Shown here: positions 1 to 64,000 of the stretch, in pieces
Numbering within the stretch: the stretch's first letter is position 1
Layout: every line of letters begins with the position of its first letter
Source: Chloroflexota bacterium
GTDB taxonomy: Bacteria; Chloroflexota; Dehalococcoidia; UBA2247; RBG-13-53-26
Direction: 5' to 3'
Assembly (NCBI GenBank): GCA_016875915.1
Contig: VGOM01000010.1
Coordinates: 1 to 64,000, forward strand
Length of the DNA stretch: 64,000 nucleotides
Made by a program: the position numbers and the translations under genes
The notes under the pieces: generated by a model
Databases searched by the model: none
Seen by the model: the letters and a program-made list of their open reading frames with translations, nothing else
Told to the model about the DNA's origin: nothing

Positions 1-2697
<2,697 letters not shown>

Positions 2698-2782
2698 CTG
2701 CTCTTTCCAGAGCAATAGCAGCACCTATTCTGTTGTTAAAGTACGGGAGGGCTGAAGAACTGATAAACAAGCCCGAACTTTT

Positions 2783-2812
2783 ATTCTAGGACAAAGCGGC
2801 CGGGCTTGTCAA
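2783..2812 (-). promoter_or_regulatory. 23S rRNA promoter P2
   Basis: On the minus strand TTGACA (2812-2807) is separated by 18 bp from TAGAAT (2788-2783). Transcription would start near 2776, about 80 nt before the mature 23S 5' end. A 7-bp inverted repeat (AAGCCCG at 2806-2800 with CGGGCTT at 2775-2769) flanks the -10 box. This is sequence matching only. Confidence 0.75.
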
Positions 2813-2893
2813 CGGAATTCTCAGTAGCTATCTCGAAAACGCTTCGCTAGTCAGCACCCTACTTGTCAAGCGGTCCTTCTTCTCGTGTGGCGA

Positions 2894-2923
2894 ATGATAC
2901 TACCACAGGGGCCTTCAAGTCAA
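2894..2923 (-). promoter_or_regulatory. Possible upstream 23S rRNA promoter P1
   Basis: On the minus strand TTGACT (2923-2918), an 18-bp spacer and TATCAT (2899-2894) form a second promoter-like element just after the rpsT stop codon, about 110 bp upstream of P2. Tandem promoters are usual for rRNA genes. Confidence 0.5.
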
Positions 2924-2955
2924 GACAGTGTTGGGCTGCGCCCTCAGGCCTGACT

Positions 2956-3198
2956 CTACGAGGCCTTGTTCATCTTCCGCATCAGGCGGGACTTCCTCCT
3001 CGCGGCCTGGTTGGGATGAATGATCCCCTTCTTGGCAGCCTTGTCCAGAGCACTGACCGTCTTGACCACCTGCTTCTGAGCTGCCTCGGTCTGTTTCGCT
3101 GCTATCAACTGCTCCGCCTTGGCCAGTGATGACTTCACGAAGGTGCGACCGGAGCGGTTGCGCTTGCGCTTTCTATCAACATTGTCCAGTTTTGCCAA
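2956..3198 (-). CDS. rpsT: 30S ribosomal protein S20
   Basis: An 80-residue basic protein that binds 16S rRNA early in 30S assembly. Its Lys/Arg-rich N terminus (RKRKRNRSGR), the central helix with KAEQLIAAKQ, and the HPNQAARRKSRLMRKMN tail are family hallmarks, and the length is normal. The start is TTG at 3198, preceded by AGGAGG with a 10-nt gap; no ATG is available in the right place. It lies between relA and the 23S gene on the same strand. S20 is often expressed alone, and no operon partner is evident. Confidence 0.95.
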   Translation of the reverse strand: MAKLDNVDRKRKRNRSGRTFVKSSLAKAEQLIAAKQTEAAQKQVVKTVSALDKAAKKGIIHPNQAARRKSRLMRKMNKAS

Positions 3199-3277
3199 CT
3201 GACCCTAACCTCCTTCTGTGGCCGTGGGGTTTCCTGCCACAAATGTACCATGAACGGGCCAAAATGGCCAGTTTCAG

Positions 3278-5419
3278 CTAGTTTCCTTCGAAGCCCCGCG
3301 TGACGCTGGTCACGCCCCCGACCCGCTCGAGCTTGGAGAGCAGCCGCGACAGCTGGCTGAGCCCCTTGGTTTCAAGCGTGAGGAAGATCGAGATGGAGTG
3401 GTCATCGTGCAGATCAGACTTGATGGAAGAGATGTTCACTCCCTCCCCGGACACCACGGCGGTGATGTCACGGAGCAACCCCAGCCTGTCCCAGGCGTCG
3501 ATACGGGCCACGATGGGGTAGAGTTGGTCCACCTGCCCCCATTGCACGGGCACCAGTCGCTCCCTCTCCCTCTCATGGACGATGTTGGGGCAATTGGAGC
3601 GGTGGATGGTCACGCCGGCGCTGCGGGTGATGTAGCCGGTGATCTCATCGCCGGGCACCGGCTTGCAGCACTTCCCAAGGCGGGTGAGCAGTTCACCCGT
3701 GCCGAGCACCTTGATGCCCAGAGGTGCTGAGACCGTGGGCGGAATGGGCTCGGCCACCTTGGGCTGCTCTTCCTGCACCGCGTGTTTGAAGGCGATCTGA
3801 CTGGCACTGACCTCGCCGTAGCCGATGGCAGCGTAGAAGTCCTCGACGGACTCGTATTTGAACGAATTGGCCAGGTCTTCCCGATTGCCCAGGCTGATGC
3901 CCAGTCTGCGCATCTCCTTCTCCAGGATTTCTCTGCCCTTCTCGATGTTGTCCGAGCGGGACTGCCGTTTGAACCACTGGCGGATCCTGTCCCGGGCGCG
4001 GGTGGTGTTGACATACCCCAGGTTGGGATTGAGCCAGTCCCTGCTTGGCCCCTTGTCTTCCTTGCTGGTGACGATCTCCACCGTGTCGCCGTTGCGGAGG
4101 TAGTAGGTCAGGGCCATGAGCTTGCCATTGACCTTGGCTCCGATGCAGCGGTGTCCCAGGCTGGTGTGGATCATGTAGGCGAAATCCACGGGTGTGGAAC
4201 CGGCGGGCAGGTTCTTGATCTCGCCTTTCGGCGTGTACACGAATACCTGGTCCTGGAACACGTCCGCCTTGACAGATTCCAGGAACTGAGCCGTGCCGCT
4301 GATCTCCTTGTGCCATTCGAGGAGCTGGCGCAGCCTGGCGATCCTCTGCTCGAACTGATCCTGCTTCAGTCCTTCCTTGTACACCCAGTGAGAGGCGACG
4401 CCGTATTCGGCGTTCTCATGCATCTCCAGCGTGCGGATCTGGATCTCCAGCGGGGCATTGAAGCACATGACGCTGGTGTGCAGTGACTGGTAGCCGTTCT
4501 CCTTCGGGGTGGCGATGTAGTCATTGAATTCGCCGCCTATGGGATGCCACAGACTGTGCACGATGCCCAGGGCGTGGTAGCATTCCTCCAGCTTGGCCAC
4601 AAGCACCCTGATCGCCCGGATGTCGTGGATGTCGTCCAGGTCCCTGCCCTGCAGGGCGTATCTGTCCAGCTTCCGGTACAGGCTGTATATGCTCTTCGAC
4701 CTGCCGGAGACCCTGGCCTTCAACCCCGCCTTCTGGAACTCCTGCTCCAGGATGGCGACGGCCTGACTGATGCGCTTTTCCTCTTCCGCCTGGCGCACGG
4801 CCAACAGGTGCTTCATTCGCTTGTATTTCAGGGGCTCCAGGTTGAAGAAGGCCAGGTCCTCGAGCTCCGACTGCAGCTTGCCGATCCCCAGCCGATGAGC
4901 CAAAGGGGCGTAGACCTCTAGGGTTTCGTTGGCGATTGCCCGCCGCCTGGCCAGCGGCAGTGCTTCCAGTGTCCGCATGTTGTGCAGGCGGTCGGCCAGC
5001 TTGATGAAGACCACCCTCAGGTCCTCGGCCATGGCCACGAGCATCTTCCTCATGCTCTCAGCCTGCAGGTCTTCCTTGGTCTGCCTGCTGCTCATCTGCC
5101 CGGAGATGTAGCTCAGCTTGGTCACGCCGTCCACCAGACTGGCGATCTCCGGTCCGAACTTGGCCCCCACCTCCTCCAGAGGCACGCCGGAATCCTCCGG
5201 AACGTCGTGGAGCAGGGCTGCGGCGATGGAACTGGCGTCGAACTTCAGATCGGTGAGAATGAAGGCCGTCTCCAGAGGATGCTGCAGGTAGGGCTCGCCG
5301 GAGCGCCGCAACTGGCCGTCGTGGGCCTTGAGCGCGAACTGGTAGGCCTCTTCAACGACGGCCAGCTTGTCTTCAGACAAGTACGTTTTGGCCCTGTCCA
5401 GCAACTGGGAGATCTCCAT
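3278..5419 (-). CDS. rel: RelA/SpoT-family (p)ppGpp synthetase/hydrolase
   Basis: A long RSH stringent-response enzyme with the full order HD hydrolase, synthetase, TGS, zinc-finger and ACT domains. Numbered from the upstream GTG at 5446, the hydrolase residues are H56, H80-D81, E84-D85, D152 and N156, so hydrolysis should be intact. The synthetase has the GRSKSIYSLYRK segment and a GYQSLHT motif at 319-325. The loop that is RxKD in bifunctional Rel/SpoT and ExDD in RelA reads EFND (306-309) here. TGS spans about 397-460, the CC...C zinc-finger about 590-620 and ACT about 645-722. ATG 5419 is preferred over GTG 5446 because GGAG lies 6 nt upstream and the promoter -10 box lies between the two starts. 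Confidence 0.95.
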   Translation of the reverse strand: MEISQLLDRAKTYLSEDKLAVVEEAYQFALKAHDGQLRRSGEPYLQHPLETAFILTDLKFDASSIAAALLHDVPEDSGVPLEEVGAKFGPEIASLVDGVTKLSYISGQMSSRQTKEDLQAESMRKMLVAMAEDLRVVFIKLADRLHNMRTLEALPLARRRAIANETLEVYAPLAHRLGIGKLQSELEDLAFFNLEPLKYKRMKHLLAVRQAEEEKRISQAVAILEQEFQKAGLKARVSGRSKSIYSLYRKLDRYALQGRDLDDIHDIRAIRVLVAKLEECYHALGIVHSLWHPIGGEFNDYIATPKENGYQSLHTSVMCFNAPLEIQIRTLEMHENAEYGVASHWVYKEGLKQDQFEQRIARLRQLLEWHKEISGTAQFLESVKADVFQDQVFVYTPKGEIKNLPAGSTPVDFAYMIHTSLGHRCIGAKVNGKLMALTYYLRNGDTVEIVTSKEDKGPSRDWLNPNLGYVNTTRARDRIRQWFKRQSRSDNIEKGREILEKEMRRLGISLGNREDLANSFKYESVEDFYAAIGYGEVSASQIAFKHAVQEEQPKVAEPIPPTVSAPLGIKVLGTGELLTRLGKCCKPVPGDEITGYITRSAGVTIHRSNCPNIVHERERERLVPVQWGQVDQLYPIVARIDAWDRLGLLRDITAVVSGEGVNISSIKSDLHDDHSISIFLTLETKGLSQLSRLLSKLERVGGVTSVTRGFEGN

Positions 5420-5430
5420 GGCGTGCTCCG

Positions 5431-5459
5431 AGTATATTCGTGGCACTTCATTACGTCAA
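5431..5459 (-). promoter_or_regulatory. rel promoter
   Basis: TTGACG (5459-5454), 17-bp spacer, TATACT (5436-5431). The -10 box ends 11 nt before the rel ATG, so the expected 5' leader is only about 4-5 nt. It overlaps the divergent upstream region of the DUF2344 gene. Confidence 0.75.
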
Positions 5460-5486
5460 GTACGCGTAGGATATATCTGATCTGGG

Positions 5487-6176
5487 ATGAGCTTGACCCG
5501 GCAGATGGCTCGACGATATGATAGGGCAGTGCAGAGACTGCGCCTCAGATTCTCCCGCGGGCAGGAACTGAAGTACATATCCCACCTCGACCTGATGCGA
5601 CTCTGGGAGAGGGTGCTGCGCAGAGCGGAGATCCCTCTGATCTATACGGAAGGCTACAGCCCCCACCCGCGGATATCCCTGGCTGCCCCTCTCTCCATAG
5701 GCATGACCAGCGAAGCCGAGCTGATGGACTTGACTGTGGACAGATCCGCCTCGGCGCACTCCCTGATGCGGGGGGTCAGGCCGCAGCTCCCACGGGGAGT
5801 GGACCTTTTCGAGGTGTGGCATGTACCGCTGACGGCCCCATCGCTTCAGTCACAACTGCGCTACGCGGAGTATCGCGTTGAAGTGGCGGCGGAGCGGAGT
5901 GGTGAGGAAATGCGGGTCGCTGTTGACTGCCTGATGCGTGCCCGGGAGCTGCCGTGGCAGCACATGCGTGATACCGGGCCGCGCCTCTATGATCTGCGGC
6001 CATTGATTGACCGGATCTGGCTGGAAGGGGGCGACGATGTCGCCTTTGTTCTCGGCATGAGGCTGCGCTGCGGGCCGCAGGGCACCGGCAGGCCGGAACA
6101 GGTGGCAGCCGCACTGGGGTTGAAGGAACACCCCCTGTCCATCCACCGCTCCAGACTGGTACTGGCGGAGGGCTGA
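5487..6176 (+). CDS. Radical-SAM-linked protein (DUF2344)
   Basis: A 229-residue protein of the TIGR03936/DUF2344 family, usually encoded beside or fused to a B12-binding radical SAM protein. The N-terminal block RLRLRFSRGQELKYISHLDL, followed by the YTEGYSPHPRISLAAPLS stretch and GMTSEAELMD, is characteristic. No radical SAM partner is adjacent here; the next gene is a histidine phosphatase. The true start is uncertain: ATG 5487, ATG 5508 and GTG 5529 are in frame, none has a strong ribosome-binding site, and the family block begins near residue 17. Biochemical role is unknown; a link to tRNA or rRNA modification has been suggested for the family. Confidence 0.85.
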   Translation: MSLTRQMARRYDRAVQRLRLRFSRGQELKYISHLDLMRLWERVLRRAEIPLIYTEGYSPHPRISLAAPLSIGMTSEAELMDLTVDRSASAHSLMRGVRPQLPRGVDLFEVWHVPLTAPSLQSQLRYAEYRVEVAAERSGEEMRVAVDCLMRARELPWQHMRDTGPRLYDLRPLIDRIWLEGGDDVAFVLGMRLRCGPQGTGRPEQVAAALGLKEHPLSIHRSRLVLAEG

Positions 6177-6180
6177 GAGA

Positions 6181-6786
6181 GTGAGACTGATATTGATCCG
6201 GCACGGCGAGACCGCGTGGAACAAGCAGCGGAGAATCCAGGGATCGCGGAGCAACACCCAACTCAGCGAGACGGGCTATGACCAGGCCGACAGGATTGCC
6301 GCTTCGTTGAAGCGGGAGAGGACAGATGCCATCTACTCCAGTCCGCTGAAGCGGGCGATGAACACGGCGCAAGCGGTTGCCACAGCCTGCGGACTCCAGG
6401 TTCGGACCATGCCGGAGCTTCAGGAGATCGACGCCGGCGATCTGGATGGGCTTTCGGAGAAGGAGATGGGCCCGGGTCACTTGGCTTTCTGGAGCGAGTG
6501 GAGGAAGGGCGATCCGGCTCTGCACCTGCCGGGAGGGGAATCTCTGGAGGAACTGCAGAAGAGGGTCTGGTGGGCCGTTGAGCGCATCCTGGAGAGGCAC
6601 ACGGAGGAAACGGTGGTCGTTGTCGGGCATCTGTTCACCAACCTGGTCGTCATCTGCCGGGCGCTGGGACTTGGCCTGCACAACATCCGGCGTCTCAGGC
6701 TGGCCCCGGCGTCGATCAGCATTGTGGAGTTCACCACACAGGGGAACACTCTGCTGCTGTTCAATGACACCTGTCATCTGGAGTGA
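6181..6786 (+). CDS. Histidine phosphatase superfamily protein
   Basis: A 201-residue phosphoglycerate-mutase-like phosphatase. The phospho-accepting RHG motif is at residues 7-9, the SSPLKRA block is near 58, and a second histidine is found in VVVGHLFTN near 153. The substrate cannot be read; annotations in this group include phosphoglycerate mutase GpmB and alpha-ribazole phosphatase CobC. The start is GTG at 6181 with GGAGG 9 nt upstream. Only 4 nt separate it from the DUF2344 gene, so the two are probably cotranscribed. Confidence 0.85.
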   Translation: MRLILIRHGETAWNKQRRIQGSRSNTQLSETGYDQADRIAASLKRERTDAIYSSPLKRAMNTAQAVATACGLQVRTMPELQEIDAGDLDGLSEKEMGPGHLAFWSEWRKGDPALHLPGGESLEELQKRVWWAVERILERHTEETVVVVGHLFTNLVVICRALGLGLHNIRRLRLAPASISIVEFTTQGNTLLLFNDTCHLE

Positions 6787-6885
6787 TGAACCGGCCATTT
6801 GACTGCACGTCGAGCCACGTCTACAATGACTGCGGCATCGAACATGAAGTCTGATTGCCCAACTGCATGTGGGGGGTGACTGGAG

Positions 6886-7515
6886 TTGGCTAGGTTCTCG
6901 CTTATCCCCAAGGAAAAGAAGTTCGCTGCTCTGTTTGAGCAGAGCGCCCACAATGCGGTCAGGATCGCCCAGCAGTTCAAGGATATGGTCCACACCTGGG
7001 AGAACCTCGAGGGGAGGTTGGGCATCATCTCCGATCTGGAGCATCAGGGGGATGCCATCACGCACCAGATCATGGCCCAGTTGCACCGCAGCTTCATCAC
7101 GCCGTTCGACCGGGAGGACATCGCCCTGCTGGCCCATTCCTTGGACGATGTAACCGACTTCATCCAGTCATCGGCTGACATCATGATTCTCTACAAGGCG
7201 GGACGGCCCACCGAAAAGGCGAAGGAGTTGGCCGATGTAGTAGTCCAGGTGGTGGCAGAGGTGGAGAAGGCAGTGCTGGAGATACATGACCATATTGACC
7301 GGGAGCGATTGCTCAGGCGGTGTGTGGAGATCAACCGGCTGGAGAACGTCGGGGATGATATCTTTCGGGCGGCGATCGCTGAGCTGTTTGCCGACTCGAC
7401 GGACATCGCCTATCTCATCAAATGGCGGGAGATCTATGAGCACATGGAGACCGCCATCGACCGCTGTGAGGACGTGGCCAACACGCTGGAGGGCGTGGCC
7501 CTCAAGTATGCCTGA
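6886..7515 (+). CDS. DUF47 (PhoU-like) phosphate transport accessory protein
   Basis: A 209-residue all-helical DUF47 protein, the usual partner of PiT-type phosphate permeases. FSLIPKEKKF at the N terminus, the LEHQGDAITHQI segment near 50-60 and C-terminal MxxAIDRCEDVANTLE are typical. The start is TTG at 6886, preceded by a GGGGGGTG ribosome-binding site. It is followed by phoU and a PiT permease, so the three form a phosphate uptake and control module. Confidence 0.88.
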   Translation: MARFSLIPKEKKFAALFEQSAHNAVRIAQQFKDMVHTWENLEGRLGIISDLEHQGDAITHQIMAQLHRSFITPFDREDIALLAHSLDDVTDFIQSSADIMILYKAGRPTEKAKELADVVVQVVAEVEKAVLEIHDHIDRERLLRRCVEINRLENVGDDIFRAAIAELFADSTDIAYLIKWREIYEHMETAIDRCEDVANTLEGVALKYA

Positions 7516-7556
7516 GGCAGGGTGGCCACAGATGAGGGCATAGAGAGGAGATGACA

Positions 7557-8216
7557 TTGGGAACCGGAGCGGACTTCCAAGAGGGTCTGAAGGAGATTCA
7601 GGACGATCTCCTGGCCATGGGGGACATGGCGGAGAAGGCGGTAAGCCGCGCCGTCGAAGCCCTGAAGAAGAGGGATTTGAGTCTGGCCCACCAGGTTGTG
7701 GCTGATGATGCCAAGATCAACCGGCAGCGGTTCACTATTGAAGACAAGTGCATGAGGCTGATCGCCGGCCATGTGACGGAGGCGGACGACCTGCGCCCTG
7801 TGGTGGCTATCCTCAACATGATCTCAGATCTGGAGAGGGTGGGCGACTACGCCGAGGGGATCGCCAAGATCGCCATAGTGATCGGTGATGAGCCGCCACT
7901 GAAGCCCCTTATTGACATCCCCAGAATGGCCCAACTGTCCGTCGAGATGATAGAAGGAGGCCTGAAGTCGTTCGTCACCCGCGATGTGGAGCTGGCCAGG
8001 AAGGTGGTGACATCGGACAGCGTGGTGGACGGCCTCTACGATCAGGTGTTTCGTGAGCTGATCACCTTCATGATGGTTGACCCCAGGACAATAGATCGGG
8101 CCACACGTCTCATCTGGGCGGCGCACAATCTCGAGCGCGTCGCTGACCGGGCGACCAACATCTGCGAGCGTGTCGTATTCACAGTGACCGGCAAGATGGA
8201 GGAGACAGCGGACTAG
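7557..8216 (+). CDS. phoU: Phosphate transport system regulator PhoU
   Basis: A PhoU protein of about 220 residues with two three-helix PhoU repeats: ISDLERVGDYAEGIAK in the first and AAHNLERVADRATNICERVVF in the second, each carrying the E/DxxxD metal-binding pattern. PhoU normally restrains the Pho two-component response and phosphate uptake. ATG 7551 directly abuts the GAGAGGAG ribosome-binding site, so TTG 7557 (6-nt gap) is the better start. No pstSCAB genes are nearby; the partner here is the PiT permease downstream. Confidence 0.9.
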   Translation: MGTGADFQEGLKEIQDDLLAMGDMAEKAVSRAVEALKKRDLSLAHQVVADDAKINRQRFTIEDKCMRLIAGHVTEADDLRPVVAILNMISDLERVGDYAEGIAKIAIVIGDEPPLKPLIDIPRMAQLSVEMIEGGLKSFVTRDVELARKVVTSDSVVDGLYDQVFRELITFMMVDPRTIDRATRLIWAAHNLERVADRATNICERVVFTVTGKMEETAD

Positions 8217-8396
8217 AGGCGCAAGTGTTGTTGCAGCCTGCCCAGTGGGTGATACTGCTGTCCGCCCTCTTGCCGTGGGCCTCGGCGGTGCGCTTCTGTT
8301 GTCGGCCATATATACAGCCGCAATATGGAGCCGCATACGGAGCCCGGTCACAGCCCCGCAGAACCGTTTGGCTCCTGAAAGGAGTGATCCTCAGGC

Positions 8397-9404
8397 GTGT
8401 ATGAGCCCTCGTGGCAGTTCATCATAGTCTGCGCTCTCGTGCTGGCGGCCGAGTTCGTCAACGGCATGAACGATGCCCCGAATGCCATTGCCACTGTCGT
8501 CTCAACAAGGGTGCTTCGTCCGTGGCATGCACTGGCCATGGCCTCGGTTCTGAACGTCCTGGGAGCCGTGCTGACAGGCACAGCCGTGGCTCTGACCATT
8601 GGCAAGGGAATAGTGATGCCGGAGGCGTTGGAGGGTGGGATAGGATTGCCGGTTGTGGGAGCCGCCGCGCTCGGCATTGCCGTCTGGGGCGCCCTGGCCA
8701 CTCTGCGGGGCCTGCCCATCAGTATCTCACACGGCCTAGTGGCCGGCCTGGCCGGAGCCGGGGTGGCTATGGCGGGTACCCACGTGTTGCTCTGGTCCGG
8801 CTGGCAGAAGGTACTCATCGGGCTGGGGTTCTCCACCGTGGTGGGCTTCTCCCTGGCTCTGCTGTTCATGGTCGGCATCTACTGGGCTCTCCAGCGAATG
8901 TGGCCGCACGTGGTGCGGGCCCTCTTCGGTCGGCTCCAGATCCTGTCGGCAGCCTTCATGGCCTTCAGTCACGGCAGCAACGATGGCCAGAAGTTCATGG
9001 GAATGTTGACTCTGGCTCTGGTCCTTGATGGCGCTCAGTCTAACTGGGATATCCCGTTGTGGGTGATACTGCTCTGCGGCGGAGTAATGGGTCTGGGCAC
9101 CGCTGTCGGTGGCTGGCGGGTGATGCGGACCATGGGATTCGGGCTGACCAAGCTGGAGCCGGTTCAGGGTTTTGCCGCGGAGACAGCCGCGGCTTCAGCC
9201 ATACAGATAGCCTCACATTTTGGCGTACCACTCAGCACCACTCATACCATCAACACGGCCATAATGGGGGTGGGAGCCAGCCGCCGGCTGTCGGCGGTGC
9301 GCTGGGGTGTGGGAGGGCACATCGTGGGCACGTGGATCGTCACCTTCCCCGCCTGTTTCGCGCTTGCGGCCGTCTTCGCCCTCATTCTGCACTGGTTGTT
9401 CTGA
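8397..9404 (+). CDS. pit: Inorganic phosphate transporter, PiT family
   Basis: A 335-residue membrane protein with about 9-10 hydrophobic helices. It carries both PiT signature repeats, NGMNDAPNA at residues 22-30 and SHGSNDGQKFMG near 185-196, which form the phosphate/cation site in this family. It probably acts as a low-affinity cation-phosphate symporter. The start is GTG 8397 with AAAGGAG 11-12 nt upstream. The 180 nt between phoU and this gene contain no convincing gene. It converges on the gene at 9473. Confidence 0.93.
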   Translation: MYEPSWQFIIVCALVLAAEFVNGMNDAPNAIATVVSTRVLRPWHALAMASVLNVLGAVLTGTAVALTIGKGIVMPEALEGGIGLPVVGAAALGIAVWGALATLRGLPISISHGLVAGLAGAGVAMAGTHVLLWSGWQKVLIGLGFSTVVGFSLALLFMVGIYWALQRMWPHVVRALFGRLQILSAAFMAFSHGSNDGQKFMGMLTLALVLDGAQSNWDIPLWVILLCGGVMGLGTAVGGWRVMRTMGFGLTKLEPVQGFAAETAAASAIQIASHFGVPLSTTHTINTAIMGVGASRRLSAVRWGVGGHIVGTWIVTFPACFALAAVFALILHWLF

Positions 9405-9406
9405 TT

Positions 9407-9454
9407 GGGCCTTCACTGGCCCGGCCGAACAGGCGTGTCTCTGCATGGAGAGAC
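9407..9454. terminator. Paired hairpins between convergent genes
   Basis: Two stem-loops lie between pit and the convergent gene: GGGCC/GGCCC (9407-9422) and GTCTCT/AGAGAC (9437-9454). Neither is followed by a T-run, so terminator function is a guess from position. Confidence 0.35.
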
Positions 9455-9472
9455 CGACTGAGTTCTCGCAGA

Positions 9473-10192
9473 CTACCCGGGCTCGGTGGCCCCCAGGCCC
9501 AGGTCATGGCCCATCTGCAGCAACTCGGTCAGGGTCACCGCGTTGCCCCAGAGCTGATCGCCGAGTCTGCGGGCCAGTGCCGGGAGAGGTTCCGCCACAG
9601 GCAATCCCCCGAAGGCTTTGACGGCTTCATCCAGTCGCTCTTCCTTCGTGTAGTGGGGCCTGCCCAGGCTCTGAAGCCTGCCCTCAATGGAGAAGTGCCA
9701 CAGGGCGTCCATCCAGTCACCAATGTGGACCATGGGGTGTGCTGAGGGGAATCTGCGTTCCCAGCGGTCCTTGGCATGCATGGCCTGATGCCAGAGCACC
9801 ATCTCGTAGCCGAACTTGTATACGAAGGGGGTCTTGGTGAGGATGATCAGCACGGTGTCCCTGCCCCGGTTCACCGGCGCCCGTCCCTCGACAGAGCCCG
9901 ACCCCGTATCGGGACTGCATTCGTGGAGTTGGAGAACCACTCTGGCCGGCGCCATGCCCAGGTCGTGTAGGATCTGCTTCGTCGTTTGCCCCAGGAGTGC
10001 GATGCCCTCGGCAGGGAAGAGGATGTCCAGATTCCTGCCGGTCCGCTTGAGCAGGTCGTAGCTGAAGTACAAGCCGTGCTCTCGTTCATTCACCGGCACG
10101 GTCATGGAGTCGATGGCCTCGCCCCGGCCCGTGATGTAGGGGACTTCGAAATCCAGCTTCAGTTCTTCGATGACCTGCAGTCTGTGGCTCAT
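9473..10192 (-). CDS. Protein of unknown function, 239 residues
   Basis: Not recognised. The start is taken as ATG 10192 (MSHRLQVIEELKLDFEV), because a TATAAT box (10211-10206) ends 13 nt upstream and the longer upstream reading has low-complexity, non-protein-like composition. The protein is soluble, with no signal peptide or membrane segment. A segment reading WHQAMHAKDRWERRFPSAHP near residues 134-153 has spaced histidines that could bind metal, but no established motif is complete. It stands alone between the phosphate module (convergent) and tilS (divergent). Confidence 0.65.
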   Translation of the reverse strand: MSHRLQVIEELKLDFEVPYITGRGEAIDSMTVPVNEREHGLYFSYDLLKRTGRNLDILFPAEGIALLGQTTKQILHDLGMAPARVVLQLHECSPDTGSGSVEGRAPVNRGRDTVLIILTKTPFVYKFGYEMVLWHQAMHAKDRWERRFPSAHPMVHIGDWMDALWHFSIEGRLQSLGRPHYTKEERLDEAVKAFGGLPVAEPLPALARRLGDQLWGNAVTLTELLQMGHDLGLGATEPG

Positions 10193-10237
10193 CTCTGAGG
10201 AGATGATTATAGTCCCATTCCCTGCTGTGTGCCCACT

Positions 10238-10266
10238 TTGACAGGTTCGGGCCCCGTTCATATACT
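10238..10266 (+). promoter_or_regulatory. tilS promoter
   Basis: TTGACA (10238-10243), 17-bp spacer, TATACT (10261-10266), about 32 nt before the GTG start. A near-consensus sigma-70-type promoter. Confidence 0.85.
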
Positions 10267-10298
10267 GGGCTGGCGCCGTTCTTCGTGAGGAGGGCCCC

Positions 10299-11318
10299 GT
10301 GCGCCGCAGAGACCAACCGCTGGCCGGAGATGTCCTGGCCTTCATCCGAGAGCACCGCCTGGTCCAGAGCGGAGAGCCGCTTCTGGTAGGTGTCTCTGGA
10401 GGGCCGGACTCCGTCTGCCTGCTTCATCTGCTGGCGCAGCTGCGTCGGGACCTGGGCATCTCGCTTCACGTAGCCCATCTCAATCACATGCTGCGCGGCG
10501 GGGAATCCCATGATGACGCTGAGTATGTGGTCAAGATGGCCGGCTGCCTGGGTCTGGGCGTCACCGTGGAAGAGAGGGATGTGAGGAGCTACCGGGCCCG
10601 GCACCACCTCTCTCTGGAGGATGCGGCCCGGAGGTTGCGGTACCGGTTCTTCGCTGCTGTGGCTGATGAGGTTGGCGCAGGGGCTGTGGCGGTGGGGCAT
10701 ACCGCCGATGATCAGGTTGAGACCGTGCTGATGCGCCTCATTCGTGGAGCCGGGGCCAGGGGACTGCAGGGAATGCGGCCTGCCTCCAAATGGCATTCCG
10801 CGGGGGGCCAAGCCCTGACGGTGGTCCGGCCACTGCTCGGAGTGACCAGACAGAGAACAGAGGCATACTGCCGGGACCATAGTCTCGATCCCAGAAGGGA
10901 CTCGAGCAATCTCCTCGCGGATCGAATGCGAAACCGGGTCCGTCACGAACTGCTGCCCCTGCTGCGGAGCTACAATCCCAGGATCGACGAGGCCCTGCTG
11001 CGCACCGCTGAGTCATTGGCCGGGGAAGCATCCCTGGCCGAGGATCAGGTGTCCAGGGCCTGGCCTCAAGTTGTGGCCCAGGATGGTGCCGCGTTTCTGC
11101 TGCATAGGGAAGGCTTCCGGGCTCTGCCCCCGGCCGTCCAGCGCCATCTGCTCCGGGAGGTGGTCCGGAGGCTGCTCGGGGACCTTGAGGACGTGGAGTG
11201 GAAGCACATCGAGAGGATGCGGACCGGCTTCGACTTGAGGAGGGGCAAGCGGGTGGTGCTGCCCCGGCGGCTGACTCTCGTTGTGGAGAAGGACGACTGC
11301 CGGCTGAGTGCCGGCTGA
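10299..11318 (+). CDS. tilS: tRNA(Ile)-lysidine synthetase
   Basis: A 339-residue PP-loop ATPase that converts C34 of tRNA-Ile(CAU) to lysidine so that it reads AUA. The SGGPDSV pyrophosphate loop is near residues 34-40, HLNHMLRGGESHDDAEYV follows near 60, and GHTADDQVET and RRDSSN motifs complete the N-terminal domain. The C-terminal part is short compared with E. coli TilS. The start is GTG 10299 with GAGGAGG 5 nt upstream. It has its own strong promoter and converges with the gene ending at 11320. Confidence 0.94.
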   Translation: MRRRDQPLAGDVLAFIREHRLVQSGEPLLVGVSGGPDSVCLLHLLAQLRRDLGISLHVAHLNHMLRGGESHDDAEYVVKMAGCLGLGVTVEERDVRSYRARHHLSLEDAARRLRYRFFAAVADEVGAGAVAVGHTADDQVETVLMRLIRGAGARGLQGMRPASKWHSAGGQALTVVRPLLGVTRQRTEAYCRDHSLDPRRDSSNLLADRMRNRVRHELLPLLRSYNPRIDEALLRTAESLAGEASLAEDQVSRAWPQVVAQDGAAFLLHREGFRALPPAVQRHLLREVVRRLLGDLEDVEWKHIERMRTGFDLRRGKRVVLPRRLTLVVEKDDCRLSAG

Positions 11319-11319
11319 C

Positions 11320-11646
11320 CTACCGCTCAGCCTGGTCTTCCTCTCCCCAGGTCTGCATCAGCTTCTTCAGTTGCTGCGCCAGCCTGGGGCTGGACTTCAG
11401 CCGGCGAACGAAGACCGGGCAGCCCTCCAGCAGGATGTTCTGCGCCATTGAGGCCAGATTGAGCAGCATGTTGCGGAACTCCTGCTCCCCGGATTGCCCC
11501 GGGGCAGCCCCGGGGGAGAGATGGCGCATCTCCCGGGCCAGGTCATCGACACCGACCCTCATGGGCATAACGCAGGCCTTGTACCAGGGGCATTCCTTGC
11601 ACTCGATCAGGGAGGATGCTTCCTCCAGGATATCACCCATGCCCAA
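11320..11646 (-). CDS. Small Cys-rich protein, unknown function
   Basis: A 108-residue protein with CKECPWYKAC near residues 17-26 and another Cys in EGCPVF. Four cysteines of this kind suggest a zinc or Fe-S site, but no family is recognised. The C-terminal half is helical and basic. The gene overlaps the end of mtaB by 14 nt: its start (TTG 11646 or ATG 11640) uses the GGAGG formed by the last mtaB codons. It is translationally coupled to mtaB. Confidence 0.6.
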   Translation of the reverse strand: MGMGDILEEASSLIECKECPWYKACVMPMRVGVDDLAREMRHLSPGAAPGQSGEQEFRNMLLNLASMAQNILLEGCPVFVRRLKSSPRLAQQLKKLMQTWGEEDQAER

Positions 11647-12916
11647 TGTAGCCTCCCTCGATGTTCTCGCCCAGAAGGACCTGGCCCTTCTCGGCCGTCA
11701 GCTTCACCGGCAGCAGTCGATTGCCCAGATCCTCGCTGCTCCGGGTGGACACCCGGATGTAGTTGGCGGTCAGGCCTTCCCAGGTGCCGCCGCCTGATTC
11801 GCCTTCCCAGAGCACATTCATGGTCTGACCCAGGAACTGAAGTCTGTAATGCCGGGCACTCTGCCGTGCCAGGGCCAGCATCCGCTGAAGGCGTCCTCTC
11901 TTCACATCGTCCGGTGTCCCGTCGGGCATCTCCGCCGCCGGGGTGCCGGGTCGCGCTGAATACGGGAAGACGTGCATGCCGGCGAAATCCATCCCGGCGC
12001 AGAACCGGTAGCTCTCCTCGAACTCCCCAGCGCTCTCTCCGGGGAAGCCCACCATGACGTCGGTGGTCACAGACAGGGCTGGAACGGCCTCACGAATGGA
12101 CTGCACGGCCCGGGCGTAGTCGGCCAGGGAGTAGGGCCGGTTCATCCGCCGCAGCGTGGACTCGCAGCCGCTCTGCAGAGGGATGTGCACGTGGGGGCAG
12201 AGACGCTCATCGGACCACAACCCCGCCAGCTCCGGGGTGAGATCGTGGGGTCGGAGAGAGGAGAGGCGCAGGCGGGTGATGTCTGTCCCGCTGAGGATGC
12301 GCTCCACCAGCCCGGCCAGTCCCTGCGGGCGCTGTCCATTCCAGGTGTATCGGCCGATGTTGGTCCCCGTGAGGACGATCTCTCTGTGCCCCGCCGCCAG
12401 CCTCTCCCTGACATCCTGAAGGACGTCTTCCGGGGGCAGGCTCCTCTCCGGGCCCCGGACGAGGGGGACCACGCAGAAGGAGCAGAACTGATTGCATCCA
12501 ACCTGGATCTTGACCATGGAACGGGTGCGGTGCCGCCGGCCGCTGGCCGGATCCCCGGCCTGTCCGCCCCGGGGGGGCCTGATGCTCTCGACTATCTCCG
12601 CCAAGGCTTCCTTCCGGTCATGGGACAGGGCCAGATCGGCGATGCCCGACCGCTCCAGCATCCCGGGGTCTCTTTGGGCGTAGCAGCCCAGGGCCACAAT
12701 CAACGCCTGGGGACTCCGCCGCCGTGCCGCTCTCAGCAGATGGCGCGACTTGCGGTCGGCGATGTGGGTCACCGTGCAGGTATTGAGGACGTACACGTCG
12801 GCTTCGTCCGTTGATTCCGTGAGCAGATACCCCCGGCTGGCCAGTTGCCGGGCCAGGGAATCGACCTCGGCCTGATTCAGTTTGCAGCCCAGGGACTCAA
12901 TGGCGATCCTGCTCAT
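11633..12916 (-). CDS. mtaB: tRNA t6A37 methylthiotransferase (MtaB-type)
   Basis: A 427-residue radical SAM methylthiotransferase with the usual order: N-terminal UPF0004 domain (ESLGCKLNQAE, LNTCTVT, LGCYAQ cysteines for the auxiliary cluster), radical SAM domain (GCNQFCSFCVVP, CxxxCxxC near 140-147) and C-terminal TRAM domain. CKLNQAE and VTHIADRKSR favour MtaB over MiaB or RimO. It methylthiolates t6A37 in ANN-reading tRNAs. ATG 12916 is only 11 nt after a good -10 box and has no ribosome-binding site, so a near-leaderless mRNA is expected. Confidence 0.9.
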   Translation of the reverse strand: MSRIAIESLGCKLNQAEVDSLARQLASRGYLLTESTDEADVYVLNTCTVTHIADRKSRHLLRAARRRSPQALIVALGCYAQRDPGMLERSGIADLALSHDRKEALAEIVESIRPPRGGQAGDPASGRRHRTRSMVKIQVGCNQFCSFCVVPLVRGPERSLPPEDVLQDVRERLAAGHREIVLTGTNIGRYTWNGQRPQGLAGLVERILSGTDITRLRLSSLRPHDLTPELAGLWSDERLCPHVHIPLQSGCESTLRRMNRPYSLADYARAVQSIREAVPALSVTTDVMVGFPGESAGEFEESYRFCAGMDFAGMHVFPYSARPGTPAAEMPDGTPDDVKRGRLQRMLALARQSARHYRLQFLGQTMNVLWEGESGGGTWEGLTANYIRVSTRSSEDLGNRLLPVKLTAEKGQVLLGENIEGGYIGHG

Positions 12917-12927
12917 GTCGTGATCCC

Positions 12928-12956
12928 ATTCTATTTCATAGTGGGACTCATGTCAC
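12928..12956 (-). promoter_or_regulatory. mtaB promoter
   Basis: GTGACA (12956-12951), 17-bp spacer, TAGAAT (12933-12928). The -10 box ends 11 nt before the mtaB ATG. Confidence 0.7.
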
Positions 12957-13053
12957 GCCGGGGGAGGTGGGTGGGGGGGCAGCCCGGGAAGCGCTGGGCG
13001 GCTTCGCGGTGACACTGCCTGGCGGATGGGGGCCGGGGGCTGTCCGGTGGGGT

Positions 13054-14472
13054 CTACGTTCTCCTGTTGGGGCGGGAATCGCCGCTGGGCTTCCGGCTCT
13101 GCGCATGGTCTGCCCGGTAGTCTGGGGCGCTGATGTAGTACACCGTGCTGAGACGGACATCCGACAGGCGGGAACTGACCCTTCTCTCGCTTTCGTCTAG
13201 TTCGTCCAGCGAGCAGCACATGGTGACTACCATGGGCAGGCGGGCATTGTAGCGGTAGTTGATCAGTTGATACAGCTTCTCTTGTGCCCATGGTGTGCTG
13301 CTGTGCTCTCCGTAGTCATCCAGAATGAGGAGGGGGGCGCTCTTCACCCTCTCGAAGAGATCGTCATAGGTCACCTTGCTCTCCGGCCCGAAGGTTGATC
13401 TGAGGTGATCCAGGAACTCGGATACCACCACGAAGGATACCGGATGGCCCTTCTTCAGGCGGTGGTTGGCGATGGAGGCCGCTAGGTGGGTCTTGCCGCA
13501 GCCATTTTCGCCCTGGAGTATCAGCCAGCCTTCGGGCGATTCACTGAACCTGCGGGCCAGTTCGCAGGCGTGCTCCAGGTTCCTCCGCTGCTCAAGAGGC
13601 AGGTTCACCCTCTTGCAGTCGAAGTTGTCGAAGGTCATGCTCTTCAGCAGCTCCAGCCCCATGCTCCCCGAGCAGTCGAGCAGAGAAGGTTTCCTGACCT
13701 CGAGGAGGTGGATCTGGGAGAGGCCGGGGTCGGCCAGCCGGGTCCGCCACCGCTCCTCCAGCTCATCAAGAGTGGCCCCTGCGGCCACGTTAATCACCGT
13801 GGGCAGTCTGGCCTGGAAGCGGTGGTTCACGATCTGGAACAGCTTCTCCTCCGCCCAGGGCGTGCTGCTCTGGGTGCCCAGGTCGTCCAGTACCAGCAGA
13901 GGAGTGCTCTCCACTTCCGCGAAGAGCTCCTGATAGGAGGTGTCGTTGTTGCCATCGAGGGTGGACCGCAGGCGGTCGAGGAGATCAGGCGCGGCGAAGA
14001 ACAGGGCCTGGTGGCCTTCTTGAAGGCGCTGATTGGCGATGGCCGCAGCCAGGTGGGTCTTGCCGCTGCCGCTCGGCCCCAGGAAGATCAACCAGCCCTG
14101 GGGATTGGCGGCGAAGGCCACGGCCGCCCGGTAGGCCCGGATGAATCTCTCCTGGTTGGCGGGGTCGTCGGTCTTGCCCTCCAGCACCAGGTTGTGGAAG
14201 GAGAGGTGTGTCAGGGCCCCCAGATTGCTGTAGGACTGAAGCCTCTCCAGACGGCTGTCGTCCAGCTTCTTCTGTGTGCACTGGCAAGGTATCAGCCGGG
14301 CGTAGTCGGGCTGGCCTGAGGGCTGCCGCGGATGAACGAATCCCGCCCCTTTGCATTGGGGACAGGGCGGCCTCTCATCCTCCGGCTCAGTGTCTGACCA
14401 GGTGGCCGTACCGCCCGCCGAGGTAGCGCTCGGGGCCCCTCTTCTTCTTAGAATCTCTCCCAGGCTCTCCAC
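13054..14472 (-). CDS. Tandem DnaC-like AAA+ helicase loader (two ATPase modules)
   Basis: A 472-residue protein containing two consecutive DnaC/DnaI-type ATPase modules; the family normally has one. An N-terminal zinc-binding region (C37, C40, C63, C65) is followed by module 1, with Walker A GPSGSGKT (132-139), Walker B LLVLDDLG (192-199) and arginine-finger-like RTRLAD near 243. Module 2 has Walker A GENGCGKT (321-328), Walker B LLILDDYG (381-388) and RVSSRLSD (431-438). Both look active. The start is GTG 14472 with GGAAGG 8 nt upstream, giving an 86-nt overlap with dnaD. It probably loads DnaB, the gene two upstream. Confidence 0.88.
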   Translation of the reverse strand: MESLGEILRRRGAPSATSAGGTATWSDTEPEDERPPCPQCKGAGFVHPRQPSGQPDYARLIPCQCTQKKLDDSRLERLQSYSNLGALTHLSFHNLVLEGKTDDPANQERFIRAYRAAVAFAANPQGWLIFLGPSGSGKTHLAAAIANQRLQEGHQALFFAAPDLLDRLRSTLDGNNDTSYQELFAEVESTPLLVLDDLGTQSSTPWAEEKLFQIVNHRFQARLPTVINVAAGATLDELEERWRTRLADPGLSQIHLLEVRKPSLLDCSGSMGLELLKSMTFDNFDCKRVNLPLEQRRNLEHACELARRFSESPEGWLILQGENGCGKTHLAASIANHRLKKGHPVSFVVVSEFLDHLRSTFGPESKVTYDDLFERVKSAPLLILDDYGEHSSTPWAQEKLYQLINYRYNARLPMVVTMCCSLDELDESERRVSSRLSDVRLSTVYYISAPDYRADHAQSRKPSGDSRPNRRT

Positions 14473-15097
14473 TTCCCTTGCCTTCCGCCGACCAGCGCTC
14501 CAGAATACGGGCGATGTAGCGCCAACTGCGCTTGTTCAGGGCAGCAGCCTCCCTGAAGGCGTCCTCGATCCAGGACGCCGGATAGAGGCTCTCGGCCTCC
14601 TTCAATTCATCGACAATCATGGGAGTGAGCAGTCCGATGTTCTGCTCGTACAGGGTGAAGATGTTGGCTGCCCCCGGCCTTGCGGGCGTCTGCCCGCGGG
14701 CCTGTACCGACGCCGGAGGGCCGCACTGCAGCGCGGACACGGCGCTCCTGCCGGCTTCGGTATTGACGAAGTAGGCCTCCCGGGGTTGCCCGCTGTCGTT
14801 GAGCACTGTGTGCAGGAGTGCCCCCCGGCTCACGGCCGAATCCAGAGCCTCGCGCAGGACTGAGGCCGAAGTGGTGCTTCCGGCCAGTCCGGCGGTGAGT
14901 GTCTCATCGCTGAGAAGCTCGTCATAGGTGATGAACTTGGGGCTATCCTTCTTCTGGTACAGCCGCCAGAAGATGTGGAGGACGACCTTCAGCTCAGTCA
15001 GGCTCTCTGTCTCCGGGAGCAGCCTGCTGAAGAAGACGTCTGGGAGCGGGGTGAGCCTGGACCTAGCCGGAAAACCTGGGAAGGGCTGGCTGGGCAA
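14387..15097 (-). CDS. DnaD-domain primosomal protein
   Basis: A 236-residue protein with an N-terminal winged-helix region (GFPARSRLTPLPDVFF, TELKVVLHIFW) and a C-terminal DnaD domain (NIFTLYEQNIGLLTPMI, then SWIEDAFREAAALNKRSWRYIARILERW). DnaD-type proteins act in primosome assembly with DnaB and DnaI. The start is TTG 15097 with GGAGG 8 nt upstream, giving a 35-nt overlap with dnaB. Cotranscribed with rplI, dnaB and the tandem DnaC. Confidence 0.85.
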   Translation of the reverse strand: MPSQPFPGFPARSRLTPLPDVFFSRLLPETESLTELKVVLHIFWRLYQKKDSPKFITYDELLSDETLTAGLAGSTTSASVLREALDSAVSRGALLHTVLNDSGQPREAYFVNTEAGRSAVSALQCGPPASVQARGQTPARPGAANIFTLYEQNIGLLTPMIVDELKEAESLYPASWIEDAFREAAALNKRSWRYIARILERWSAEGKGSGEPGRDSKKKRGPERYLGGRYGHLVRH

Positions 15098-16463
15098 TCT
15101 TGCTGTCCTCCACCTGGCAACTCTCGAACTTGGTGATGTGTTTCCGGAACCTCAGATTCCTGTCTTCGCAGGGGCCGTTGCGGTGCTTGGCCACCTTGAT
15201 GGTGGCTATTCCTTCGGGGTAGGGTTTGTCGGGATTGTGCCTCTCCCACTCGTCGCGCTTGGCATACATGTCCTCGCGGTAGATGAACATGACCACATCA
15301 GCGTCCTGCTCAATGCTGCCGCTGTCTCTGAGATCGGAGAGCTGGGGGATGTGGGGGGTGCGCATCTCGACCGCCCGGCTCAACTGCGACACTGCGATCA
15401 GGGGAGCGTTCATCTCGCGGGCCAGTGCCTTGAGCGCCCGTGAGATGTCGCTGATCTCCTGGACCTTGTTCTCGGCCCTGGTGTCTCCCCTTATGAGCTG
15501 GAGGTAGTCTACGATGATCAGATCGATCCCCTGGTCACGGTGCAGACGGCGGGCTTTGCTCCGCATCTCCATCACCCGCGTGGTCGGCGAGTCATCGATG
15601 TAGATGGGGGCCCCGGACAGCCGGCCGGTGGCATCCATGACCCTTCTCTCCTGGGCCGGGGTGTATTGCCTTGACTTGACGTTTGATGAGTCCACCGCGG
15701 CCTCGGCGGACAGGAGACGCTGCACCAGTTGCTCCTTGGCCATCTCCAGACTGAAGAAAGCCACCTGGGCTCCCTGTTCCACCGCGGCATTCCTGGCGAT
15801 GTTCAGGGCCAGACTGGACTTCCCCAGGCTGGGCCTGGCAGCCAGGACGATCATGTCGGAGCGCTGCAGTCCGCCCAGGAGCTGGTCCAGGGCGGGGAAC
15901 CCGGTATTGACGTGGGGCAACTGCCCGGTTCTCTCCGACGGCTCGGCTTCGGACCCCTCCCAGTATTGCTCCAGAACGCGGCGGATGTGGACGAAGTCCC
16001 GGGGGCTCTCGCCGCGGCGCACCTTGAACAGGACGTCCTCGGCGCGGTTCAGCGCCGCATCCAGGTCGGGCTCGGCATCGTAGCCGATGACGGCGATCTG
16101 TCCGGCGGCCGCGATGAGCCTTCGCATCACCGACAGGCGGTGGACGATCTGGGCGTAGTACTCCACATGGAGGGATGTGGGCAGCACTGAGACCAGATGG
16201 CTCAGAAAGGCCACGCCGCCGGTCTCCTCGAGCTTGCCTTGTCGGGCCAACTCCTGGGCCACCGTTATCTGGTTGATGGCCTCGCTGCGCTCGTAGAGCG
16301 ACACACAGGCTTCATAGAGCCAGCGGTTCTTCTCCCTGTAGAAAGCCTCGGGTTTGAGGAAGATGGCCGTCTTGACCACGGCATCGGGATCGACCAGCAG
16401 GGAGCCAACAACCGCCTCTTCGGCTTCAATATTGTGGGGTGGCAGCTTCTCGCTATCTGCCAC
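15063..16463 (-). CDS. dnaB: Replicative DNA helicase DnaB
   Basis: A 466-residue hexameric fork helicase. The N-terminal DnaB domain begins PPHNIEAEEAVVGSLL, and the RecA-like domain has Walker A ARPSLGKSS near 220, FFSLEM, the Walker B IIVDYLQL and SQLSR motifs, and the conserved LSDLRDSGSIEQDAD segment. No intein is present. The start is GTG 16463, which shares one base with the rplI stop codon (TAGTG), so translation is coupled. Length is normal. Confidence 0.96.
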   Translation of the reverse strand: MADSEKLPPHNIEAEEAVVGSLLVDPDAVVKTAIFLKPEAFYREKNRWLYEACVSLYERSEAINQITVAQELARQGKLEETGGVAFLSHLVSVLPTSLHVEYYAQIVHRLSVMRRLIAAAGQIAVIGYDAEPDLDAALNRAEDVLFKVRRGESPRDFVHIRRVLEQYWEGSEAEPSERTGQLPHVNTGFPALDQLLGGLQRSDMIVLAARPSLGKSSLALNIARNAAVEQGAQVAFFSLEMAKEQLVQRLLSAEAAVDSSNVKSRQYTPAQERRVMDATGRLSGAPIYIDDSPTTRVMEMRSKARRLHRDQGIDLIIVDYLQLIRGDTRAENKVQEISDISRALKALAREMNAPLIAVSQLSRAVEMRTPHIPQLSDLRDSGSIEQDADVVMFIYREDMYAKRDEWERHNPDKPYPEGIATIKVAKHRNGPCEDRNLRFRKHITKFESCQVEDSKIAQPALPRFSG

Positions 16464-16912
16464 TAGTCCTCCCTGGCGACTGTTACCTTTATCTTCGGTG
16501 CCAGGTCTCTGGTCAGCCTGACCGTCAGTTCGTAGCTCCCCAGCTGGCGGATGGGTTGCTCCATCTCGATGCTGGTCCGCTCGATGTCGATCCCGGTCGT
16601 TCGCTTCAGTTCGTCGGCGATGTGGTGATCGCGAATGGACCCGTAGAGGCGGTCCTCTTCCATCACCTTGGCCTTCAGCTCGATGGAGAGCCCTTCTATG
16701 CTCTGGGCCAGCCTGGCCAGCTCATCGGCGTGTTGCTGCTGCTTCTTGACCTCTCTCCGGAGTTGGGTCTCGATGCTGTTCATCGACGACCGGACGGCTG
16801 GCAGGGCCAGATTCCTGCGGAGAAGGAAGTTCCTGGCATACCCGTCAGCCACCTCCTTCACATCTCCGGTCTTGCCCAGGCCCGCCACGTCTTTGATGAG
16901 GACGACTTTCAT
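16463..16912 (-). CDS. rplI: 50S ribosomal protein L9
   Basis: A 149-residue protein with the L9 N-terminal signature MKVVLIKDVAGLGKTGDVKEV and GYARNFLLRRNLA, a long central helix and the C-terminal domain binding 23S rRNA. ATG 16912 is the start; upstream in-frame sequence is not L9. TATAAT ends 7 nt before the ATG, predicting a leaderless transcript. It heads the operon rplI-dnaB-dnaD-dnaC, and the rplI-dnaB link is common in bacteria. Confidence 0.95.
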   Translation of the reverse strand: MKVVLIKDVAGLGKTGDVKEVADGYARNFLLRRNLALPAVRSSMNSIETQLRREVKKQQQHADELARLAQSIEGLSIELKAKVMEEDRLYGSIRDHHIADELKRTTGIDIERTSIEMEQPIRQLGSYELTVRLTRDLAPKIKVTVARED

Positions 16913-16919
16913 GGGCAGT

Positions 16920-16925
16920 ATTATA
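16920..16925 (-). promoter_or_regulatory. rplI operon -10 box
   Basis: A perfect TATAAT on the minus strand lies 7 nt before the rplI start codon; the -35 (TTCCAG, 17 bp upstream) is weak. The predicted start of transcription coincides with the ATG. Confidence 0.6.
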
Positions 16926-17042
16926 CCCTGCGACCTGGAAAACTGGAAGGCTGAAAACAGGAGCATCACTGGGACGCTCCGGAGCCGGAGGCCATGGCAA
17001 CAGGCTGGGGGCGGAGCCCTTCCTGATTGTGCGGGATGGGGC

Positions 17043-17071
17043 TTGTCAGGGCGTGTATGTGGCCTTATCAT
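17043..17071 (+). promoter_or_regulatory. Promoter of the zinc-ribbon gene
   Basis: TTGTCA (17043-17048), 17-bp spacer, TATCAT (17066-17071), about 47 nt before the ATG at 17119. Confidence 0.55.
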
Positions 17072-17118
17072 AATGCTCAGAAGAAGAGGGAACGGATCAG
17101 ACGGGAAGGAGGCACTGA

Positions 17119-17355
17119 ATGATTATGCGCTGGCTTTCATGTGGAACCGGGAATATTCACATCGTTGGCACCTGCCCCGACTGCTACGCTACGCAGGGAG
17201 GCCTGATGCTGGGCACTGCGGTATCGGGCTATGCCGGCAGGGTGACGGCCAAGTGTGTGGACTGCGGGAAGAATATCGACTACTACGTTGATGCCAGCCA
17301 GGAGAGGATCTGGAAGCTGGACCCTGTCGAATCCAAGGGGGTGCAGCTGGGCTGA
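17119..17355 (+). CDS. Small zinc-ribbon-like protein
   Basis: A 78-residue protein with CPDC near residue 19 and CVDCG near residue 46, the spacing of a zinc ribbon or rubredoxin-like knuckle. It has no membrane segment. ATG 17119 follows GGAGG at a good distance. Function unknown. It is followed by about 230 nt with a GC-rich imperfect hairpin (about 17374-17397) before the activase gene, so it may be monocistronic. Confidence 0.65.
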   Translation: MIMRWLSCGTGNIHIVGTCPDCYATQGGLMLGTAVSGYAGRVTAKCVDCGKNIDYYVDASQERIWKLDPVESKGVQLG

Positions 17356-17584
17356 GGGCGTGACGTGCGGAGCGGGGACCGGGGCCCGTCCCGCTGATTG
17401 ACGCTGGGCAAGGTGGGCCCCGAGCGTCCATCCGTGCTGCGGCTCCTCCTGTCTGTCCTACCGTTCCCCGAGAGTGAAGAGATCACCCCGGTCCCGGCCG
17501 CAGATGGCGTCTGCCGCCTGCCCTGGGGAGGGACTGAGACAACTGTTCACCCCTCACCCGTCAGAGCGACCCCGGCGAGGCCAG

Positions 17585-18553
17585 ATGGACCTCTATCTTG
17601 GTATTGACGTCGGCTCTGTCACCGCCAAGCTGGCCCTGATCCATGTGACCGGCGACGTGGCCGGCTCGGTGTATCTGCGCACCTGCGGCAATCCTATCGC
17701 TGCCGTACAGCAGGGGCTGCGGAGCGTGAAGGATATGCTCCCTGGGGGTGGCATCATCCGCGGCGTGGGCACGACCGGGAGCGCCCGGTACCTGGCAGCG
17801 GCCATAGTCGGCGCCGACGCGGTCAAGAACGAGATCTCCAGCCAGGCGGTGGCCACTGTGCGGTATGTGCCCCAGGCCCGGACCATTGTTGAGATCGGCG
17901 GCCAGGACAGCAAGATCATCATTCTGAGACAGGGGGCCGTGGCCGACTTCGCCATGAACACGGTCTGTGCCGCCGGGACAGGCAGCTTCCTGGACCATCA
18001 GGCCTCCCGCCTCGGCCTGGACATAGGCGATTTCGGGGATCGCGCCGCCGGGAGCCAGGGGAGTGTTCGGATCTCCGGGCAGTGCACCGTCTTCGCCGAG
18101 TCCGACATGATTCAGAAGCAGCAAATGGGATATGCTGTGGACGATATCCTCTACGGACTGTGTCAGGCTCTGGTGCGGAACTACCTCCACAACGTGGGTG
18201 CGGGCAAGGACGTGGCTTCCCCCATCGTCTTTCTGGGTGGCGTGGCTTTCAACCGGGGGATGGTCAGAGCCTTCAGGCAGATGCTGGGAACGGAGGACCT
18301 GACCGTGCCTCCCCATCATGAGGTCATGGGGGCTGTCGGGGCCGCTCTACTGGCCATGGAGGACAGCGGGCGTCGGGACGCCGGGACCAGGTTCCGCGGG
18401 TTCGGAGCGTGTGAAGCCACCTACGCCGTCTCGTCCTTTGAATGCAGCGTTTGTTCCAGTCTCTGCGAGATCGCCCAGGCCGCCGTCGACGGAGATGTCC
18501 TGGGACGCTGGGGCGGGCGCTGCGACCTGTGGAGCAGGGTGTTGACCGGCTAG
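17585..18553 (+). CDS. BcrA/BadF/HgdC-type CoA-enzyme activase (orphan)
   Basis: A 322-residue ASKHA ATPase of the 2-hydroxyacyl-CoA dehydratase/benzoyl-CoA reductase activator family, which pumps low-potential electrons using ATP. GIDVGSVTAK starts at residue 6, GTTGSAR, EIGGQDSK, MNTVCAAGTG, CTVFAESDMI and FLGGVAFNRGM follow; the cysteines in CAAGTG and CTVFAES ligate the dimer-bridging [4Fe-4S] cluster in relatives. The C terminus continues into FECSVCSSLCEI...GGRCDLW, which resembles the beginning of the DUF2229 domain found after the ATPase in larger relatives, then stops. No dehydratase or reductase subunit is nearby. The start is ATG 17585. Confidence 0.88.
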   Translation: MDLYLGIDVGSVTAKLALIHVTGDVAGSVYLRTCGNPIAAVQQGLRSVKDMLPGGGIIRGVGTTGSARYLAAAIVGADAVKNEISSQAVATVRYVPQARTIVEIGGQDSKIIILRQGAVADFAMNTVCAAGTGSFLDHQASRLGLDIGDFGDRAAGSQGSVRISGQCTVFAESDMIQKQQMGYAVDDILYGLCQALVRNYLHNVGAGKDVASPIVFLGGVAFNRGMVRAFRQMLGTEDLTVPPHHEVMGAVGAALLAMEDSGRRDAGTRFRGFGACEATYAVSSFECSVCSSLCEIAQAAVDGDVLGRWGGRCDLWSRVLTG

Positions 18554-18571
18554 AGACATCGGGAGGGCGCC

Positions 18572-18916
18572 TTGGCGGATCAGCAGCCGATACGGATCAC
18601 CATTGTTGACGACAGCCGTGGCGAGACGTGCGAGGCGCGCTGCGGCCTGAACCTGTCATCCCCGGAGGAGAGGCGTACCATGGCGGAGCAGCTGCGGAAG
18701 CTCTATGGAGACCGGGTGCAGCTCGACTACCATGATCTGGGAGACCCGTCGGCGTGGGATGCCCCGGGCCTCCATCTGCCGCCGCCCGGGCAGGAAGGCT
18801 CTGACGTCTGGCGGTTCCCCTTGCTGCTGGTCAACGGCAGGCCGCGGATATCGGGCTACTTAGATCTTCGCCTGATGCAGAACGTCATACAGGCGGAGAT
18901 GGAGATGGCCGAGTGA
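18572..18916 (+). CDS. Thioredoxin-fold-like protein
   Basis: A 114-residue protein. The N terminus ITIVDDSRGETCEARCG has a CxxxC pair, the middle contains YGDRVQLDYHDLGDP, and the segment FPLLLVNGRPRISGYLDL resembles the cis-Pro strand and end of thioredoxin-like proteins. The redox motif is not the classical CxxC. The start is TTG 18572 with GGGAGGG 5 nt upstream, 18 nt after the activase, so it is probably in the same operon and may serve it. Confidence 0.6.
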   Translation: MADQQPIRITIVDDSRGETCEARCGLNLSSPEERRTMAEQLRKLYGDRVQLDYHDLGDPSAWDAPGLHLPPPGQEGSDVWRFPLLLVNGRPRISGYLDLRLMQNVIQAEMEMAE

Positions 18917-18971
18917 TGCCGGTCACCAGCCGGCGCGGCGCAGGCGACTGACCTTGACCCTGGCGCATCCG

Positions 18972-18990
18972 TGTCGGGCTCACCCCGACA
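18972..18990. terminator. Hairpin between convergent genes
   Basis: Perfect 7-bp stem TGTCGGG/CCCGACA with a 5-nt loop, between the thioredoxin-like gene and the convergent enoyl-CoA hydratase. There is no T-run. Confidence 0.4.
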
Positions 18991-18996
18991 GTGGGC

Positions 18997-19779
18997 CTAC
19001 TTGCCGCTCCAGACCGGCTTGCGCTTCTCCGTGAAGGCCCTAGGGCCCTCCTTGGCATCCTCACTGAGGGCCAGACGCTGGCCCACCTCAACCTCCAGCC
19101 GCAGGCCCTCGGCCAGGCTCATCTCGACGCCTCTGCAGGCCAGCTCTTTGACCGCCCTGACGGCCAGAGGCCCGTTCTCGCAGATCTGCTGGGCCAGTTT
19201 CTCCGCTTCAGCCATGAGCTGGTCATAGGGGACCACCTTGTTGACCAGGCCGATGCGGTGGGCTTCCTGGGCATCGATGAAGTCGCCGGTCATGAGCATC
19301 TCCAGGGCCTTGGCGAAGGGCACCAGCCGGATCAGCTTCTGGGTGCCGCTGTTTCCCGGGATGACGCTCTGCTTCACCTCGGCCAGCCCCAGCCGGGCGC
19401 TGTCGGCGGCGATCCTGATGTCGCAGGCCATGGCCAGCTCCAGGCCGCCGCCGGTGCAGATGCCGTTGATGGCGGCTATGATCGGCTTCCAGGTCTGCAG
19501 GCCGCGCATGGGGTTGATCTCGGGCACCGGCTGGGCCGGGCGCTGGTCAACCGGCTTCTTCATCCATTCGGCGACCTCTTTCAGGTCCTGCCCGGCCGAG
19601 AAGGCCTTGTCCCCGGCCCCGGTGACGATGGCGGCCCAGACGTCAGGGTTGTCTCTGATGTCGATCCAGGCCTTCACCAGGCCGTCCCAGACCTCGAAGT
19701 TCATGGCGTTGCGGGCCTCGGGGCGATTCAGGGTGATGTAGGCGATCCGCCCCTTCTTCTCATAGATAAGAGATGGCAT
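18997..19779 (-). CDS. Enoyl-CoA hydratase/isomerase family protein
   Basis: A 260-residue crotonase-fold protein. The oxyanion-hole segments AGQDLKE (near 63) and NGICTGGGLELAMACD are present, as are glutamates at both crotonase catalytic positions (LAEVKQ and ALEMLMTGD). It probably hydrates a 2-enoyl-CoA. AAAGGAGG precedes ATG 19779. It is transcribed away from the HMGCS-like operon at 20023; the shared region probably holds both promoters. Confidence 0.88.
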   Translation of the reverse strand: MPSLIYEKKGRIAYITLNRPEARNAMNFEVWDGLVKAWIDIRDNPDVWAAIVTGAGDKAFSAGQDLKEVAEWMKKPVDQRPAQPVPEINPMRGLQTWKPIIAAINGICTGGGLELAMACDIRIAADSARLGLAEVKQSVIPGNSGTQKLIRLVPFAKALEMLMTGDFIDAQEAHRIGLVNKVVPYDQLMAEAEKLAQQICENGPLAVRAVKELACRGVEMSLAEGLRLEVEVGQRLALSEDAKEGPRAFTEKRKPVWSGK

Positions 19780-19818
19780 CGAGTGGCCTCCTTTCGAAGT
19801 GTCTTTGGCGTTACCTAG

Positions 19819-19848
19819 ATTCTACGACAACCCCCCTCTGGTGACCAA
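19819..19848 (-). promoter_or_regulatory. Promoter of enoyl-CoA hydratase gene
   Basis: TTGGTC (19848-19843), 18-bp spacer, TAGAAT (19824-19819), about 40 nt before the ATG. Confidence 0.55.
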
Positions 19849-19924
19849 GAATGGCCCCGCTTTCCTTGTATTTGACTTGGCTCGGCGCAAAATATTACCC
19901 TTATGAGTGGTGTGCGTCACCGCA

Positions 19925-19951
19925 ATGCTTTATGTCACCCAAGGTAAGCAT
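19925..19951. promoter_or_regulatory. Inverted repeat, possible operator
   Basis: ATGCTT (19925-19930) and AAGCAT (19946-19951) are separated by 15 nt in the divergent region between the enoyl-CoA hydratase and the HMGCS-like operon, about 70 nt before the latter's start. GTCACC also occurs twice nearby (19915-19920 and 19934-19939). A regulator site is possible but unproven. Confidence 0.3.
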
Positions 19952-20022
19952 GGCAGTGCGTTATGGAAAGCAAGTGGGGCAGTCTGTGACCCAGGGTAGA
20001 GTAGAGTAGAACAGGAGGTGCG

Positions 20023-21468
20023 ATGGTCGGAATAACGTCCTACGGTGCCTACATTCCATGGCACCGGATGAAACGGGAGGACTGCGTCAAGGCCTGGGGC
20101 GGGTTCGCCATGCCCGGGGAAAGGGCGGTGGCCTACTACGATGAAGACAGCGTGTCCATGGCCGTGGAGGCAGCCCTGGATTGCCTCACAGGCGTGGACG
20201 CCAAGAAGGTGGACGGCCTGTTCTTCGCCACCACCTCATCGCCATACAAGGAGAAGCAGTGCTCGGCCCTGATCGCCGTGCCGCTGGACATGCGCTCCGA
20301 TATCCGCACCGCCGACATCACCACCTCCCTCCGGGCCGGAACCAGTGCCCTGATGCTGGCGGCCGACACGGTCAAGTCCGGTTCGGCCCACAGCTTGCTG
20401 GTGGCCGCCGCCGACATGCGCCTGGGGGCTCCGGCGGGGATGGGCGAGCAGCAGATGGGCGACGGTGGGGTGGCCCTGCTGGTGGGCAAGGACCATATGA
20501 TTGCCGAAATACTGGGCACATACTCCACGTCAGACGAACTGGCGGCCACCTGGCGGTCGGAGGAAGACAAGTTCGTCCGCGCCGGCGAAGACCGCTTCGT
20601 GATGGACGAAGGCTACTCCAAGTGGGTGCCCGAGGCCATCGGCGGGGTGCTGAAGAAGTGCGGACTGACTCCCAAGGATATCACCAAGGTGACCCTCGAT
20701 CCCCCGGGCGATCCCAGAAGACACGGCAAGGCCATAACCCAGGCCGGATTCGAGGCCGGGCAAATGCAGGACCCCTACGGGCTGGTCCTGAACGTGGGCC
20801 TCCCCGGCTGCGCCACGTCCCTGATGATGCTCGTGGCTGCCCTGGAGGACGCCAAGCCGGGCGACAGGATCCTGGTGGTGGGCAGCGGCAATGGGGCCGA
20901 CGCCATGATCCTCCAGGTCACCGATGCCATCGGCAAGCTGGGCGAGCGGCGGGGCATCAAGAAGAACGTGGCCTCCAAGCAGGTGATGGCCAACTATAAT
21001 GACTACCTCCGCTGGCGGGAGTTGGTGCCCCAGGAGGCGGCGCGCCGGCCCGACAAGCAGCATATCCGGTTCTCGGCCAACTGGCGGGAGAGGAAGCAGT
21101 TGCTGGGGCTCTGGGGGGTGAAGTGCCGGCGCTGCGGCACTCCGCAATACGACAACGGCGCCGCCACCACCGGCCCCATCCGCATCTGCGCCCAGTGCCA
21201 GGCCCAGGACGACTTCGACGACTACAACTTCGTCAGAAGAAAGGCCAAGGTCTTCAGCTATACCCAGGACAACCTTGCCGCCGTGACCGATCCGCCGGCC
21301 TCCGTGGTGCTGATCGAATTCGAAGGCGGGGGGCGGGCATTCTTCGACCTCACCGATCGTGATCCTGCCAAGGTCGAGGTGGGCATGCCTGTGGAGATGA
21401 CCTTCAGGAAGCTGCAGTATGACCGGGGCCTGACCAACTACTTCTGGAAAGCCCGACCGGTAAGGTAG
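20023..21468 (+). CDS. HMG-CoA-synthase-like/DUF35 fusion, catalytic residues missing
   Basis: A 481-residue fusion. Residues 1 to about 340 have the HMG-CoA synthase/KAS III thiolase fold; the remainder is a DUF35 domain with zinc ribbon CRRC (368-371)...CAQC (389-392) and an OB fold. At the nucleophile position the usual AC-x-x-GT reads TSLRAGT, with Leu103 in place of Cys. The Glu motif (usually GTET) reads ATTSS near 70, and the usual FHxP histidine segment reads LDPPGD near 225. A normal condensation is therefore unlikely. Archaeal HMG-CoA synthase works in a complex with thiolase and DUF35; here DUF35 is fused. ATG 20023 follows AGGAGGTG. Confidence 0.85.
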   Translation: MVGITSYGAYIPWHRMKREDCVKAWGGFAMPGERAVAYYDEDSVSMAVEAALDCLTGVDAKKVDGLFFATTSSPYKEKQCSALIAVPLDMRSDIRTADITTSLRAGTSALMLAADTVKSGSAHSLLVAAADMRLGAPAGMGEQQMGDGGVALLVGKDHMIAEILGTYSTSDELAATWRSEEDKFVRAGEDRFVMDEGYSKWVPEAIGGVLKKCGLTPKDITKVTLDPPGDPRRHGKAITQAGFEAGQMQDPYGLVLNVGLPGCATSLMMLVAALEDAKPGDRILVVGSGNGADAMILQVTDAIGKLGERRGIKKNVASKQVMANYNDYLRWRELVPQEAARRPDKQHIRFSANWRERKQLLGLWGVKCRRCGTPQYDNGAATTGPIRICAQCQAQDDFDDYNFVRRKAKVFSYTQDNLAAVTDPPASVVLIEFEGGGRAFFDLTDRDPAKVEVGMPVEMTFRKLQYDRGLTNYFWKARPVR

Positions 21469-21483
21469 AAGGAGGCGAGAGAA

Positions 21484-22653
21484 ATGCCAGGGAGCATTAG
21501 AGATAAGGTTGCCATCGTCGGCATGGGCTGCACCAGGTTCGGTGAGCTGTGGGACAAGGGACCCACCGACCTCATCGTGGAGGCGGTCAATGAGGCCCTG
21601 ACCGACGCCGGGGTCGAGTTGAAGGATATCCAGGCCGTCTGGGGCGGTACCCTGTTCAGCGGCACCGGGGGCCGGACGGTGAGCGAGGCCCTGCGGCTGC
21701 AGTACGTACCGGTGACCAGGGTGGAGAACGCCTGTGGCTCCGGCCACGAGGCGGTGCGGGGTGCTTCGTATGCGGTAGCGGCCGGCATCTACGACATCTG
21801 TCTGGCCGTGGGCTATGAGAAACTGAAGGACGAGGGGATGGGTGGTCTGCCCGGGATGGAGAACCGGACCAACACCCACTACCAGTCCAGCATGCCGGGG
21901 GTCTTCGCCATGATGGCCACCCGGTACTTCCACCGCTACGGCCTGAGCCCGGAGGAAGGCAAGAAGATGCTGGGCAAGATCTCAGTGAAGAGCCACAAGA
22001 ACGGGGCCATGAACCCCAAGGCCCACCTGCGGAGGGAGATAACCCTGGAGCAGGTGCTGGGCGCGCCGATCATCGCCTGGCCGCTGGGCCTGTTTGACTG
22101 CTGCGGCGTCTCCGATGGCGCGGCAGCCGCCGTCATCGTCAGGGCGGACATGGTGAAGAAGTTCCACAACAAGCCGGTCTATGTGAAGGCATTGCAGATC
22201 TCGGCCAGCCCGACCACGGGCCGGATGCTGACCAGCTACGACTACACCCACGTTGAGGAGGCCCACCGGGCCGGTATCGCGGCCTACAAAGAGGCCGGCA
22301 TCACCAATCCCCGGCAGGAGATCAGCATGGCCGAGGTGCATGACTGCTTCTCCATCACCGAGGCGGTGACCATGGAGGACCTGCAGTTCAGTCCCCGGGG
22401 GCGGGTGAAGGAGGATATCGACGCCGGGACCTTCGAGCTCGGCGGATCGCTGCCGGTGCAGCCCGACGGGGGCCTGAAGTGCTTTGGCCATCCCATCGGT
22501 GCCTCCGGGATCAGGATGCTCTACGAGCCGTGGCTGCAGTTCCAGGGCAGGGCGGGGAAGCGCCAGATCAAGGATCCCAAGCTGGCCCTGGCCCACAACA
22601 TGGGCAACGAGCCCTATGCCCCGGTGGTCAGCGTCTGCATCGTGGGTCTCTAG
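21484..22653 (+). CDS. SCP-2-type thiolase, active site intact
   Basis: A 389-residue thiolase of the lipid-transfer/SCP-2 type. It has the nucleophile in ENACGSGHEA (C84), H286-D-C288 in VHDCFSITE, and the CFGHPIGASG motif (C333, H336). It should cleave or form 3-oxoacyl-CoA. It lies 15 nt after the HMGCS-like/DUF35 fusion with a GGAGG site and is followed by a strong terminator, so the pair forms one operon. DUF35 domains are known to pair with thiolases of this type (archaeal HMGCS-thiolase complex, BbsAB). Confidence 0.88.
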   Translation: MPGSIRDKVAIVGMGCTRFGELWDKGPTDLIVEAVNEALTDAGVELKDIQAVWGGTLFSGTGGRTVSEALRLQYVPVTRVENACGSGHEAVRGASYAVAAGIYDICLAVGYEKLKDEGMGGLPGMENRTNTHYQSSMPGVFAMMATRYFHRYGLSPEEGKKMLGKISVKSHKNGAMNPKAHLRREITLEQVLGAPIIAWPLGLFDCCGVSDGAAAAVIVRADMVKKFHNKPVYVKALQISASPTTGRMLTSYDYTHVEEAHRAGIAAYKEAGITNPRQEISMAEVHDCFSITEAVTMEDLQFSPRGRVKEDIDAGTFELGGSLPVQPDGGLKCFGHPIGASGIRMLYEPWLQFQGRAGKRQIKDPKLALAHNMGNEPYAPVVSVCIVGL

Positions 22654-22681
22654 CCACCCGGTTCCGGTCTGAGTCTTCGCG

Positions 22682-22720
22682 CGTGGCCATATGTGAAAGA
22701 GCATATGGCCACGTTTCTTT
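22682..22720 (+). terminator. Intrinsic terminator after the thiolase gene
   Basis: A perfect 12-bp stem (CGTGGCCATATG/CATATGGCCACG) with an 8-nt loop, followed by TTTCTTT. It is the only clear hairpin-plus-T-tract terminator noticed in the window and separates the HMGCS-like/thiolase operon from the dehydrogenase genes. Confidence 0.88.
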
Positions 22721-22757
22721 GGGCCGTTCCATTGCGGGATAGGGTCCCGGCCCTGAC

Positions 22758-22787
22758 TTGACAGGCCAGAAGGACGGGGCCTACCCT
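22758..22787 (+). promoter_or_regulatory. Possible promoter of acyl-CoA dehydrogenase operon
   Basis: TTGACA (22758-22763), 18-bp spacer, TACCCT (22782-22787), 15 nt before ATG 22803. The -35 is perfect and the -10 weak. Confidence 0.4.
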
Positions 22788-22802
22788 TTGTCTCGGGAAG
22801 CT

Positions 22803-23981
22803 ATGGAATTCGAACTGACGCCTCAGCAGCAGGACTTCGAGAGGCAGATCAAGGAGTATTTCCGGGAGAGGGTGACCCTCGAGCTGGAGCAGGAGATCGA
22901 TGTCCTGCCTGAGGGTGACGGCCCCCTGTGCAAGCAGTTCATCAGACAGCTGGGCAGCGACGGGTGGATGGGCCTGGGCTGGCCCAGGGACTACGGTGGC
23001 CGGGGCCTCTCGGCCGTGGAGCAGTACATCTTCTTCGACCTGGCGCTGGGCTACTACCACATCCCCATCCCCATGCTGGCGGTGATGACGGTAGGCCCGA
23101 CCATAATGAGGGTGGGCACCGAGGAGCAGAAGAAGAGGTTCCTGCCGCCCATACTCAGGGGGGAGCTGAGCATCGGCATCGGCTACACCGAGCCCGAGGC
23201 GGGAACGGACCTGCTGTCCCTGAAGACGACGGCCGTCAGGGACGGCGACGACTACGTCATCAACGGGCAGAAGACCTTCACCTCCATGGGCCATGCCTGC
23301 GACTACTTCTGGCTGGCGGTGAGGACCGATCCCAAGGCGGCCAAGAAGTACCAGGGGATCTCCATCTTCCTGGTCGACGCCAAGACCCCGGGCATCACGG
23401 TGGAGCCCATCTGGACCATGGCCGGGTTCAGGCTGAACCAGGAGTTCTTCGAGAACGTCAGGGTGCCCAGGGACTGCCTCATCGGCGAGGAGAACCGGGG
23501 GGCGGAGTACCTCTTCATGCAACTGGCCCACGAGCGGATAGCCCTGTCACCGCACTCGTTCTCCCTGGGCGCCCTCCGGGGGGTGACCCGGTGGGCCAGG
23601 GACAACAGGCTGAACGGGGAGCCCGTCCTCGAGCAAGGCTGGGTGAGGAACAGGCTGGTGGAGCTGACCGTGGAGATGGAGGTGCTCAAGCTGCTCAACT
23701 ACCGGGTGGCTTGGCTCATCGCCGGTGGCGCTGTGCCCGTGGTGGAGTCGTCGATGATCAAGGTCTTCGGCAGCGAGCATATCAGAAGGGTCACCGATGC
23801 CTGCCTGCAGATCATGGGCCTGTTCGGGCAACTGCAGACCGGCTCGAAATGGGTCCCCCTCAGGGGCAGGCCCGAGCACGTCTACAGAATGGACGTCCTG
23901 CTCACCTTCGGCGGCGGGACGAACGAGGTCCTGAGGGATATGATGGCCATGATGGGACTGGGGCTGCCCAGATCGAGATAG
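22803..23981 (+). CDS. Acyl-CoA dehydrogenase, subunit-like A
   Basis: A 392-residue FAD-dependent acyl-CoA dehydrogenase-fold protein starting MEFELTPQQQDFE at ATG 22803. It has YTEPEAGTDLLSLKTTA and INGQKTFTSMGHACDYFW in the middle domain and AHERIALSPHS in helix G. The C-terminal signature is TFGGGTNEVLRDMM; the Glu that precedes GT in medium-chain enzymes (YEGT) is Gly here. It is followed at once by a second, dissimilar dehydrogenase gene. Adjacent unlike pairs form alpha2-beta2 enzymes in actinobacterial steroid catabolism, so a heteromer is likely. Confidence 0.85.
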   Translation: MEFELTPQQQDFERQIKEYFRERVTLELEQEIDVLPEGDGPLCKQFIRQLGSDGWMGLGWPRDYGGRGLSAVEQYIFFDLALGYYHIPIPMLAVMTVGPTIMRVGTEEQKKRFLPPILRGELSIGIGYTEPEAGTDLLSLKTTAVRDGDDYVINGQKTFTSMGHACDYFWLAVRTDPKAAKKYQGISIFLVDAKTPGITVEPIWTMAGFRLNQEFFENVRVPRDCLIGEENRGAEYLFMQLAHERIALSPHSFSLGALRGVTRWARDNRLNGEPVLEQGWVRNRLVELTVEMEVLKLLNYRVAWLIAGGAVPVVESSMIKVFGSEHIRRVTDACLQIMGLFGQLQTGSKWVPLRGRPEHVYRMDVLLTFGGGTNEVLRDMMAMMGLGLPRSR

Positions 23982-24041
23982 CGCCGTGGCCCAGGGATGT
24001 CTGATGGAAGATGATCTTTCCCGAGGCTGGAGGAGGCCCGG

Positions 24042-25190
24042 TTGAACTTCGCTCTGAGCGATGAACAGGAACTTCTGAGGAAGGAAGCCCGGAACTTCCT
24101 GGAGACGGAATGCCCCAAGTCGCTGGTGAGGCAACTGGAATCCAGCGATCTGGGCTACTCGCCGGAGCTGTGGCGGAAGATGGCCGACCTGGGCTGGCTG
24201 GGACTGATCGTGCCTGAGGAGTACGGCGGGGTGGGCGGCAGCCTGATGGACCTGGCAGTGCTCTTCGAAGAGGTGGGCAGGGCGGCCCTGCCCGGCCCAC
24301 TGTTCAGCACCGTGGTCCTGGGCGCTCTCCCCGTCCTGGAGGCGGGGAATGAGGAACAGAAGAGGCACTTCCTGCCCCGGGTGGCCCGGGGCGAGGCGAT
24401 GCTGACCATGGCCCTGACCGAGCCGGAGGCCGACTACCGGCCGGGATGGTACCGGACCAGAGCCGTGCGCCGGAGAAGCCGCCTGACCCTCAGCGGGACC
24501 AAGCTCTTCGTCCAGAACGCCCATATCGCGGACTACCTCCTGGTAGTGGCCAGAACGGGCCGGACGGGCTCCGCGGCAGCAGGTGTCAGCATCATCATGG
24601 TGGCACGAGATACCCCGGGGATGGGCCGCCACCCCCTGGTGACCATAGCCGGCGACAGGCAGTTCGAGGCGACCTTCGACCGAGTGCCGGCGTCTATCAG
24701 CGATATCCTGGGGGAACTGCACAACGGCTGGCCCGCGGTGGAGAAGACCATGCGCCAGGCCGCGGCCATCCGCTGCGTGGAGATGGTCGGCGTGGCCCAG
24801 AAAGCCATGGAGATGACCTCCAGCTATGCAGGGACGCGGATACAGTTCGAGCGGCCCATCGGCAGCTTCCAGGCGGTGCAGCACCGCCTGGCGGACATGA
24901 TGACCGACGTCGAGGGGGCGCGGTGGCTGTCCTACCAGGCCGTCTGGCGCCTCAGCCGGGGTCTGCCCGCCGAGAAAGAGGTGGCCATGGCCAAATCCTG
25001 GACCAGCGACGCCTGCCTTCGGGTGACCTCCGGCGCCCAGCACATCCACGGCGGAGTGGGCATGGATTTGGACTACGACCTGCACTACTACTTCCGCTGG
25101 GCCAAGGCCCTGGAGCTGGACCTGGGCGCGGCCCCGACGCATCGGGCCGCAGCGGAGCCGGCCATCCTGGACTACCTGCTGGCGGAGTAG
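24042..25190 (+). CDS. Acyl-CoA dehydrogenase, subunit-like B
   Basis: A 382-residue acyl-CoA dehydrogenase-fold protein. Typical segments are GWLGLIVPEEYGGVGGSLMD, ALTEPEADYRPG, and IQFERPIGSFQAVQHRLADM; the C terminus has HIHGGVGMDLDYDLHYYFRWAK. The TEPEAGSD motif is altered (TEPEADYRP) and no canonical C-terminal catalytic Glu is evident. The start at 24042 is TTG, following GGAGGAGG. It lies 60 nt after the first dehydrogenase and is probably its partner. Confidence 0.83.
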   Translation: MNFALSDEQELLRKEARNFLETECPKSLVRQLESSDLGYSPELWRKMADLGWLGLIVPEEYGGVGGSLMDLAVLFEEVGRAALPGPLFSTVVLGALPVLEAGNEEQKRHFLPRVARGEAMLTMALTEPEADYRPGWYRTRAVRRRSRLTLSGTKLFVQNAHIADYLLVVARTGRTGSAAAGVSIIMVARDTPGMGRHPLVTIAGDRQFEATFDRVPASISDILGELHNGWPAVEKTMRQAAAIRCVEMVGVAQKAMEMTSSYAGTRIQFERPIGSFQAVQHRLADMMTDVEGARWLSYQAVWRLSRGLPAEKEVAMAKSWTSDACLRVTSGAQHIHGGVGMDLDYDLHYYFRWAKALELDLGAAPTHRAAAEPAILDYLLAE

Positions 25191-25217
25191 CCACCCCGCC
25201 GTCTGCCACCGGGTTTT

Positions 25218-25247
25218 TCGACAGAGCAGGCCGGCTTGTGGTAATCT
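25218..25247 (+). promoter_or_regulatory. Promoter of thiolase-like/DUF35 operon
   Basis: TCGACA (25218-25223), 18-bp spacer, TAATCT (25242-25247) with an extended -10 TG (TGGTAATCT). The predicted leader of about 120 nt contains the large stem-loop at 25293-25343. Confidence 0.5.
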
Positions 25248-25292
25248 ACGAGCCAGGGTTGCAGATTGGCCCGTCCGATGCAGTTCAACGAC

Positions 25293-25343
25293 TGAGCCAC
25301 CGCACTCCGCCCCGGATTCCCGCCGGGGCAGTGCCGTGGCTCA
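25293..25343 (+). repeat. 51-nt near-perfect stem-loop in operon leader
   Basis: The arms TGAGCCAC, GCACT and GCCCCGG pair with CCGGGGC, AGTGC and GTGGCTCA around the loop ATTCCCG. The only breaks are a C-C mismatch and a CC bulge. It lies about 15 nt before the ribosome-binding region (GGAGAAGGAGG) of the thiolase-like gene at 25374 and has no T-tract. It may be an attenuator, an RNA processing or stability element, or a palindromic repeat unit. Confidence 0.7.
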
Positions 25344-25373
25344 TCGCACTTTGCGAAGGAGAAGGAGGTACCC

Positions 25374-26528
25374 ATGACCGAACGAGTGGGGATCGTGGCG
25401 GTGGCCCAGACCAAGTACAGTCCCAACAGAGCCGATGCCAACGAAGGGGAGCTGGTATACGAAGCGGTGAGACAGGTGCTGCAGGAGACGGGGCTGAAGT
25501 TCGCCCAGGACGGCAGCGGCATCGATGCCACCGTGACCTGCTCGCAGGACTTCTGGGACGGCAGAACCATATCCAGCTGCAACGTGATGTCCTATGTGGG
25601 TCACCACCACAGCGATGAAGACAAGGTTGCCGAGGATTCCCTGAACGCGGTGTACACCGCCTTCGCCCGCATCCTGTCAGGTCATCAGGATGTGATCCTG
25701 GTGGCCACCCACTGCAAGGAGTCGCAGGGCGACAAGAGGGGCATCGAGAACGCGGCCATGGACCCCATCTTCCTCAGGGTTCTGGGCCTGGACTTCCTCA
25801 GCGCCGCCGCACTGCAGGCCAGGCGCTACATGTACAAGTACGGCATCACCCCGGAACAGTGCGCCCGGGTGGTGGTGAAGAACCGGGGCAACGCCAAGAG
25901 GAACCCCTTGGCTCAGGAGCCCATGGAGATCACCGTAGAGGACGTCCTGGGCTCGCAGGTGCTGGCGTCGCCCATCAGGCAACTGGACAGCAAGCCCACC
26001 TCCGACGGGGCCTGCGCCATGATCCTGGCCCGGGAGGGCAAGGCGAAGAAGTTGGCCAGGAAGCCCATCTGGATACTCGGGGCGTCCAACTGCTACGAGA
26101 CCAACTACCTGGGTGACCGGGACCTGGCCGAGTGCGATGCCCTGGTGACGGCGGCCAAGAAGGCCTACAAGATGGCCGGGATCAAGGACGTCATGAACCA
26201 GGTCAACGTGGCCGAGATATCGGAGGAATACTCCTACCAGGAGCTGCTGTGGATGGAGGGACTGGGCTTCTGCCAGCGGGGGGAAGCCGGGAGACTCCTG
26301 GACAGCGGGGTGACCCAGATGGGGGGGCAACTCCCGGTGAACCCCTCGGGCGGCATGCTGGCCGGCAATCCCACCGTGGTGGCCGGGATGGCCCGAGCAG
26401 CGGAAGCAGTGCTGCAACTGCGGGGTGAGGCCGGTGAGCATCAGGCAGAGGGGGCCAAGAAGGCTCTGGTTCACGGCTTCACTGGCGCCTGCGGTCAACT
26501 GCAGGGCGTCATGATCCTGGGCAACTGA
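25374..26528 (+). CDS. Thiolase-like protein without catalytic residues (1)
   Basis: A 384-residue protein aligning end to end with SCP-2-type thiolases. Where the thiolase at 21484 has ENACGSG, this has KVAEDSLNA with no Cys; HDC of VHDCFS is S-E-E followed by Tyr286; the GHP motif is G-N332-P. Ordinary thiolysis is not expected. In DUF35-associated aldolases such as Ltp2, tyrosines replace the thiolase machinery, and Tyr286 lies in the equivalent region; this is an analogy only. It starts an operon with a paralogue, two DUF35 proteins, an FMN protein and a hydratase. Confidence 0.8.
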   Translation: MTERVGIVAVAQTKYSPNRADANEGELVYEAVRQVLQETGLKFAQDGSGIDATVTCSQDFWDGRTISSCNVMSYVGHHHSDEDKVAEDSLNAVYTAFARILSGHQDVILVATHCKESQGDKRGIENAAMDPIFLRVLGLDFLSAAALQARRYMYKYGITPEQCARVVVKNRGNAKRNPLAQEPMEITVEDVLGSQVLASPIRQLDSKPTSDGACAMILAREGKAKKLARKPIWILGASNCYETNYLGDRDLAECDALVTAAKKAYKMAGIKDVMNQVNVAEISEEYSYQELLWMEGLGFCQRGEAGRLLDSGVTQMGGQLPVNPSGGMLAGNPTVVAGMARAAEAVLQLRGEAGEHQAEGAKKALVHGFTGACGQLQGVMILGN

Positions 26529-26545
26529 TTGTCGGAGGTAGAGAC

Positions 26546-27715
26546 ATGGGAAACAGAGTAGCGATAGTCGGAATAGGCCAGACCTACCACAAGAGCGCCC
26601 GCAAGGATGTCAATCAGCAGGAGATGGTCGGCGAAGCGGTCAGAGCGGCCCTGGCGGATGCCCAGATGAAGGCCAAGGACGTGGAAGCGGTATTCACCTC
26701 GAACATGGAGACGTTCGAAGGGTTGTTCCTACCTGATCACCTGATGGCCGACGAAATTGCGGCCTACATGAAGCCGGGGTTGAAGGTGGCTACCGGAGGG
26801 ACCAGCGGTGCCTCGGTGGTGGAGGAAGGTTTCCATTTCGTCGCCTCGGGCCTCTTCGACACGGCGCTGGTCATCGGCTTCGAGAAGCAGGACACCGGCG
26901 ACACCACTGCGGCCATCACTGCGGCGGTCACCCCGGTCTGGGGCAAAGGGGTGGCCACCGGTGCCATCGGGGAGTTCGCCAAGCAGGCCCTGACGTATAT
27001 GGAGAGGAGCGGTGCCAAGGAAGAGCACGCGGCCATGGTCCGCTTGAAGGCGGACAAAGGAGCCTGCCGCAATCCCTATGCCCATCTGAAGCTGGGCCTG
27101 AAGAGTATCAAGGAAGTCCTCGACTCCGGCTACCTGGTCTGGCCTCTGCGGCTGCTGGACTTCTGCCCGCAGTCCTGCGGGGCCTGCGCATTGATCTTGG
27201 CCTCGGAGAGCCGGGCGAAGAAGATCACCAAGAAGCCGGTCTGGATAGCCGATGTGGTCACGGTGCACCAGGAGCCGTTCAGGGCCGGGTCCTTCGGAGA
27301 CCCCACCGGGACGGAGGAGTACAGCCAGGACATCGCCGCTGAGAGGCTCTACAAGAGGAACGGCATCACCAATCCCATGAAGGACATCTGCATGGCGGAG
27401 ATCTACGAGCCGTCCAACTGGGAGGAGATGAGCCACTACGAGCACTACCATTTCTGCGAGAAGGGCGAGGGCTGGAAGCTGGTGGAGAAGGGGATAACGG
27501 AGATGGAGGGGGCGTTCCCGGTTAATCCCTCCGGCGGCGTCATCGCCACCAACCCCATAGGGGGTACCCCCACCATCCGGGTGGCGGAGGCGGCCCTGCA
27601 GGTCAGGGGCGATGCCGGCGAGCACCAGGTGACCCGGGACGTCCACACCGCAGTGGCCACCGCACTGGGCGGGCCGAACTGGACGGTGATGACACTGCTC
27701 AGAAGGTCGCTGTAG
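26546..27715 (+). CDS. Thiolase-like protein without catalytic residues (2)
   Basis: A 389-residue paralogue of the preceding gene. The nucleophile loop reads VATGGTSGAS (Gly85 at the Cys position), the HDC segment reads AEIYEPSNWEE, and the GHP motif reads ATNPIGG. Both paralogues keep the NPSGG turn. Only 17 nt separate them. The pair may form a heteromer with the two DUF35 proteins that follow. Function is inferred; a retro-aldol or retro-Claisen lyase is one option. Confidence 0.8.
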   Translation: MGNRVAIVGIGQTYHKSARKDVNQQEMVGEAVRAALADAQMKAKDVEAVFTSNMETFEGLFLPDHLMADEIAAYMKPGLKVATGGTSGASVVEEGFHFVASGLFDTALVIGFEKQDTGDTTAAITAAVTPVWGKGVATGAIGEFAKQALTYMERSGAKEEHAAMVRLKADKGACRNPYAHLKLGLKSIKEVLDSGYLVWPLRLLDFCPQSCGACALILASESRAKKITKKPVWIADVVTVHQEPFRAGSFGDPTGTEEYSQDIAAERLYKRNGITNPMKDICMAEIYEPSNWEEMSHYEHYHFCEKGEGWKLVEKGITEMEGAFPVNPSGGVIATNPIGGTPTIRVAEAALQVRGDAGEHQVTRDVHTAVATALGGPNWTVMTLLRRSL

Positions 27716-27725
27716 GAGGAGAAGG

Positions 27726-28214
27726 ATGACAACGGAGAAGACGGCTGAGAAGAAACCGGAATACCTCAAGGTTGAGATAGCCCGCCCACGGAGCTACAAG
27801 TGGTCCAGCGGGAAGTACCTGGGGAAGCTGTACAAAGAGGCTCTGGAGAAGAAGAAGCTGGTGACCAACCGCTGCCCCAAGTGCAAGCAGCTGATGTGGC
27901 CCCCCATGGCGGTGTGTGGCCGGTGCAACGTGGCGACGGGGGAGGACTGGGTGGAGATGAGCGACACCGGGACGGTGGTACAGTACACCTACCTGGTCTT
28001 TCCGCTGTGGGACCCCCACTACGGTGACAGGCTGGCCAATCCCTATCCGACGGCGACCATCAAGCTGGACAACGGCGTGTTCCTGGTACACTTCCTGGAA
28101 GAGAAGGACCCGGAGAAGCTGAAGAAGGTCAAGAGGGTTCAAGCGGTGTGGAAGGAGGAGGGGAGGGGGCGTGGTCTAGCCGATATCCTGTGCTTCAGGA
28201 CGATTGAGGAGTAG
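27726..28214 (+). CDS. DUF35 zinc-ribbon/OB-fold protein (1)
   Basis: A 162-residue DUF35 protein. A helix-rich N terminus leads into the zinc ribbon CPKC (50-53)...CGRC, then an OB fold with GTVVQYTYLVFPLW and a typical strand NGVFLVHFLEE. DUF35 proteins bind thiolase-fold partners and are thought to form or shape the CoA channel. It lies 10 nt after the second thiolase-like gene. Confidence 0.88.
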   Translation: MTTEKTAEKKPEYLKVEIARPRSYKWSSGKYLGKLYKEALEKKKLVTNRCPKCKQLMWPPMAVCGRCNVATGEDWVEMSDTGTVVQYTYLVFPLWDPHYGDRLANPYPTATIKLDNGVFLVHFLEEKDPEKLKKVKRVQAVWKEEGRGRGLADILCFRTIEE

Positions 28215-28225
28215 GAGGACGAGAG

Positions 28226-28705
28226 ATGGCTGAGCTGACAGCTGACCGAGTTGAGAGACTGAAAGACGCAGACGTCTTCATCTATCACGGGAAGATATAC
28301 ATCCCGGCGTCATACACTGCTGGTGCGGTGGGCAGCCGCTTCCTCATCGAGATGAGGGACAACAAGAAGATCATGGGCACGCGGTGCGTTGCCTGCGATC
28401 TGGTCTATGTCCCGGCGCGCTCCGTGTGCAAGCACTGCTTCGCCCAACTCGACAAGTGGGTGGAGGTCAGCGACAGAGGCACTCTGCAGACCTACACTGT
28501 AGCCGGCCAGGCCAACGGCGTACAGCCCGTCGACCCCCCGATCATCTACGGCGTGGTCCTCCTTGACGGAGCCAGCACCGGCCTGGTGCACATGATCAGC
28601 GGGGTGGATTTCGAGAAGCTGGCTGTCGGCATGCGGGTCAAAGCCGTCTTCGCCGAGAAGCGGGTGGGCAGCATCCTGGACATCAAATACTTCGCTCCGC
28701 TGTGA
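28226..28705 (+). CDS. DUF35 zinc-ribbon/OB-fold protein (2)
   Basis: A 159-residue DUF35 protein with CVAC (54-57)...CKHC, then the OB fold (GTLQTYTVAG, IIYGVVLLDG). It is clearly different from the preceding DUF35 protein, so two thiolase-like and two DUF35 proteins are encoded in sequence. It starts 12 nt after its neighbour, behind a GGAGG-type site. Confidence 0.88.
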   Translation: MAELTADRVERLKDADVFIYHGKIYIPASYTAGAVGSRFLIEMRDNKKIMGTRCVACDLVYVPARSVCKHCFAQLDKWVEVSDRGTLQTYTVAGQANGVQPVDPPIIYGVVLLDGASTGLVHMISGVDFEKLAVGMRVKAVFAEKRVGSILDIKYFAPL

Positions 28706-28761
28706 TGCAGGGCATCCTGCGCCTGCACCCGTGACTCGATTCGTCGATTCTGGAGTGACGC

Positions 28762-29880
28762 GTGTCGAAGAAGATCCTGCGCACCAGCCTGTGTGACCAG
28801 CTGGACATCGAGTACCCCATCCTCCTGGCCGGCATGGGCGGCGCGGCCAACGCCGAGCTGGCGGCCGCCGTCTCCGAAGCCGGCGGCCTGGGGATCATCG
28901 GGGCGATCAACCTCACCCCCGATGAGCTGGACGCCGAGATCAGGAAGCTGAAGAAGCTGACCTCCAAGCCCTTCGGTGTGGATACCATCGCCCCGACGAA
29001 CATGGTCGATGCGGCCACCATCGACGAGCTGAGGAACTACATCCCCGAGGAGGCGGTGGCCTACGCCTCCAAACTGGTGAAGGAACTGGGCATACCTGTA
29101 CCTGACGGGACCCGGTTCGGCAAGGAAGGCGGCACGGGCTGGGCGGCGGGCATGACCCCGAAGCAGATCGAGGTGGTCTATGATCACAAAGTGCCCGTCT
29201 TCGCGGCTGCCCTGGGCAGTCCAGCGTTCATGGTCCCCGAGGCCCACTCGCGGGGGATGAAGGTCATCGGCCTGGTGGGCACGGTCAACCAGGCCCGCAA
29301 GGAGGCGGAGGCGGGGGTGGACATCATCGTGGCCCAGGGCCACGAAGGCGGAGGGCACACAGGACATGTGGGCACCATGCCCCTGGTACGGCTGGCATCG
29401 GAGGCGGTGGCCCCGGTGCCGGTAGTGGCTGCCGGCGGCATCGCGGACGGCCGGGGACTGGTGGCCTCGCTGGCGCTGGGAGCCTGCGGGGTGTGGTGCG
29501 GCACGGCCTTCCTTTGTACCTATGAATCCGGCATCGAGGAGGTGGCCAAGGAGCGGATCATCAAGATGACGGAGCGGGACACCCGGGTGACCCGGGTGTT
29601 CACCGGCAAGACCTGCCGCCTGCTGACCACCAAGCTGATCGAGAAATGGGAGAAGGAGGGCCCGATGATGCCCTTCCCGCTGCCCATCGTGATGTGCACC
29701 AGCCTCCAGGACCACATCGGCAAGGCCAAGCTGGTGGACTACTACTTCATTCCCGCCGGCCAGATCTGCGGCGCGGTCACGGAGATGAAGAGCGCCGGGC
29801 AGGTGGTCAAGGAGATGGTGGAGGAGGCGGTGCGGCTGCTGGATGAGGACCTGCCGGCCCGAGTGAAGACCAGGAAATAG
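28762..29880 (+). CDS. FMN nitronate monooxygenase/enoyl-reductase-like protein
   Basis: A 372-residue TIM-barrel flavoprotein of the 2-nitropropane dioxygenase family. It has the substrate/FMN segments YPILLAGMGG near 19, SEAGGLGIIG, KPFGVD, QGHEGGGHTG (conserved His) and PVVAAGGIADGRGL. The family includes nitronate monooxygenase, FabK and IpdC of the steroid HIP pathway; the acyl-CoA context favours a CoA-ester oxidoreductase over nitronate oxidation. The start is GTG 28762 with GGAGTGA upstream. Part of the 25374 operon. Confidence 0.82.
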   Translation: MSKKILRTSLCDQLDIEYPILLAGMGGAANAELAAAVSEAGGLGIIGAINLTPDELDAEIRKLKKLTSKPFGVDTIAPTNMVDAATIDELRNYIPEEAVAYASKLVKELGIPVPDGTRFGKEGGTGWAAGMTPKQIEVVYDHKVPVFAAALGSPAFMVPEAHSRGMKVIGLVGTVNQARKEAEAGVDIIVAQGHEGGGHTGHVGTMPLVRLASEAVAPVPVVAAGGIADGRGLVASLALGACGVWCGTAFLCTYESGIEEVAKERIIKMTERDTRVTRVFTGKTCRLLTTKLIEKWEKEGPMMPFPLPIVMCTSLQDHIGKAKLVDYYFIPAGQICGAVTEMKSAGQVVKEMVEEAVRLLDEDLPARVKTRK

Positions 29881-29949
29881 CAGGCCCTGGGGGTTGCCCT
29901 ACCGGGGAAGCCGGGAACGAGCCACCGGAACGAAGAGCAGGAGGAACGC

Positions 29950-30768
29950 ATGGCTGAGCAACTGGACATCACCACCAAGAACTGCACCGTGGAGCGGGAA
30001 GGCCATATCCTGATCGTCACCCTCAACAGGCCGGAGGCCAAGAATGCCCTGACCCCCTCCATGCTCATCGGCATGTACAAGGCCTGGCGTCTTCTGGAGG
30101 AACAGGATGACCTCTACTGCGGTGTGCTGACCGGCAAGGGGGACACGTTCTGCGCCGGCATGGACCTGAAGTCGGGCCCGGGGCCGGGCGATGACCCGGA
30201 GGAAATCCAGCGCCTGATGAAAGACGTGCCCAACCTCCACTGGCGGGCGCTGCTCCGGGAGAACCGGCCCAACAAACCGATCATCCTGGCCATCGAAGGC
30301 TTCGCCGTGGCCGGGGGCACCGAGATACTCCAGGGCACCGACATCCGCGTCGGCGCCGAGGACGCCAGGTTCGGGGTGACCGAGGTGGCCCGAGGCCTGT
30401 ATCCCATGTCGGCGTCGGCCATCCGTCTGCGCCGGCAGATCCCCTACTGCCTGGCGGCGGAGATACTCCTGCTGGGCCGGCACATCAGCGCCCAGGAGGC
30501 GCTGGACTGGGGACTGATCAACCGGGTGGTCCCCAAGGGCAAAGCTCTGGACGAGGCGCTGAACATCGCCCGGCAGCTCTGTGAGAATGCGCCCATATCC
30601 ATCAAGGCCATCACCCGCACCCTCCGCGAGATCGACGAGTCGGTCCCGGAGGCGGAGGCCCTGAAGCGACAGGACGAGATCGGCTGGCCCGTCTTTGCCA
30701 CGGAGGACTCCAAGGAAGGCATGAAGGCCTTCAAGGAGAAGCGCAAGCCGGTCTACAAGAACCGCTGA
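29950..30768 (+). CDS. Enoyl-CoA hydratase/isomerase family protein
   Basis: A 272-residue crotonase-fold protein. AGMDLKS and IEGFAVAGGTEILQGTD form the oxyanion hole, and FGVTEVARG and CLAAEILLLG keep acidic residues at the two crotonase catalytic positions. It shares the KEGMKAFKEKRKPVY tail type with the hydratase at 18997. ATG 29950 follows GGAGGAA. Probably the last gene of the 25374 operon; a GC-rich hairpin (30798-30820) follows. Confidence 0.87.
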   Translation: MAEQLDITTKNCTVEREGHILIVTLNRPEAKNALTPSMLIGMYKAWRLLEEQDDLYCGVLTGKGDTFCAGMDLKSGPGPGDDPEEIQRLMKDVPNLHWRALLRENRPNKPIILAIEGFAVAGGTEILQGTDIRVGAEDARFGVTEVARGLYPMSASAIRLRRQIPYCLAAEILLLGRHISAQEALDWGLINRVVPKGKALDEALNIARQLCENAPISIKAITRTLREIDESVPEAEALKRQDEIGWPVFATEDSKEGMKAFKEKRKPVYKNR

Positions 30769-30829
30769 TGCCGGGAAGCCGGGATCGGGTGTGCCAGCAC
30801 GGCGCTGCCCCGCGCCGGTGGCTGATCGG

Positions 30830-31018
30830 CTAGTTCCGGGAGGAGACCAGCGTCTGGGGGCTTGCCTGGTAGAGGTAGGTCTTCTTCAGCAGGGACTGGC
30901 CCTCATCGCTGTCCAGCCCCACGTCGTGATGCAGATGGTCGGTGAAGATGTGGAGGAATATCTCAAAGATCGACTCTGAGTTGAAATGGCAGTGGTTGCA
31001 GCAGTAGGTTTGCATCAA
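30830..31018 (-). CDS. Small Cys/His-rich protein
   Basis: A 62-residue protein (TTG 31018, or ATG 31015) starting with QTYCCNHCHFNSESIFEIFLH and continuing HIFTDHLHH. The C-x2-C and spaced histidines look like a zinc knuckle, but no family is recognised. GGGAG precedes the start. It converges with the enoyl-CoA hydratase gene. Confidence 0.55.
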   Translation of the reverse strand: MMQTYCCNHCHFNSESIFEIFLHIFTDHLHHDVGLDSDEGQSLLKKTYLYQASPQTLVSSRN

Positions 31019-31079
31019 CAGACTTCTCCCATCTTCTTTCGGCCGAGGCTCACCGGGTCCGACTCAGGCCGGGCGACAT

Positions 31080-31580
31080 TCATGACATCTTGGCCTTGAT
31101 ATTGCCCAGAGCCTCCTCCACCGCCTCCCGCACCTGAACCGAGCCATCGTTCATGGCCTGCCTCAGGAGCTGGGCGGCTCTGGGCCCACCGATCCTGCCT
31201 AGGGCCCATGCCGCGTCCTCGCGGACGTCTTCGTCCTCGTCACGCAGAGTGCGGTCCAGCGGCTCGACAGCTCTGGGATCGCGGATCATGCCCAGCGCCC
31301 GGGCAGCTTCCTCGCGGACGTCCTTGTCCTCGTCCTCCAGGGCGATGACAAGGGCCTGCACCGCTCTGGCGTCGCCTATCTTCCCCAGGGCCCAGGCTGC
31401 TTCCTCGCGGACATCCTCGTCTTCGTCGTCCAGAAGCCGCATCAGCGGCCCCACCGCTCTGGATTCGCCCAGATTGCCCAGGGCCGAGGCGGCTTCCTGC
31501 CGGACATACCACGTCTCATCGCTCAGTGCCCGGATCAGGGCCTTGACGTCGCCGGTATCGTTGGCCACTTCGTTGAGCAT
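31080..31580 (-). CDS. HEAT-repeat (PBS-lyase-like) protein
   Basis: A protein of about 166 residues made almost entirely of HEAT-like repeats of 31 residues: ALIRALSDETWYVRQEAASALGNLG and four more copies with the pattern DEDxDVREEAAxALGxIxDxRAV. The repeats are also near-identical at DNA level (93-bp period). Such proteins are protein-binding scaffolds, or lyase-like in phycobilisome organisms; no partner is evident. ATG 31580, behind AGGGA, is preferred to GTG 31682, whose extra 34 residues are not repeat-like. Confidence 0.8.
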   Translation of the reverse strand: MLNEVANDTGDVKALIRALSDETWYVRQEAASALGNLGESRAVGPLMRLLDDEDEDVREEAAWALGKIGDARAVQALVIALEDEDKDVREEAARALGMIRDPRAVEPLDRTLRDEDEDVREDAAWALGRIGGPRAAQLLRQAMNDGSVQVREAVEEALGNIKAKMS

Positions 31581-31777
31581 TCTCGGCTTCCCTGCGGGCC
31601 CGGCCTGATGGCCCTGACCCTTGGCTGCAAGTATGCAGGGATGACCTCTCACCAGTGTCTCGTCGGGCTGTGGCGGATTCACAAATGTCTATCAAAAGGA
31701 AGGGCCCGGGCTGGCGGCTGTCCTGAGCGTGGCTGAGCATGAATCACCTGCGACAGTAGCTCATGGATGATCGACTG

Positions 31778-31786
31778 TGGTATAAT
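31778..31786 (+). promoter_or_regulatory. marR extended -10 promoter
   Basis: TGGTATAAT (TG 31778-31779, TATAAT 31781-31786), about 32 nt before ATG 31819; no clear -35. A similar TGTGGTATAAT-like element precedes the zinc-ribbon gene at 34467. Confidence 0.6.
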
Positions 31787-31818
31787 GAGCCGATATTGGA
31801 TCAAGCAAGGGGGTGGAA

Positions 31819-32301
31819 ATGGCAGTCAGAGCTACGGGGACCAACGCGGAACAGGACAGGCAGCTATGGGCGCTTCTGAACCAGACGCATCATGCCATCT
31901 GGAGGGCCAGAGAGAGGGAACTGGATGACATCGGCCTCTCGGCCATCCAGGCGGGAGTGCTCCACTTCGTGAGCACTCTGGATGGGCCGGTGACGCCCGC
32001 CGTGCTGTCCCGAACGCTCCACCGGGAGCCGCACACGGTGTCGGGACTGCTGACCCGCATGGAGAAGCAGGGGTTTGTCAAGCGGGTGAAGGACCTGAAG
32101 AGGAAGAACCAGGTGAGGATCGTGTTGACCCCGAAGGGCAAGAAGGCCTATGAGATGCAGAACAAGATGGGGGTGATCAACAAGATCGTGGGCTGCCTCC
32201 CTCCATCGGAGCGGGCCAGCCTGAACGGGCTCCTGGAGAAGCTGCGCAATTCAGCCCTGGTGGAACTCCGGGCTCGCCTACCCCTGCCCTACACCTACTA
32301 G
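31819..32301 (+). CDS. MarR-family transcriptional regulator
   Basis: A 160-residue winged-helix regulator. The LSAIQAGVLHFVSTL helix, the recognition helix region REPHTVSGLLTRMEKQGFVKRV and the wing DLKRKNQVRIVLTPKGKK are typical MarR. ATG 31819 follows GGGGGTG; an in-frame GTG at 31813 is less likely. The ligand is unknown. It lies 1 kb from the acyl-CoA locus and could regulate it, but intervening genes and the opposite strand weaken the link. Confidence 0.88.
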   Translation: MAVRATGTNAEQDRQLWALLNQTHHAIWRARERELDDIGLSAIQAGVLHFVSTLDGPVTPAVLSRTLHREPHTVSGLLTRMEKQGFVKRVKDLKRKNQVRIVLTPKGKKAYEMQNKMGVINKIVGCLPPSERASLNGLLEKLRNSALVELRARLPLPYTY

Positions 32302-32425
32302 GGCGGTGCGGCTCAAGCACCTGTGATCATGCTGCGGCGTAGTCTGCCGCCTGCCTGAGGTGCCCTTGCTACAGGTAGATCCTGTGCAGGTATCAACAGG
32401 ACCGAGACCGAAAGGGAAGTGCCTC

Positions 32426-32665
32426 CTACTGCCAGAGCACTATTCTGGCTGCCTTCTCGCTTCGGCCAGTAGCAACACCGAGGACGGTCATGAGGGCGCC
32501 TATGACCAGTATGACTATGGCTCCACTGCCGGAGCTGGTGAAGATGCCAACGAAGCCGACCATGCCAAGGAAGAATCCCAATATGGCAAGCAACAATCCG
32601 AAGAACTGCAATGACAATGGAGAAGAGCTGCGTCGTTTCTTCTTCTTCGGCGTCGACGTAGTCAA
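32426..32665 (-). CDS. Small membrane protein, two helices
   Basis: A 79-residue protein with a basic N terminus (PKKKKRRSS) and two hydrophobic segments, about residues 19-42 and 48-66, Gly-rich. The start is TTG 32665 with AGGGGG 7-8 nt upstream. No family recognised. Confidence 0.6.
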   Translation of the reverse strand: MTTSTPKKKKRRSSSPLSLQFFGLLLAILGFFLGMVGFVGIFTSSGSGAIVILVIGALMTVLGVATGRSEKAARIVLWQ

Positions 32666-32837
32666 GTCATTCCCCCTTCTGCCTCAGCAGCAAAGATCAT
32701 ACCACAATGGCTTCATGCCGTGACCAGAGGAAAGGGGAAACGCACAGCGCACCGTACCGTAACATCCGTCTTCTGGCCGCCGGTGAGACCTCCGTGCACA
32801 CCCCGCTTGACCCGCAGTTGACCGGTCTGCCCTTGCT

Positions 32838-33023
32838 CTAGTCCTTAGAGTAGTACAGATGAGCCAAGATGGCAAAGAGGAAGGAAACAACTGCCAGGTC
32901 GACGTACGTTTGGGCCAGGATCTTGAACTGGTAGATCATGAGGCCACTGATGCCGGCCAGCACAACGCAGACCAGACCTGCCACGGCTGACAACCTGGAT
33001 ACCCACAGGTAGATAGCCTTCAT
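32838..33023 (-). CDS. Small membrane protein, two helices
   Basis: A 61-residue protein (MKAIYLWVSRLSAVAGL start) with two membrane helices, about 8-30 and 40-57, ending HLYYSKD. GGGAGGTG precedes ATG 33023; the longer upstream reading is not credible. An extended -10 (TGCTACAAT) is present upstream near 33084. Function unknown. Confidence 0.6.
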   Translation of the reverse strand: MKAIYLWVSRLSAVAGLVCVVLAGISGLMIYQFKILAQTYVDLAVVSFLFAILAHLYYSKD

Positions 33024-33237
33024 CTGCACCTCCCTTCTTGGTTTCGCCAAGGCCGATGGACCGGGGCGCAATCTGTCTTGGCATTGTAGCACGGCCACCT
33101 AGGCTTGGATACGAAGGGGCTGCGCCGTGAGCCTCCGGGGCCGAAAGGGTGAGGGAGAGACAGTCAGCGTGGGCTGCGCCCTTCTAAAACGGGCCGAGGC
33201 ACCAGGGAAGCCGGCGAACTGCGAGCAGAAGGGGTGA

Positions 33238-33444
33238 CTAGGGCTTGGCCAGCTGATAGTACGGCATTCCGTACTTGAGGAAAGTACTCAGGTAGCCTTC
33301 ATGAGAGAGACTCAGAAGCGGGAACTGCACTGACTCACCGAACTTCCTCCTTAGTTCCGGTACGCTGAAGGACTTGTTCGGGTTTCTGGCGAAGTACGCC
33401 CGGAGCTGGTATATCAGGCGGTATCCGCTTGGTGTTTCTGCCAT
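33238..33444 (-). CDS. Small protein, possibly winged-helix
   Basis: A 68-residue protein starting at ATG 33444 behind GGGGGT. Segment LIYQLRAYFARNPNKSFSVPELRRKFG and the following GYLSTFLKYG could be a helix-turn-helix fold. It is divergent from the gene at 33634. No family recognised; the upstream in-frame extension to 33696 overlaps that gene's promoter and is rejected. Confidence 0.5.
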   Translation of the reverse strand: MAETPSGYRLIYQLRAYFARNPNKSFSVPELRRKFGESVQFPLLSLSHEGYLSTFLKYGMPYYQLAKP

Positions 33445-33571
33445 GACACTACCCCCCAATCTGGCCGAGACCACACCACACGAACTAGCTGAGACGAGGT
33501 CAGGATAGCGCCAGCCAGTGGAGATTGTCAAGCTCGGCTCAGCTTGGAGAAGGATGCGTGAGTCCTGACCC

Positions 33572-33600
33572 TTGACGCTCCCCTGGCGCTCTAATAGAAT
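33572..33600 (+). promoter_or_regulatory. Promoter of the 33634 gene
   Basis: TTGACG (33572-33577), 17-bp spacer, TAGAAT (33595-33600), 33 nt before the ATG. Confidence 0.75.
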
Positions 33601-33633
33601 CCTAGACGCGATATCGAAACGAGGAGGTGTCCC

Positions 33634-33930
33634 ATGCCAGCAAAGCCTGAAGACCTGACAAGTGCGGATGCTTTGTTCAAACAATTCTTGAAGCACATGA
33701 AGCCATTGCTGAAGTCAGAACGGCCCAGGCTGGAGGCGTTCAGGCAAAGCAAGTCACCACAGGAAGAAGATGATCTGGCAGTGTTCGCAAAGAAGGGCAA
33801 GATCGACCCCAAGGAAGTCGTGGTTGACCTGTCTTTGCAGCAATTCGCCGCGGCTCAGGCCTTTGCCATCCTTCTCGCCGAGAACAACCGTCTTCTTCTG
33901 GAGTTGATGAACCGGGGCTCAAAGAAGTAG
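33634..33930 (+). CDS. Small soluble protein, unknown function
   Basis: A 98-residue, charged, probably helical protein (MPAKPEDLTSADALFKQFLK to NRGSKK). GAGGAGGTG precedes ATG 33634 and a good promoter lies upstream, so it is very likely real. No family recognised. It is followed by a hairpin at 33961-33982. Confidence 0.65.
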   Translation: MPAKPEDLTSADALFKQFLKHMKPLLKSERPRLEAFRQSKSPQEEDDLAVFAKKGKIDPKEVVVDLSLQQFAAAQAFAILLAENNRLLLELMNRGSKK

Positions 33931-33960
33931 CGGAGCACTCTCCAATGTGTACCGTCGTCC

Positions 33961-33982
33961 CAGGGCCTCTGATGAGGCCCTG
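33961..33982. terminator. Hairpin between convergent genes
   Basis: Perfect 9-bp stem CAGGGCCTC/GAGGCCCTG with TGAT loop, between genes ending at 33930 and 34045. It lacks a T-run. Confidence 0.5.
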
Positions 33983-34044
33983 AACGGCGCTTCATGGGGT
34001 TTGCGGGGTGATGACGGGGTGAGCACTTGATGAGACCAGATGTT

Positions 34045-34467
34045 CTACGTCGATGCCATCCCCTGCCTGAACTGGTCTCTCGACAGAGCCGTCAGTATCA
34101 GCGCAATTATGCCCAGGAGCGAGAAAGGCAAAGCCGCGGCGATAGCTCCAACAAGAGCCATCACCCAGTTCCTTCTTTGCAGGGCACATATGCCGCCGAC
34201 CAGGGCCAATATGCTTCTGAGTGCCAGGAGCGCTGCAATGGGCACCAGTATGGCCAGAGTATCCGGCTCATCAGACACAAAGGCAATGGCGACCATCAAA
34301 CCGAGGACCCCAAAGAGGCCAAGGCAGCCAACTATGATATCAAGGATTCCTGCGACTACGATCGTCCCTGTCTTCCTTGGTGATTGCCCATCGCCGAGTC
34401 CGGCTCCGCACCCCGGGCAGAATGTTGGATTGCCCGCCACTTCCCTGCCGCATTTTGGACAGACCAT
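34045..34467 (-). CDS. Zinc-ribbon membrane protein
   Basis: A 140-residue protein. The N-terminal zinc ribbon MVCPKCGREV...FCPGCGAGLG is followed by about four hydrophobic helices (GTIVVAGILDIIVGCLGLFG onward). This layout is common in uncharacterised bacterial membrane proteins (zinc_ribbon_2 type). ATG 34467 is chosen because the ribbon starts there. An extended -10 (TGGTATAAT, 34528-34520) lies about 50 nt upstream. Confidence 0.75.
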   Translation of the reverse strand: MVCPKCGREVAGNPTFCPGCGAGLGDGQSPRKTGTIVVAGILDIIVGCLGLFGVLGLMVAIAFVSDEPDTLAILVPIAALLALRSILALVGGICALQRRNWVMALVGAIAAALPFSLLGIIALILTALSRDQFRQGMAST

Positions 34468-34642
34468 CGCTTTCCCCCAATCCAGCTTGACGCAGCCTGG
34501 TTCAAGATGCCACCGAAGGATTATACCACCCAACCTCAGCCTTCAACCCAGGGGGCGAGGATCTGTCGGAATGAACTTCGATCGTGGGAGTGTCAAGCAG
34601 AATGCCCCGAAAAACCCTAGAATGGTAGGCAACTCCGCTTGT

Positions 34643-34727
34643 GGGGGAGTGCTGGAATTGGCAGACAGGCATGACTTAGGATCATGTGCCGCAAGGCGTG
34701 GGAGTTCGAGTCTCCCCTTCCCCACCA
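34643..34727 (+). tRNA. tRNA-Leu (anticodon TAG)
   Basis: A class II tRNA with acceptor GGGGGAG/CTTCCCC (one G-U pair), anticodon loop CTTAGGA (TAG), long variable arm TGCCGCAAGGCG, T-arm GGGAG-TTCGAGT-CTCCC, discriminator A and an encoded CCA end. A TAGAAT box (34618-34623) is the likely -10. The BKACE gene starts 25 nt downstream. Confidence 0.96.
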
Positions 34728-34751
34728 CGCTCTGCCAGGTTGCAGCGAACC

Positions 34752-35588
34752 ATGCCAGACAACAAGTTCATCCTTAACTTCGCGCCGACGGGGCTGATCC
34801 CTACCCGGGAGATGACCCCGCATGTGCCCGTTCGGCCAGACGAGATCGTCAGGGACGTGCTGGAGGTGGCTGATCTCGGTGTGAGCATGGTTCACATACA
34901 TGCGCGGGACCCGGCGACCGGCAAGCCGACGCATGACAAGGAGGTCTATGGGGAGATCATCGGCGGGATCAGGAAGAAGCGGAAGGACCTTATTCTGTGC
35001 GTTTCGACGTCGGGCAGGGTGTTCAACAAGTTCGACAAGCGTTCGGAATGCCTGAACCTTGAGGGCAGGCTGAAGCCCGATCTGGGCAGCCTGACTCTGA
35101 GTTCGCTCAACTTCAACAAGCAGGCCAGCGTCAATTCTCCGCAGATGATCCAGGATCTGGCCAGACGGATGCTGGAAAGGGGCATCAAGCCGGAGCTGGA
35201 GGCGTTTGATCTGGGCATGATCAACTACGCCAAGTACCTCATCCAGAAGGGGCTGCTGCAGCCGCCGTACTACTTCAACCTGATTCTGGGCAACATTGCC
35301 TGTGCCCAGGCCGACATGCTTCATCTGGGGTTGATGATCAATGAGCTGCCGGAGGGGTCCATCTGGTCTGTGGGGGCTGTCGGTGACTCTCAACTGAGGA
35401 TGAACTCCATCGCCATTGCGGCCGGCGGGGGAGTCCGGGTGGGCCTGGAAGACAACATCTGGTTCGATGCAGAGAGGACGAGGCTGGCCACCAACCGGGA
35501 CATCGTGGAGAGGATCGTTTTCATCGCCAGGTCCATGGGCCGGGAGCCACTCAGTCCCAAGGAAGCCAGGAGCCTGTTGAAGCTGTGA
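34752..35588 (+). CDS. 3-keto acid cleavage enzyme (BKACE, DUF849)
   Basis: A 278-residue TIM-barrel Zn enzyme that cleaves beta-keto acids with acetyl-CoA in family members (Kce type). NFAPTGLIPTREMTPHVP at the start, the metal-binding HIHARDP near 47-53, PELEAFD near 150 and NLILGN are characteristic. The start is ATG 34752; codons before it overlap the tRNA. The specific keto acid is unknown; with the acyl-CoA genes it adds to a beta-keto-acid-handling theme. Confidence 0.9.
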   Translation: MPDNKFILNFAPTGLIPTREMTPHVPVRPDEIVRDVLEVADLGVSMVHIHARDPATGKPTHDKEVYGEIIGGIRKKRKDLILCVSTSGRVFNKFDKRSECLNLEGRLKPDLGSLTLSSLNFNKQASVNSPQMIQDLARRMLERGIKPELEAFDLGMINYAKYLIQKGLLQPPYYFNLILGNIACAQADMLHLGLMINELPEGSIWSVGAVGDSQLRMNSIAIAAGGGVRVGLEDNIWFDAERTRLATNRDIVERIVFIARSMGREPLSPKEARSLLKL

Positions 35589-36235
35589 ATGTGAGTCAGG
35601 ACGAGCAGCGGCAGGGAATCCTCGGTCTGGTCAGGGAGAGGTTCAGGTACGGCCTTGTCCTGCGAACCGTGTTGAGGGTGCTGGGGTCCAGGGGAATCGA
35701 AATCATACCCTACTTCGTCACCCAGGAATCGCTCAAAGAGGGGATTGCCCCCAGCCTGGACCAGGGGCTGGGCCCGGTGGTCACCTGTCTTCTGTCACCT
35801 GCTGAGATAGACGAAATCCTTGCCCATCCTGAAGGAAAAACGATGGGAAGCAAGGAGACTCTGCTCGGCGAGCGCTGCTTCTGCTTCGGATTGAAGCTCA
35901 ACGGAGAGGTGGCGGCCTGCACGTGGTGCAATGTGCACCGGTGTCACAGCGAGCTGGACTCGTTTGCCTTGAAGGAGAACGAGGCCTATCTCTGCAGCGC
36001 GGTGACCCTCATGGCCCACCGGGGCAGGAACGTGGCCCCATTGCTGCGATACGAACTGTACAGGTACTTGAACCAGATGGGCCGGACCGATTTCTACAGC
36101 ATCACGGAGTACTTCAACGCCCCGGCGCGGAAATTCAAAGAGAAGCTCGGGGCCAGGCAGCTCAAGCTCGGCCTCCACATCAGGCTCTTCAGCAGGTGGA
36201 AGCGGAACATCACTCTGAGAAGATACCGCACGTAG
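35585..36235 (+). CDS. GNAT-like acetyltransferase
   Basis: A 216-residue protein. The C-terminal part has an N-acetyltransferase-like pattern: LCSAVTLMAHRGRNVAPLLRYELYRYLNQMG (acetyl-CoA site region) and the ITEYFNAPARKFKEKLG loop (N-x-x-x-x-x-F-x-x-K-L-G). The substrate is unknown. GTG 35585 overlaps the BKACE stop by 4 nt, so the two are translationally coupled. Confidence 0.7.
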   Translation: MNVSQDEQRQGILGLVRERFRYGLVLRTVLRVLGSRGIEIIPYFVTQESLKEGIAPSLDQGLGPVVTCLLSPAEIDEILAHPEGKTMGSKETLLGERCFCFGLKLNGEVAACTWCNVHRCHSELDSFALKENEAYLCSAVTLMAHRGRNVAPLLRYELYRYLNQMGRTDFYSITEYFNAPARKFKEKLGARQLKLGLHIRLFSRWKRNITLRRYRT

Positions 36236-36254
36236 GAATCACCTTGCCTTCGTG

Positions 36255-36284
36255 TTGCGAGGGATGCCGCCGCCGGGGGATAAT
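36255..36284 (+). promoter_or_regulatory. Promoter of MBL-fold hydrolase gene
   Basis: TTGCGA (36255-36260), 18-bp spacer, GATAAT (36279-36284), about 62 nt before the GTG at 36347. Confidence 0.5.
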
Positions 36285-36346
36285 CTCCATAGGGGAACGG
36301 ATCAGAACTGAAGCCGACCGGGGCATTCTCTTCGCAGCGGGATTCC

Positions 36347-37045
36347 GTGCAGTCAGACAAGGTGAAGGCGGGTAGTCACCACATCGTGCCCATACCGACC
36401 CTGACGGGCAGGGTCCACCTCATCCAGGGAGAAAAGGGCTCGGTGCTGGTGGACGCCCTTACCACGCGGTTCAGCAGGACTGTGCTGAGCGCGGTGAGGC
36501 GGAGCGAGAACGGCCAGCCGCGCCGGGTGAGCCTGATCCTGATCAGCCATGCCCACATCGATCACTTCGGCGGGGCGCTGCGGCTGCGGGAGGAACTGGG
36601 GGCGCCCATCGCCATCCATGAGCTGGACGCCGATGACCTGCGCCGGGGCCGCAACGGGGCGCTGCACTGCCGCAATCTCCGCGAGAGCCTGCTGAAGTTC
36701 TCGGTGAGCCGGATGAAGTCCCAACCCATAGAGCCGGATATCGTGTTGCGCGGGGAGGAGGGAGACCTGAGCGAATGGGGCATCGAGGCGAAGTGGGTGA
36801 GGACCCCCGGCCACAGCGAGGGGTCGATCTCGGTGGTCTTCCCGGGGGAGGTGGCCATCGTGGGGGACCTGGTCATCGGCCGGTTCGGGGTTTCCAGGAA
36901 GCCGGCGTATCCGTTCTGGGTGAAGGACGCCGGGCGGCTGCGGGAGAGCGTGAAGAGGGTGCTGGACCTCTCGCCAAGGGTGCTCCTCTCTGGCCACGGC
37001 GGGCCCTTCAGCGCTGAAGACGTGAAGCGGGTCTTCCTGGAATGA
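36347..37045 (+). CDS. Metallo-beta-lactamase-fold hydrolase
   Basis: A 232-residue MBL-fold protein with the zinc motif HAHIDHFGG near residues 67-75, a further TPGHSEGSIS (His), VGDLVIG (Asp) and LSGHGGP (His). All metal ligands are present. The glyoxalase II/lactonase-like group is likely; the substrate is unknown. The start is GTG 36347. It precedes the SRP RNA promoter. Confidence 0.85.
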   Translation: MQSDKVKAGSHHIVPIPTLTGRVHLIQGEKGSVLVDALTTRFSRTVLSAVRRSENGQPRRVSLILISHAHIDHFGGALRLREELGAPIAIHELDADDLRRGRNGALHCRNLRESLLKFSVSRMKSQPIEPDIVLRGEEGDLSEWGIEAKWVRTPGHSEGSISVVFPGEVAIVGDLVIGRFGVSRKPAYPFWVKDAGRLRESVKRVLDLSPRVLLSGHGGPFSAEDVKRVFLE

Positions 37046-37061
37046 GCACGACCCCCGAGCT

Positions 37062-37090
37062 TTGACAAGGCTTGCGGGGCGGGCTAACAT
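37062..37090 (+). promoter_or_regulatory. SRP RNA promoter
   Basis: TTGACA (37062-37067), 17-bp spacer, TAACAT (37085-37090); predicted start near 37097, the first base of the SRP RNA terminal helix. Confidence 0.85.
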
Positions 37091-37097
37091 TGGCCCT

Positions 37098-37369
37098 GGG
37101 TCGTGCTAGGTGGGGAGATAGCGGTGCCCTGTACCCGCAATCCGCTACAGCGGGGCTGAATTCCCACCCGAGGCTATTTGCCCTGCAGGACTGCCTCCAT
37201 GGCCTGGCGTTGAGGATCGGGTCCTGTGCGGCGGAACACTATGAAGCCCGTCAGGTCCGGAAGGAAGCAGCGGTAAGTAGCCAGTTCCGGGTGCCACAGG
37301 TTCTCCTGGTCTGAGCCGGGCGGTGGTGCGCAAGCTGCAGAGTGGGGTCGAAGGTGGGTGCACGACCCT
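37098..37369 (+). ncRNA. ffs: Signal recognition particle RNA, large type with Alu domain
   Basis: About 270 nt. The 5' Alu domain is recognisable (GTGCTAGGTGGGGAG, then GCGGTGCCCTGTACCCGCAA), as is the Ffh-binding helix 8 (GTCAGGTCCGGAAGGAAGCA followed by GCGGTAAGTAGCC). The ends GGGTCGTGC and GCACGACCC pair to close the molecule. This is the long form found in Bacillus-like bacteria and many Chloroflexota, not the short 4.5S form. rsmA starts 34 nt downstream. Confidence 0.95.
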
Positions 37370-37402
37370 TCCTGGTTCTCATGTGACGCCGGGGTGCCGC
37401 TG

Positions 37403-38263
37403 ATGGGACCATCCGTTTCTGAAGTCAGGGGACTGCTGAACCAGTACGACCTGAAGGCCAGGAAGAGCCTGGGCCAGCACTTCCTGGTGGACAAGGGGGC
37501 GCTGCACCGCGTTGTAGCCGCAGCGGAGCTGACTGTTGAGGATGTGGTGGTGGAGATCGGTCCGGGTCTGGGCGTGTTGACCCGGGAGCTGGCCAGGGTG
37601 GCGCGCCGGGTGGTGGCAGTGGAGGCGGACGAGGGGCTGGCCCTTGCCCTGGGGGAAGTGCTGGCCGAGTCCAGGAATGTGAGCATCGTCAATGCCGATG
37701 CTCTTCAGGTTGACCCCGGCGCGCTGGTAGCCGGCCAGGGGGAGGAGGATGCCCCACCCAGCTACAAGGTGGTGGCCAACATCCCCTACTACATCACCTC
37801 GCCCATCCTGCGGCACTTCCTGGAAGCGGGGCACAGGCCCTCCCTGATGGTGGTCATGGTCCAGAAGGAGGTGGGGGAGGCTATCGTGGCCCGTCCGGGG
37901 GACATGAGCATTCTGTCTGTCAGCGTGCAGTTCTATGGCAGGCCGGCCATCGCCGGGCGGGTGCCGGCGAGGAGCTTCTACCCGGCGCCGAAGGTGGAGT
38001 CCGTCATCCTTCGCATCGATGTCTATGTCCAGCCCCCGGTGGACGTCCCGGGAGTCGAGGCTTTCTTCAGGGTGGTCCGGGCGGGCTTCAGCGCCCCGCG
38101 GAAGCAGCTGCGCAACTCGCTGGCGCAGGGACTGGGCATTCCCGCCGAGGAGTCCGCCGCCGCGCTGGTGAGGGCCGGGATCGACCCCAGAAGGCGGGCC
38201 GAGACCCTGGATCTCCAGGAATGGGCCCGACTATGCCAGGAGAGGGCCACGGATGGGCAGTAG
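37403..38263 (+). CDS. rsmA: 16S rRNA dimethyladenosine transferase
   Basis: A 286-residue methyltransferase that dimethylates A1518/A1519 of 16S rRNA. KSLGQHFLVD, the SAM motif EIGPGLGVLT, the acidic VEAD, and the NIPYYITSPIL catalytic loop are all present. ATG 37403, behind GGGGTG, is preferred; the GTG at 37358 lies inside the SRP RNA. It overlaps ispE by 11 nt. Confidence 0.94.
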   Translation: MGPSVSEVRGLLNQYDLKARKSLGQHFLVDKGALHRVVAAAELTVEDVVVEIGPGLGVLTRELARVARRVVAVEADEGLALALGEVLAESRNVSIVNADALQVDPGALVAGQGEEDAPPSYKVVANIPYYITSPILRHFLEAGHRPSLMVVMVQKEVGEAIVARPGDMSILSVSVQFYGRPAIAGRVPARSFYPAPKVESVILRIDVYVQPPVDVPGVEAFFRVVRAGFSAPRKQLRNSLAQGLGIPAEESAAALVRAGIDPRRRAETLDLQEWARLCQERATDGQ

Positions 38264-39116
38264 GACCGAGCCGGAATCCCGCAAGGCCTTCGCCAAGGTC
38301 AACTTGACCTTCGAAGTGATCGGCAAGCGCGCCGACGGGTATCACGAGGTGGTCAGTGTGATGCAGGCCATCGACCTCTGCGATGTGCTCACCTTCGAGC
38401 CGAGGGAGTCGCTGTATCTGGCCTGTAGCATCCCCGAGCTTGTCTCGCCGAACAACCTGGTCTTCAGGGCGGCCAGGCTGATGCAGGATGCGGCGGGTCA
38501 GCACCGGGGCGTGGCCATCTCGCTGACCAAGGGGATTCCCCTGGCCGGGGGGCTGGGCGGGGGGAGCAGCGACGCGGCGGCGGTGCTGCGCAGCCTGAAC
38601 GACCTGTGGCAGACCGGTCTCTCTGCCGAGAAGCTGAGCGGGTTGGGTGCGGGACTGGGCTCGGACGTGCCCTTCTTCTGCTCCGGAAGCACCACGGCCC
38701 TGGCTGAGGGCAGGGGCGAGAGGGTGACCGCCCTGCCGTCCCTGCGCCCGACGTGGGTGGTACTGGCGGTTCCCGATATCCGGATGGCGGACAAGACCGG
38801 GAGAATGTACGCCTGTCTCGATGCGTCGCGGTTCAGCGACGGACACCATGCCCGAAGGGTGGCCGGGCTGATCGAGCGCGGGGAAAGTGTCGTCTCGGAA
38901 CTATGCTATAATGCCTTCGACAACGTGGCCTACTCGTTCTTTCCAGGCCTGGAGCGGTACCGGCAGAGCCTTTTGGCCGCCGGAGCAGACGAGGTTCACG
39001 TGGCCGGTGCCGGACCGGTCCTGTTCACCATCACCGGGGACAGAGCCCGAGGCGTGGCCACTGTCGAGAAGCTGAGGAGTGAGAGGGTGGAGTCCTATCT
39101 TGTGAGGGCTCTCTGA
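38253..39116 (+). CDS. ispE: 4-diphosphocytidyl-2-C-methyl-D-erythritol kinase
   Basis: A 287-residue GHMP kinase of the MEP isoprenoid pathway. KAFAKVNLTFEVIGKRADGYHE at the start, PLAGGLGGGSSDAA ATP loop near 95-108 and the VAGAGPVLF C-terminal motif identify it. The start overlaps rsmA, so they are coupled; the rsmA-ispE pairing is common. Confidence 0.94.
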   Translation: MGSRTEPESRKAFAKVNLTFEVIGKRADGYHEVVSVMQAIDLCDVLTFEPRESLYLACSIPELVSPNNLVFRAARLMQDAAGQHRGVAISLTKGIPLAGGLGGGSSDAAAVLRSLNDLWQTGLSAEKLSGLGAGLGSDVPFFCSGSTTALAEGRGERVTALPSLRPTWVVLAVPDIRMADKTGRMYACLDASRFSDGHHARRVAGLIERGESVVSELCYNAFDNVAYSFFPGLERYRQSLLAAGADEVHVAGAGPVLFTITGDRARGVATVEKLRSERVESYLVRAL

Positions 39117-39118
39117 CT

Positions 39119-39772
39119 ATGAGGACCGACGAGTTCATCGCCGACATTCAGGAGGCCATCCCCCGGATCACGCCCCGGAGGGTCGGTGCCCTGCTGACCC
39201 TGATGGCCATCTCGGCGGCCTGCCTGGCCCTGATGATCGTGCTCCTGCATGTCATCCCCAGGGTGCAGCTGGAAGGGCTGATGAAGTATGACTACCTGGG
39301 GGTCTTCGCATCCAACCTCCTGCCCTCTCTGAGCGTCATAGTGCCGGCCCACCTCTTCATCCCGGGACAGGCGGTGAATGTGATGGTGGCCTCCACCGGG
39401 GCATCGCTGATCTGGGTAGCGGTGATCGCCGCGCTGGGGGCCACGCTGGGGGAGGTGACCAGCTACTACGTGGGCTACGGCGGGCTGCGTCTGTTCAAGC
39501 TGGAGCGTTTCGGGCGGTACCGCACGGCAGAGAAGTGGATGAAGCGGCGCGGCTGGCTGGCTGTGGTCGTCCTGGCTTTTCTGCCCCTGTTCATCTTCGA
39601 TTTCGTGGGGATCGCCGCCGGAGCGCTGCGGCTGTCGCTGCCCAAATTCCTCCTCTTCACCTACCTGGGCCGGCTGCCCCGGGCGATCATCGAGGTCTAC
39701 TTCTATACCTGGATCTTCCACAATATCCTCTCTCAGTTGCCCCACTGGGTGAGCTCGCCCTTCTCCGGCTAG
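39119..39772 (+). CDS. VTT/DedA-family membrane protein
   Basis: A 217-residue integral membrane protein with about five hydrophobic segments. The central VTT/SNARE-associated region includes GATLGEVTSYYVGYGG, and the downstream FLPLFIFDFVGIAAGALRL followed by TYLGRLPRAIIE is typical of DedA-like flippases. It is 3 nt after ispE and so in the same operon. Lipid substrate unknown. Confidence 0.82.
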   Translation: MRTDEFIADIQEAIPRITPRRVGALLTLMAISAACLALMIVLLHVIPRVQLEGLMKYDYLGVFASNLLPSLSVIVPAHLFIPGQAVNVMVASTGASLIWVAVIAALGATLGEVTSYYVGYGGLRLFKLERFGRYRTAEKWMKRRGWLAVVVLAFLPLFIFDFVGIAAGALRLSLPKFLLFTYLGRLPRAIIEVYFYTWIFHNILSQLPHWVSSPFSG

Positions 39773-39808
39773 GCCTGCGCTGCCCCGCCCCTCCCCAGCC
39801 AGCCCTGG

Positions 39809-39895
39809 ATTCCCGCATTCGCGGGAATGACATGGGGGAATGGATGCCTCATCCCGCCAGAGGCGGGCGGCATGATCCTTCCCTGAGGGGAAGGA
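39809..39895. repeat. Cluster of three extragenic palindromes
   Basis: Three perfect hairpins occur in about 90 bp: ATTCCCGC-attc-GCGGGAAT (39809-39828), CCCGCC-aga-GGCGGG (39853-39867) and TCCTTCCC-tgag-GGGAAGGA (39876-39895). The first resembles the widespread TTCCCGC...GCGGGAATGAC repeat type. This is the main content of the 278-bp gap between the VTT gene and the DinG gene. Confidence 0.75.
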
Positions 39896-40011
39896 CCTGC
39901 GGCGTCCCCTCCCGTTGACAGCGGGGGCGTGCGGCATGAGACAGGAAGAGGGAGAAGCGGGCTGCGGGTACGCAGAGAAACAGTGCGCGAATCTGAGAAT
40001 GCGGAAAGGTA

Positions 40012-40041
40012 TTGCCTTCCTCAGCCGGGAAGTGGGATACT
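40012..40041 (+). promoter_or_regulatory. dinG promoter
   Basis: TTGCCT (40012-40017), 18-bp spacer, GATACT (40036-40041). The -10 box ends 9 nt before the GTG start, predicting a near-leaderless mRNA. Confidence 0.55.
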
Positions 40042-40050
40042 CAGTAGCCC

Positions 40051-42858
40051 GTGGAGAACCAGATCCTCATCTCGCTTGATCTAGAGACCACCGGCCTTGA
40101 CTCCGAGAAGGACCGCATCATGGAGATCGGTGCGGTCAAGTTCCAGGGCCGGAAGGTGCTGGAGACATTCCAAACCCTGGTCGATCCCGGCTGCCCGCTA
40201 TCGTACCGGATACGGCTGCTGACCGGCATCACCCCGGAGGAACTGCTGGCGGCCCCGGCCTTCTCCGAGGTGGCCGAGGGACTGCGGGCCTTCGTTGGCG
40301 GATACCCCATTCTGGGCCAGAACATCGGCTTCGACCTTGATTTCCTCCGCGGCCAGGGGCTGAGCTTCACCAATCCGGTCTACGACACCCAGGAGATCAC
40401 CAACGTCCTGCTGCCCCATCTGCAGGACTACAGCCTGGCCATGCTGGCCCGGGAGCTGCGCATCCCCAATCCCATTCAGCACCGCGCCCTGGCCGACGCC
40501 CTCATGGTGAAGGAGGTGTTCCTCTCACTGATGGACCGGGCCGCGGAGCTGGATCTGCCCCTGGTGGTGGAGATCAACCGTCTGTCCGCGGCCAGCAGCT
40601 GGCCCTGGCGGACCATGTTTCTGGACCTGGAGAGGAGCAAGGTGGGCGAGGCCTCCCTCTGGGACCGGGAGGCCTGGGACCTGAGCGCCAGGCGGCTGGC
40701 CCTGGAGTTGCCGCCGGCGGAGCCCCTGGTGCCGGTGAAGAGCCCCAGGCCGCTGGACATCGAAGGCCTGACGGCCTTTCTGAGCGAGAACGGCCTGCTG
40801 GCGGAGTCCTTCCCCGGCTTCGAGTACCGGCTGGGTCAGGTGGCCATGATGAGGGAGGTGGCCGGGGCGCTGAACAGCAGGCGGCACGCCATCATCGAAG
40901 CCGGGACCGGCATCGGGAAGTCCATCGCCTATCTGCTGCCAGCGATGGTCTTCGCCGTCGGGAACGGCAGGCCAGTGGTGGTCTCCACCAATACCATCAA
41001 CCTCCAGGAGCAGTTGACCGGCAAGGATATTCCCGACCTGCTCGCAGTGCTCCGCGAGGCGGGCACCTCCTTCCTGGAAGGCGAGCCGCGCATCGCCCAA
41101 CTGAAGGGACGGAGCAACTACCTCTGCCTGCGGCGGTGGGATGCCTGGCGGAAGACCCCGGGACTGCCCTGGGAGGAGGCCAGATTCCTCCTCCGTCTGC
41201 TGCTCTGGGTCTATTCCACCACCAGCGGAGACCGGGCCGAGCTGAGCATCACCGGCGGCGACGCCGCTCTGTGGAGCAGGGTCTGCGCCTCGGAGGAGAA
41301 CTGCGTGGTGAACCGCTGCCCCCACTACACCGATGGCTGCTTCCTCTATCGGGCCAGGGAACACGCGGAGGGGGCCCATCTCGTTGTGGTGAACCATGCC
41401 CTGCTGCTGTCAGATCTGGTCCGGGGCGGGATACTGCCTGAATACGGCTGCCTGGTAGTCGATGAAGGCCATCACCTGGAGGACGAGGCCACCGAACAAC
41501 TGGGCTTCAAGGTGGCCGACCAGGACCTGCGGGCCTGTCTGGACCGCCTGGGAGACAGAGGGGGCTTCCTGTTCTATCTGCGCAACTACCTGCGCACTGC
41601 CACGACCGGCGCCCCGAAGAAGGCGGAGATCAGACAGAAGAGCGACGGCCTGGTGGCGGGAACGAAGCGGGCCCGCAATGCGGTGAATGATCTGCTGGAT
41701 GCCCTGACCCGATTCCTGGGCCTGGAGCTTGGCGATGATCAGCGCGGCTACGAGCAGCGGCTGAGGCTGACCGGCGCCCTGCGCCGCCAGCCGGGATGGG
41801 CCGAGGTGGAACGTTCCTGGGAAGACCTCGACCTGGAGATGGACAGCCTGGAGAGCGGCTTGAGCGAACTGTGCAACCTGATGGAGGACCTGCCCGACAG
41901 AAGGAATCCGGACCTGAACAGCTCGCTGGGTGAGTCGTCATATCTGCTGCAGCAGGTCCGGGGCATAAGAAGCGAGATGGGTGCCGTCATCGTCAATGCC
42001 CTGCCGCACTACGTCTACTGGGCCTCGCTGAGGCCTGAGGGCGCCGTGTGCCTCCACGCCGCTCCGGTGCACGTGGGCAGCCTTCTGGGTGAACCTCTCT
42101 TCCAGCGGAAGGACACCGTAGTGCTGACCAGCGCCACCTTGAGCACGGACGGCACCTTCGACTACGTCAGGAACTGCCTGGGGCTGGAAGAGGCGGCGGA
42201 GCTGATTGTGGAGCCCCCGTTCGACTATGTGAAGTCGACCATGATCTACCTGCCCCAGGACATCCCCGAGCCGGACAGAGCCGGCTATCAGCACGGCGTG
42301 GCTGAGGCCCTGGTGGGACTGTGCCGGGCAACGCGGGGCCGGACCCTGGCCCTGTTCACCTCCCATGCCGGGCTGCGCACAGCCTACAAGTCCGTCGAGC
42401 CAGCCCTGGACGAGGAGGGCATCCTGGTCCTGGGCCAGGGACTCGACGGCAGTCCCAGGAAGCTGCTGGCCAGATTCAAGGACAATCCCGAGTCACTGCT
42501 CATGGGAGCGGCGGCCTTCTGGGAGGGCGTGGATGTTGTCGGTCCGGGGTTGAGCGTGCTGGTCATCGCCCGGCTGCCCTTCGGCGTGCCCAACGATCCG
42601 GTCTTCTCGGCCCGGGCGGAGTTGTTCGACGATCCCTTCAATGAGTACATGGTGCCCCAGGCGATACTGAAGTTCAAGCAGGGCTTCGGACGGCTGATCC
42701 GCAGCCGCAACGACCGCGGGGCGGTGATTGTCCTCGACCGCCGGCTGCAATCGAAGTCCTACGGCCGGGCCTTCCTGCAGTCGCTGCCCAGGTGCACCGT
42801 GCGCGCCGGCGCCCTGAAGGACATGCCCCGGGAGGTGATCCGGTGGCTGGGGGAGTAG
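40051..42858 (+). CDS. dinG: DnaQ-DinG exonuclease/helicase
   Basis: A 935-residue fusion. The N-terminal DnaQ-like 3'-5' exonuclease has LDLETTGL (10-17), NIGFDLDFL and HRALADA. The XPD/DinG-type helicase has Walker A EAGTGIGKS near 285, four cysteines (CLRRW, CASEENC, CPHYTDGC) for a [4Fe-4S] cluster, the Walker B VVDEGHHL, LTSATLS, and motif VI QGFGRLIRSRND. It probably unwinds DNA during repair. The start is GTG 40051 with no ribosome-binding site. Confidence 0.92.
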   Translation: MENQILISLDLETTGLDSEKDRIMEIGAVKFQGRKVLETFQTLVDPGCPLSYRIRLLTGITPEELLAAPAFSEVAEGLRAFVGGYPILGQNIGFDLDFLRGQGLSFTNPVYDTQEITNVLLPHLQDYSLAMLARELRIPNPIQHRALADALMVKEVFLSLMDRAAELDLPLVVEINRLSAASSWPWRTMFLDLERSKVGEASLWDREAWDLSARRLALELPPAEPLVPVKSPRPLDIEGLTAFLSENGLLAESFPGFEYRLGQVAMMREVAGALNSRRHAIIEAGTGIGKSIAYLLPAMVFAVGNGRPVVVSTNTINLQEQLTGKDIPDLLAVLREAGTSFLEGEPRIAQLKGRSNYLCLRRWDAWRKTPGLPWEEARFLLRLLLWVYSTTSGDRAELSITGGDAALWSRVCASEENCVVNRCPHYTDGCFLYRAREHAEGAHLVVVNHALLLSDLVRGGILPEYGCLVVDEGHHLEDEATEQLGFKVADQDLRACLDRLGDRGGFLFYLRNYLRTATTGAPKKAEIRQKSDGLVAGTKRARNAVNDLLDALTRFLGLELGDDQRGYEQRLRLTGALRRQPGWAEVERSWEDLDLEMDSLESGLSELCNLMEDLPDRRNPDLNSSLGESSYLLQQVRGIRSEMGAVIVNALPHYVYWASLRPEGAVCLHAAPVHVGSLLGEPLFQRKDTVVLTSATLSTDGTFDYVRNCLGLEEAAELIVEPPFDYVKSTMIYLPQDIPEPDRAGYQHGVAEALVGLCRATRGRTLALFTSHAGLRTAYKSVEPALDEEGILVLGQGLDGSPRKLLARFKDNPESLLMGAAAFWEGVDVVGPGLSVLVIARLPFGVPNDPVFSARAELFDDPFNEYMVPQAILKFKQGFGRLIRSRNDRGAVIVLDRRLQSKSYGRAFLQSLPRCTVRAGALKDMPREVIRWLGE

Positions 42859-42888
42859 TGCCTCTGCCTCTTCCCGGCGGTGAGGGCA

Positions 42889-44139
42889 CTACTGGTTCCC
42901 GGTGAGTCTGGCGCGCAGGAAGGCAGCCTCGTCCTCCCTGGTCTTCACCCGGCCGTCCAGCTTGGCCTCATGCAGGGCCCCGAGCATCTCGCCCAGTTGC
43001 GGCCCGGGCGACAGGCCCATCTGCTGCAGGGCTTCGCCGTTCAGGGAGGTCTTCACGTAGCGCAACCTGTTCAGGTACAGCTCCAGCCGCTCCCGGACGG
43101 CGGCGGAGTCCGCAGCGACGGCGGCAGCCAGGACTGAGGCTGGCGAACGGCCCCGGAGAAGACGGTGGATGACGCTGGGGAGGAGGCCGGGAGACTCCAG
43201 TGAGGGCAGGTCCGCCTTCAGCCGGCAGGCGTCTCGCATCACCGCCGCCGCTCTGCCCGGAATGCGCAGCCGGGCGATGATGTCTTCCGTCTCATCGGCG
43301 CCCAGCCGATAGGTCAGCAGAGCCAGGTACAGCGGCAGGGACGGCGGGGAGGCTGACCGGGCCAGCCGGTACCTGTCCCTCAGCCATCCATCGGCCTTGA
43401 GAGAGGGGTGGACCCTCTCCAGCAGTCCCAGTGCCTGGGCCCTTTCCAGGACGTCTTCAGGCCGGTCCTCCTTGAGGATCAGCTCCAGCTCGTGTCGCAG
43501 CCTGTCGCCCGATATGGTGGCCAGCATGGGGAGATCACGGCGGAGGAGGGCTTCGGTGGACTCCTCCAGGCGGAAGCTGAAGCGCTGCTCGTAGCGGACC
43601 GCCCTGAGCATGCGGGTGGCGTCGTCGACAAAGCTCCGGTCGTGCAGAACGCTGATCAGCCCCCGGCGGAGGTCGGCCTCACCGGAGAAGGGGTCTACCA
43701 GCGCCCCGAACCGTCCAGGGCTGAGGTCCATGGCCATGGCGTTGATGGTGAAGTCGCGCCGCCGCAGATCATCGGTGATCGAGCCGGGACTGACCGTGGG
43801 CAGGGCGCCGGGACGGGAGTAGGTCTCGGACCGGGCAGTGGTTAGGTCGATGCTGCCGTGATCGTGTTTGACCTTGGCGGTGCCGAAGCGCTGGTGCACC
43901 AGGACTCTGCCGCTGATCCCCTGTGCCAGCGCCCTGGACAACTCCGGCGCATCGCCCTCCACCACCAGGTCGAGGTCGAAGTTGTCGCGTCCCAGGAGGA
44001 TATCCCGCACTGCCCCGCCAACCAAGTACAAGCCGCAGCGCCGTTCCGCGGCCAGCGCGCCGGCGGTGCGGATCAGCTGCAGCGACCCGCGGGGCAGTTG
44101 ACGCTCGAGTTGAAGGGAGAGATTCTTCTGCATGGTCAA
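42889..44139 (-). CDS. cca: CCA-adding/poly(A)-polymerase-family nucleotidyltransferase
   Basis: A protein of about 416 residues with class II nucleotidyltransferase motifs: LYLVGGAVRDILLGR, the catalytic FDLDLVVEGD, RRDFTINAMAM, then the RNA-binding helical domain (DDATRMLRAVRYEQRF). Whether it adds CCA or poly(A) cannot be told by eye; the tRNA in this window already encodes CCA. Starts possible at TTG 44160, TTG 44139 (GAGG at 7 nt) or ATG 44133; 44139 is chosen. It is the third gene of an operon with MBL and Mut7-C genes. Confidence 0.88.
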   Translation of the reverse strand: MTMQKNLSLQLERQLPRGSLQLIRTAGALAAERRCGLYLVGGAVRDILLGRDNFDLDLVVEGDAPELSRALAQGISGRVLVHQRFGTAKVKHDHGSIDLTTARSETYSRPGALPTVSPGSITDDLRRRDFTINAMAMDLSPGRFGALVDPFSGEADLRRGLISVLHDRSFVDDATRMLRAVRYEQRFSFRLEESTEALLRRDLPMLATISGDRLRHELELILKEDRPEDVLERAQALGLLERVHPSLKADGWLRDRYRLARSASPPSLPLYLALLTYRLGADETEDIIARLRIPGRAAAVMRDACRLKADLPSLESPGLLPSVIHRLLRGRSPASVLAAAVAADSAAVRERLELYLNRLRYVKTSLNGEALQQMGLSPGPQLGEMLGALHEAKLDGRVKTREDEAAFLRARLTGNQ

Positions 44140-44172
44140 TTCATGACCTCGCTCCGGCAAGCCTCAGTCCGC

Positions 44173-44664
44173 TCACGGGGCACGACCGTCGTCACCCCGG
44201 CAGACCTTCTCCAGGGCCTTCTTCATCCTCTGCCAGTGCGTCCCCTGCCAGTAGATCCTGAGGCATGAGGGGCACTGCATGTACTGGTCCTGGGTGCGGA
44301 AGACGTAGGGGGGCACGATGTCTGCCACCTCATCCCTACTCCTGGGTGCTAGGCTCTGGTTGCACTCCAGACAGCGGGTGAACTGCCTGGAGCAGCAATC
44401 GAGCTGCAGTTCACAGATCACCTGGCGAAGCTGCTCTTCGGGATCGTCGCTGCTGGTCAGGATGACCTTCAGCTGACCGTTGGCCACGGGACGCCTTCGG
44501 GCGATCTGGGAATCCCGGGTGAGCACCACGCGGCCTTCGCGGAGGGCGATGTCCACCAGATGGCCATCTTCGATGTCGCTGAAGAACAGGGTATCGTAGC
44601 CCATCATCCTCAGCCATCTGGCCAACTTGCCGGCGTTGGCGTCGACGATGAAGGTGGTCTCCAA
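44173..44664 (-). CDS. Mut7-C RNase domain protein
   Basis: A 163-residue PIN-like Mut7-C protein. FIVDANAGKLARWLRMMGYDT begins the nuclease domain, VVLTRDSQIARRR follows, and two zinc-ribbon CxxC pairs (CLEC, CPSC) end with IYWQGTHWQRMKKALE. The start is TTG 44664 with AGGA 7-8 nt upstream, 8 nt after the MBL stop codon; the longer upstream reading overlaps the MBL gene in another frame. Confidence 0.9.
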   Translation of the reverse strand: METTFIVDANAGKLARWLRMMGYDTLFFSDIEDGHLVDIALREGRVVLTRDSQIARRRPVANGQLKVILTSSDDPEEQLRQVICELQLDCCSRQFTRCLECNQSLAPRSRDEVADIVPPYVFRTQDQYMQCPSCLRIYWQGTHWQRMKKALEKVCRGDDGRAP

Positions 44665-44672
44665 GTCAGTTC

Positions 44673-45440
44673 CTAGAGGAGGACTTCGGCGCCTTCTCTG
44701 CCCAGGGTGATGCTGGCCCCCAGGTCGCGGGACACCTCGGCGACCTCCGCTGCGATGTCGTTCTCCAGCAGGGGGTTGAGGTGAATCAGCACTGTGGGGG
44801 GCAGATACCCCTTCAGCCTGCGGAACTCCAGTAGCTCCGCCTTGAGCAGTTGCGGCGTGAGGTGGCCCGTTCTTCTGGCCCATTCCTCCATCTTCTGAGG
44901 CAGGGTCAGCTCGGTGATGAGCAGGTCGGGAGACACCTGCCCCCAGCATTCAGAGAGCCCCGCCCCGGTGTCGCTGGTATAGAAGAGACTCTTCCCCTGG
45001 GAAGAGGTGATCTGGAAACCCACGCTGGGCACGCTGTGCCTCACCGGGACGGCCAGGATGCCGTACCCCGCAATGTGGAAGGGCTTGTTGGCCTCGATGG
45101 TCACCAGCCGTATCGCCGGCTGGCCCTCTGGCCATCTGCGGAAATCGGGGTACATCTCGTCATCCAGCAGGTGCGAGCAGAGCGTGTCCAGCGTGGCTGC
45201 CGTGGAGTAGATGCTGACTGATCCCATGTGGGCCAGATTCATGCCTATGAAGGGGATATCCCTGACGTGGTCGTAGTGGTGGTGGGTGAGCAGGATGGCC
45301 TTCAGCTTCTGCTGATCCGCCAGGCTGAGGCTGGCGCAAAGGCTGCCGGCGTCCAGGGCCAGGACTTCATCGACCAGGATAGCCGCGGCCCTGGCGCTGT
45401 TCGCTTCTATGGCATGGGCACCCAGAATCCTGATCCGCAT
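44673..45440 (-). CDS. Metallo-beta-lactamase-fold hydrolase (RNase Z/phosphodiesterase-like)
   Basis: A 255-residue MBL-fold protein. RILGAHAIEANSARAAAILV at the N terminus, THHHYDHVRD (HxHxDH) near residues 53-62, YTSDTGAG and LIHLNP supply the metal ligands. The layout matches the RNase Z/cyclic-nucleotide phosphodiesterase group, and its operon with Mut7-C and cca suggests RNA processing; this is inference. ATG 45440. Confidence 0.8.
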   Translation of the reverse strand: MRIRILGAHAIEANSARAAAILVDEVLALDAGSLCASLSLADQQKLKAILLTHHHYDHVRDIPFIGMNLAHMGSVSIYSTAATLDTLCSHLLDDEMYPDFRRWPEGQPAIRLVTIEANKPFHIAGYGILAVPVRHSVPSVGFQITSSQGKSLFYTSDTGAGLSECWGQVSPDLLITELTLPQKMEEWARRTGHLTPQLLKAELLEFRRLKGYLPPTVLIHLNPLLENDIAAEVAEVSRDLGASITLGREGAEVLL

Positions 45441-45489
45441 CAGTCCCCGTCAGGGGTTCAATCGTCTATTCGCTTGCCAAAGGGATCGA

Positions 45490-46503
45490 CTAGATCCAGC
45501 GGCGGCTGCGGAAGAAGAGCAACATGCCGATGATGACGACTACCATGATAGTGATGATGATGATGAAGGAGACGAGGCTGCTCTCGCCGCCGAAGTTGGG
45601 CAGACCGACATTCATGCCGTAGATGCTGGCCACCAGGGTCAGGGGCATCATGATGGTGGCGATGACGGTGAGCACGCGCATGGTCTCGTTGGTGTGGTGC
45701 GAGGAGATGGAGTCGTTGGTGTCCTTCAGTCCCTCAATGATCTCCTTGCACTCATCCAGGGTATCCCAGAGCTTGTCAACGTGGTCCACCACGTCCCCCC
45801 AGAAGACCTCCATATCCTCGGCGGTGTAGCGTCCCGTGCGGTACTCCAGGCTGCTGATGACCCCCTTCATGGACCAGATGATGCGGCGGTTGGAGATGAC
45901 GTCGCGGCGGAGATTGGAGATCTCCCGGACCACGGCGCGACGTCCGCCGGGGTTGAAGATCTCATCCTCGACCACCTCAAGGTTGTGCATGATCTTGTTG
46001 GTGATGGGCAGGCAGTAGTCCACCAGGATATCGGTGATCCGGTAGAGGAGATAGCCCGAGCTCTTCATGTTGGCCTGGCAGGCCTGCTCGCTGGTCTGGC
46101 AGTCGCGGAACAGCTTCACCAGCGGCTTCAGTCCGCCCTCGTGGAGGGTGATGAGGTAGCTCTTGCCGATGAAGATGGAGAGCTGGCTGGCCACGGTGAC
46201 CTCCGCTTCCTTGCGGAACAGGGGGAAGTGGAAGACGATGAAGAGGTACTCGTCATACTCGTCGATCTTGGGGCGCTGGATGCGGCTGAGGCAGTCGTCC
46301 AGGTCCAGGGGATGAAAGGGGAAGCTCCTGGCCAACTGATCTGTCTCCGCGCGGCCGGGTTTCTCGATGTTGATCCAGCGGAGATCGCCCCAGGTGAGCT
46401 CCTCTATGCGGAGGTCATCCGGGCCCTCCTGGCCTGCGGCAGCCGGCCCCTTCCGGGCGTGGCGGCCCACGCTCAATGCGCCGACGTTCCTATACCATCT
46501 CAC
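45490..46503 (-). CDS. corA: CorA-family magnesium/cobalt transporter
   Basis: A 337-residue CorA channel. A large cytoplasmic domain is followed by two C-terminal helices, the first ending in the filter motif YGMNVG and the second in IGMLLFFRSRRW. The start is placed at GTG 46503: the in-frame TTG at 46566 is the -35 box of a promoter (46538-46566), so it cannot be translated from that transcript. It is divergent from the nuo operon. Confidence 0.9.
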   Translation of the reverse strand: MRWYRNVGALSVGRHARKGPAAAGQEGPDDLRIEELTWGDLRWINIEKPGRAETDQLARSFPFHPLDLDDCLSRIQRPKIDEYDEYLFIVFHFPLFRKEAEVTVASQLSIFIGKSYLITLHEGGLKPLVKLFRDCQTSEQACQANMKSSGYLLYRITDILVDYCLPITNKIMHNLEVVEDEIFNPGGRRAVVREISNLRRDVISNRRIIWSMKGVISSLEYRTGRYTAEDMEVFWGDVVDHVDKLWDTLDECKEIIEGLKDTNDSISSHHTNETMRVLTVIATIMMPLTLVASIYGMNVGLPNFGGESSLVSFIIIITIMVVVIIGMLLFFRSRRWI

Positions 46504-46537
46504 GGTCTCGATGTCCCGAAGCGAGGAATCTGCCTTC

Positions 46538-46566
46538 CTTATATCACAGTGTTGCACTGCAGGCAA
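46538..46566 (-). promoter_or_regulatory. corA promoter
   Basis: TTGCCT (46566-46561), 17-bp spacer, TATAAG (46543-46538) with an extended TG (TGATATAAG). Confidence 0.65.
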
Positions 46567-46599
46567 CCCTCGGTTTTGCGCGGTTTGCGGCGGCGATAT

Positions 46600-46629
46600 T
46601 TGATTTGGAAAAAGCCTATGTGCTATCTT
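46600..46629 (+). promoter_or_regulatory. nuo operon promoter
   Basis: TTGATT (46600-46605), 18-bp spacer, TATCTT (46624-46629) with extended TG (TGCTATCTT), about 27 nt before the nuoA TTG start. Confidence 0.6.
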
Positions 46630-46655
46630 ATTCAGCTAGCCGGAGGAAGGGGCAC

Positions 46656-47030
46656 TTGCTAGCAGATTACGGACTTCTAGCGCTGTTCATCATCGTCGCC
46701 ATCCTCTTCGCCACCATGCTGCCCCTGGTGGCCCTGGCCCTCCGTCTCGCCGGCATAGGCGCCAAGAGGAAGCCCAATCCCCACAAGGACACCACCTACG
46801 AGTGCGGCGTGCAGCCCGTGGGTAAGGCGTGGGTCCAGTTCAATTTCCGCTACTACTTCTATGCCCTGGTCTTCGTCGTCCTCGACGTGCTGACCATCTT
46901 TCTCTATCCCTGGGCCACCGACGTGAAGGGCCTAGCCGAGTTCGGCTTGGCGGCGGTGGCGGTCTTTGTGGCTATCGTCTGCACGGCCTACGTGTATGCC
47001 TGGAGGAAGGGGCTTCTAGAGTGGAAATAG
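46656..47030 (+). CDS. nuoA: NADH-quinone oxidoreductase subunit A
   Basis: A 124-residue membrane subunit with three helices and the NuoA signature [24 protein letters not shown]. The start is TTG 46656 with GGAGGAAGG upstream; upstream in-frame residues run into the promoter. First gene of the complex I operon; overlaps nuoB by 10 nt. Confidence 0.93.
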
Positions 47031-47611
47031 GCAAGCCGGACCTCTCCCTGAGGGAATTCGACCTGGAGGAGGGCAGGCAGATCGAGGAGCTGATTGCCCG
47101 CTCCCAGCAGCCCATCAAGGACCCCGACGAGTGGCTGGACAGCGGACTGCGGCAGAATGTGTTCATGACCTCCATCGCCAAGGTCCTGAACTGGGGCCGG
47201 CACTACTCGACCTGGCCCTTCGGCAGCGGACTGGCCTGCTGCGCCATGGAGATGGTGGCCACGGCCAGTTCGAGATTCGACATCACCCGGTTTGGCATGG
47301 ATGTGTTCCGGGCCTCGCCTCGCCAGGCCGATCTGTTCATCGTGGCCGGGACCCTGACCTGGAAGATGGCCCCGGCGGTGAGGAGGCTCTACGACCAGAT
47401 GGCCGAGCCGAAGTGGGTCATCGCCATGGGGGCCTGCGCCATCAGCGGCGGCACCTTCGCCCACTCCTACAGCGTGGTGCCAGGCGTGAACCGGATCATC
47501 CCCGTGGACGTCTATGTCCCCGGCTGTCCGCCCCGCCCGGAAGCGCTGATCTACGGCGTGATGATGCTGCACAAGAAGATCGACAAGAGGAGATTCAGAC
47601 AGCAGGACTAG
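47021..47611 (+). CDS. nuoB: NADH-quinone oxidoreductase subunit B
   Basis: A 196-residue peripheral-arm subunit holding cluster N2. The cysteines are in [18 protein letters not shown] and PGCPPRPE. The start is GTG 47021, inside the nuoA end, behind GGAGGAAGGGG. Length is slightly above the typical 160-190. Confidence 0.94.
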
Positions 47612-47648
47612 CTGCGGCCTCCGCGCCCGGCTGGATGCACTACGGCAA

Positions 47649-48086
47649 ATGACAAAGCCACTCATCGGTCAGGAGATCGCCCGGCAGATCAGCGGCGGGG
47701 TACCGCAGTCCGTGGTGGACTCCGGTCAGTCCTGGGTGCTGGTCCAGCCGGAGTCGGTCCTCCAGGTGGCCCGATACCTGAAGACCACCCCCGGCCTGGA
47801 GTTCGACTACCTCACCTGTCTCACCGGCACGGACTACCTGGACTACATTGAGGTGGTCTACATCCTGACCTCGATGAAGCACAACCACAGCGTGGTCCTC
47901 AAGACGCGCTGCAACCGGGAGAAGCCTGAGGTGCCCTCGGTGGTGGAGCTGTGGCGGGGCGCTGACTTCCAGGAGAGGGAGGTCTACGATCTCCTGGGGG
48001 TGAAGTTCGCGGGACATCCCAATATGAAGCGCCTCTTCCTCTGGGAGGGGTTCAAGGGGCATCCGCTGAGGAGGGACTACCTCTGA
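47649..48086 (+). CDS. nuoC: NADH-quinone oxidoreductase subunit C
   Basis: A 145-residue 30-kDa-type subunit. FDYLTCLTGTDY and the block WRGADFQEREVYDLLGVKFAGHPNMKRLFL are characteristic. It is not fused to NuoD. The stop codon shares one base with the start of the radical SAM gene (TGATG). Confidence 0.94.
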   Translation: MTKPLIGQEIARQISGGVPQSVVDSGQSWVLVQPESVLQVARYLKTTPGLEFDYLTCLTGTDYLDYIEVVYILTSMKHNHSVVLKTRCNREKPEVPSVVELWRGADFQEREVYDLLGVKFAGHPNMKRLFLWEGFKGHPLRRDYL

Positions 48087-49777
48087 TGCCCAAGCCCGAG
48101 CTGGTGCTCCTCCACGCCCCGAGCAACTACGACTTCCGGGAGAGGTCCATCGTCTATGGTCCCATAAGTGATGTCATCCCCTCCACGCCAGTGTTCGAGA
48201 TGTACCCCATCGGTTTCATCAGCATCGCCGGCTACCTGGAGAAGGCGGGAGTGGCCACCAGGGTGGTGAACGTGGCCAACAGGATGCTCACCGAGCGGGG
48301 CTTCAACGTGGAGCGCTTCCTGAGCAAGCTCCGTCCCGTGGCCTTCGGCATCGACCTGCACTGGCTGCCTCATGCCCAGGGCAGTCTGGAGCTGGCCAAA
48401 GTGGTGAAGAAGCTCCATCCCTCGATACCGGTGATCTTCGGCGGCTTGTCGGCCAGCCACTTCTACCGGGAGCTGATGGAGTACCCCCAGGTTGATTACG
48501 TGGTCCGGGGTGATTCCACCGAGGAGCCGGTGCTCCAGCTGATGAGGCGGATCAAGAGCGGCGCCCCGGTGGAGGACGTGCCCAACCTGAGCTGGAAGGA
48601 CAAGCAGGGTGCCGTGCACCACAACGAGCTGTCCTACGTGCCGGCCAATCTGGACGATCTGCCCCTGGACTACGCCTATCCGGTGAGGTCAGTGATCAGG
48701 TACCGCTCCCTCTCCGGGATGCTGCCCTTCAACAACTGGCTGGATTATCCGGTGACTGCGGTGTTCACCTGCCGGGGCTGCAGCCTCAACTGCCACTCCT
48801 GCGGCGGTTCGCGTTTCGCCTTCAAGGGCGTGTGCAACCGGGACGAGGTGGCCTACCGCAGTCCCCAGATGCTGGCCGAGGATATCCACAGCATCCAGCG
48901 CTACCTCAGAGGGCCGGTGTTCATCATCGGGGACATCCGGCAGGCCGGCGAGGACTACGCCGACAGGTTGCTGGCCGCCATGAGCAAGAGAGGGGTCCAC
49001 GGCCCCATCGTCCTGGAGCTCTTCTCGCCCGCGGGCAGGGACTTCTTCGACAAGGTGAGGAAGGTCATTCCCCACTTCAATATCCAGATGTCCGTGGAGT
49101 CGCATGATGAAGAGGTCCGCCGGGCCTTCGGCAAGGGCTGGCGGAACGCCGACGTCGAGGAGACCATGAAGCTGGCCATCGAGAGCGGCTGCCGCAGGTT
49201 CGACCTGTTCTACATGATCGGCCTGGCCAGGCAGGACGCCGTCTCGGTGATGGATACCGTGCGGTACACCGGGAGCCTGCTGAAGGAGTTCGGCGGCAAG
49301 AGCGGGCTGCACCCTCACATTTCGCCGCTGGCGCCCTTCATCGACCCGGGGAGCCAGGTCTTCGACAGGCCGGAGGACTATGGGTACCGGCTGTTCTACC
49401 GGACGCTGGAAGAGCACCGCCAGGCGCTGCTCTCACCGGCCTGGAGCCAGATGCTGAGCTATGAGACCAAGTGGCTCAGCCGGCAGGAGATCGTGGATGT
49501 CACCTATGAGGCGGCCGTACGCTTCAATCAGATCAAGAGGATGAACGGCTTGGTCAGCCGTCAGGTGGCCGAGCGGGTGGAGTCGAGGATCAAGAAGGAC
49601 CAGGTGCTGATCGCCGAGATCGAGAGGCGGGCCCGGGACCACGGCCGGGAATCGTGGGCCGAGGGAGAGAAGGAGCTGAGCCTGGCGGCGACCTGCCTCA
49701 AAGAGGAACTGCAATGGCCGGCGCGGTCATTTCTGCGTAGCATGCCGAGGATAATATGGAGCCTGTGCCGAGCGTAA
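48086..49777 (+). CDS. B12-binding-domain radical SAM protein inside the nuo operon
   Basis: A 563-residue radical SAM protein. Residues 1 to about 185 form a cobalamin-binding-like Rossmann domain ([22 protein letters not shown]; the DxHxxG motif is DLHWLP, so B12 binding is uncertain). The SAM cluster motif CSLNCHSC has C232, C236 and C239, with extra C229 and C250. A C-terminal helical part follows. It shares one base with the nuoC stop and overlaps nuoD by 22 nt, so it is coupled to complex I. It is not a known complex I subunit; a modification or maturation role is inferred. Confidence 0.85.
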
Positions 49778-50892
49778 GCCTGGACATGGAACTGAAGACT
49801 GAGCCCTTTGTGCTCAACATGGGGCCGCAGCATCCCTCGACGCATGGCGTCTTCCGGATGAGGGTGACCCTGGACGGCGAGGTGGTCGTGGGGCTGGAGC
49901 CGGTCTTCGGCTATCTGCACCGGGGGATAGAGAAGCTGGCCGAGACCCGGACCTACACCCAGGTCATCCCCCTGACGGACAGGCTGCTGTACCTCAGCTC
50001 CATGGCCTGCAATCATGCCTATGTCCGGTCGGTGGAGAAGCTGGCCGGGATCAAGGTCCCCGAGAGGGGCGAGTACATCAGGGTGATCATCGATGAGCTG
50101 ATGCGCATCTCCAGCCACCTCATGGCTGTGGGCTTCTTCCTCAACGACCTGGGCTGCTCGGTGTATACCCCGCTGCTCTACATGTACCGGGAGAGGGAGA
50201 AGATCCTGGACATGTTCGAGATGGTCTGCGGCCAGCGTCTGACCTACAATTACATGCGCATCGGCGGCGTGAGCAACGATGTCCCCGAGGAATTCATGCC
50301 GATCCTGAAGCGGTTCGTGGCCGAGATGCCCCACTATATCGATGAGTACGAGCAACTCCTGGCCCAGAACGAGATCCTCCTGGCCCGGACCAAGGGCGTG
50401 GGCATTCTGCCCCGGGACCTGGCCATCAACTCCTCGGCCGCCGGTCCGGTGCTCCGGGCCAGCGGGGTGAAGTGGGACATCCGGAAGGCCGATCCCTACT
50501 CGGTCTACGACCGCTTCGATTTCGAGGTGCCCATCGGCGAGGTGGGCGACAACTACGACCGCTACCGGGTGAGGATCATGGAGATGCACCAGAGCCTGCG
50601 CATACTGGAGCAGGCCATGAAGCAGTTCCCGGCCGGGGAGGCCAATGCCAAGGTGCCCCAGTTCCTCCGGCCTCCGGTGGGCGAAGCCTACGGACGGGTG
50701 GAGACACCGCAGGGCGAGATGGGCTTCTACCTGGTCTCGGACAACTCCATCGCCCCCTACCGGATGCACATCCGGCCCCCGGCGCTGCTCAATCTCACTG
50801 CGCTGCGGGACATGGTCATCGGCTGGAAGGTGGCGGACGTCATCGCCACCTTCGGGAGCATTGATATCGCCATGGGAGAGGTGGACCGCTGA
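49756..50892 (+). CDS. nuoD: NADH-quinone oxidoreductase subunit D
   Basis: A 378-residue 49-kDa-type quinone-site subunit. [25 protein letters not shown] and [17 protein letters not shown], the C-terminal [10 protein letters not shown] and [13 protein letters not shown] ending are conserved. The start is ATG 49756 (an in-frame ATG at 49786 is possible). It overlaps the radical SAM gene and shares one base with nuoH. Confidence 0.95.
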
Positions 50893-51998
50893 TGGCGCCC
50901 ATCAACTTCTGGGTTCTGGACAACTTCTGGGCCCATCTGGCCCTCTTCGGCATAGCCATCATCGCCTTCGTCCTGCTCATGGTGATGGTCTTCATCTGGT
51001 TCGAGCGCCGGGCCTTCGGTCCCTTCCAGCTGCGCCGGGGTCCCAACCGGGCCAGTCCCTGGGGGGCGCTGCAGCCGGTGGCCGACGCCATCAAGGTGCT
51101 GCTGAAAGAGGACATCGTGCCCGCCGTGGCCGACAAGTGGGTCCACTTCATCGCCCCCATCATCGGCTTCCTGCCGGTGCTGCTCATCTTCGCCGTGGTG
51201 CCCTTCCACAGAGGACACGGGCTGCTGCCGGACATGAACATCGGCATCCTCTACGTGGTGGCCATCAGCGCCCTGGGCGTGGTGGGCGTGTTCATGGCCG
51301 GCTGGGCCTCGGGCAACAAGTACTCGCTGCTGGGGGGGATGCGGGTCATCGCCCAGATGGTCAGCTACGAGGTGCCCCTGGTCCTGTCCATCATCAGCGT
51401 GGTGCTGGTGGCCGGGACGCTGTCCATGAACGGGATCGTGGCCGCGCAGGAGGTACCGTACTTCCTGCTCATGCCCCTGGGCTTCATCATCTTCCTCATC
51501 GCTGCCATGGCGGAGATCAACAGGGGTCCCTTCGACCTCCTGGAGGCGGACTCGGAGATCGTGGCCGGCTTCCATATCGAGTACTCCGGCATGAAGTTCG
51601 CCATGTTCTACCTGGCGGAGTACGGTCATGCCCTGGCCATGTCGGCCATCGCCGCCACCCTGTTCTTCGGAGGGTGGAAAGGGCCGGGGGACGTGTACCT
51701 GGGGATCCTGTGGTTCCTGCTGAAGATCTTCTTCATCTTCTTCCTGCTCATCTGGGCCAGGGTGACCTTCCCCCGTCTGCGGGTGGACCACCTGATGGGG
51801 TTCGGCTGGAAGTTCCTCTTCCCGCTGGCGCTGGCCAACGTGTTCATCATGGCGGCAGAGGTCATCTTCTGGGGCGGCGCTGATGGCGGAGTCCCCTGGT
51901 GGGTCATCTTCGTCAACTTCCCCGCCGCCATAGCCCTGATCTACCTGTGGTCGAGGCTGTTCAAATTCGGAGGAGGCAGAGTTGACGTCACGGCTTGA
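50892..51998 (+). CDS. nuoH: NADH-quinone oxidoreductase subunit H
   Basis: A 368-residue membrane subunit with eight or more helices. WFERRAFGPFQLRRGPNRA, the loop EINRGPFDLLEADSEIVAGF and YSGMKFAMFYLAEY are family hallmarks lining the quinone channel. The start overlaps the nuoD stop by one base. Confidence 0.95.
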   Translation: MAPINFWVLDNFWAHLALFGIAIIAFVLLMVMVFIWFERRAFGPFQLRRGPNRASPWGALQPVADAIKVLLKEDIVPAVADKWVHFIAPIIGFLPVLLIFAVVPFHRGHGLLPDMNIGILYVVAISALGVVGVFMAGWASGNKYSLLGGMRVIAQMVSYEVPLVLSIISVVLVAGTLSMNGIVAAQEVPYFLLMPLGFIIFLIAAMAEINRGPFDLLEADSEIVAGFHIEYSGMKFAMFYLAEYGHALAMSAIAATLFFGGWKGPGDVYLGILWFLLKIFFIFFLLIWARVTFPRLRVDHLMGFGWKFLFPLALANVFIMAAEVIFWGGADGGVPWWVIFVNFPAAIALIYLWSRLFKFGGGRVDVTA

Positions 51999-52488
51999 CG
52001 GGTCCGGCCTGGGGCTGCTGAAGGGGATGGCTATGACCTTCAAGCACCTCCTGCGGCCGCGGATCACCACCCAGTACCCGGAGGAGAGGCTGACGCTGTC
52101 CAAGCGGTTCCGGGGCTACACCATGGTGTGGGACAGGGAGCGCTGCACCGGCTGTGCCACCTGCGCCAAGAGCTGCCCCCAGGGCAACATCGAGATCGTC
52201 ACCTCCAAGGGCGCCGACAACGCCTACGTGGTGGAGAAGTTCGAGCTGGACAGCGGCCGGTGCATCTTCTGCGGCCTGTGCGTGGAATCCTGTCCCTACG
52301 ATGCGCTCTTCCTGGGCATGGAGTACGAGTGTTCCAGCTACCGGCGGGGGGAGCTGGTCCTGTCCAAGGAGAAGCTGCTGTATACCCCTGACAAACAGCG
52401 CAGCGCCTACGCCCGGCCCAAGCTGGAGCCGGCCCTGCCGCGGCAGACGCTGCTGATAGAAGGGGACAGGGGGAGCAAGAAACGATGA
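51982..52488 (+). CDS. nuoI: NADH-quinone oxidoreductase subunit I
   Basis: A 168-residue ferredoxin-like subunit with two [4Fe-4S] motifs, CTGCATCAKSCP near 55-66 and CIFCGLCVESCP near 94-105. The start is TTG 51982 with GGAGGAGG upstream, overlapping nuoH by 17 nt. The stop overlaps the nuoJ start by 4 nt. Confidence 0.95.
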   Translation: MTSRLDGSGLGLLKGMAMTFKHLLRPRITTQYPEERLTLSKRFRGYTMVWDRERCTGCATCAKSCPQGNIEIVTSKGADNAYVVEKFELDSGRCIFCGLCVESCPYDALFLGMEYECSSYRRGELVLSKEKLLYTPDKQRSAYARPKLEPALPRQTLLIEGDRGSKKR

Positions 52489-52973
52489 GCCTGGATGTGG
52501 CCTTCTGGATCCTGGCGGCACTCTGCGTGGGCACGGCGCTGGCGGTGATCTTTGCGAAGGATATTTTTCATGCCGCCCTCTTCCTGATTGTGTGTTTCTT
52601 CGGAGTGGCCGGAATTTATGTCACCTTGAACGCCGACTTCCTCGCGGCGGTCCAGGTGCTGGTCTACATCGGGGCGGTGTCGGTGCTTCTCATCTTCGGC
52701 ATCATGTTGACCAGGGATCCCAGCAAGGGCAGTCCGGCGGGGAAGCTGAGGCTTCCGGCCATCGTGGTAGCCCTGGCCCTCATGGGGGTGATGATCGGCT
52801 CCATGATCACCTTTGACTGGCAGACCACCGCCGATACCAGCAAAATGGTCAGCACCGAAGAGATCGCCGGGCTGCTGTTCGACGAAAACGGTTATGTCAT
52901 GACCTTCGAGATCGCCGGATTGATGCTTCTGGCCGCCATAGTGGGGGCCATTGTGCTGGTGAGGAAGGAATGA
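52485..52973 (+). CDS. nuoJ: NADH-quinone oxidoreductase subunit J
   Basis: A 162-residue membrane subunit with five helices and the AVQVLVYIGAVSVLLIFGIML signature. ATG 52485 overlaps nuoI. It overlaps nuoK by 4 nt. Confidence 0.93.
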   Translation: MSLDVAFWILAALCVGTALAVIFAKDIFHAALFLIVCFFGVAGIYVTLNADFLAAVQVLVYIGAVSVLLIFGIMLTRDPSKGSPAGKLRLPAIVVALALMGVMIGSMITFDWQTTADTSKMVSTEEIAGLLFDENGYVMTFEIAGLMLLAAIVGAIVLVRKE

Positions 52974-53299
52974 TGTCAGTCGGCCTGGAACACTACCTGG
53001 TACTGTCCGCCGTCCTCTTCTGCATCGGGCTCTACGGGGCCCTGGTGAAGCGGAACACTGTGGTCATCCTGATGTGCATCGAGATCATGCTCAATGCGGT
53101 GAACATCGCCCTGGTGGCCTTCGCCAGGTACCTGGTCCCGGAACCCCCCGACCCAGTGGTGTATTCAGGACAGATCTTCGTCATCTTCGTCATGGTGGTG
53201 GCGGCGGCCGAGGCGGCGGTGGGCCTGGCCCTGATCGTGTCCATCTACAGAAGCCGCCGCACCGTGGACGCCACTGAAATCGATCTGATGAAGGGATAG
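52970..53299 (+). CDS. nuoK: NADH-quinone oxidoreductase subunit K
   Basis: A 109-residue three-helix subunit with the CIEIMLNAVNIALVAF signature (conserved membrane Glu) and VAAAEAAVGLALIV. Starts at ATG 52970 or 52973. Confidence 0.94.
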   Translation: MMSVGLEHYLVLSAVLFCIGLYGALVKRNTVVILMCIEIMLNAVNIALVAFARYLVPEPPDPVVYSGQIFVIFVMVVAAAEAAVGLALIVSIYRSRRTVDATEIDLMKG

Positions 53300-53304
53300 C
53301 CGAG

Positions 53305-53498
53305 ATGTGGGTTGAGGTGAAGACCGCGCCGAGCCTGATGCTCGCCGAGATGTGGAAGGAGTTCTTCGAGGGTGAGGGCATACCCACCCGGATACTGATC
53401 CATCCGGAGAGCAAGACCCTGGGCGAAGGGGCGATGTACCGGGTCCTCATCCCCGAGGAGAAGGACCACGTGGTCCGGGAGATACTGAGGAAGGTCTG

Positions 53499-53499
<1 letters not shown>
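53305..53499 (+). CDS. Small DUF2007-like protein inside the nuo operon
   Basis: A 64-residue soluble protein, MWVEVKTAPSLMLAEMWKEF...EGIPTRILIHPE...YRVLIPEEKDHVVREILRKV. The pattern resembles DUF2007 (putative signal-transducing) domains. It lies 5 nt after nuoK, and its stop shares one base with the nuoL ATG (TGATG), so it is translated with the complex. Role unknown. Confidence 0.7.
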
Positions 53500-55499
<2,000 letters not shown>

Positions 55500-55564
55500 G
55501 CGAGAGAAGTTTGAACAGAGGCGAAGTGCTTGAGAATCGGAACGGCGGTGTGAGGAGCTAGAGC

Positions 55565-57049
55565 TTGGAGTTCGCTGATTTCTATCCTCTATCACTGATC
55601 ATCTTCCTGCCCGCTGTCGGGGCGCTGCTCATTGCGGTCATCCCCGGACTGGACTCGGGTGGGGTCAAGCGGATCGCCGCCTTCTTCACCTTCTGCTCCT
55701 TCGCCCTGTCCCTGGCCATGTTCTGCCTCTTCGACCGGAGCAGCAGTGCCTACCAGTTCGTGGAGAGTGTCTCCTGGATCCCGCAGATCAACATCAACTA
55801 CCACATCGGCGTCGACGGCCTGAGCATGCCCCTGGTGATTCTGACCACCCTCCTGGGCTTCCTCTCGGTCTTCGTCTCCTGGAGGATCGAGCTGCGGCCG
55901 AAGGAGTACTTCGCCTGGCTGCTCATCCTGGAGTCGAGCATCCTGGGCGTGTTCTGCTCCCTGGATCTCCTGCTGTTCTTCCTCTTCTGGGAAGTGGAGG
56001 TCATCCCGATGTACTTCCTGATCTCCATCTGGGGCGGGGGCAGGAGGGCCTACTCGGCCATCAAGTATGTCATCTACACCATGTTCGGCGGGGCCATGAT
56101 GCTGGCCGGCATCCTCACCCTGTACGCCACCACGGGCACCTTCGACATGACGGTGCTGGCCGGGACCGACTTTGCCGATCTGGTGGCCGTGATCCCGCTG
56201 GCGGCTATCTTCTGGCTGCTGATCACGGCGTTCCTGATCAAGCTGCCGGTCTTCCCGCTGCATACCTGGCTGCCTGACGCCCACACGGACGCCCCGACGG
56301 CGGTCAGCGTCATGCTGGCCGGGTCGCTGCTGAAGATGGGCGGCTACGGCATGATCCGCATCTGCGTCACCGTCTTCCCCGACGTGGCCCGGGACTACGC
56401 GCACCTGCTGGTGATACTGGCGGTGATCGGCATACTGTACGGCGCAGCGGTGACCATAAAGCAGACCGACCTGAAGAGGCTGATCGCCTACAGCAGCGTC
56501 AGCCACATGGGCTACGTGCTGCTGGGGGTCTTCGCCCTGTCGGACCTGAGCATCACCGGCGCCTGCTTGCAGATGTTCAGTCACGGCATGGTCACGGGAC
56601 TGCTCTTCGCCATGGTGGGCCTGGTGTATGACAAGACCCACACAAGGAGCATCCCCGAGCTGGGCGGTCTGGCCAGGCAGATGCCGATCATAGTGGCGGT
56701 GTTCAGCGTCGCAGGGCTGGCGTCACTGGGTCTGCCGGGCACCAGCGGATTTGCGGCGGAGTTCATCGTCTTCCTGGGCAGCTTCACCAGCACGGCGGTG
56801 GCCGGGATCAAGATCTACACCCTGCTGGGCGCTCTGGCCATCGTGGTCACCGCGGGCTACATCCTGTGGATGCTGGAGCGGGTGTTCTACCGGGAGCCGA
56901 AGCCGAAGTACGATGGCGTGCCGGACGCCAATAAGCTGGAGATGGCCTACATCTTCACCTTCGTGGCCGTGATCATGCTGGTGGGCATCTACCCCAGGAT
57001 CCTGACTGACGTAATCGACTCCTGGCTGCCGACCATGCCTTTGCCGTGA
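55565..57049 (+). CDS. nuoM: NADH-quinone oxidoreductase subunit M
   Basis: A 494-residue antiporter-like subunit. FWEVEVIPMYFLISIWGG, HTWLPDAHTDAPTAVSVMLAGSLLKMGGYG and AYSSVSHMGYVLLG are conserved. The start is TTG 55565, behind GTGAGGAG at 7 nt. The gap after nuoL (65 nt) is the longest in the operon. Confidence 0.96.
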   Translation: MEFADFYPLSLIIFLPAVGALLIAVIPGLDSGGVKRIAAFFTFCSFALSLAMFCLFDRSSSAYQFVESVSWIPQININYHIGVDGLSMPLVILTTLLGFLSVFVSWRIELRPKEYFAWLLILESSILGVFCSLDLLLFFLFWEVEVIPMYFLISIWGGGRRAYSAIKYVIYTMFGGAMMLAGILTLYATTGTFDMTVLAGTDFADLVAVIPLAAIFWLLITAFLIKLPVFPLHTWLPDAHTDAPTAVSVMLAGSLLKMGGYGMIRICVTVFPDVARDYAHLLVILAVIGILYGAAVTIKQTDLKRLIAYSSVSHMGYVLLGVFALSDLSITGACLQMFSHGMVTGLLFAMVGLVYDKTHTRSIPELGGLARQMPIIVAVFSVAGLASLGLPGTSGFAAEFIVFLGSFTSTAVAGIKIYTLLGALAIVVTAGYILWMLERVFYREPKPKYDGVPDANKLEMAYIFTFVAVIMLVGIYPRILTDVIDSWLPTMPLP

Positions 57050-57078
57050 GGAGAATGACTTGTGATGGGAGTAGCTAG

Positions 57079-58545
57079 TTGAACTACCATCTGCTCATCC
57101 CGGAGATGTGCCTCGCCGGCACAGCCATAGCGGTCATCCTGCTTGACCTGGTCATCGCCAGGAAGGGGATACTGCAGATGGCCAGCATCGCCGCGCTGAT
57201 CGCCGCCATCGTGGTCAGCGCCGCCCTGTGGGGCAAGGCGGACCCGGACATCTTCAACGGCCTGCTCCGGGCGGACCAGTTCGCCATCTTCTTCAAGGTG
57301 CTTTTCTCCGGCGCGGCCATCCTGGTGCTGCTGACCACCAAGGACTACGTCTCGAAGATCGCCCGCTTCCAGGGTGAGTACTACGCCCTGATCCTCCTCT
57401 CGGTGGTGGGCATGATGCTCATGGCCGCCTCCAGGGACCTGATCACCATCTACGTCTCGCTGGAGCTGACCAGCATCTCCCTCTATGCGCTGGTGGGCTT
57501 CCTGAAGGACCCCAAGTCCAGCGAGGCCGGACTGAAGTATCTCCTCCTCGGGGCGGTGGCCTCGGCCATACTGCTCTACGGCATGGCCCTGATCTTCGGC
57601 ATCACCGGAGAGACCCGCCTGGCGGAGATCGCCGCGGCGGTGCCCGCGGGGCGGATCTGGGACAATCCCCTGCTGCTCCTGGGAGTGATGTTCATGATCG
57701 GCGGCTTCGGCTTCAAGATCGCCACCGTCCCCTTCCAGATGTGGGTCCCCGACGTCTATGAAGGGGCGCCCACCACGGTCACCGCCTACCTGTCGGTGGC
57801 CAGCAAGGCGGCCGGCTTCGCGGTCATCCTCCGGGTGTTCCTGGAGGCCTTCGGCGGGGACATCCTGCCTGACTGGGCCATGATCTTCGCCGTGCTGGGG
57901 GCCATCTCCATGACGGTGGGCAACGTCATCGCCATCTCCCAGACCAACGTCAAGCGCATGCTGGGATACAGCAGCATCGCCCAGGCCGGCTACCTCATGG
58001 TGGGCCTGGCGGCGGCCACCAGGGTTGACGGGGCCAACGACCCCGTCCTGTTCGGACCCACGGGACTGGTCTTCTTCCTGGGCTGCTATGCCCTGGCCAA
58101 CCTCGGCGCGTTCATCGCCATCATCGCCATCACCAACAAGACGAAGAGCGATGCCATCGACGACTTCGCCGGCATGGGCAGCCGGGCCCCGGTGATCTCG
58201 CTGGCGCTGACCCTGTGCCTCATCTCCCTCACCGGAGTCCCGCCCACCGCCGGGTTCCTGGCCAAGCTGTACCTGTTCAATGCCGCGGTGCACCACGACC
58301 TGGTCTGGATGGTCATCGTGGGGGTGATCAACAGCGCCATCTCGGCCTACTACTACCTCCGCGTGGTCAAGATGACCTGGTTCGGCACCCCGGCGTCAGC
58401 CGAGGGCGTGCCCTCCAGCCTGGCGCTCCGCCTGGCCCTGGCCGTGGCCTGCGCCGGGGTCCTGGCCCTCTTCTTCTACCCCTCGCCCCTCCTCGACGTG
58501 GCGAGGGACGCCGCCCAGTCGGTGGCCGGCGCGGTCCTGCCGTAA
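57079..58545 (+). CDS. nuoN: NADH-quinone oxidoreductase subunit N
   Basis: A 488-residue antiporter-like subunit with VSLELTSISLYALVGF, PFQMWVPDVYEGAPTTVTAYLSVASK and YSSIAQAGYLMVGL. The start is TTG 57079 with GGGAG 7-8 nt upstream. Last gene of the operon; nuoE, F and G are absent, so the electron input module is missing here. Confidence 0.96.
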   Translation: MNYHLLIPEMCLAGTAIAVILLDLVIARKGILQMASIAALIAAIVVSAALWGKADPDIFNGLLRADQFAIFFKVLFSGAAILVLLTTKDYVSKIARFQGEYYALILLSVVGMMLMAASRDLITIYVSLELTSISLYALVGFLKDPKSSEAGLKYLLLGAVASAILLYGMALIFGITGETRLAEIAAAVPAGRIWDNPLLLLGVMFMIGGFGFKIATVPFQMWVPDVYEGAPTTVTAYLSVASKAAGFAVILRVFLEAFGGDILPDWAMIFAVLGAISMTVGNVIAISQTNVKRMLGYSSIAQAGYLMVGLAAATRVDGANDPVLFGPTGLVFFLGCYALANLGAFIAIIAITNKTKSDAIDDFAGMGSRAPVISLALTLCLISLTGVPPTAGFLAKLYLFNAAVHHDLVWMVIVGVINSAISAYYYLRVVKMTWFGTPASAEGVPSSLALRLALAVACAGVLALFFYPSPLLDVARDAAQSVAGAVLP

Positions 58546-58630
58546 GACCCCCTGCCGGAGATCCCTTCTGCATTCCCCCGGACGCAGCACTGTTCCTGCT
58601 GAGACGGCCGTGTCGGTTTCGATGGAGAAG

Positions 58631-58639
58631 TGCTAGAAT
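58631..58639 (+). promoter_or_regulatory. htrA-like gene extended -10
   Basis: TGCTAGAAT (58631-58639) lies 24 nt before the TTG start; the -35 is weak. Confidence 0.45.
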
Positions 58640-58662
58640 ACTCTCAGCAGGGAGACGGCGGT

Positions 58663-59769
58663 TTGGTCAGACTGAAGTACGCTCTGGGCATTCTTCTGCT
58701 GCTGGTGCTGGCCTCCAGCGCCGGCCACGGCTGCGTCTTCTTCGAGAGCGGCAGCAGCCCCGCTGACGCCTCGGGCACCCCCATCTGCACTGACTGGACA
58801 CCGGCCTACATCGACGATGAGGTGGGCCCGCCTTTCGACGAGGCGGATCTGGTGGACAGGCTGGCCCCCACGGTGGTGTCCATCATCACTGAGAAGCGGA
58901 GCTACGACCGGTTCTTCCGTCCCGTGCCGGAGACCGGCGCGGGGAGCGGGGTGATCATCGACGCCCAGGGCTTCATCGTCACCAACGAGCATGTGGTCCG
59001 GGACGCCCAGCAGCTGGAGGTCTACCTCAGCGACGGACGGAAGTACGAGGCCGTGGCCTGGGTCAGGGATGCGGCCACTGACCTGGCGGTGGTCCAGATC
59101 GAGCCCGACGAAGACCTGCCCTACGCCCATTTCCTGAGCAGCTCCCTGACCAAGCTAGGGCTGATCGAAGATGTGGTCGCGGTGGGCAATGCCCTGGCCC
59201 TGCCCGGTGGGCCGACCTGGACCAAGGGGGTGGTCAGCTATCTGGGGCGGTCCATTGAGGTCACCGGCGGTACGGTGCTGGACGACCTCATCCAGACGGA
59301 CGCGGCCATCAACCCCGGCAACAGCGGCGGGCCGCTGGTGAACATGGCCGGCCAGGTGGTGGGCATCAACACGGCCATCGCCGAAGGGGCGGAGAACATC
59401 GGCTTCGCCATCAGCACCGACACAGCCATTTCGGTGGTCAACGACCTGATCACCAGGGGCTTCGTCTCCTGCGCCTACCTGGGGGTGAGAATGCTCAGCG
59501 TCACCCCGGCGGTGAAGGAGGAATACAGCCTCTCGGTGGACTCCGGGGCGCTGGTGGTTGAGGTGGTCTCCGGAAGCCCGGCGGATGACGCCGGTCTGAG
59601 GGCGGACGACGTGATCATCGAGTTCGCCGGCACCGACGTGGCCGATGCCGATCAGCTCCGGGCCCTGATCAGGAGCCGCAATGTGGGTGACCGGGTGGCC
59701 ATCACCTACGTCCGGGGGCAGTCCACCTTCACCACTCAGGCCACCCTGGTGCTCCGGCCGTCCACGTAG
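58663..59769 (+). CDS. HtrA/DegP-type serine protease with one PDZ domain
   Basis: A 368-residue exported protease. The N-terminal hydrophobic stretch (LKYALGILLLLVLASSAG) is a signal peptide or anchor; the following Cys lacks a good lipobox. The trypsin-like domain has the triad H110 (TNEHVV), D140 (ATDLAVV) and S221 (PGNSGGP). A single PDZ domain begins YLGVRMLSVTPA and includes SPADDAGLRADDVIIEF. Acts on misfolded envelope proteins in relatives. The start is TTG 58663 behind GGGAGACGG; upstream codons overlap the -10 box. Confidence 0.92.
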   Translation: MVRLKYALGILLLLVLASSAGHGCVFFESGSSPADASGTPICTDWTPAYIDDEVGPPFDEADLVDRLAPTVVSIITEKRSYDRFFRPVPETGAGSGVIIDAQGFIVTNEHVVRDAQQLEVYLSDGRKYEAVAWVRDAATDLAVVQIEPDEDLPYAHFLSSSLTKLGLIEDVVAVGNALALPGGPTWTKGVVSYLGRSIEVTGGTVLDDLIQTDAAINPGNSGGPLVNMAGQVVGINTAIAEGAENIGFAISTDTAISVVNDLITRGFVSCAYLGVRMLSVTPAVKEEYSLSVDSGALVVEVVSGSPADDAGLRADDVIIEFAGTDVADADQLRALIRSRNVGDRVAITYVRGQSTFTTQATLVLRPST

Positions 59770-59801
59770 GGGACTGCGGCCGCAGCCCTCCTTTCTCTAC
59801 T

Positions 59802-61283
59802 GTGACTCATTCCTCGGAGACAGCAGGCCGACTGGACAGCTCGAAGCTGAACGAGCTGGAGCGGATCTTCTTCCCCAGATCAATCGCCGTGGTGGGCGTC
59901 TCCCCCGATCCGGAGGAGATCGCCTCCATGTGGCTGAGGTGCCTGGCAGAGCGGGGCTTCCAGGGCCACCTCCATGCTGTGAACAGGAAGGGCGGGGAGT
60001 TCCTGGGCCGGCCCATCCGGCCCAGCCTCAGCGCGGTCCCCGGCCAGGTGGACCTGGTCATCGTCTGCATCCCCCGTGGCGGGGTCCTCGATCTGCTCCG
60101 GGAGTGCCCGGGCAAGGGGGTCCGGGCGGTCTACTTCTACACCGCCGGCTTCTCGGAATCGGGCCAGCCGGAATGGGCCGGCGTGGAGGCGGAGATGGTC
60201 CGCCTGGCCAGGGAGGGGGGATTCCGGATCATCGGCCCCAACTGCTTCGGCATCTACAACCCGGCCCACGGCATACCCTACGGCCCGTTCAACACCATGC
60301 CCCCTGCCGGTTCGGTGGGGCTGATCGTCCAGAGCGGGGGGAACATGGGCAAGATCCTGGAGTACGGCCTGACCCAGGGACTGGGATTCGGCAAGGGGGT
60401 CAGCCTGGGCAATGCCTCCGATCTGGGGGCGGCCGATTTCCTGGAGTACCTGGCCCTTGACCCCGAGACGCGGGTCATCGGCCTCTATCTGGAGGGGCCG
60501 CGGGACACCCGCCGCCTCTTTGAGGTGCTGCGGGCAACTGCGGGAGTCAAGCCCGTGGTGGTCTGGAAGGGTGGCAGCAGCGCGGCCGGGGCCAGGGCCG
60601 CCGCCTCACACACCGGGGCGCTGGCCGCCTCCCCCGCAGTCTGGTCGGCGGCACTGCGACAGGCGGGGGCCATAGAGGTCCGCAGTCTGGACGAAATGGC
60701 CGACACCCTGCTGCTCCTGGACAGATTCGGGCCACTGCGGCGCAACAACCTGGGGGCCATCTGCGGGCTGACCGACGGTGGCGGCGGGGAATCGGTGCTG
60801 ATCTCCGATGTCTGCGCCGCAGTTGGCATTGATGTCCCCCGGTTGACCGATGCCGCGGAGCGGGCACTGGTGGACCTCATCGGGCAGGTGGGCAGCGTCC
60901 TGGGCAATCCGGTGGACATGAGCCAGTGCCAGAGCGACCCGGAGAAGGTGCAGCGGGCCATCGACCTGCTGGCCAGCGAGCCCCAGATCGACTTGCTGCT
61001 GGTCTATGAGAGCGCCGGCGTCCTGCTGGACCTCTACCCCCGGGAAGTGACGGCGGCTGTCAACGATGTCATCCTGGCCTTCGCTGGCAAGAAGGCCAAG
61101 CCCGTGGTGCTGGTGCTACCCTACGGACCCGCTGAAGCACGCCGCCGGGAGATCGAGCAGCGCTTCATCGGCGCCGGCATACCCGTCTTGCCCAGCATCG
61201 AGCGGGCAGCGAGGGCCATCCGCAACGTGAGTCGGCTCCCCCACACCGCAGGGCCTAGCCGGTCTTCTTCACGCCGAGGGTGA
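59802..61283 (+). CDS. Acyl-CoA synthetase (NDP-forming) alpha-like protein
   Basis: A 493-residue protein with a CoA-binding domain (IFFPRSIAVVGVSPDPEEI) and succinyl-CoA-ligase-like domains (GPNCFGIYNP, QSGGNMGKILEYGLTQGLGFGKGVSLGNASDLG, then SHTGALAASPAVWSAALRQAGAI, where the His is phosphorylated in relatives). The ATP-grasp beta part is neither fused nor adjacent. The start is GTG 59802, with no clear ribosome-binding site. Its 3' end overlaps convergent ileS by 29 nt. Substrate unknown. Confidence 0.85.
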   Translation: MTHSSETAGRLDSSKLNELERIFFPRSIAVVGVSPDPEEIASMWLRCLAERGFQGHLHAVNRKGGEFLGRPIRPSLSAVPGQVDLVIVCIPRGGVLDLLRECPGKGVRAVYFYTAGFSESGQPEWAGVEAEMVRLAREGGFRIIGPNCFGIYNPAHGIPYGPFNTMPPAGSVGLIVQSGGNMGKILEYGLTQGLGFGKGVSLGNASDLGAADFLEYLALDPETRVIGLYLEGPRDTRRLFEVLRATAGVKPVVVWKGGSSAAGARAAASHTGALAASPAVWSAALRQAGAIEVRSLDEMADTLLLLDRFGPLRRNNLGAICGLTDGGGGESVLISDVCAAVGIDVPRLTDAAERALVDLIGQVGSVLGNPVDMSQCQSDPEKVQRAIDLLASEPQIDLLLVYESAGVLLDLYPREVTAAVNDVILAFAGKKAKPVVLVLPYGPAEARRREIEQRFIGAGIPVLPSIERAARAIRNVSRLPHTAGPSRSSSRRG

Positions 61284-64000
61284 TGGTGCGGCCGTCGATG
61301 CGGTGGCTTTCGGTGTGGCAGCCCTCCTCTGGCGGGGAGCAGATGAGCTGCTGCGAGAGGGTCTCCTGTTGGATGTAGGCCGACAGATTCTCGATGGCCT
61401 TCTGCAGGGGCGGCTCCGCCTGGTAGTAGGTGATGATGTAGTCGGCGATCTCGAAGCCGGCGCTGCGGCGCATGGTCTGCAGGCGGTGGACGATCTCCCG
61501 GGCGATGCCTTCATCTACCAGCTCGGGCGGAATGGCGGTGGGCACGGCCACGGCGTAGCCCCCCTCTTCGGCGACGCAGTAGCCGGGCTGGGTGGCGAGG
61601 TCGGCCTCAGGCTCGGCGAAGGCGAGCGCCTTGACGTTGAGCTCCTCCAGCACTTGGGGGGCCAGGCTCTCCAGTCCCTGCCTTTCGGACTTGGACCGGG
61701 TCTTGATGACCACGCTGGCCAGGGGCTGGCGGACCTTGATGCCGGCCTTGCTCCGGGCGGCCCGGCCCAGGCTGGAGACCTTCATGGCCAGGCGGGTATC
61801 GGCGGACAGGCTGGCGTCGACCAGGGAGAGATCGGCGGCAGGGAAGTGGCAGAGGTGGACGCTCTCCGGCGCCTTGGGGTCGACCGACCGGACCAGGTTC
61901 TGGTACAGCTCCTCGGCGATGAAGGGGGTCAGCGGGGCCAGCAGCTTCGACACTGTGACCAGACAGTCATACAGGGCGAAGTAGGCAGACAGCTTGTCCT
62001 CGTCGCTGCCGCTCTTCCAGAAGCGGCGGCGGCTTCGGCGGACGTACCAGTTGGAGAGGTAGTCCACGAACTCCTCGATCCTCCTGCCGGCCTCGGTGGG
62101 GTCGTAGCCGTCGAAGGCCCGGTCCACCTGGTCGATGAGCTGGTTCAGCTCGGAGACGATCCAGCGGTCCAGCTCGGGCCGGGAGGCGGGGGCCCTGGCC
62201 GCTTTGGGATCGAAGCGGTCGATGTTGGCGTAGATGACGAAGAAGGAGTAGGTGTTCCACAGCGTAGAGAGGAACTTCCGCATGGACTCGCTGACCAGGT
62301 CGGCGGAGAAGCGCTTGACGTTGCCCGGCGGGGTGGCGGTGAACATGTACCAGCGCAGGGCGTCGGCGCCCTGGTTGCCCACGATCTTCCAGGGGTCGAC
62401 GACGTTGCCCTTGGCCTTGCTCATCTTCTCGCCCTTGGCATCGAGGATGTGCCCCAGGCAGATGACGTTCTTGAAGCAGGGCTTCTCGAAGAGCAGCGTG
62501 GACAGGGCGTGAAGGGTGTAGAACCAGCCCCGGGTCTGGTCGATGGCCTCGCAGATGTAGTCGGCGGGGAAGTGGCTGTGGAACTCCTCCCGGTTCTCGA
62601 AGGGGTAGTGGAACTGGGCCAGGGGCATGGCCCCGGAGTCGAACCAGGCGTCGAGGACCTCGGGCAGCCGCTTCATGGCGCCGCCGCACTGGCGGCAGTC
62701 GAAGGTCACGCCGTCCACGTAGGGCCGGTGCAGGTCCAGGGTCCCGGCCAGCCCTTTCACGCCCGGCTGGCCCCTCATCTCCTCGATGCTGCCCAGGCAC
62801 TCCAGGTGCTCCGGGTGCCGGTCGCAGCGCCAGATGGGCAGGGGCGTGCCCCAGTACCGCTCGCGGGAGAAGGCCCAGTCGATGTTGTTGGCCAGCCAGT
62901 CCCCGAAGCGGCCTTCCTTGATGTACTCCGGGTACCAGTTGATGTCCCGGTTGCCGGCGATGAGCTTGTCCTTCATGGCGGTGGTCTTGATGTACCACGA
63001 GGGCTTGGCGTAGTAGAGCAGGGGCGTGCTGCAGCGCCAGCAGAAGGGGTAGGTGTGGACGATGGTGGCCCGGTGATGCAGGATGCCCCGCTGCTCCAGG
63101 TCGTCCATGATCATGGGGTCGGCCTTCTTGATGAACAGGCCGTCCCAGGGCTTGCCGTTGGGCAGCATCTTGCCGTCCAGATCGACGCTCTGGACCATGG
63201 GCAGCCCCCGCGACTTGCCAAGGTTGAAGTCCTCCTCCCCGAAGGCCGGGGCGATGTGGACCACGCCTGTGCCGTCGGCCACGGAGACGAAGTCGGCGGC
63301 CACCACCCGGCTGCGGGCCGGCAGCTCCCCGACGGGGGCGACGAAGGCGGTCTTGGGCTCGTATAGCCGCTCGTAGTGGAGTCCATCCAGCTCCCGGCCC
63401 TTGAACTCGGCCAGCACCTCGCAGTTGCCGGGCCCCAGAGCCTGGTCGAGAAGGGCTTTGGCCAGGATGAGCCTCTCGGTGCCGCCCTGCTGACTGCGGC
63501 ACTGTGCCAGCGCATAGGTCTCGTTGGGGGCGATGGCCAGGGCGATGTTGCCGGTGAGGGTCCAGGGCGTGGTGGTCCAGGCCAGGACACAGGGCACCTC
63601 CGCCGTCCAGCCACGCTTGTCGGCGTCCCAGCCCAGCCTCTGGAGGGCGCTGCCCTCTGCGTCGTTCTGGTCATCGCCGCTCAGCCGGAAGCGGATGTAG
63701 ATGGAGGGGTCCTCGGCGTCCTCATACCCCTGGGCCACCTCATGGGAGCTGAGCGAGGTGCCGCAGCGGGGGCAGTGCGGCGTGACCCGGTGGCCCTGAT
63801 AGACCAGTCCCTTGTCCCAGAGCTGCTTGATGATCCACCACAGCGACTCGACGTAGTCGTTGGTGAAGGTGATGTAGGGGTGCTCCATGTCCAGCCAGAA
63901 GCCGATCCGCCCGGTCAGCTCCTCCCACCGCTTGAGGTAGCGCTGGACGCTCTCGCGGCAGCGGGCGTTGAACTTGTCGATGCCGAACTGCTCGATCTGG
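61255..64000 (-). CDS. ileS: Isoleucyl-tRNA synthetase (class 2 type), N terminus beyond window
   Basis: The C-terminal 915 residues or so of IleRS. The editing domain (WTTTPWTLTGNIALAI, near 63560), CPRC and CRQC zinc-type pairs, DQTRGWFYTLHALSTLLF, and the GEKMSKAKGNVVDPW catalytic loop (KMSKA rather than KMSKS) are visible. The anticodon-binding domain and a C-terminal extension follow. VYQGHRVTPHCPRCGTSLSSHEVAQGYED points to the eukaryote-like IleRS2 form. The HIGH motif and start lie outside the window; the frame is open to 64000. Confidence 0.94.
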   Translation of the reverse strand, partial: QIEQFGIDKFNARCRESVQRYLKRWEELTGRIGFWLDMEHPYITFTNDYVESLWWIIKQLWDKGLVYQGHRVTPHCPRCGTSLSSHEVAQGYEDAEDPSIYIRFRLSGDDQNDAEGSALQRLGWDADKRGWTAEVPCVLAWTTTPWTLTGNIALAIAPNETYALAQCRSQQGGTERLILAKALLDQALGPGNCEVLAEFKGRELDGLHYERLYEPKTAFVAPVGELPARSRVVAADFVSVADGTGVVHIAPAFGEEDFNLGKSRGLPMVQSVDLDGKMLPNGKPWDGLFIKKADPMIMDDLEQRGILHHRATIVHTYPFCWRCSTPLLYYAKPSWYIKTTAMKDKLIAGNRDINWYPEYIKEGRFGDWLANNIDWAFSRERYWGTPLPIWRCDRHPEHLECLGSIEEMRGQPGVKGLAGTLDLHRPYVDGVTFDCRQCGGAMKRLPEVLDAWFDSGAMPLAQFHYPFENREEFHSHFPADYICEAIDQTRGWFYTLHALSTLLFEKPCFKNVICLGHILDAKGEKMSKAKGNVVDPWKIVGNQGADALRWYMFTATPPGNVKRFSADLVSESMRKFLSTLWNTYSFFVIYANIDRFDPKAARAPASRPELDRWIVSELNQLIDQVDRAFDGYDPTEAGRRIEEFVDYLSNWYVRRSRRRFWKSGSDEDKLSAYFALYDCLVTVSKLLAPLTPFIAEELYQNLVRSVDPKAPESVHLCHFPAADLSLVDASLSADTRLAMKVSSLGRAARSKAGIKVRQPLASVVIKTRSKSERQGLESLAPQVLEELNVKALAFAEPEADLATQPGYCVAEEGGYAVAVPTAIPPELVDEGIAREIVHRLQTMRRSAGFEIADYIITYYQAEPPLQKAIENLSAYIQQETLSQQLICSPPEEGCHTESHRIDGRTITLGVKKTG

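Follow-up and report, generated by a model that had tools for sequence, protein, structure and literature searches.

A 64,000-nucleotide stretch of DNA from an uncultured, probably anaerobic, Chloroflexota bacterium (the window) contains two adjacent genes for thiolase-like proteins, followed by two genes for DUF35 proteins. The preliminary description held that both thiolase paralogues had lost their catalytic residues, and proposed that the four proteins form a lyase resembling but distinct from Ltp2-ChsH2. What reaction could such proteins catalyse, and which known enzyme do they resemble most?

The four-gene module and its surroundings

The four genes lie on the forward strand. Subunit A (25374..26528, 384 aa) and subunit B (26546..27715, 389 aa) precede the DUF35 proteins Da (27726..28214, 162 aa) and Db (28226..28705, 159 aa); 17 bp separate A from B, 10 bp B from Da and 11 bp Da from Db. 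In Pfam searches, A and B fall in the thiolase superfamily, with Thiolase_C_1 matches of 1e-34 (A) and 8e-24 (B) and weak Thiolase_N matches, and Da and Db match zf-ChsH2/OB_ChsH2_C, both having a zinc ribbon (CxxC...CxxC in Da) and an OB fold. A and B are 34% identical; Da and Db are 37% identical. The AlphaFold2 model of A (pLDDT 93.7) has ACAT 6et9/6esq and 4yzo as its best folds and also matches Ltp2 (6ok1), while that of B (pLDDT 87.1) matches SCP2-thiolase, BbsB and Ltp2 (6ok1). By prediction, A and B are full-length, well-folded members of the thiolase superfamily.

The module lies within a putative operon, also on the forward strand. Upstream are acyl-CoA dehydrogenase 1 (22758..23981), kept in loci L090 and L103, and acyl-CoA dehydrogenase 2 (24042..25190), its possible partner, which stands beside A also in L089-L092 and L103. 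Downstream are a FabK/nitronate-monooxygenase-like FMN protein (28762..29880), kept in L089, L092 and L103, and a crotonase-type enoyl-CoA hydratase (29950..30768), kept in L089 and L091. The best named model for the hydratase is PRK07799 (338 bits, above cut-off), and its score against the EchA19 model is 323 bits, under the cut-off of 400. In addition, a PhlA/PhlC-like pair is found upstream of A and B inside the same putative operon, and an intact thiolase, T, with NACGSG, HDCF and GHP all present, occupies 21484-22653.

Active-site residues of A and B

In an alignment to T, the NACGSG, HDCF and GHP sites read EDS-LNA, SEEY and GNP in A, and GGTSG, YEPS and TNP in B. The losses of the nucleophilic Cys, HDC and GHP are therefore real, and those of A differ from those of B, just as the preliminary description had stated. 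Neither subunit can be an active thiolase, since neither has Cys, HDC or GHP, and both differ in this respect from SCP2-type thiolases, including BbsB.

The replacement residues are conserved far beyond chance. Specifically, among 74 homologues of B, the Gly at the Cys site, Tyr287 and Asn336, which stands in place of the GHP His, are each invariant, and Pro289 is present in 73. Among 83 homologues of A, Arg249 is present in all and Asp88, which lies in a shortened nucleophile loop, in 82; Asp59 also belongs to this conserved set, while A is variable where HDC and GHP would stand. Decay of A and B into pseudogenes is ruled out, because the frames are open across phyla and the replacements invariant. 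The absence of Cys, HDC and GHP, together with the invariant replacements in B, excludes thiolysis by the usual mechanism and indicates that a conserved site persists.

Tyr287 of B, part of a YxP motif that replaces HDC, falls in the alignment at the site of the catalytic Tyr of Ltp2 (YDHF), and the catalytic tyrosines of the aldolases Ltp2 (YDHF) and Sal (YDCY) occupy the same position (PMC12329534). In B, no acid equivalent to Tyr344 of Ltp2 or Cys304 of Sal is obvious; Asn and Pro are found instead. The conserved 'Tyr286' that had been singled out for checking does not hold for A, where residue 286 corresponds to the aromatic residue of HDCF (F in 46 homologues, Y in 36, V in 1) and is ruled out as a catalytic residue, but it does hold as Tyr287 of B. 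Under zero-based counting, Tyr287 of B would be numbered 286.

These residues bear on whether A and B catalyse anything. They could be non-catalytic acyl-CoA-binding or scaffold proteins that tether the acyl-CoA dehydrogenases and the hydratase, as the absence of all canonical thiolase residues, the variability of A at the HDC and GHP sites, and the description of DUF35 as a scaffold or staple (PMC10398937) might suggest. We consider this quite unlikely: B retains Tyr, Pro and Asn at the exact catalytic sites across phyla, Ltp4 has the same residues, and, by genetics, Ltp3 and Ltp4 mutants have a specific branched-chain defect.

Relation to Ltp3-Ltp4 and distribution

In a 108-row tree, A shares a clade with actinobacterial Ltp3 (100/99), as does B with Ltp4 (100/98). 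The A/B group excludes Ltp2, active thiolases and single thiolase+DUF35 pairs (100/99). A reduced 40-row tree likewise places all A and B types on one side of a branch (100/99) and recovers A with Ltp3 (98/97) and B with Ltp4 (97/93); Sal and SLP sequences are not among the rows of either tree. Both trees rule out Ltp2 as the closest relative. For a divergent C4b-type pair, the 108-row tree (98/91) suggests an independent origin, although the data do not reject a single one (p-AU 0.26). A scores 181.5 bits against the Ltp3 model PRK07937 (NF005924; cut-off 419) and B 137 bits against PRK06059 (NF004715; cut-off 424), which we take to be the Ltp4 model. Scores below these curated cut-offs place A and B in the same superclade as Ltp3 and Ltp4 but in a separate ortholog group, and transferring a substrate by homology is therefore unsafe.

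By sequence, the closest known relative of A/B is thus actinobacterial Ltp3-Ltp4, not Ltp2-ChsH2. Like Ltp3-Ltp4, the module has two adjacent paralogous thiolase-like subunits, one per lineage; A shares with Ltp3 an Asp in a nucleophile loop with a deletion, and B shares with Ltp4 the Gly, Tyr-x-Pro and Asn. Two DUF35 domains stand alongside in both cases, although in the actinobacterial systems they form a tandem DUF35-DUF35 protein (Rv3521-like), or two proteins in L185, whereas those of the module are usually separate genes. Furthermore, the window module lies outside any recognised sterol cluster.

The proposed resemblance to Ltp2-ChsH2, and the distinction from it, are both supported. Like the Ltp2-ChsH2(DUF35) steroid aldolase (6ok1), the module combines a Cys-less thiolase fold, a DUF35 partner and a Tyr at the former HDC His. 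However, Ltp2-ChsH2 has a single kind of thiolase-like subunit, with YDHF and Tyr344, whereas B has YxP, Pro289 and Asn336. The Sal-Shy(DUF35) bile acid aldolase (9myr) similarly shares the thiolase fold, the DUF35 partner and the site of the catalytic Tyr, but Sal is a homodimer of one thiolase-like subunit with YDCY and an essential Cys304.

A scan of a genome collection, with a close alignment of A as the query, led to about 60 non-edge (uninterrupted) loci, almost all of which have A, B and two DUF35 genes. Gene orders (D, DUF35) among these clusters are ABDD (36), DABD (20), DDAB (1), ABDDBD, ADDBB, and DABD within a longer cluster. Hosts belong to the Chloroflexota, Thermodesulfobacteriota, Acidobacteriota, Bacillota, Actinomycetota and archaea, and are mostly uncultured and probably anaerobic; the host of the window carries five copies. 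The preliminary description had overlooked that Ltp3-Ltp4 is an existing example of this arrangement, and that the arrangement is widespread.

The DUF35 proteins of the modules fall into two clades, alpha (Da) and beta (Db), normally with one of each per module. Modules of the window and C21 types all have one DUF35 per clade, and the three exceptions are all in divergent types. The fused DUF35 domains of actinobacteria could not be assigned to either clade, the distances being too large. Extra copies of B occur in L116 and L102; in L102 the additional B comes with an additional DUF35 of the alpha clade. This suggests that alpha goes with B, but L119 has the order B-beta-A-alpha, so we propose no particular DUF35-to-subunit pairing.

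A and B could also have independent, different lyase or decarboxylase activities and form no heterodimer, a reading to which the conserved set of A (Asp59, Asp88 and Arg249) and the extra B copies lend something. It is very unlikely, given that A and B nearly always co-occur, that their clades mirror each other in the 108-row tree, and that both Ltp3 and Ltp4 are reported essential. These separate, co-inherited lineages instead support the lyase of A, B and two DUF35 proteins that was first suggested.

A proposed retro-aldol lyase

Ltp3 and Ltp4 are essential for degrading sterol side chains that carry a branch, but not for straight chains (PMC6273163, citing Wilbrink 2012); the branch concerned is at C24. 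In the literature Ltp3-Ltp4 is classed as a heteromeric aldol lyase (PMC6678751), and the regulated set of sterol genes to which it belongs also includes acyl-CoA dehydrogenases and EchA19 (PMC6593523). Among module loci of at least 9 kb (n=51), a hydratase is present in 35 and an acyl-CoA dehydrogenase in 33, and some contexts also include CoA ligases and CoA transferases. CrtI/CrtO-like desaturases border some modules.

A, B and the two DUF35 proteins probably constitute one heteromeric enzyme of the Ltp3-Ltp4 kind, a retro-aldol lyase acting on beta-hydroxyacyl-CoAs in which B does the catalysis. Its substrate would be a 3-hydroxyacyl-CoA supplied by the acyl-CoA dehydrogenases and enoyl-CoA hydratase encoded nearby, probably with a branch or a tertiary centre at the beta carbon. 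Retro-aldol cleavage of this substrate would give acetyl- or propionyl-CoA plus a ketone or an aldehyde. Specifically, Tyr287 of B would take the proton from the beta-hydroxyl, while Asn336 and backbone amides would help to retain the thioester enolate. The dimer would be completed by A as a non-thiolase partner, with its Asp88 and Arg249, and there would be one DUF35 per thiolase-like subunit. This reading starts from the observed gene set, residue patterns, phylogeny, co-inheritance and gene context and from the predicted fold; the complex itself, the catalytic roles, the direction of the reaction and the substrate are inferred from them. By analogy with mycobacteria growing on plant sterols, the enzyme probably cleaves C-C bonds of branched fatty-acid-like molecules. 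As a point against, the window hydratase is a crotonase, whereas the hydratase that is fused to DUF35 in the Ltp2 and Sal systems is of the MaoC type. The papers searched contain no biochemistry for any member, and all functional data in them come from the genetics of Ltp3 and Ltp4.

The complex might instead run in the bond-forming direction, with the enolate of an acyl-CoA adding to a carbonyl in an aldol- or Claisen-like biosynthetic reaction, as PhlACB or HMG-CoA synthase complexes do. PhlACB, MucABC and ACAT/HMGCS/DUF35 are indeed synthetic heteromeric machines of thiolase-family and DUF35 proteins, an architecture that the module shares with them and with the benzoylsuccinyl-CoA thiolase BbsAB, and the PhlA/PhlC-like pair in the operon and the desaturases beside some modules fit this direction. 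However, the active subunit of all these systems retains an acyl-carrying nucleophilic Cys, which A and B do not have, and the partner in PhlACB and ACAT/HMGCS/DUF35 (PhlA or HMGCS) is HMGS/KAS-III-like instead of a second SCP2-thiolase-like protein; neither A nor B is HMGS-like. Moreover, dehydrogenases, hydratases and some CoA ligases and transferases dominate the context, as in degradation, and Ltp3/Ltp4 are catabolic. We therefore regard synthesis as unlikely.

Extending the retro-aldol reading, we tentatively raise the possibility that the modules are a widespread, unrecognised anaerobic bypass for isoprenoid and other branched acyl-CoAs whose breakdown is blocked by a beta-branch. No carboxylation would be involved: such an acyl-CoA would first be hydrated to a tertiary 3-hydroxyacyl-CoA, and retro-aldol cleavage would then release acetyl- or propionyl-CoA together with a methyl ketone. 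Such a pathway may have diversified into several substrate classes inside single Chloroflexota and archaeal genomes, sterol-degrading Ltp3-Ltp4 being one aerobic branch, and the enzyme may have the form of a pseudo-symmetric tetramer, each of the four Sal-type alpha-beta-beta-alpha positions now being taken by a different protein.

The papers and structures searched hold no structure, defined active site or recognised DUF35 partners of Ltp3-Ltp4, and the product of Rv3521 is still 'hypothetical'. The four-part module offers a concrete model for that system, one that names the subunits, proposes which residues are catalytic and gives a likely stoichiometry, and indicates that machinery of this kind is common in uncultured bacteria and archaea. 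The best family models for the module proteins are generic ('thiolase domain-containing protein', 'acetyl-CoA acetyltransferase'), and metabolic reconstructions of these organisms therefore probably mistake the module for a thiolase.

Four genes and the remodelled sites of A and B

As in the preliminary description, the thiolase-like genes A (25374-26528) and B (26546-27715) and the DUF35 genes Da (27726-28214) and Db (28226-28705) all lie on the + strand, separated by gaps of 17, 10 and 11 bp. A and B each match Thiolase_C_1 and, weakly, Thiolase_N. In NCBIfam they score best, far under cut-off, against generic 'thiolase domain-containing protein' models. Da and Db each carry zf-ChsH2 and OB_ChsH2_C (DUF35) domains. 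AlphaFold2 models of A and B, built from 53 and 37 homologues, respectively, are of high confidence (pLDDT 93.7 and 87.1) and match the thiolase-fold structures SCP2-thiolase, ACAT of the ACAT/HMGCS complex, BbsB, Ltp2 and Sal.

The adjoining thiolase T (21484-22653), in which Cys, HDC and GHP are intact, served as yardstick for the active-site comparison. Across 74 homologues of B, the four sites are occupied by Gly (74), Tyr (74), Pro (73) and Asn (74). The Cys loop of A is 3 residues shorter and bears Asp88 in 82 of 83 homologues, Arg249 is present in all 83, and the HDC and GHP sites are variable. These counts indicate that B has an ordered non-thiolase site and A a separate conserved set. 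Specifically, B Tyr287 occupies the aligned position of the catalytic Tyr in the Ltp2 YDHF motif, and Sal uses the same catalytic Tyr (PMC12329534). Tyr286, the residue singled out earlier, corresponds in A only to the aromatic position of the former HDCF motif.

Relationship to Ltp3-Ltp4

Actinobacterial Ltp3, located through its own NCBIfam model, belongs with A, and the adjacent Ltp4 with B; each shares the site residues of its counterpart. Here we take PRK07937 to be Ltp3 and its neighbour to be Ltp4, on the basis of gene order and of the mycobacterial ltp3-ltp4 locus. In a maximum-likelihood tree of 108 rows, A with Ltp3 (100/99) and B with Ltp4 (100/98) form clades that mirror each other, the C4a module of the host is nested with Ltp3/Ltp4 proper, and Ltp2, active thiolases and single thiolase-DUF35 pairs form another group (100/99). 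In a 40-row tree, one branch (100/99) separates every A and B type from the other sequences, and the test of a single origin, with the divergent C4b pair counted in, gives no rejection (p-AU 0.26). Both trees left out Sal.

Ltp3 and Ltp4 are described as a heteromeric aldol lyase that releases acetyl- or propionyl-CoA (PMC6678751), and as essential for C24-branched sterol side chains but not for straight ones (PMC6273163). Beside Ltp3/Ltp4 (loci L179-L187) lies one protein with two DUF35 domains, resembling Rv3521, or two separate genes in L185; this protein is likely a further component of the Ltp3-Ltp4 enzyme. The product of Rv3521, a gene near ltp4, is still named hypothetical (PMC9782250).

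The DUF35 proteins fall into two clades, and 38/41 ABDD and 24/24 DABD modules (A and B, thiolase-like genes; D, DUF35 gene) hold one member of each clade. The divergent host types C29 and C4b are among the three modules that break this pattern. Lone thiolase-like genes of the same phylum have one DUF35 each. Together, these sequence patterns point to one DUF35 for each thiolase-like subunit.

Distribution and gene neighbourhood

The host genome, 2.16 Mb in 115 contigs, encodes 18 DUF35 domains and 20 Thiolase_C_1 proteins, and contains five complete A/B/DUF35/DUF35 modules, the window module included. The four others are in L029 (host C4:44000-59000), L030 and L031, and the one at L029:3888-7081 falls inside the Ltp3/Ltp4 clade proper. 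An alignment of A, scanned against a collection of named genomes, gave 195 relatives, from which 80 loci were kept, mostly in metagenome-assembled genomes and several ending at contig ends. The nearest named relatives of the host in this set are Chloroflexota, chiefly Dehalococcoidia, with 89% identity over A in L089. The kept loci span Chloroflexota, Thermodesulfobacteriota, Deltaproteobacteria (old sense), Acidobacteriota, Bacillota and Actinomycetota (Geothermincola), as well as the archaeal Methanolliviera, Freyarchaeota and Jordarchaeum, and from this taxonomy we infer that the hosts live anaerobically.

Clusters uncut by a contig end have the order ABDD (36), DABD (20) or DDAB (1); three more contain the full set of parts in expanded orders. 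The leftovers are L096, in two pieces and apparently broken, and L159, nearly cut off. Unusual orders include ABDDBD, with an extra B and an extra alpha-clade DUF35 (L102:7001-11970), ADDBB, with two B copies in tandem (L116:7001-11730), and an interleaved BDAD (L119:107-3407). L096:7001-12918, where B is apparently truncated and the opposite strand has a second B-like gene and two DUF35s, appears to be a rearranged or broken module.

The window module is preceded by two acyl-CoA dehydrogenases (22758-25190) and followed by a FabK-like flavoprotein and an EchA19-related crotonase (28762-30768), an order seen again in part in L089-L092 and L103. Among 51 loci that span 9 kb or more, an acyl-CoA dehydrogenase occurs in 33, a crotonase or hot-dog hydratase in 35, and the two together in 28 (raw counts); CoA ligases, CoA transferases and 3-hydroxyacyl-CoA dehydrogenases are also among the neighbours. 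Such neighbours are what one would expect of a pathway that dehydrogenates and hydrates its substrate before a carbon-carbon bond is cleaved. In several Chloroflexota (L093, L095, L101 and L137), CrtI/CrtO-like FAD oxidoreductases and CoA transferases adjoin the module, which might hint at isoprenoid substrates. A beta-keto acid cleavage enzyme (BKACE family) is encoded at 34686-35588, and BKACE genes occur in 13/51 related loci.

Proposed mechanism and other genes of the window

We infer that the reaction probably proceeds as follows. An acyl-CoA would be desaturated and hydrated to a 3-hydroxyacyl-CoA, whose hydroxyl proton would be removed by B Tyr287; cleavage of the C-alpha/C-beta bond would give an enolate stabilised by Asn336 and backbone amides, and its protonation would yield a short acyl-CoA and a ketone or aldehyde. 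The scheme is weakest at the acid, since B has no clear candidate for such a residue. The genetics of Ltp3/Ltp4 suggests that the substrate may be beta-branched.

Elsewhere in the window, at 17474-18553, a BcrA/BadF-type ATPase, from a family whose members activate benzoyl-CoA reductase and 2-hydroxyacyl-CoA dehydratase, is followed by a 114-aa protein with no Pfam match. The stretch 20023-22653 encodes an HMG-CoA-synthase-like protein fused to DUF35 and, in the gene after it, an intact thiolase. The fusion protein lacks the catalytic Cys (SLRAGT), and its nearest PDB entry is PhlA, the partner that has been described as inactive; with the thiolase it resembles a pair of the PhlA(B)-PhlC type. 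A Cys at this place is absent from eight HMGS-like paralogues of the host and one in L090, and most of the eight adjoin such a thiolase.
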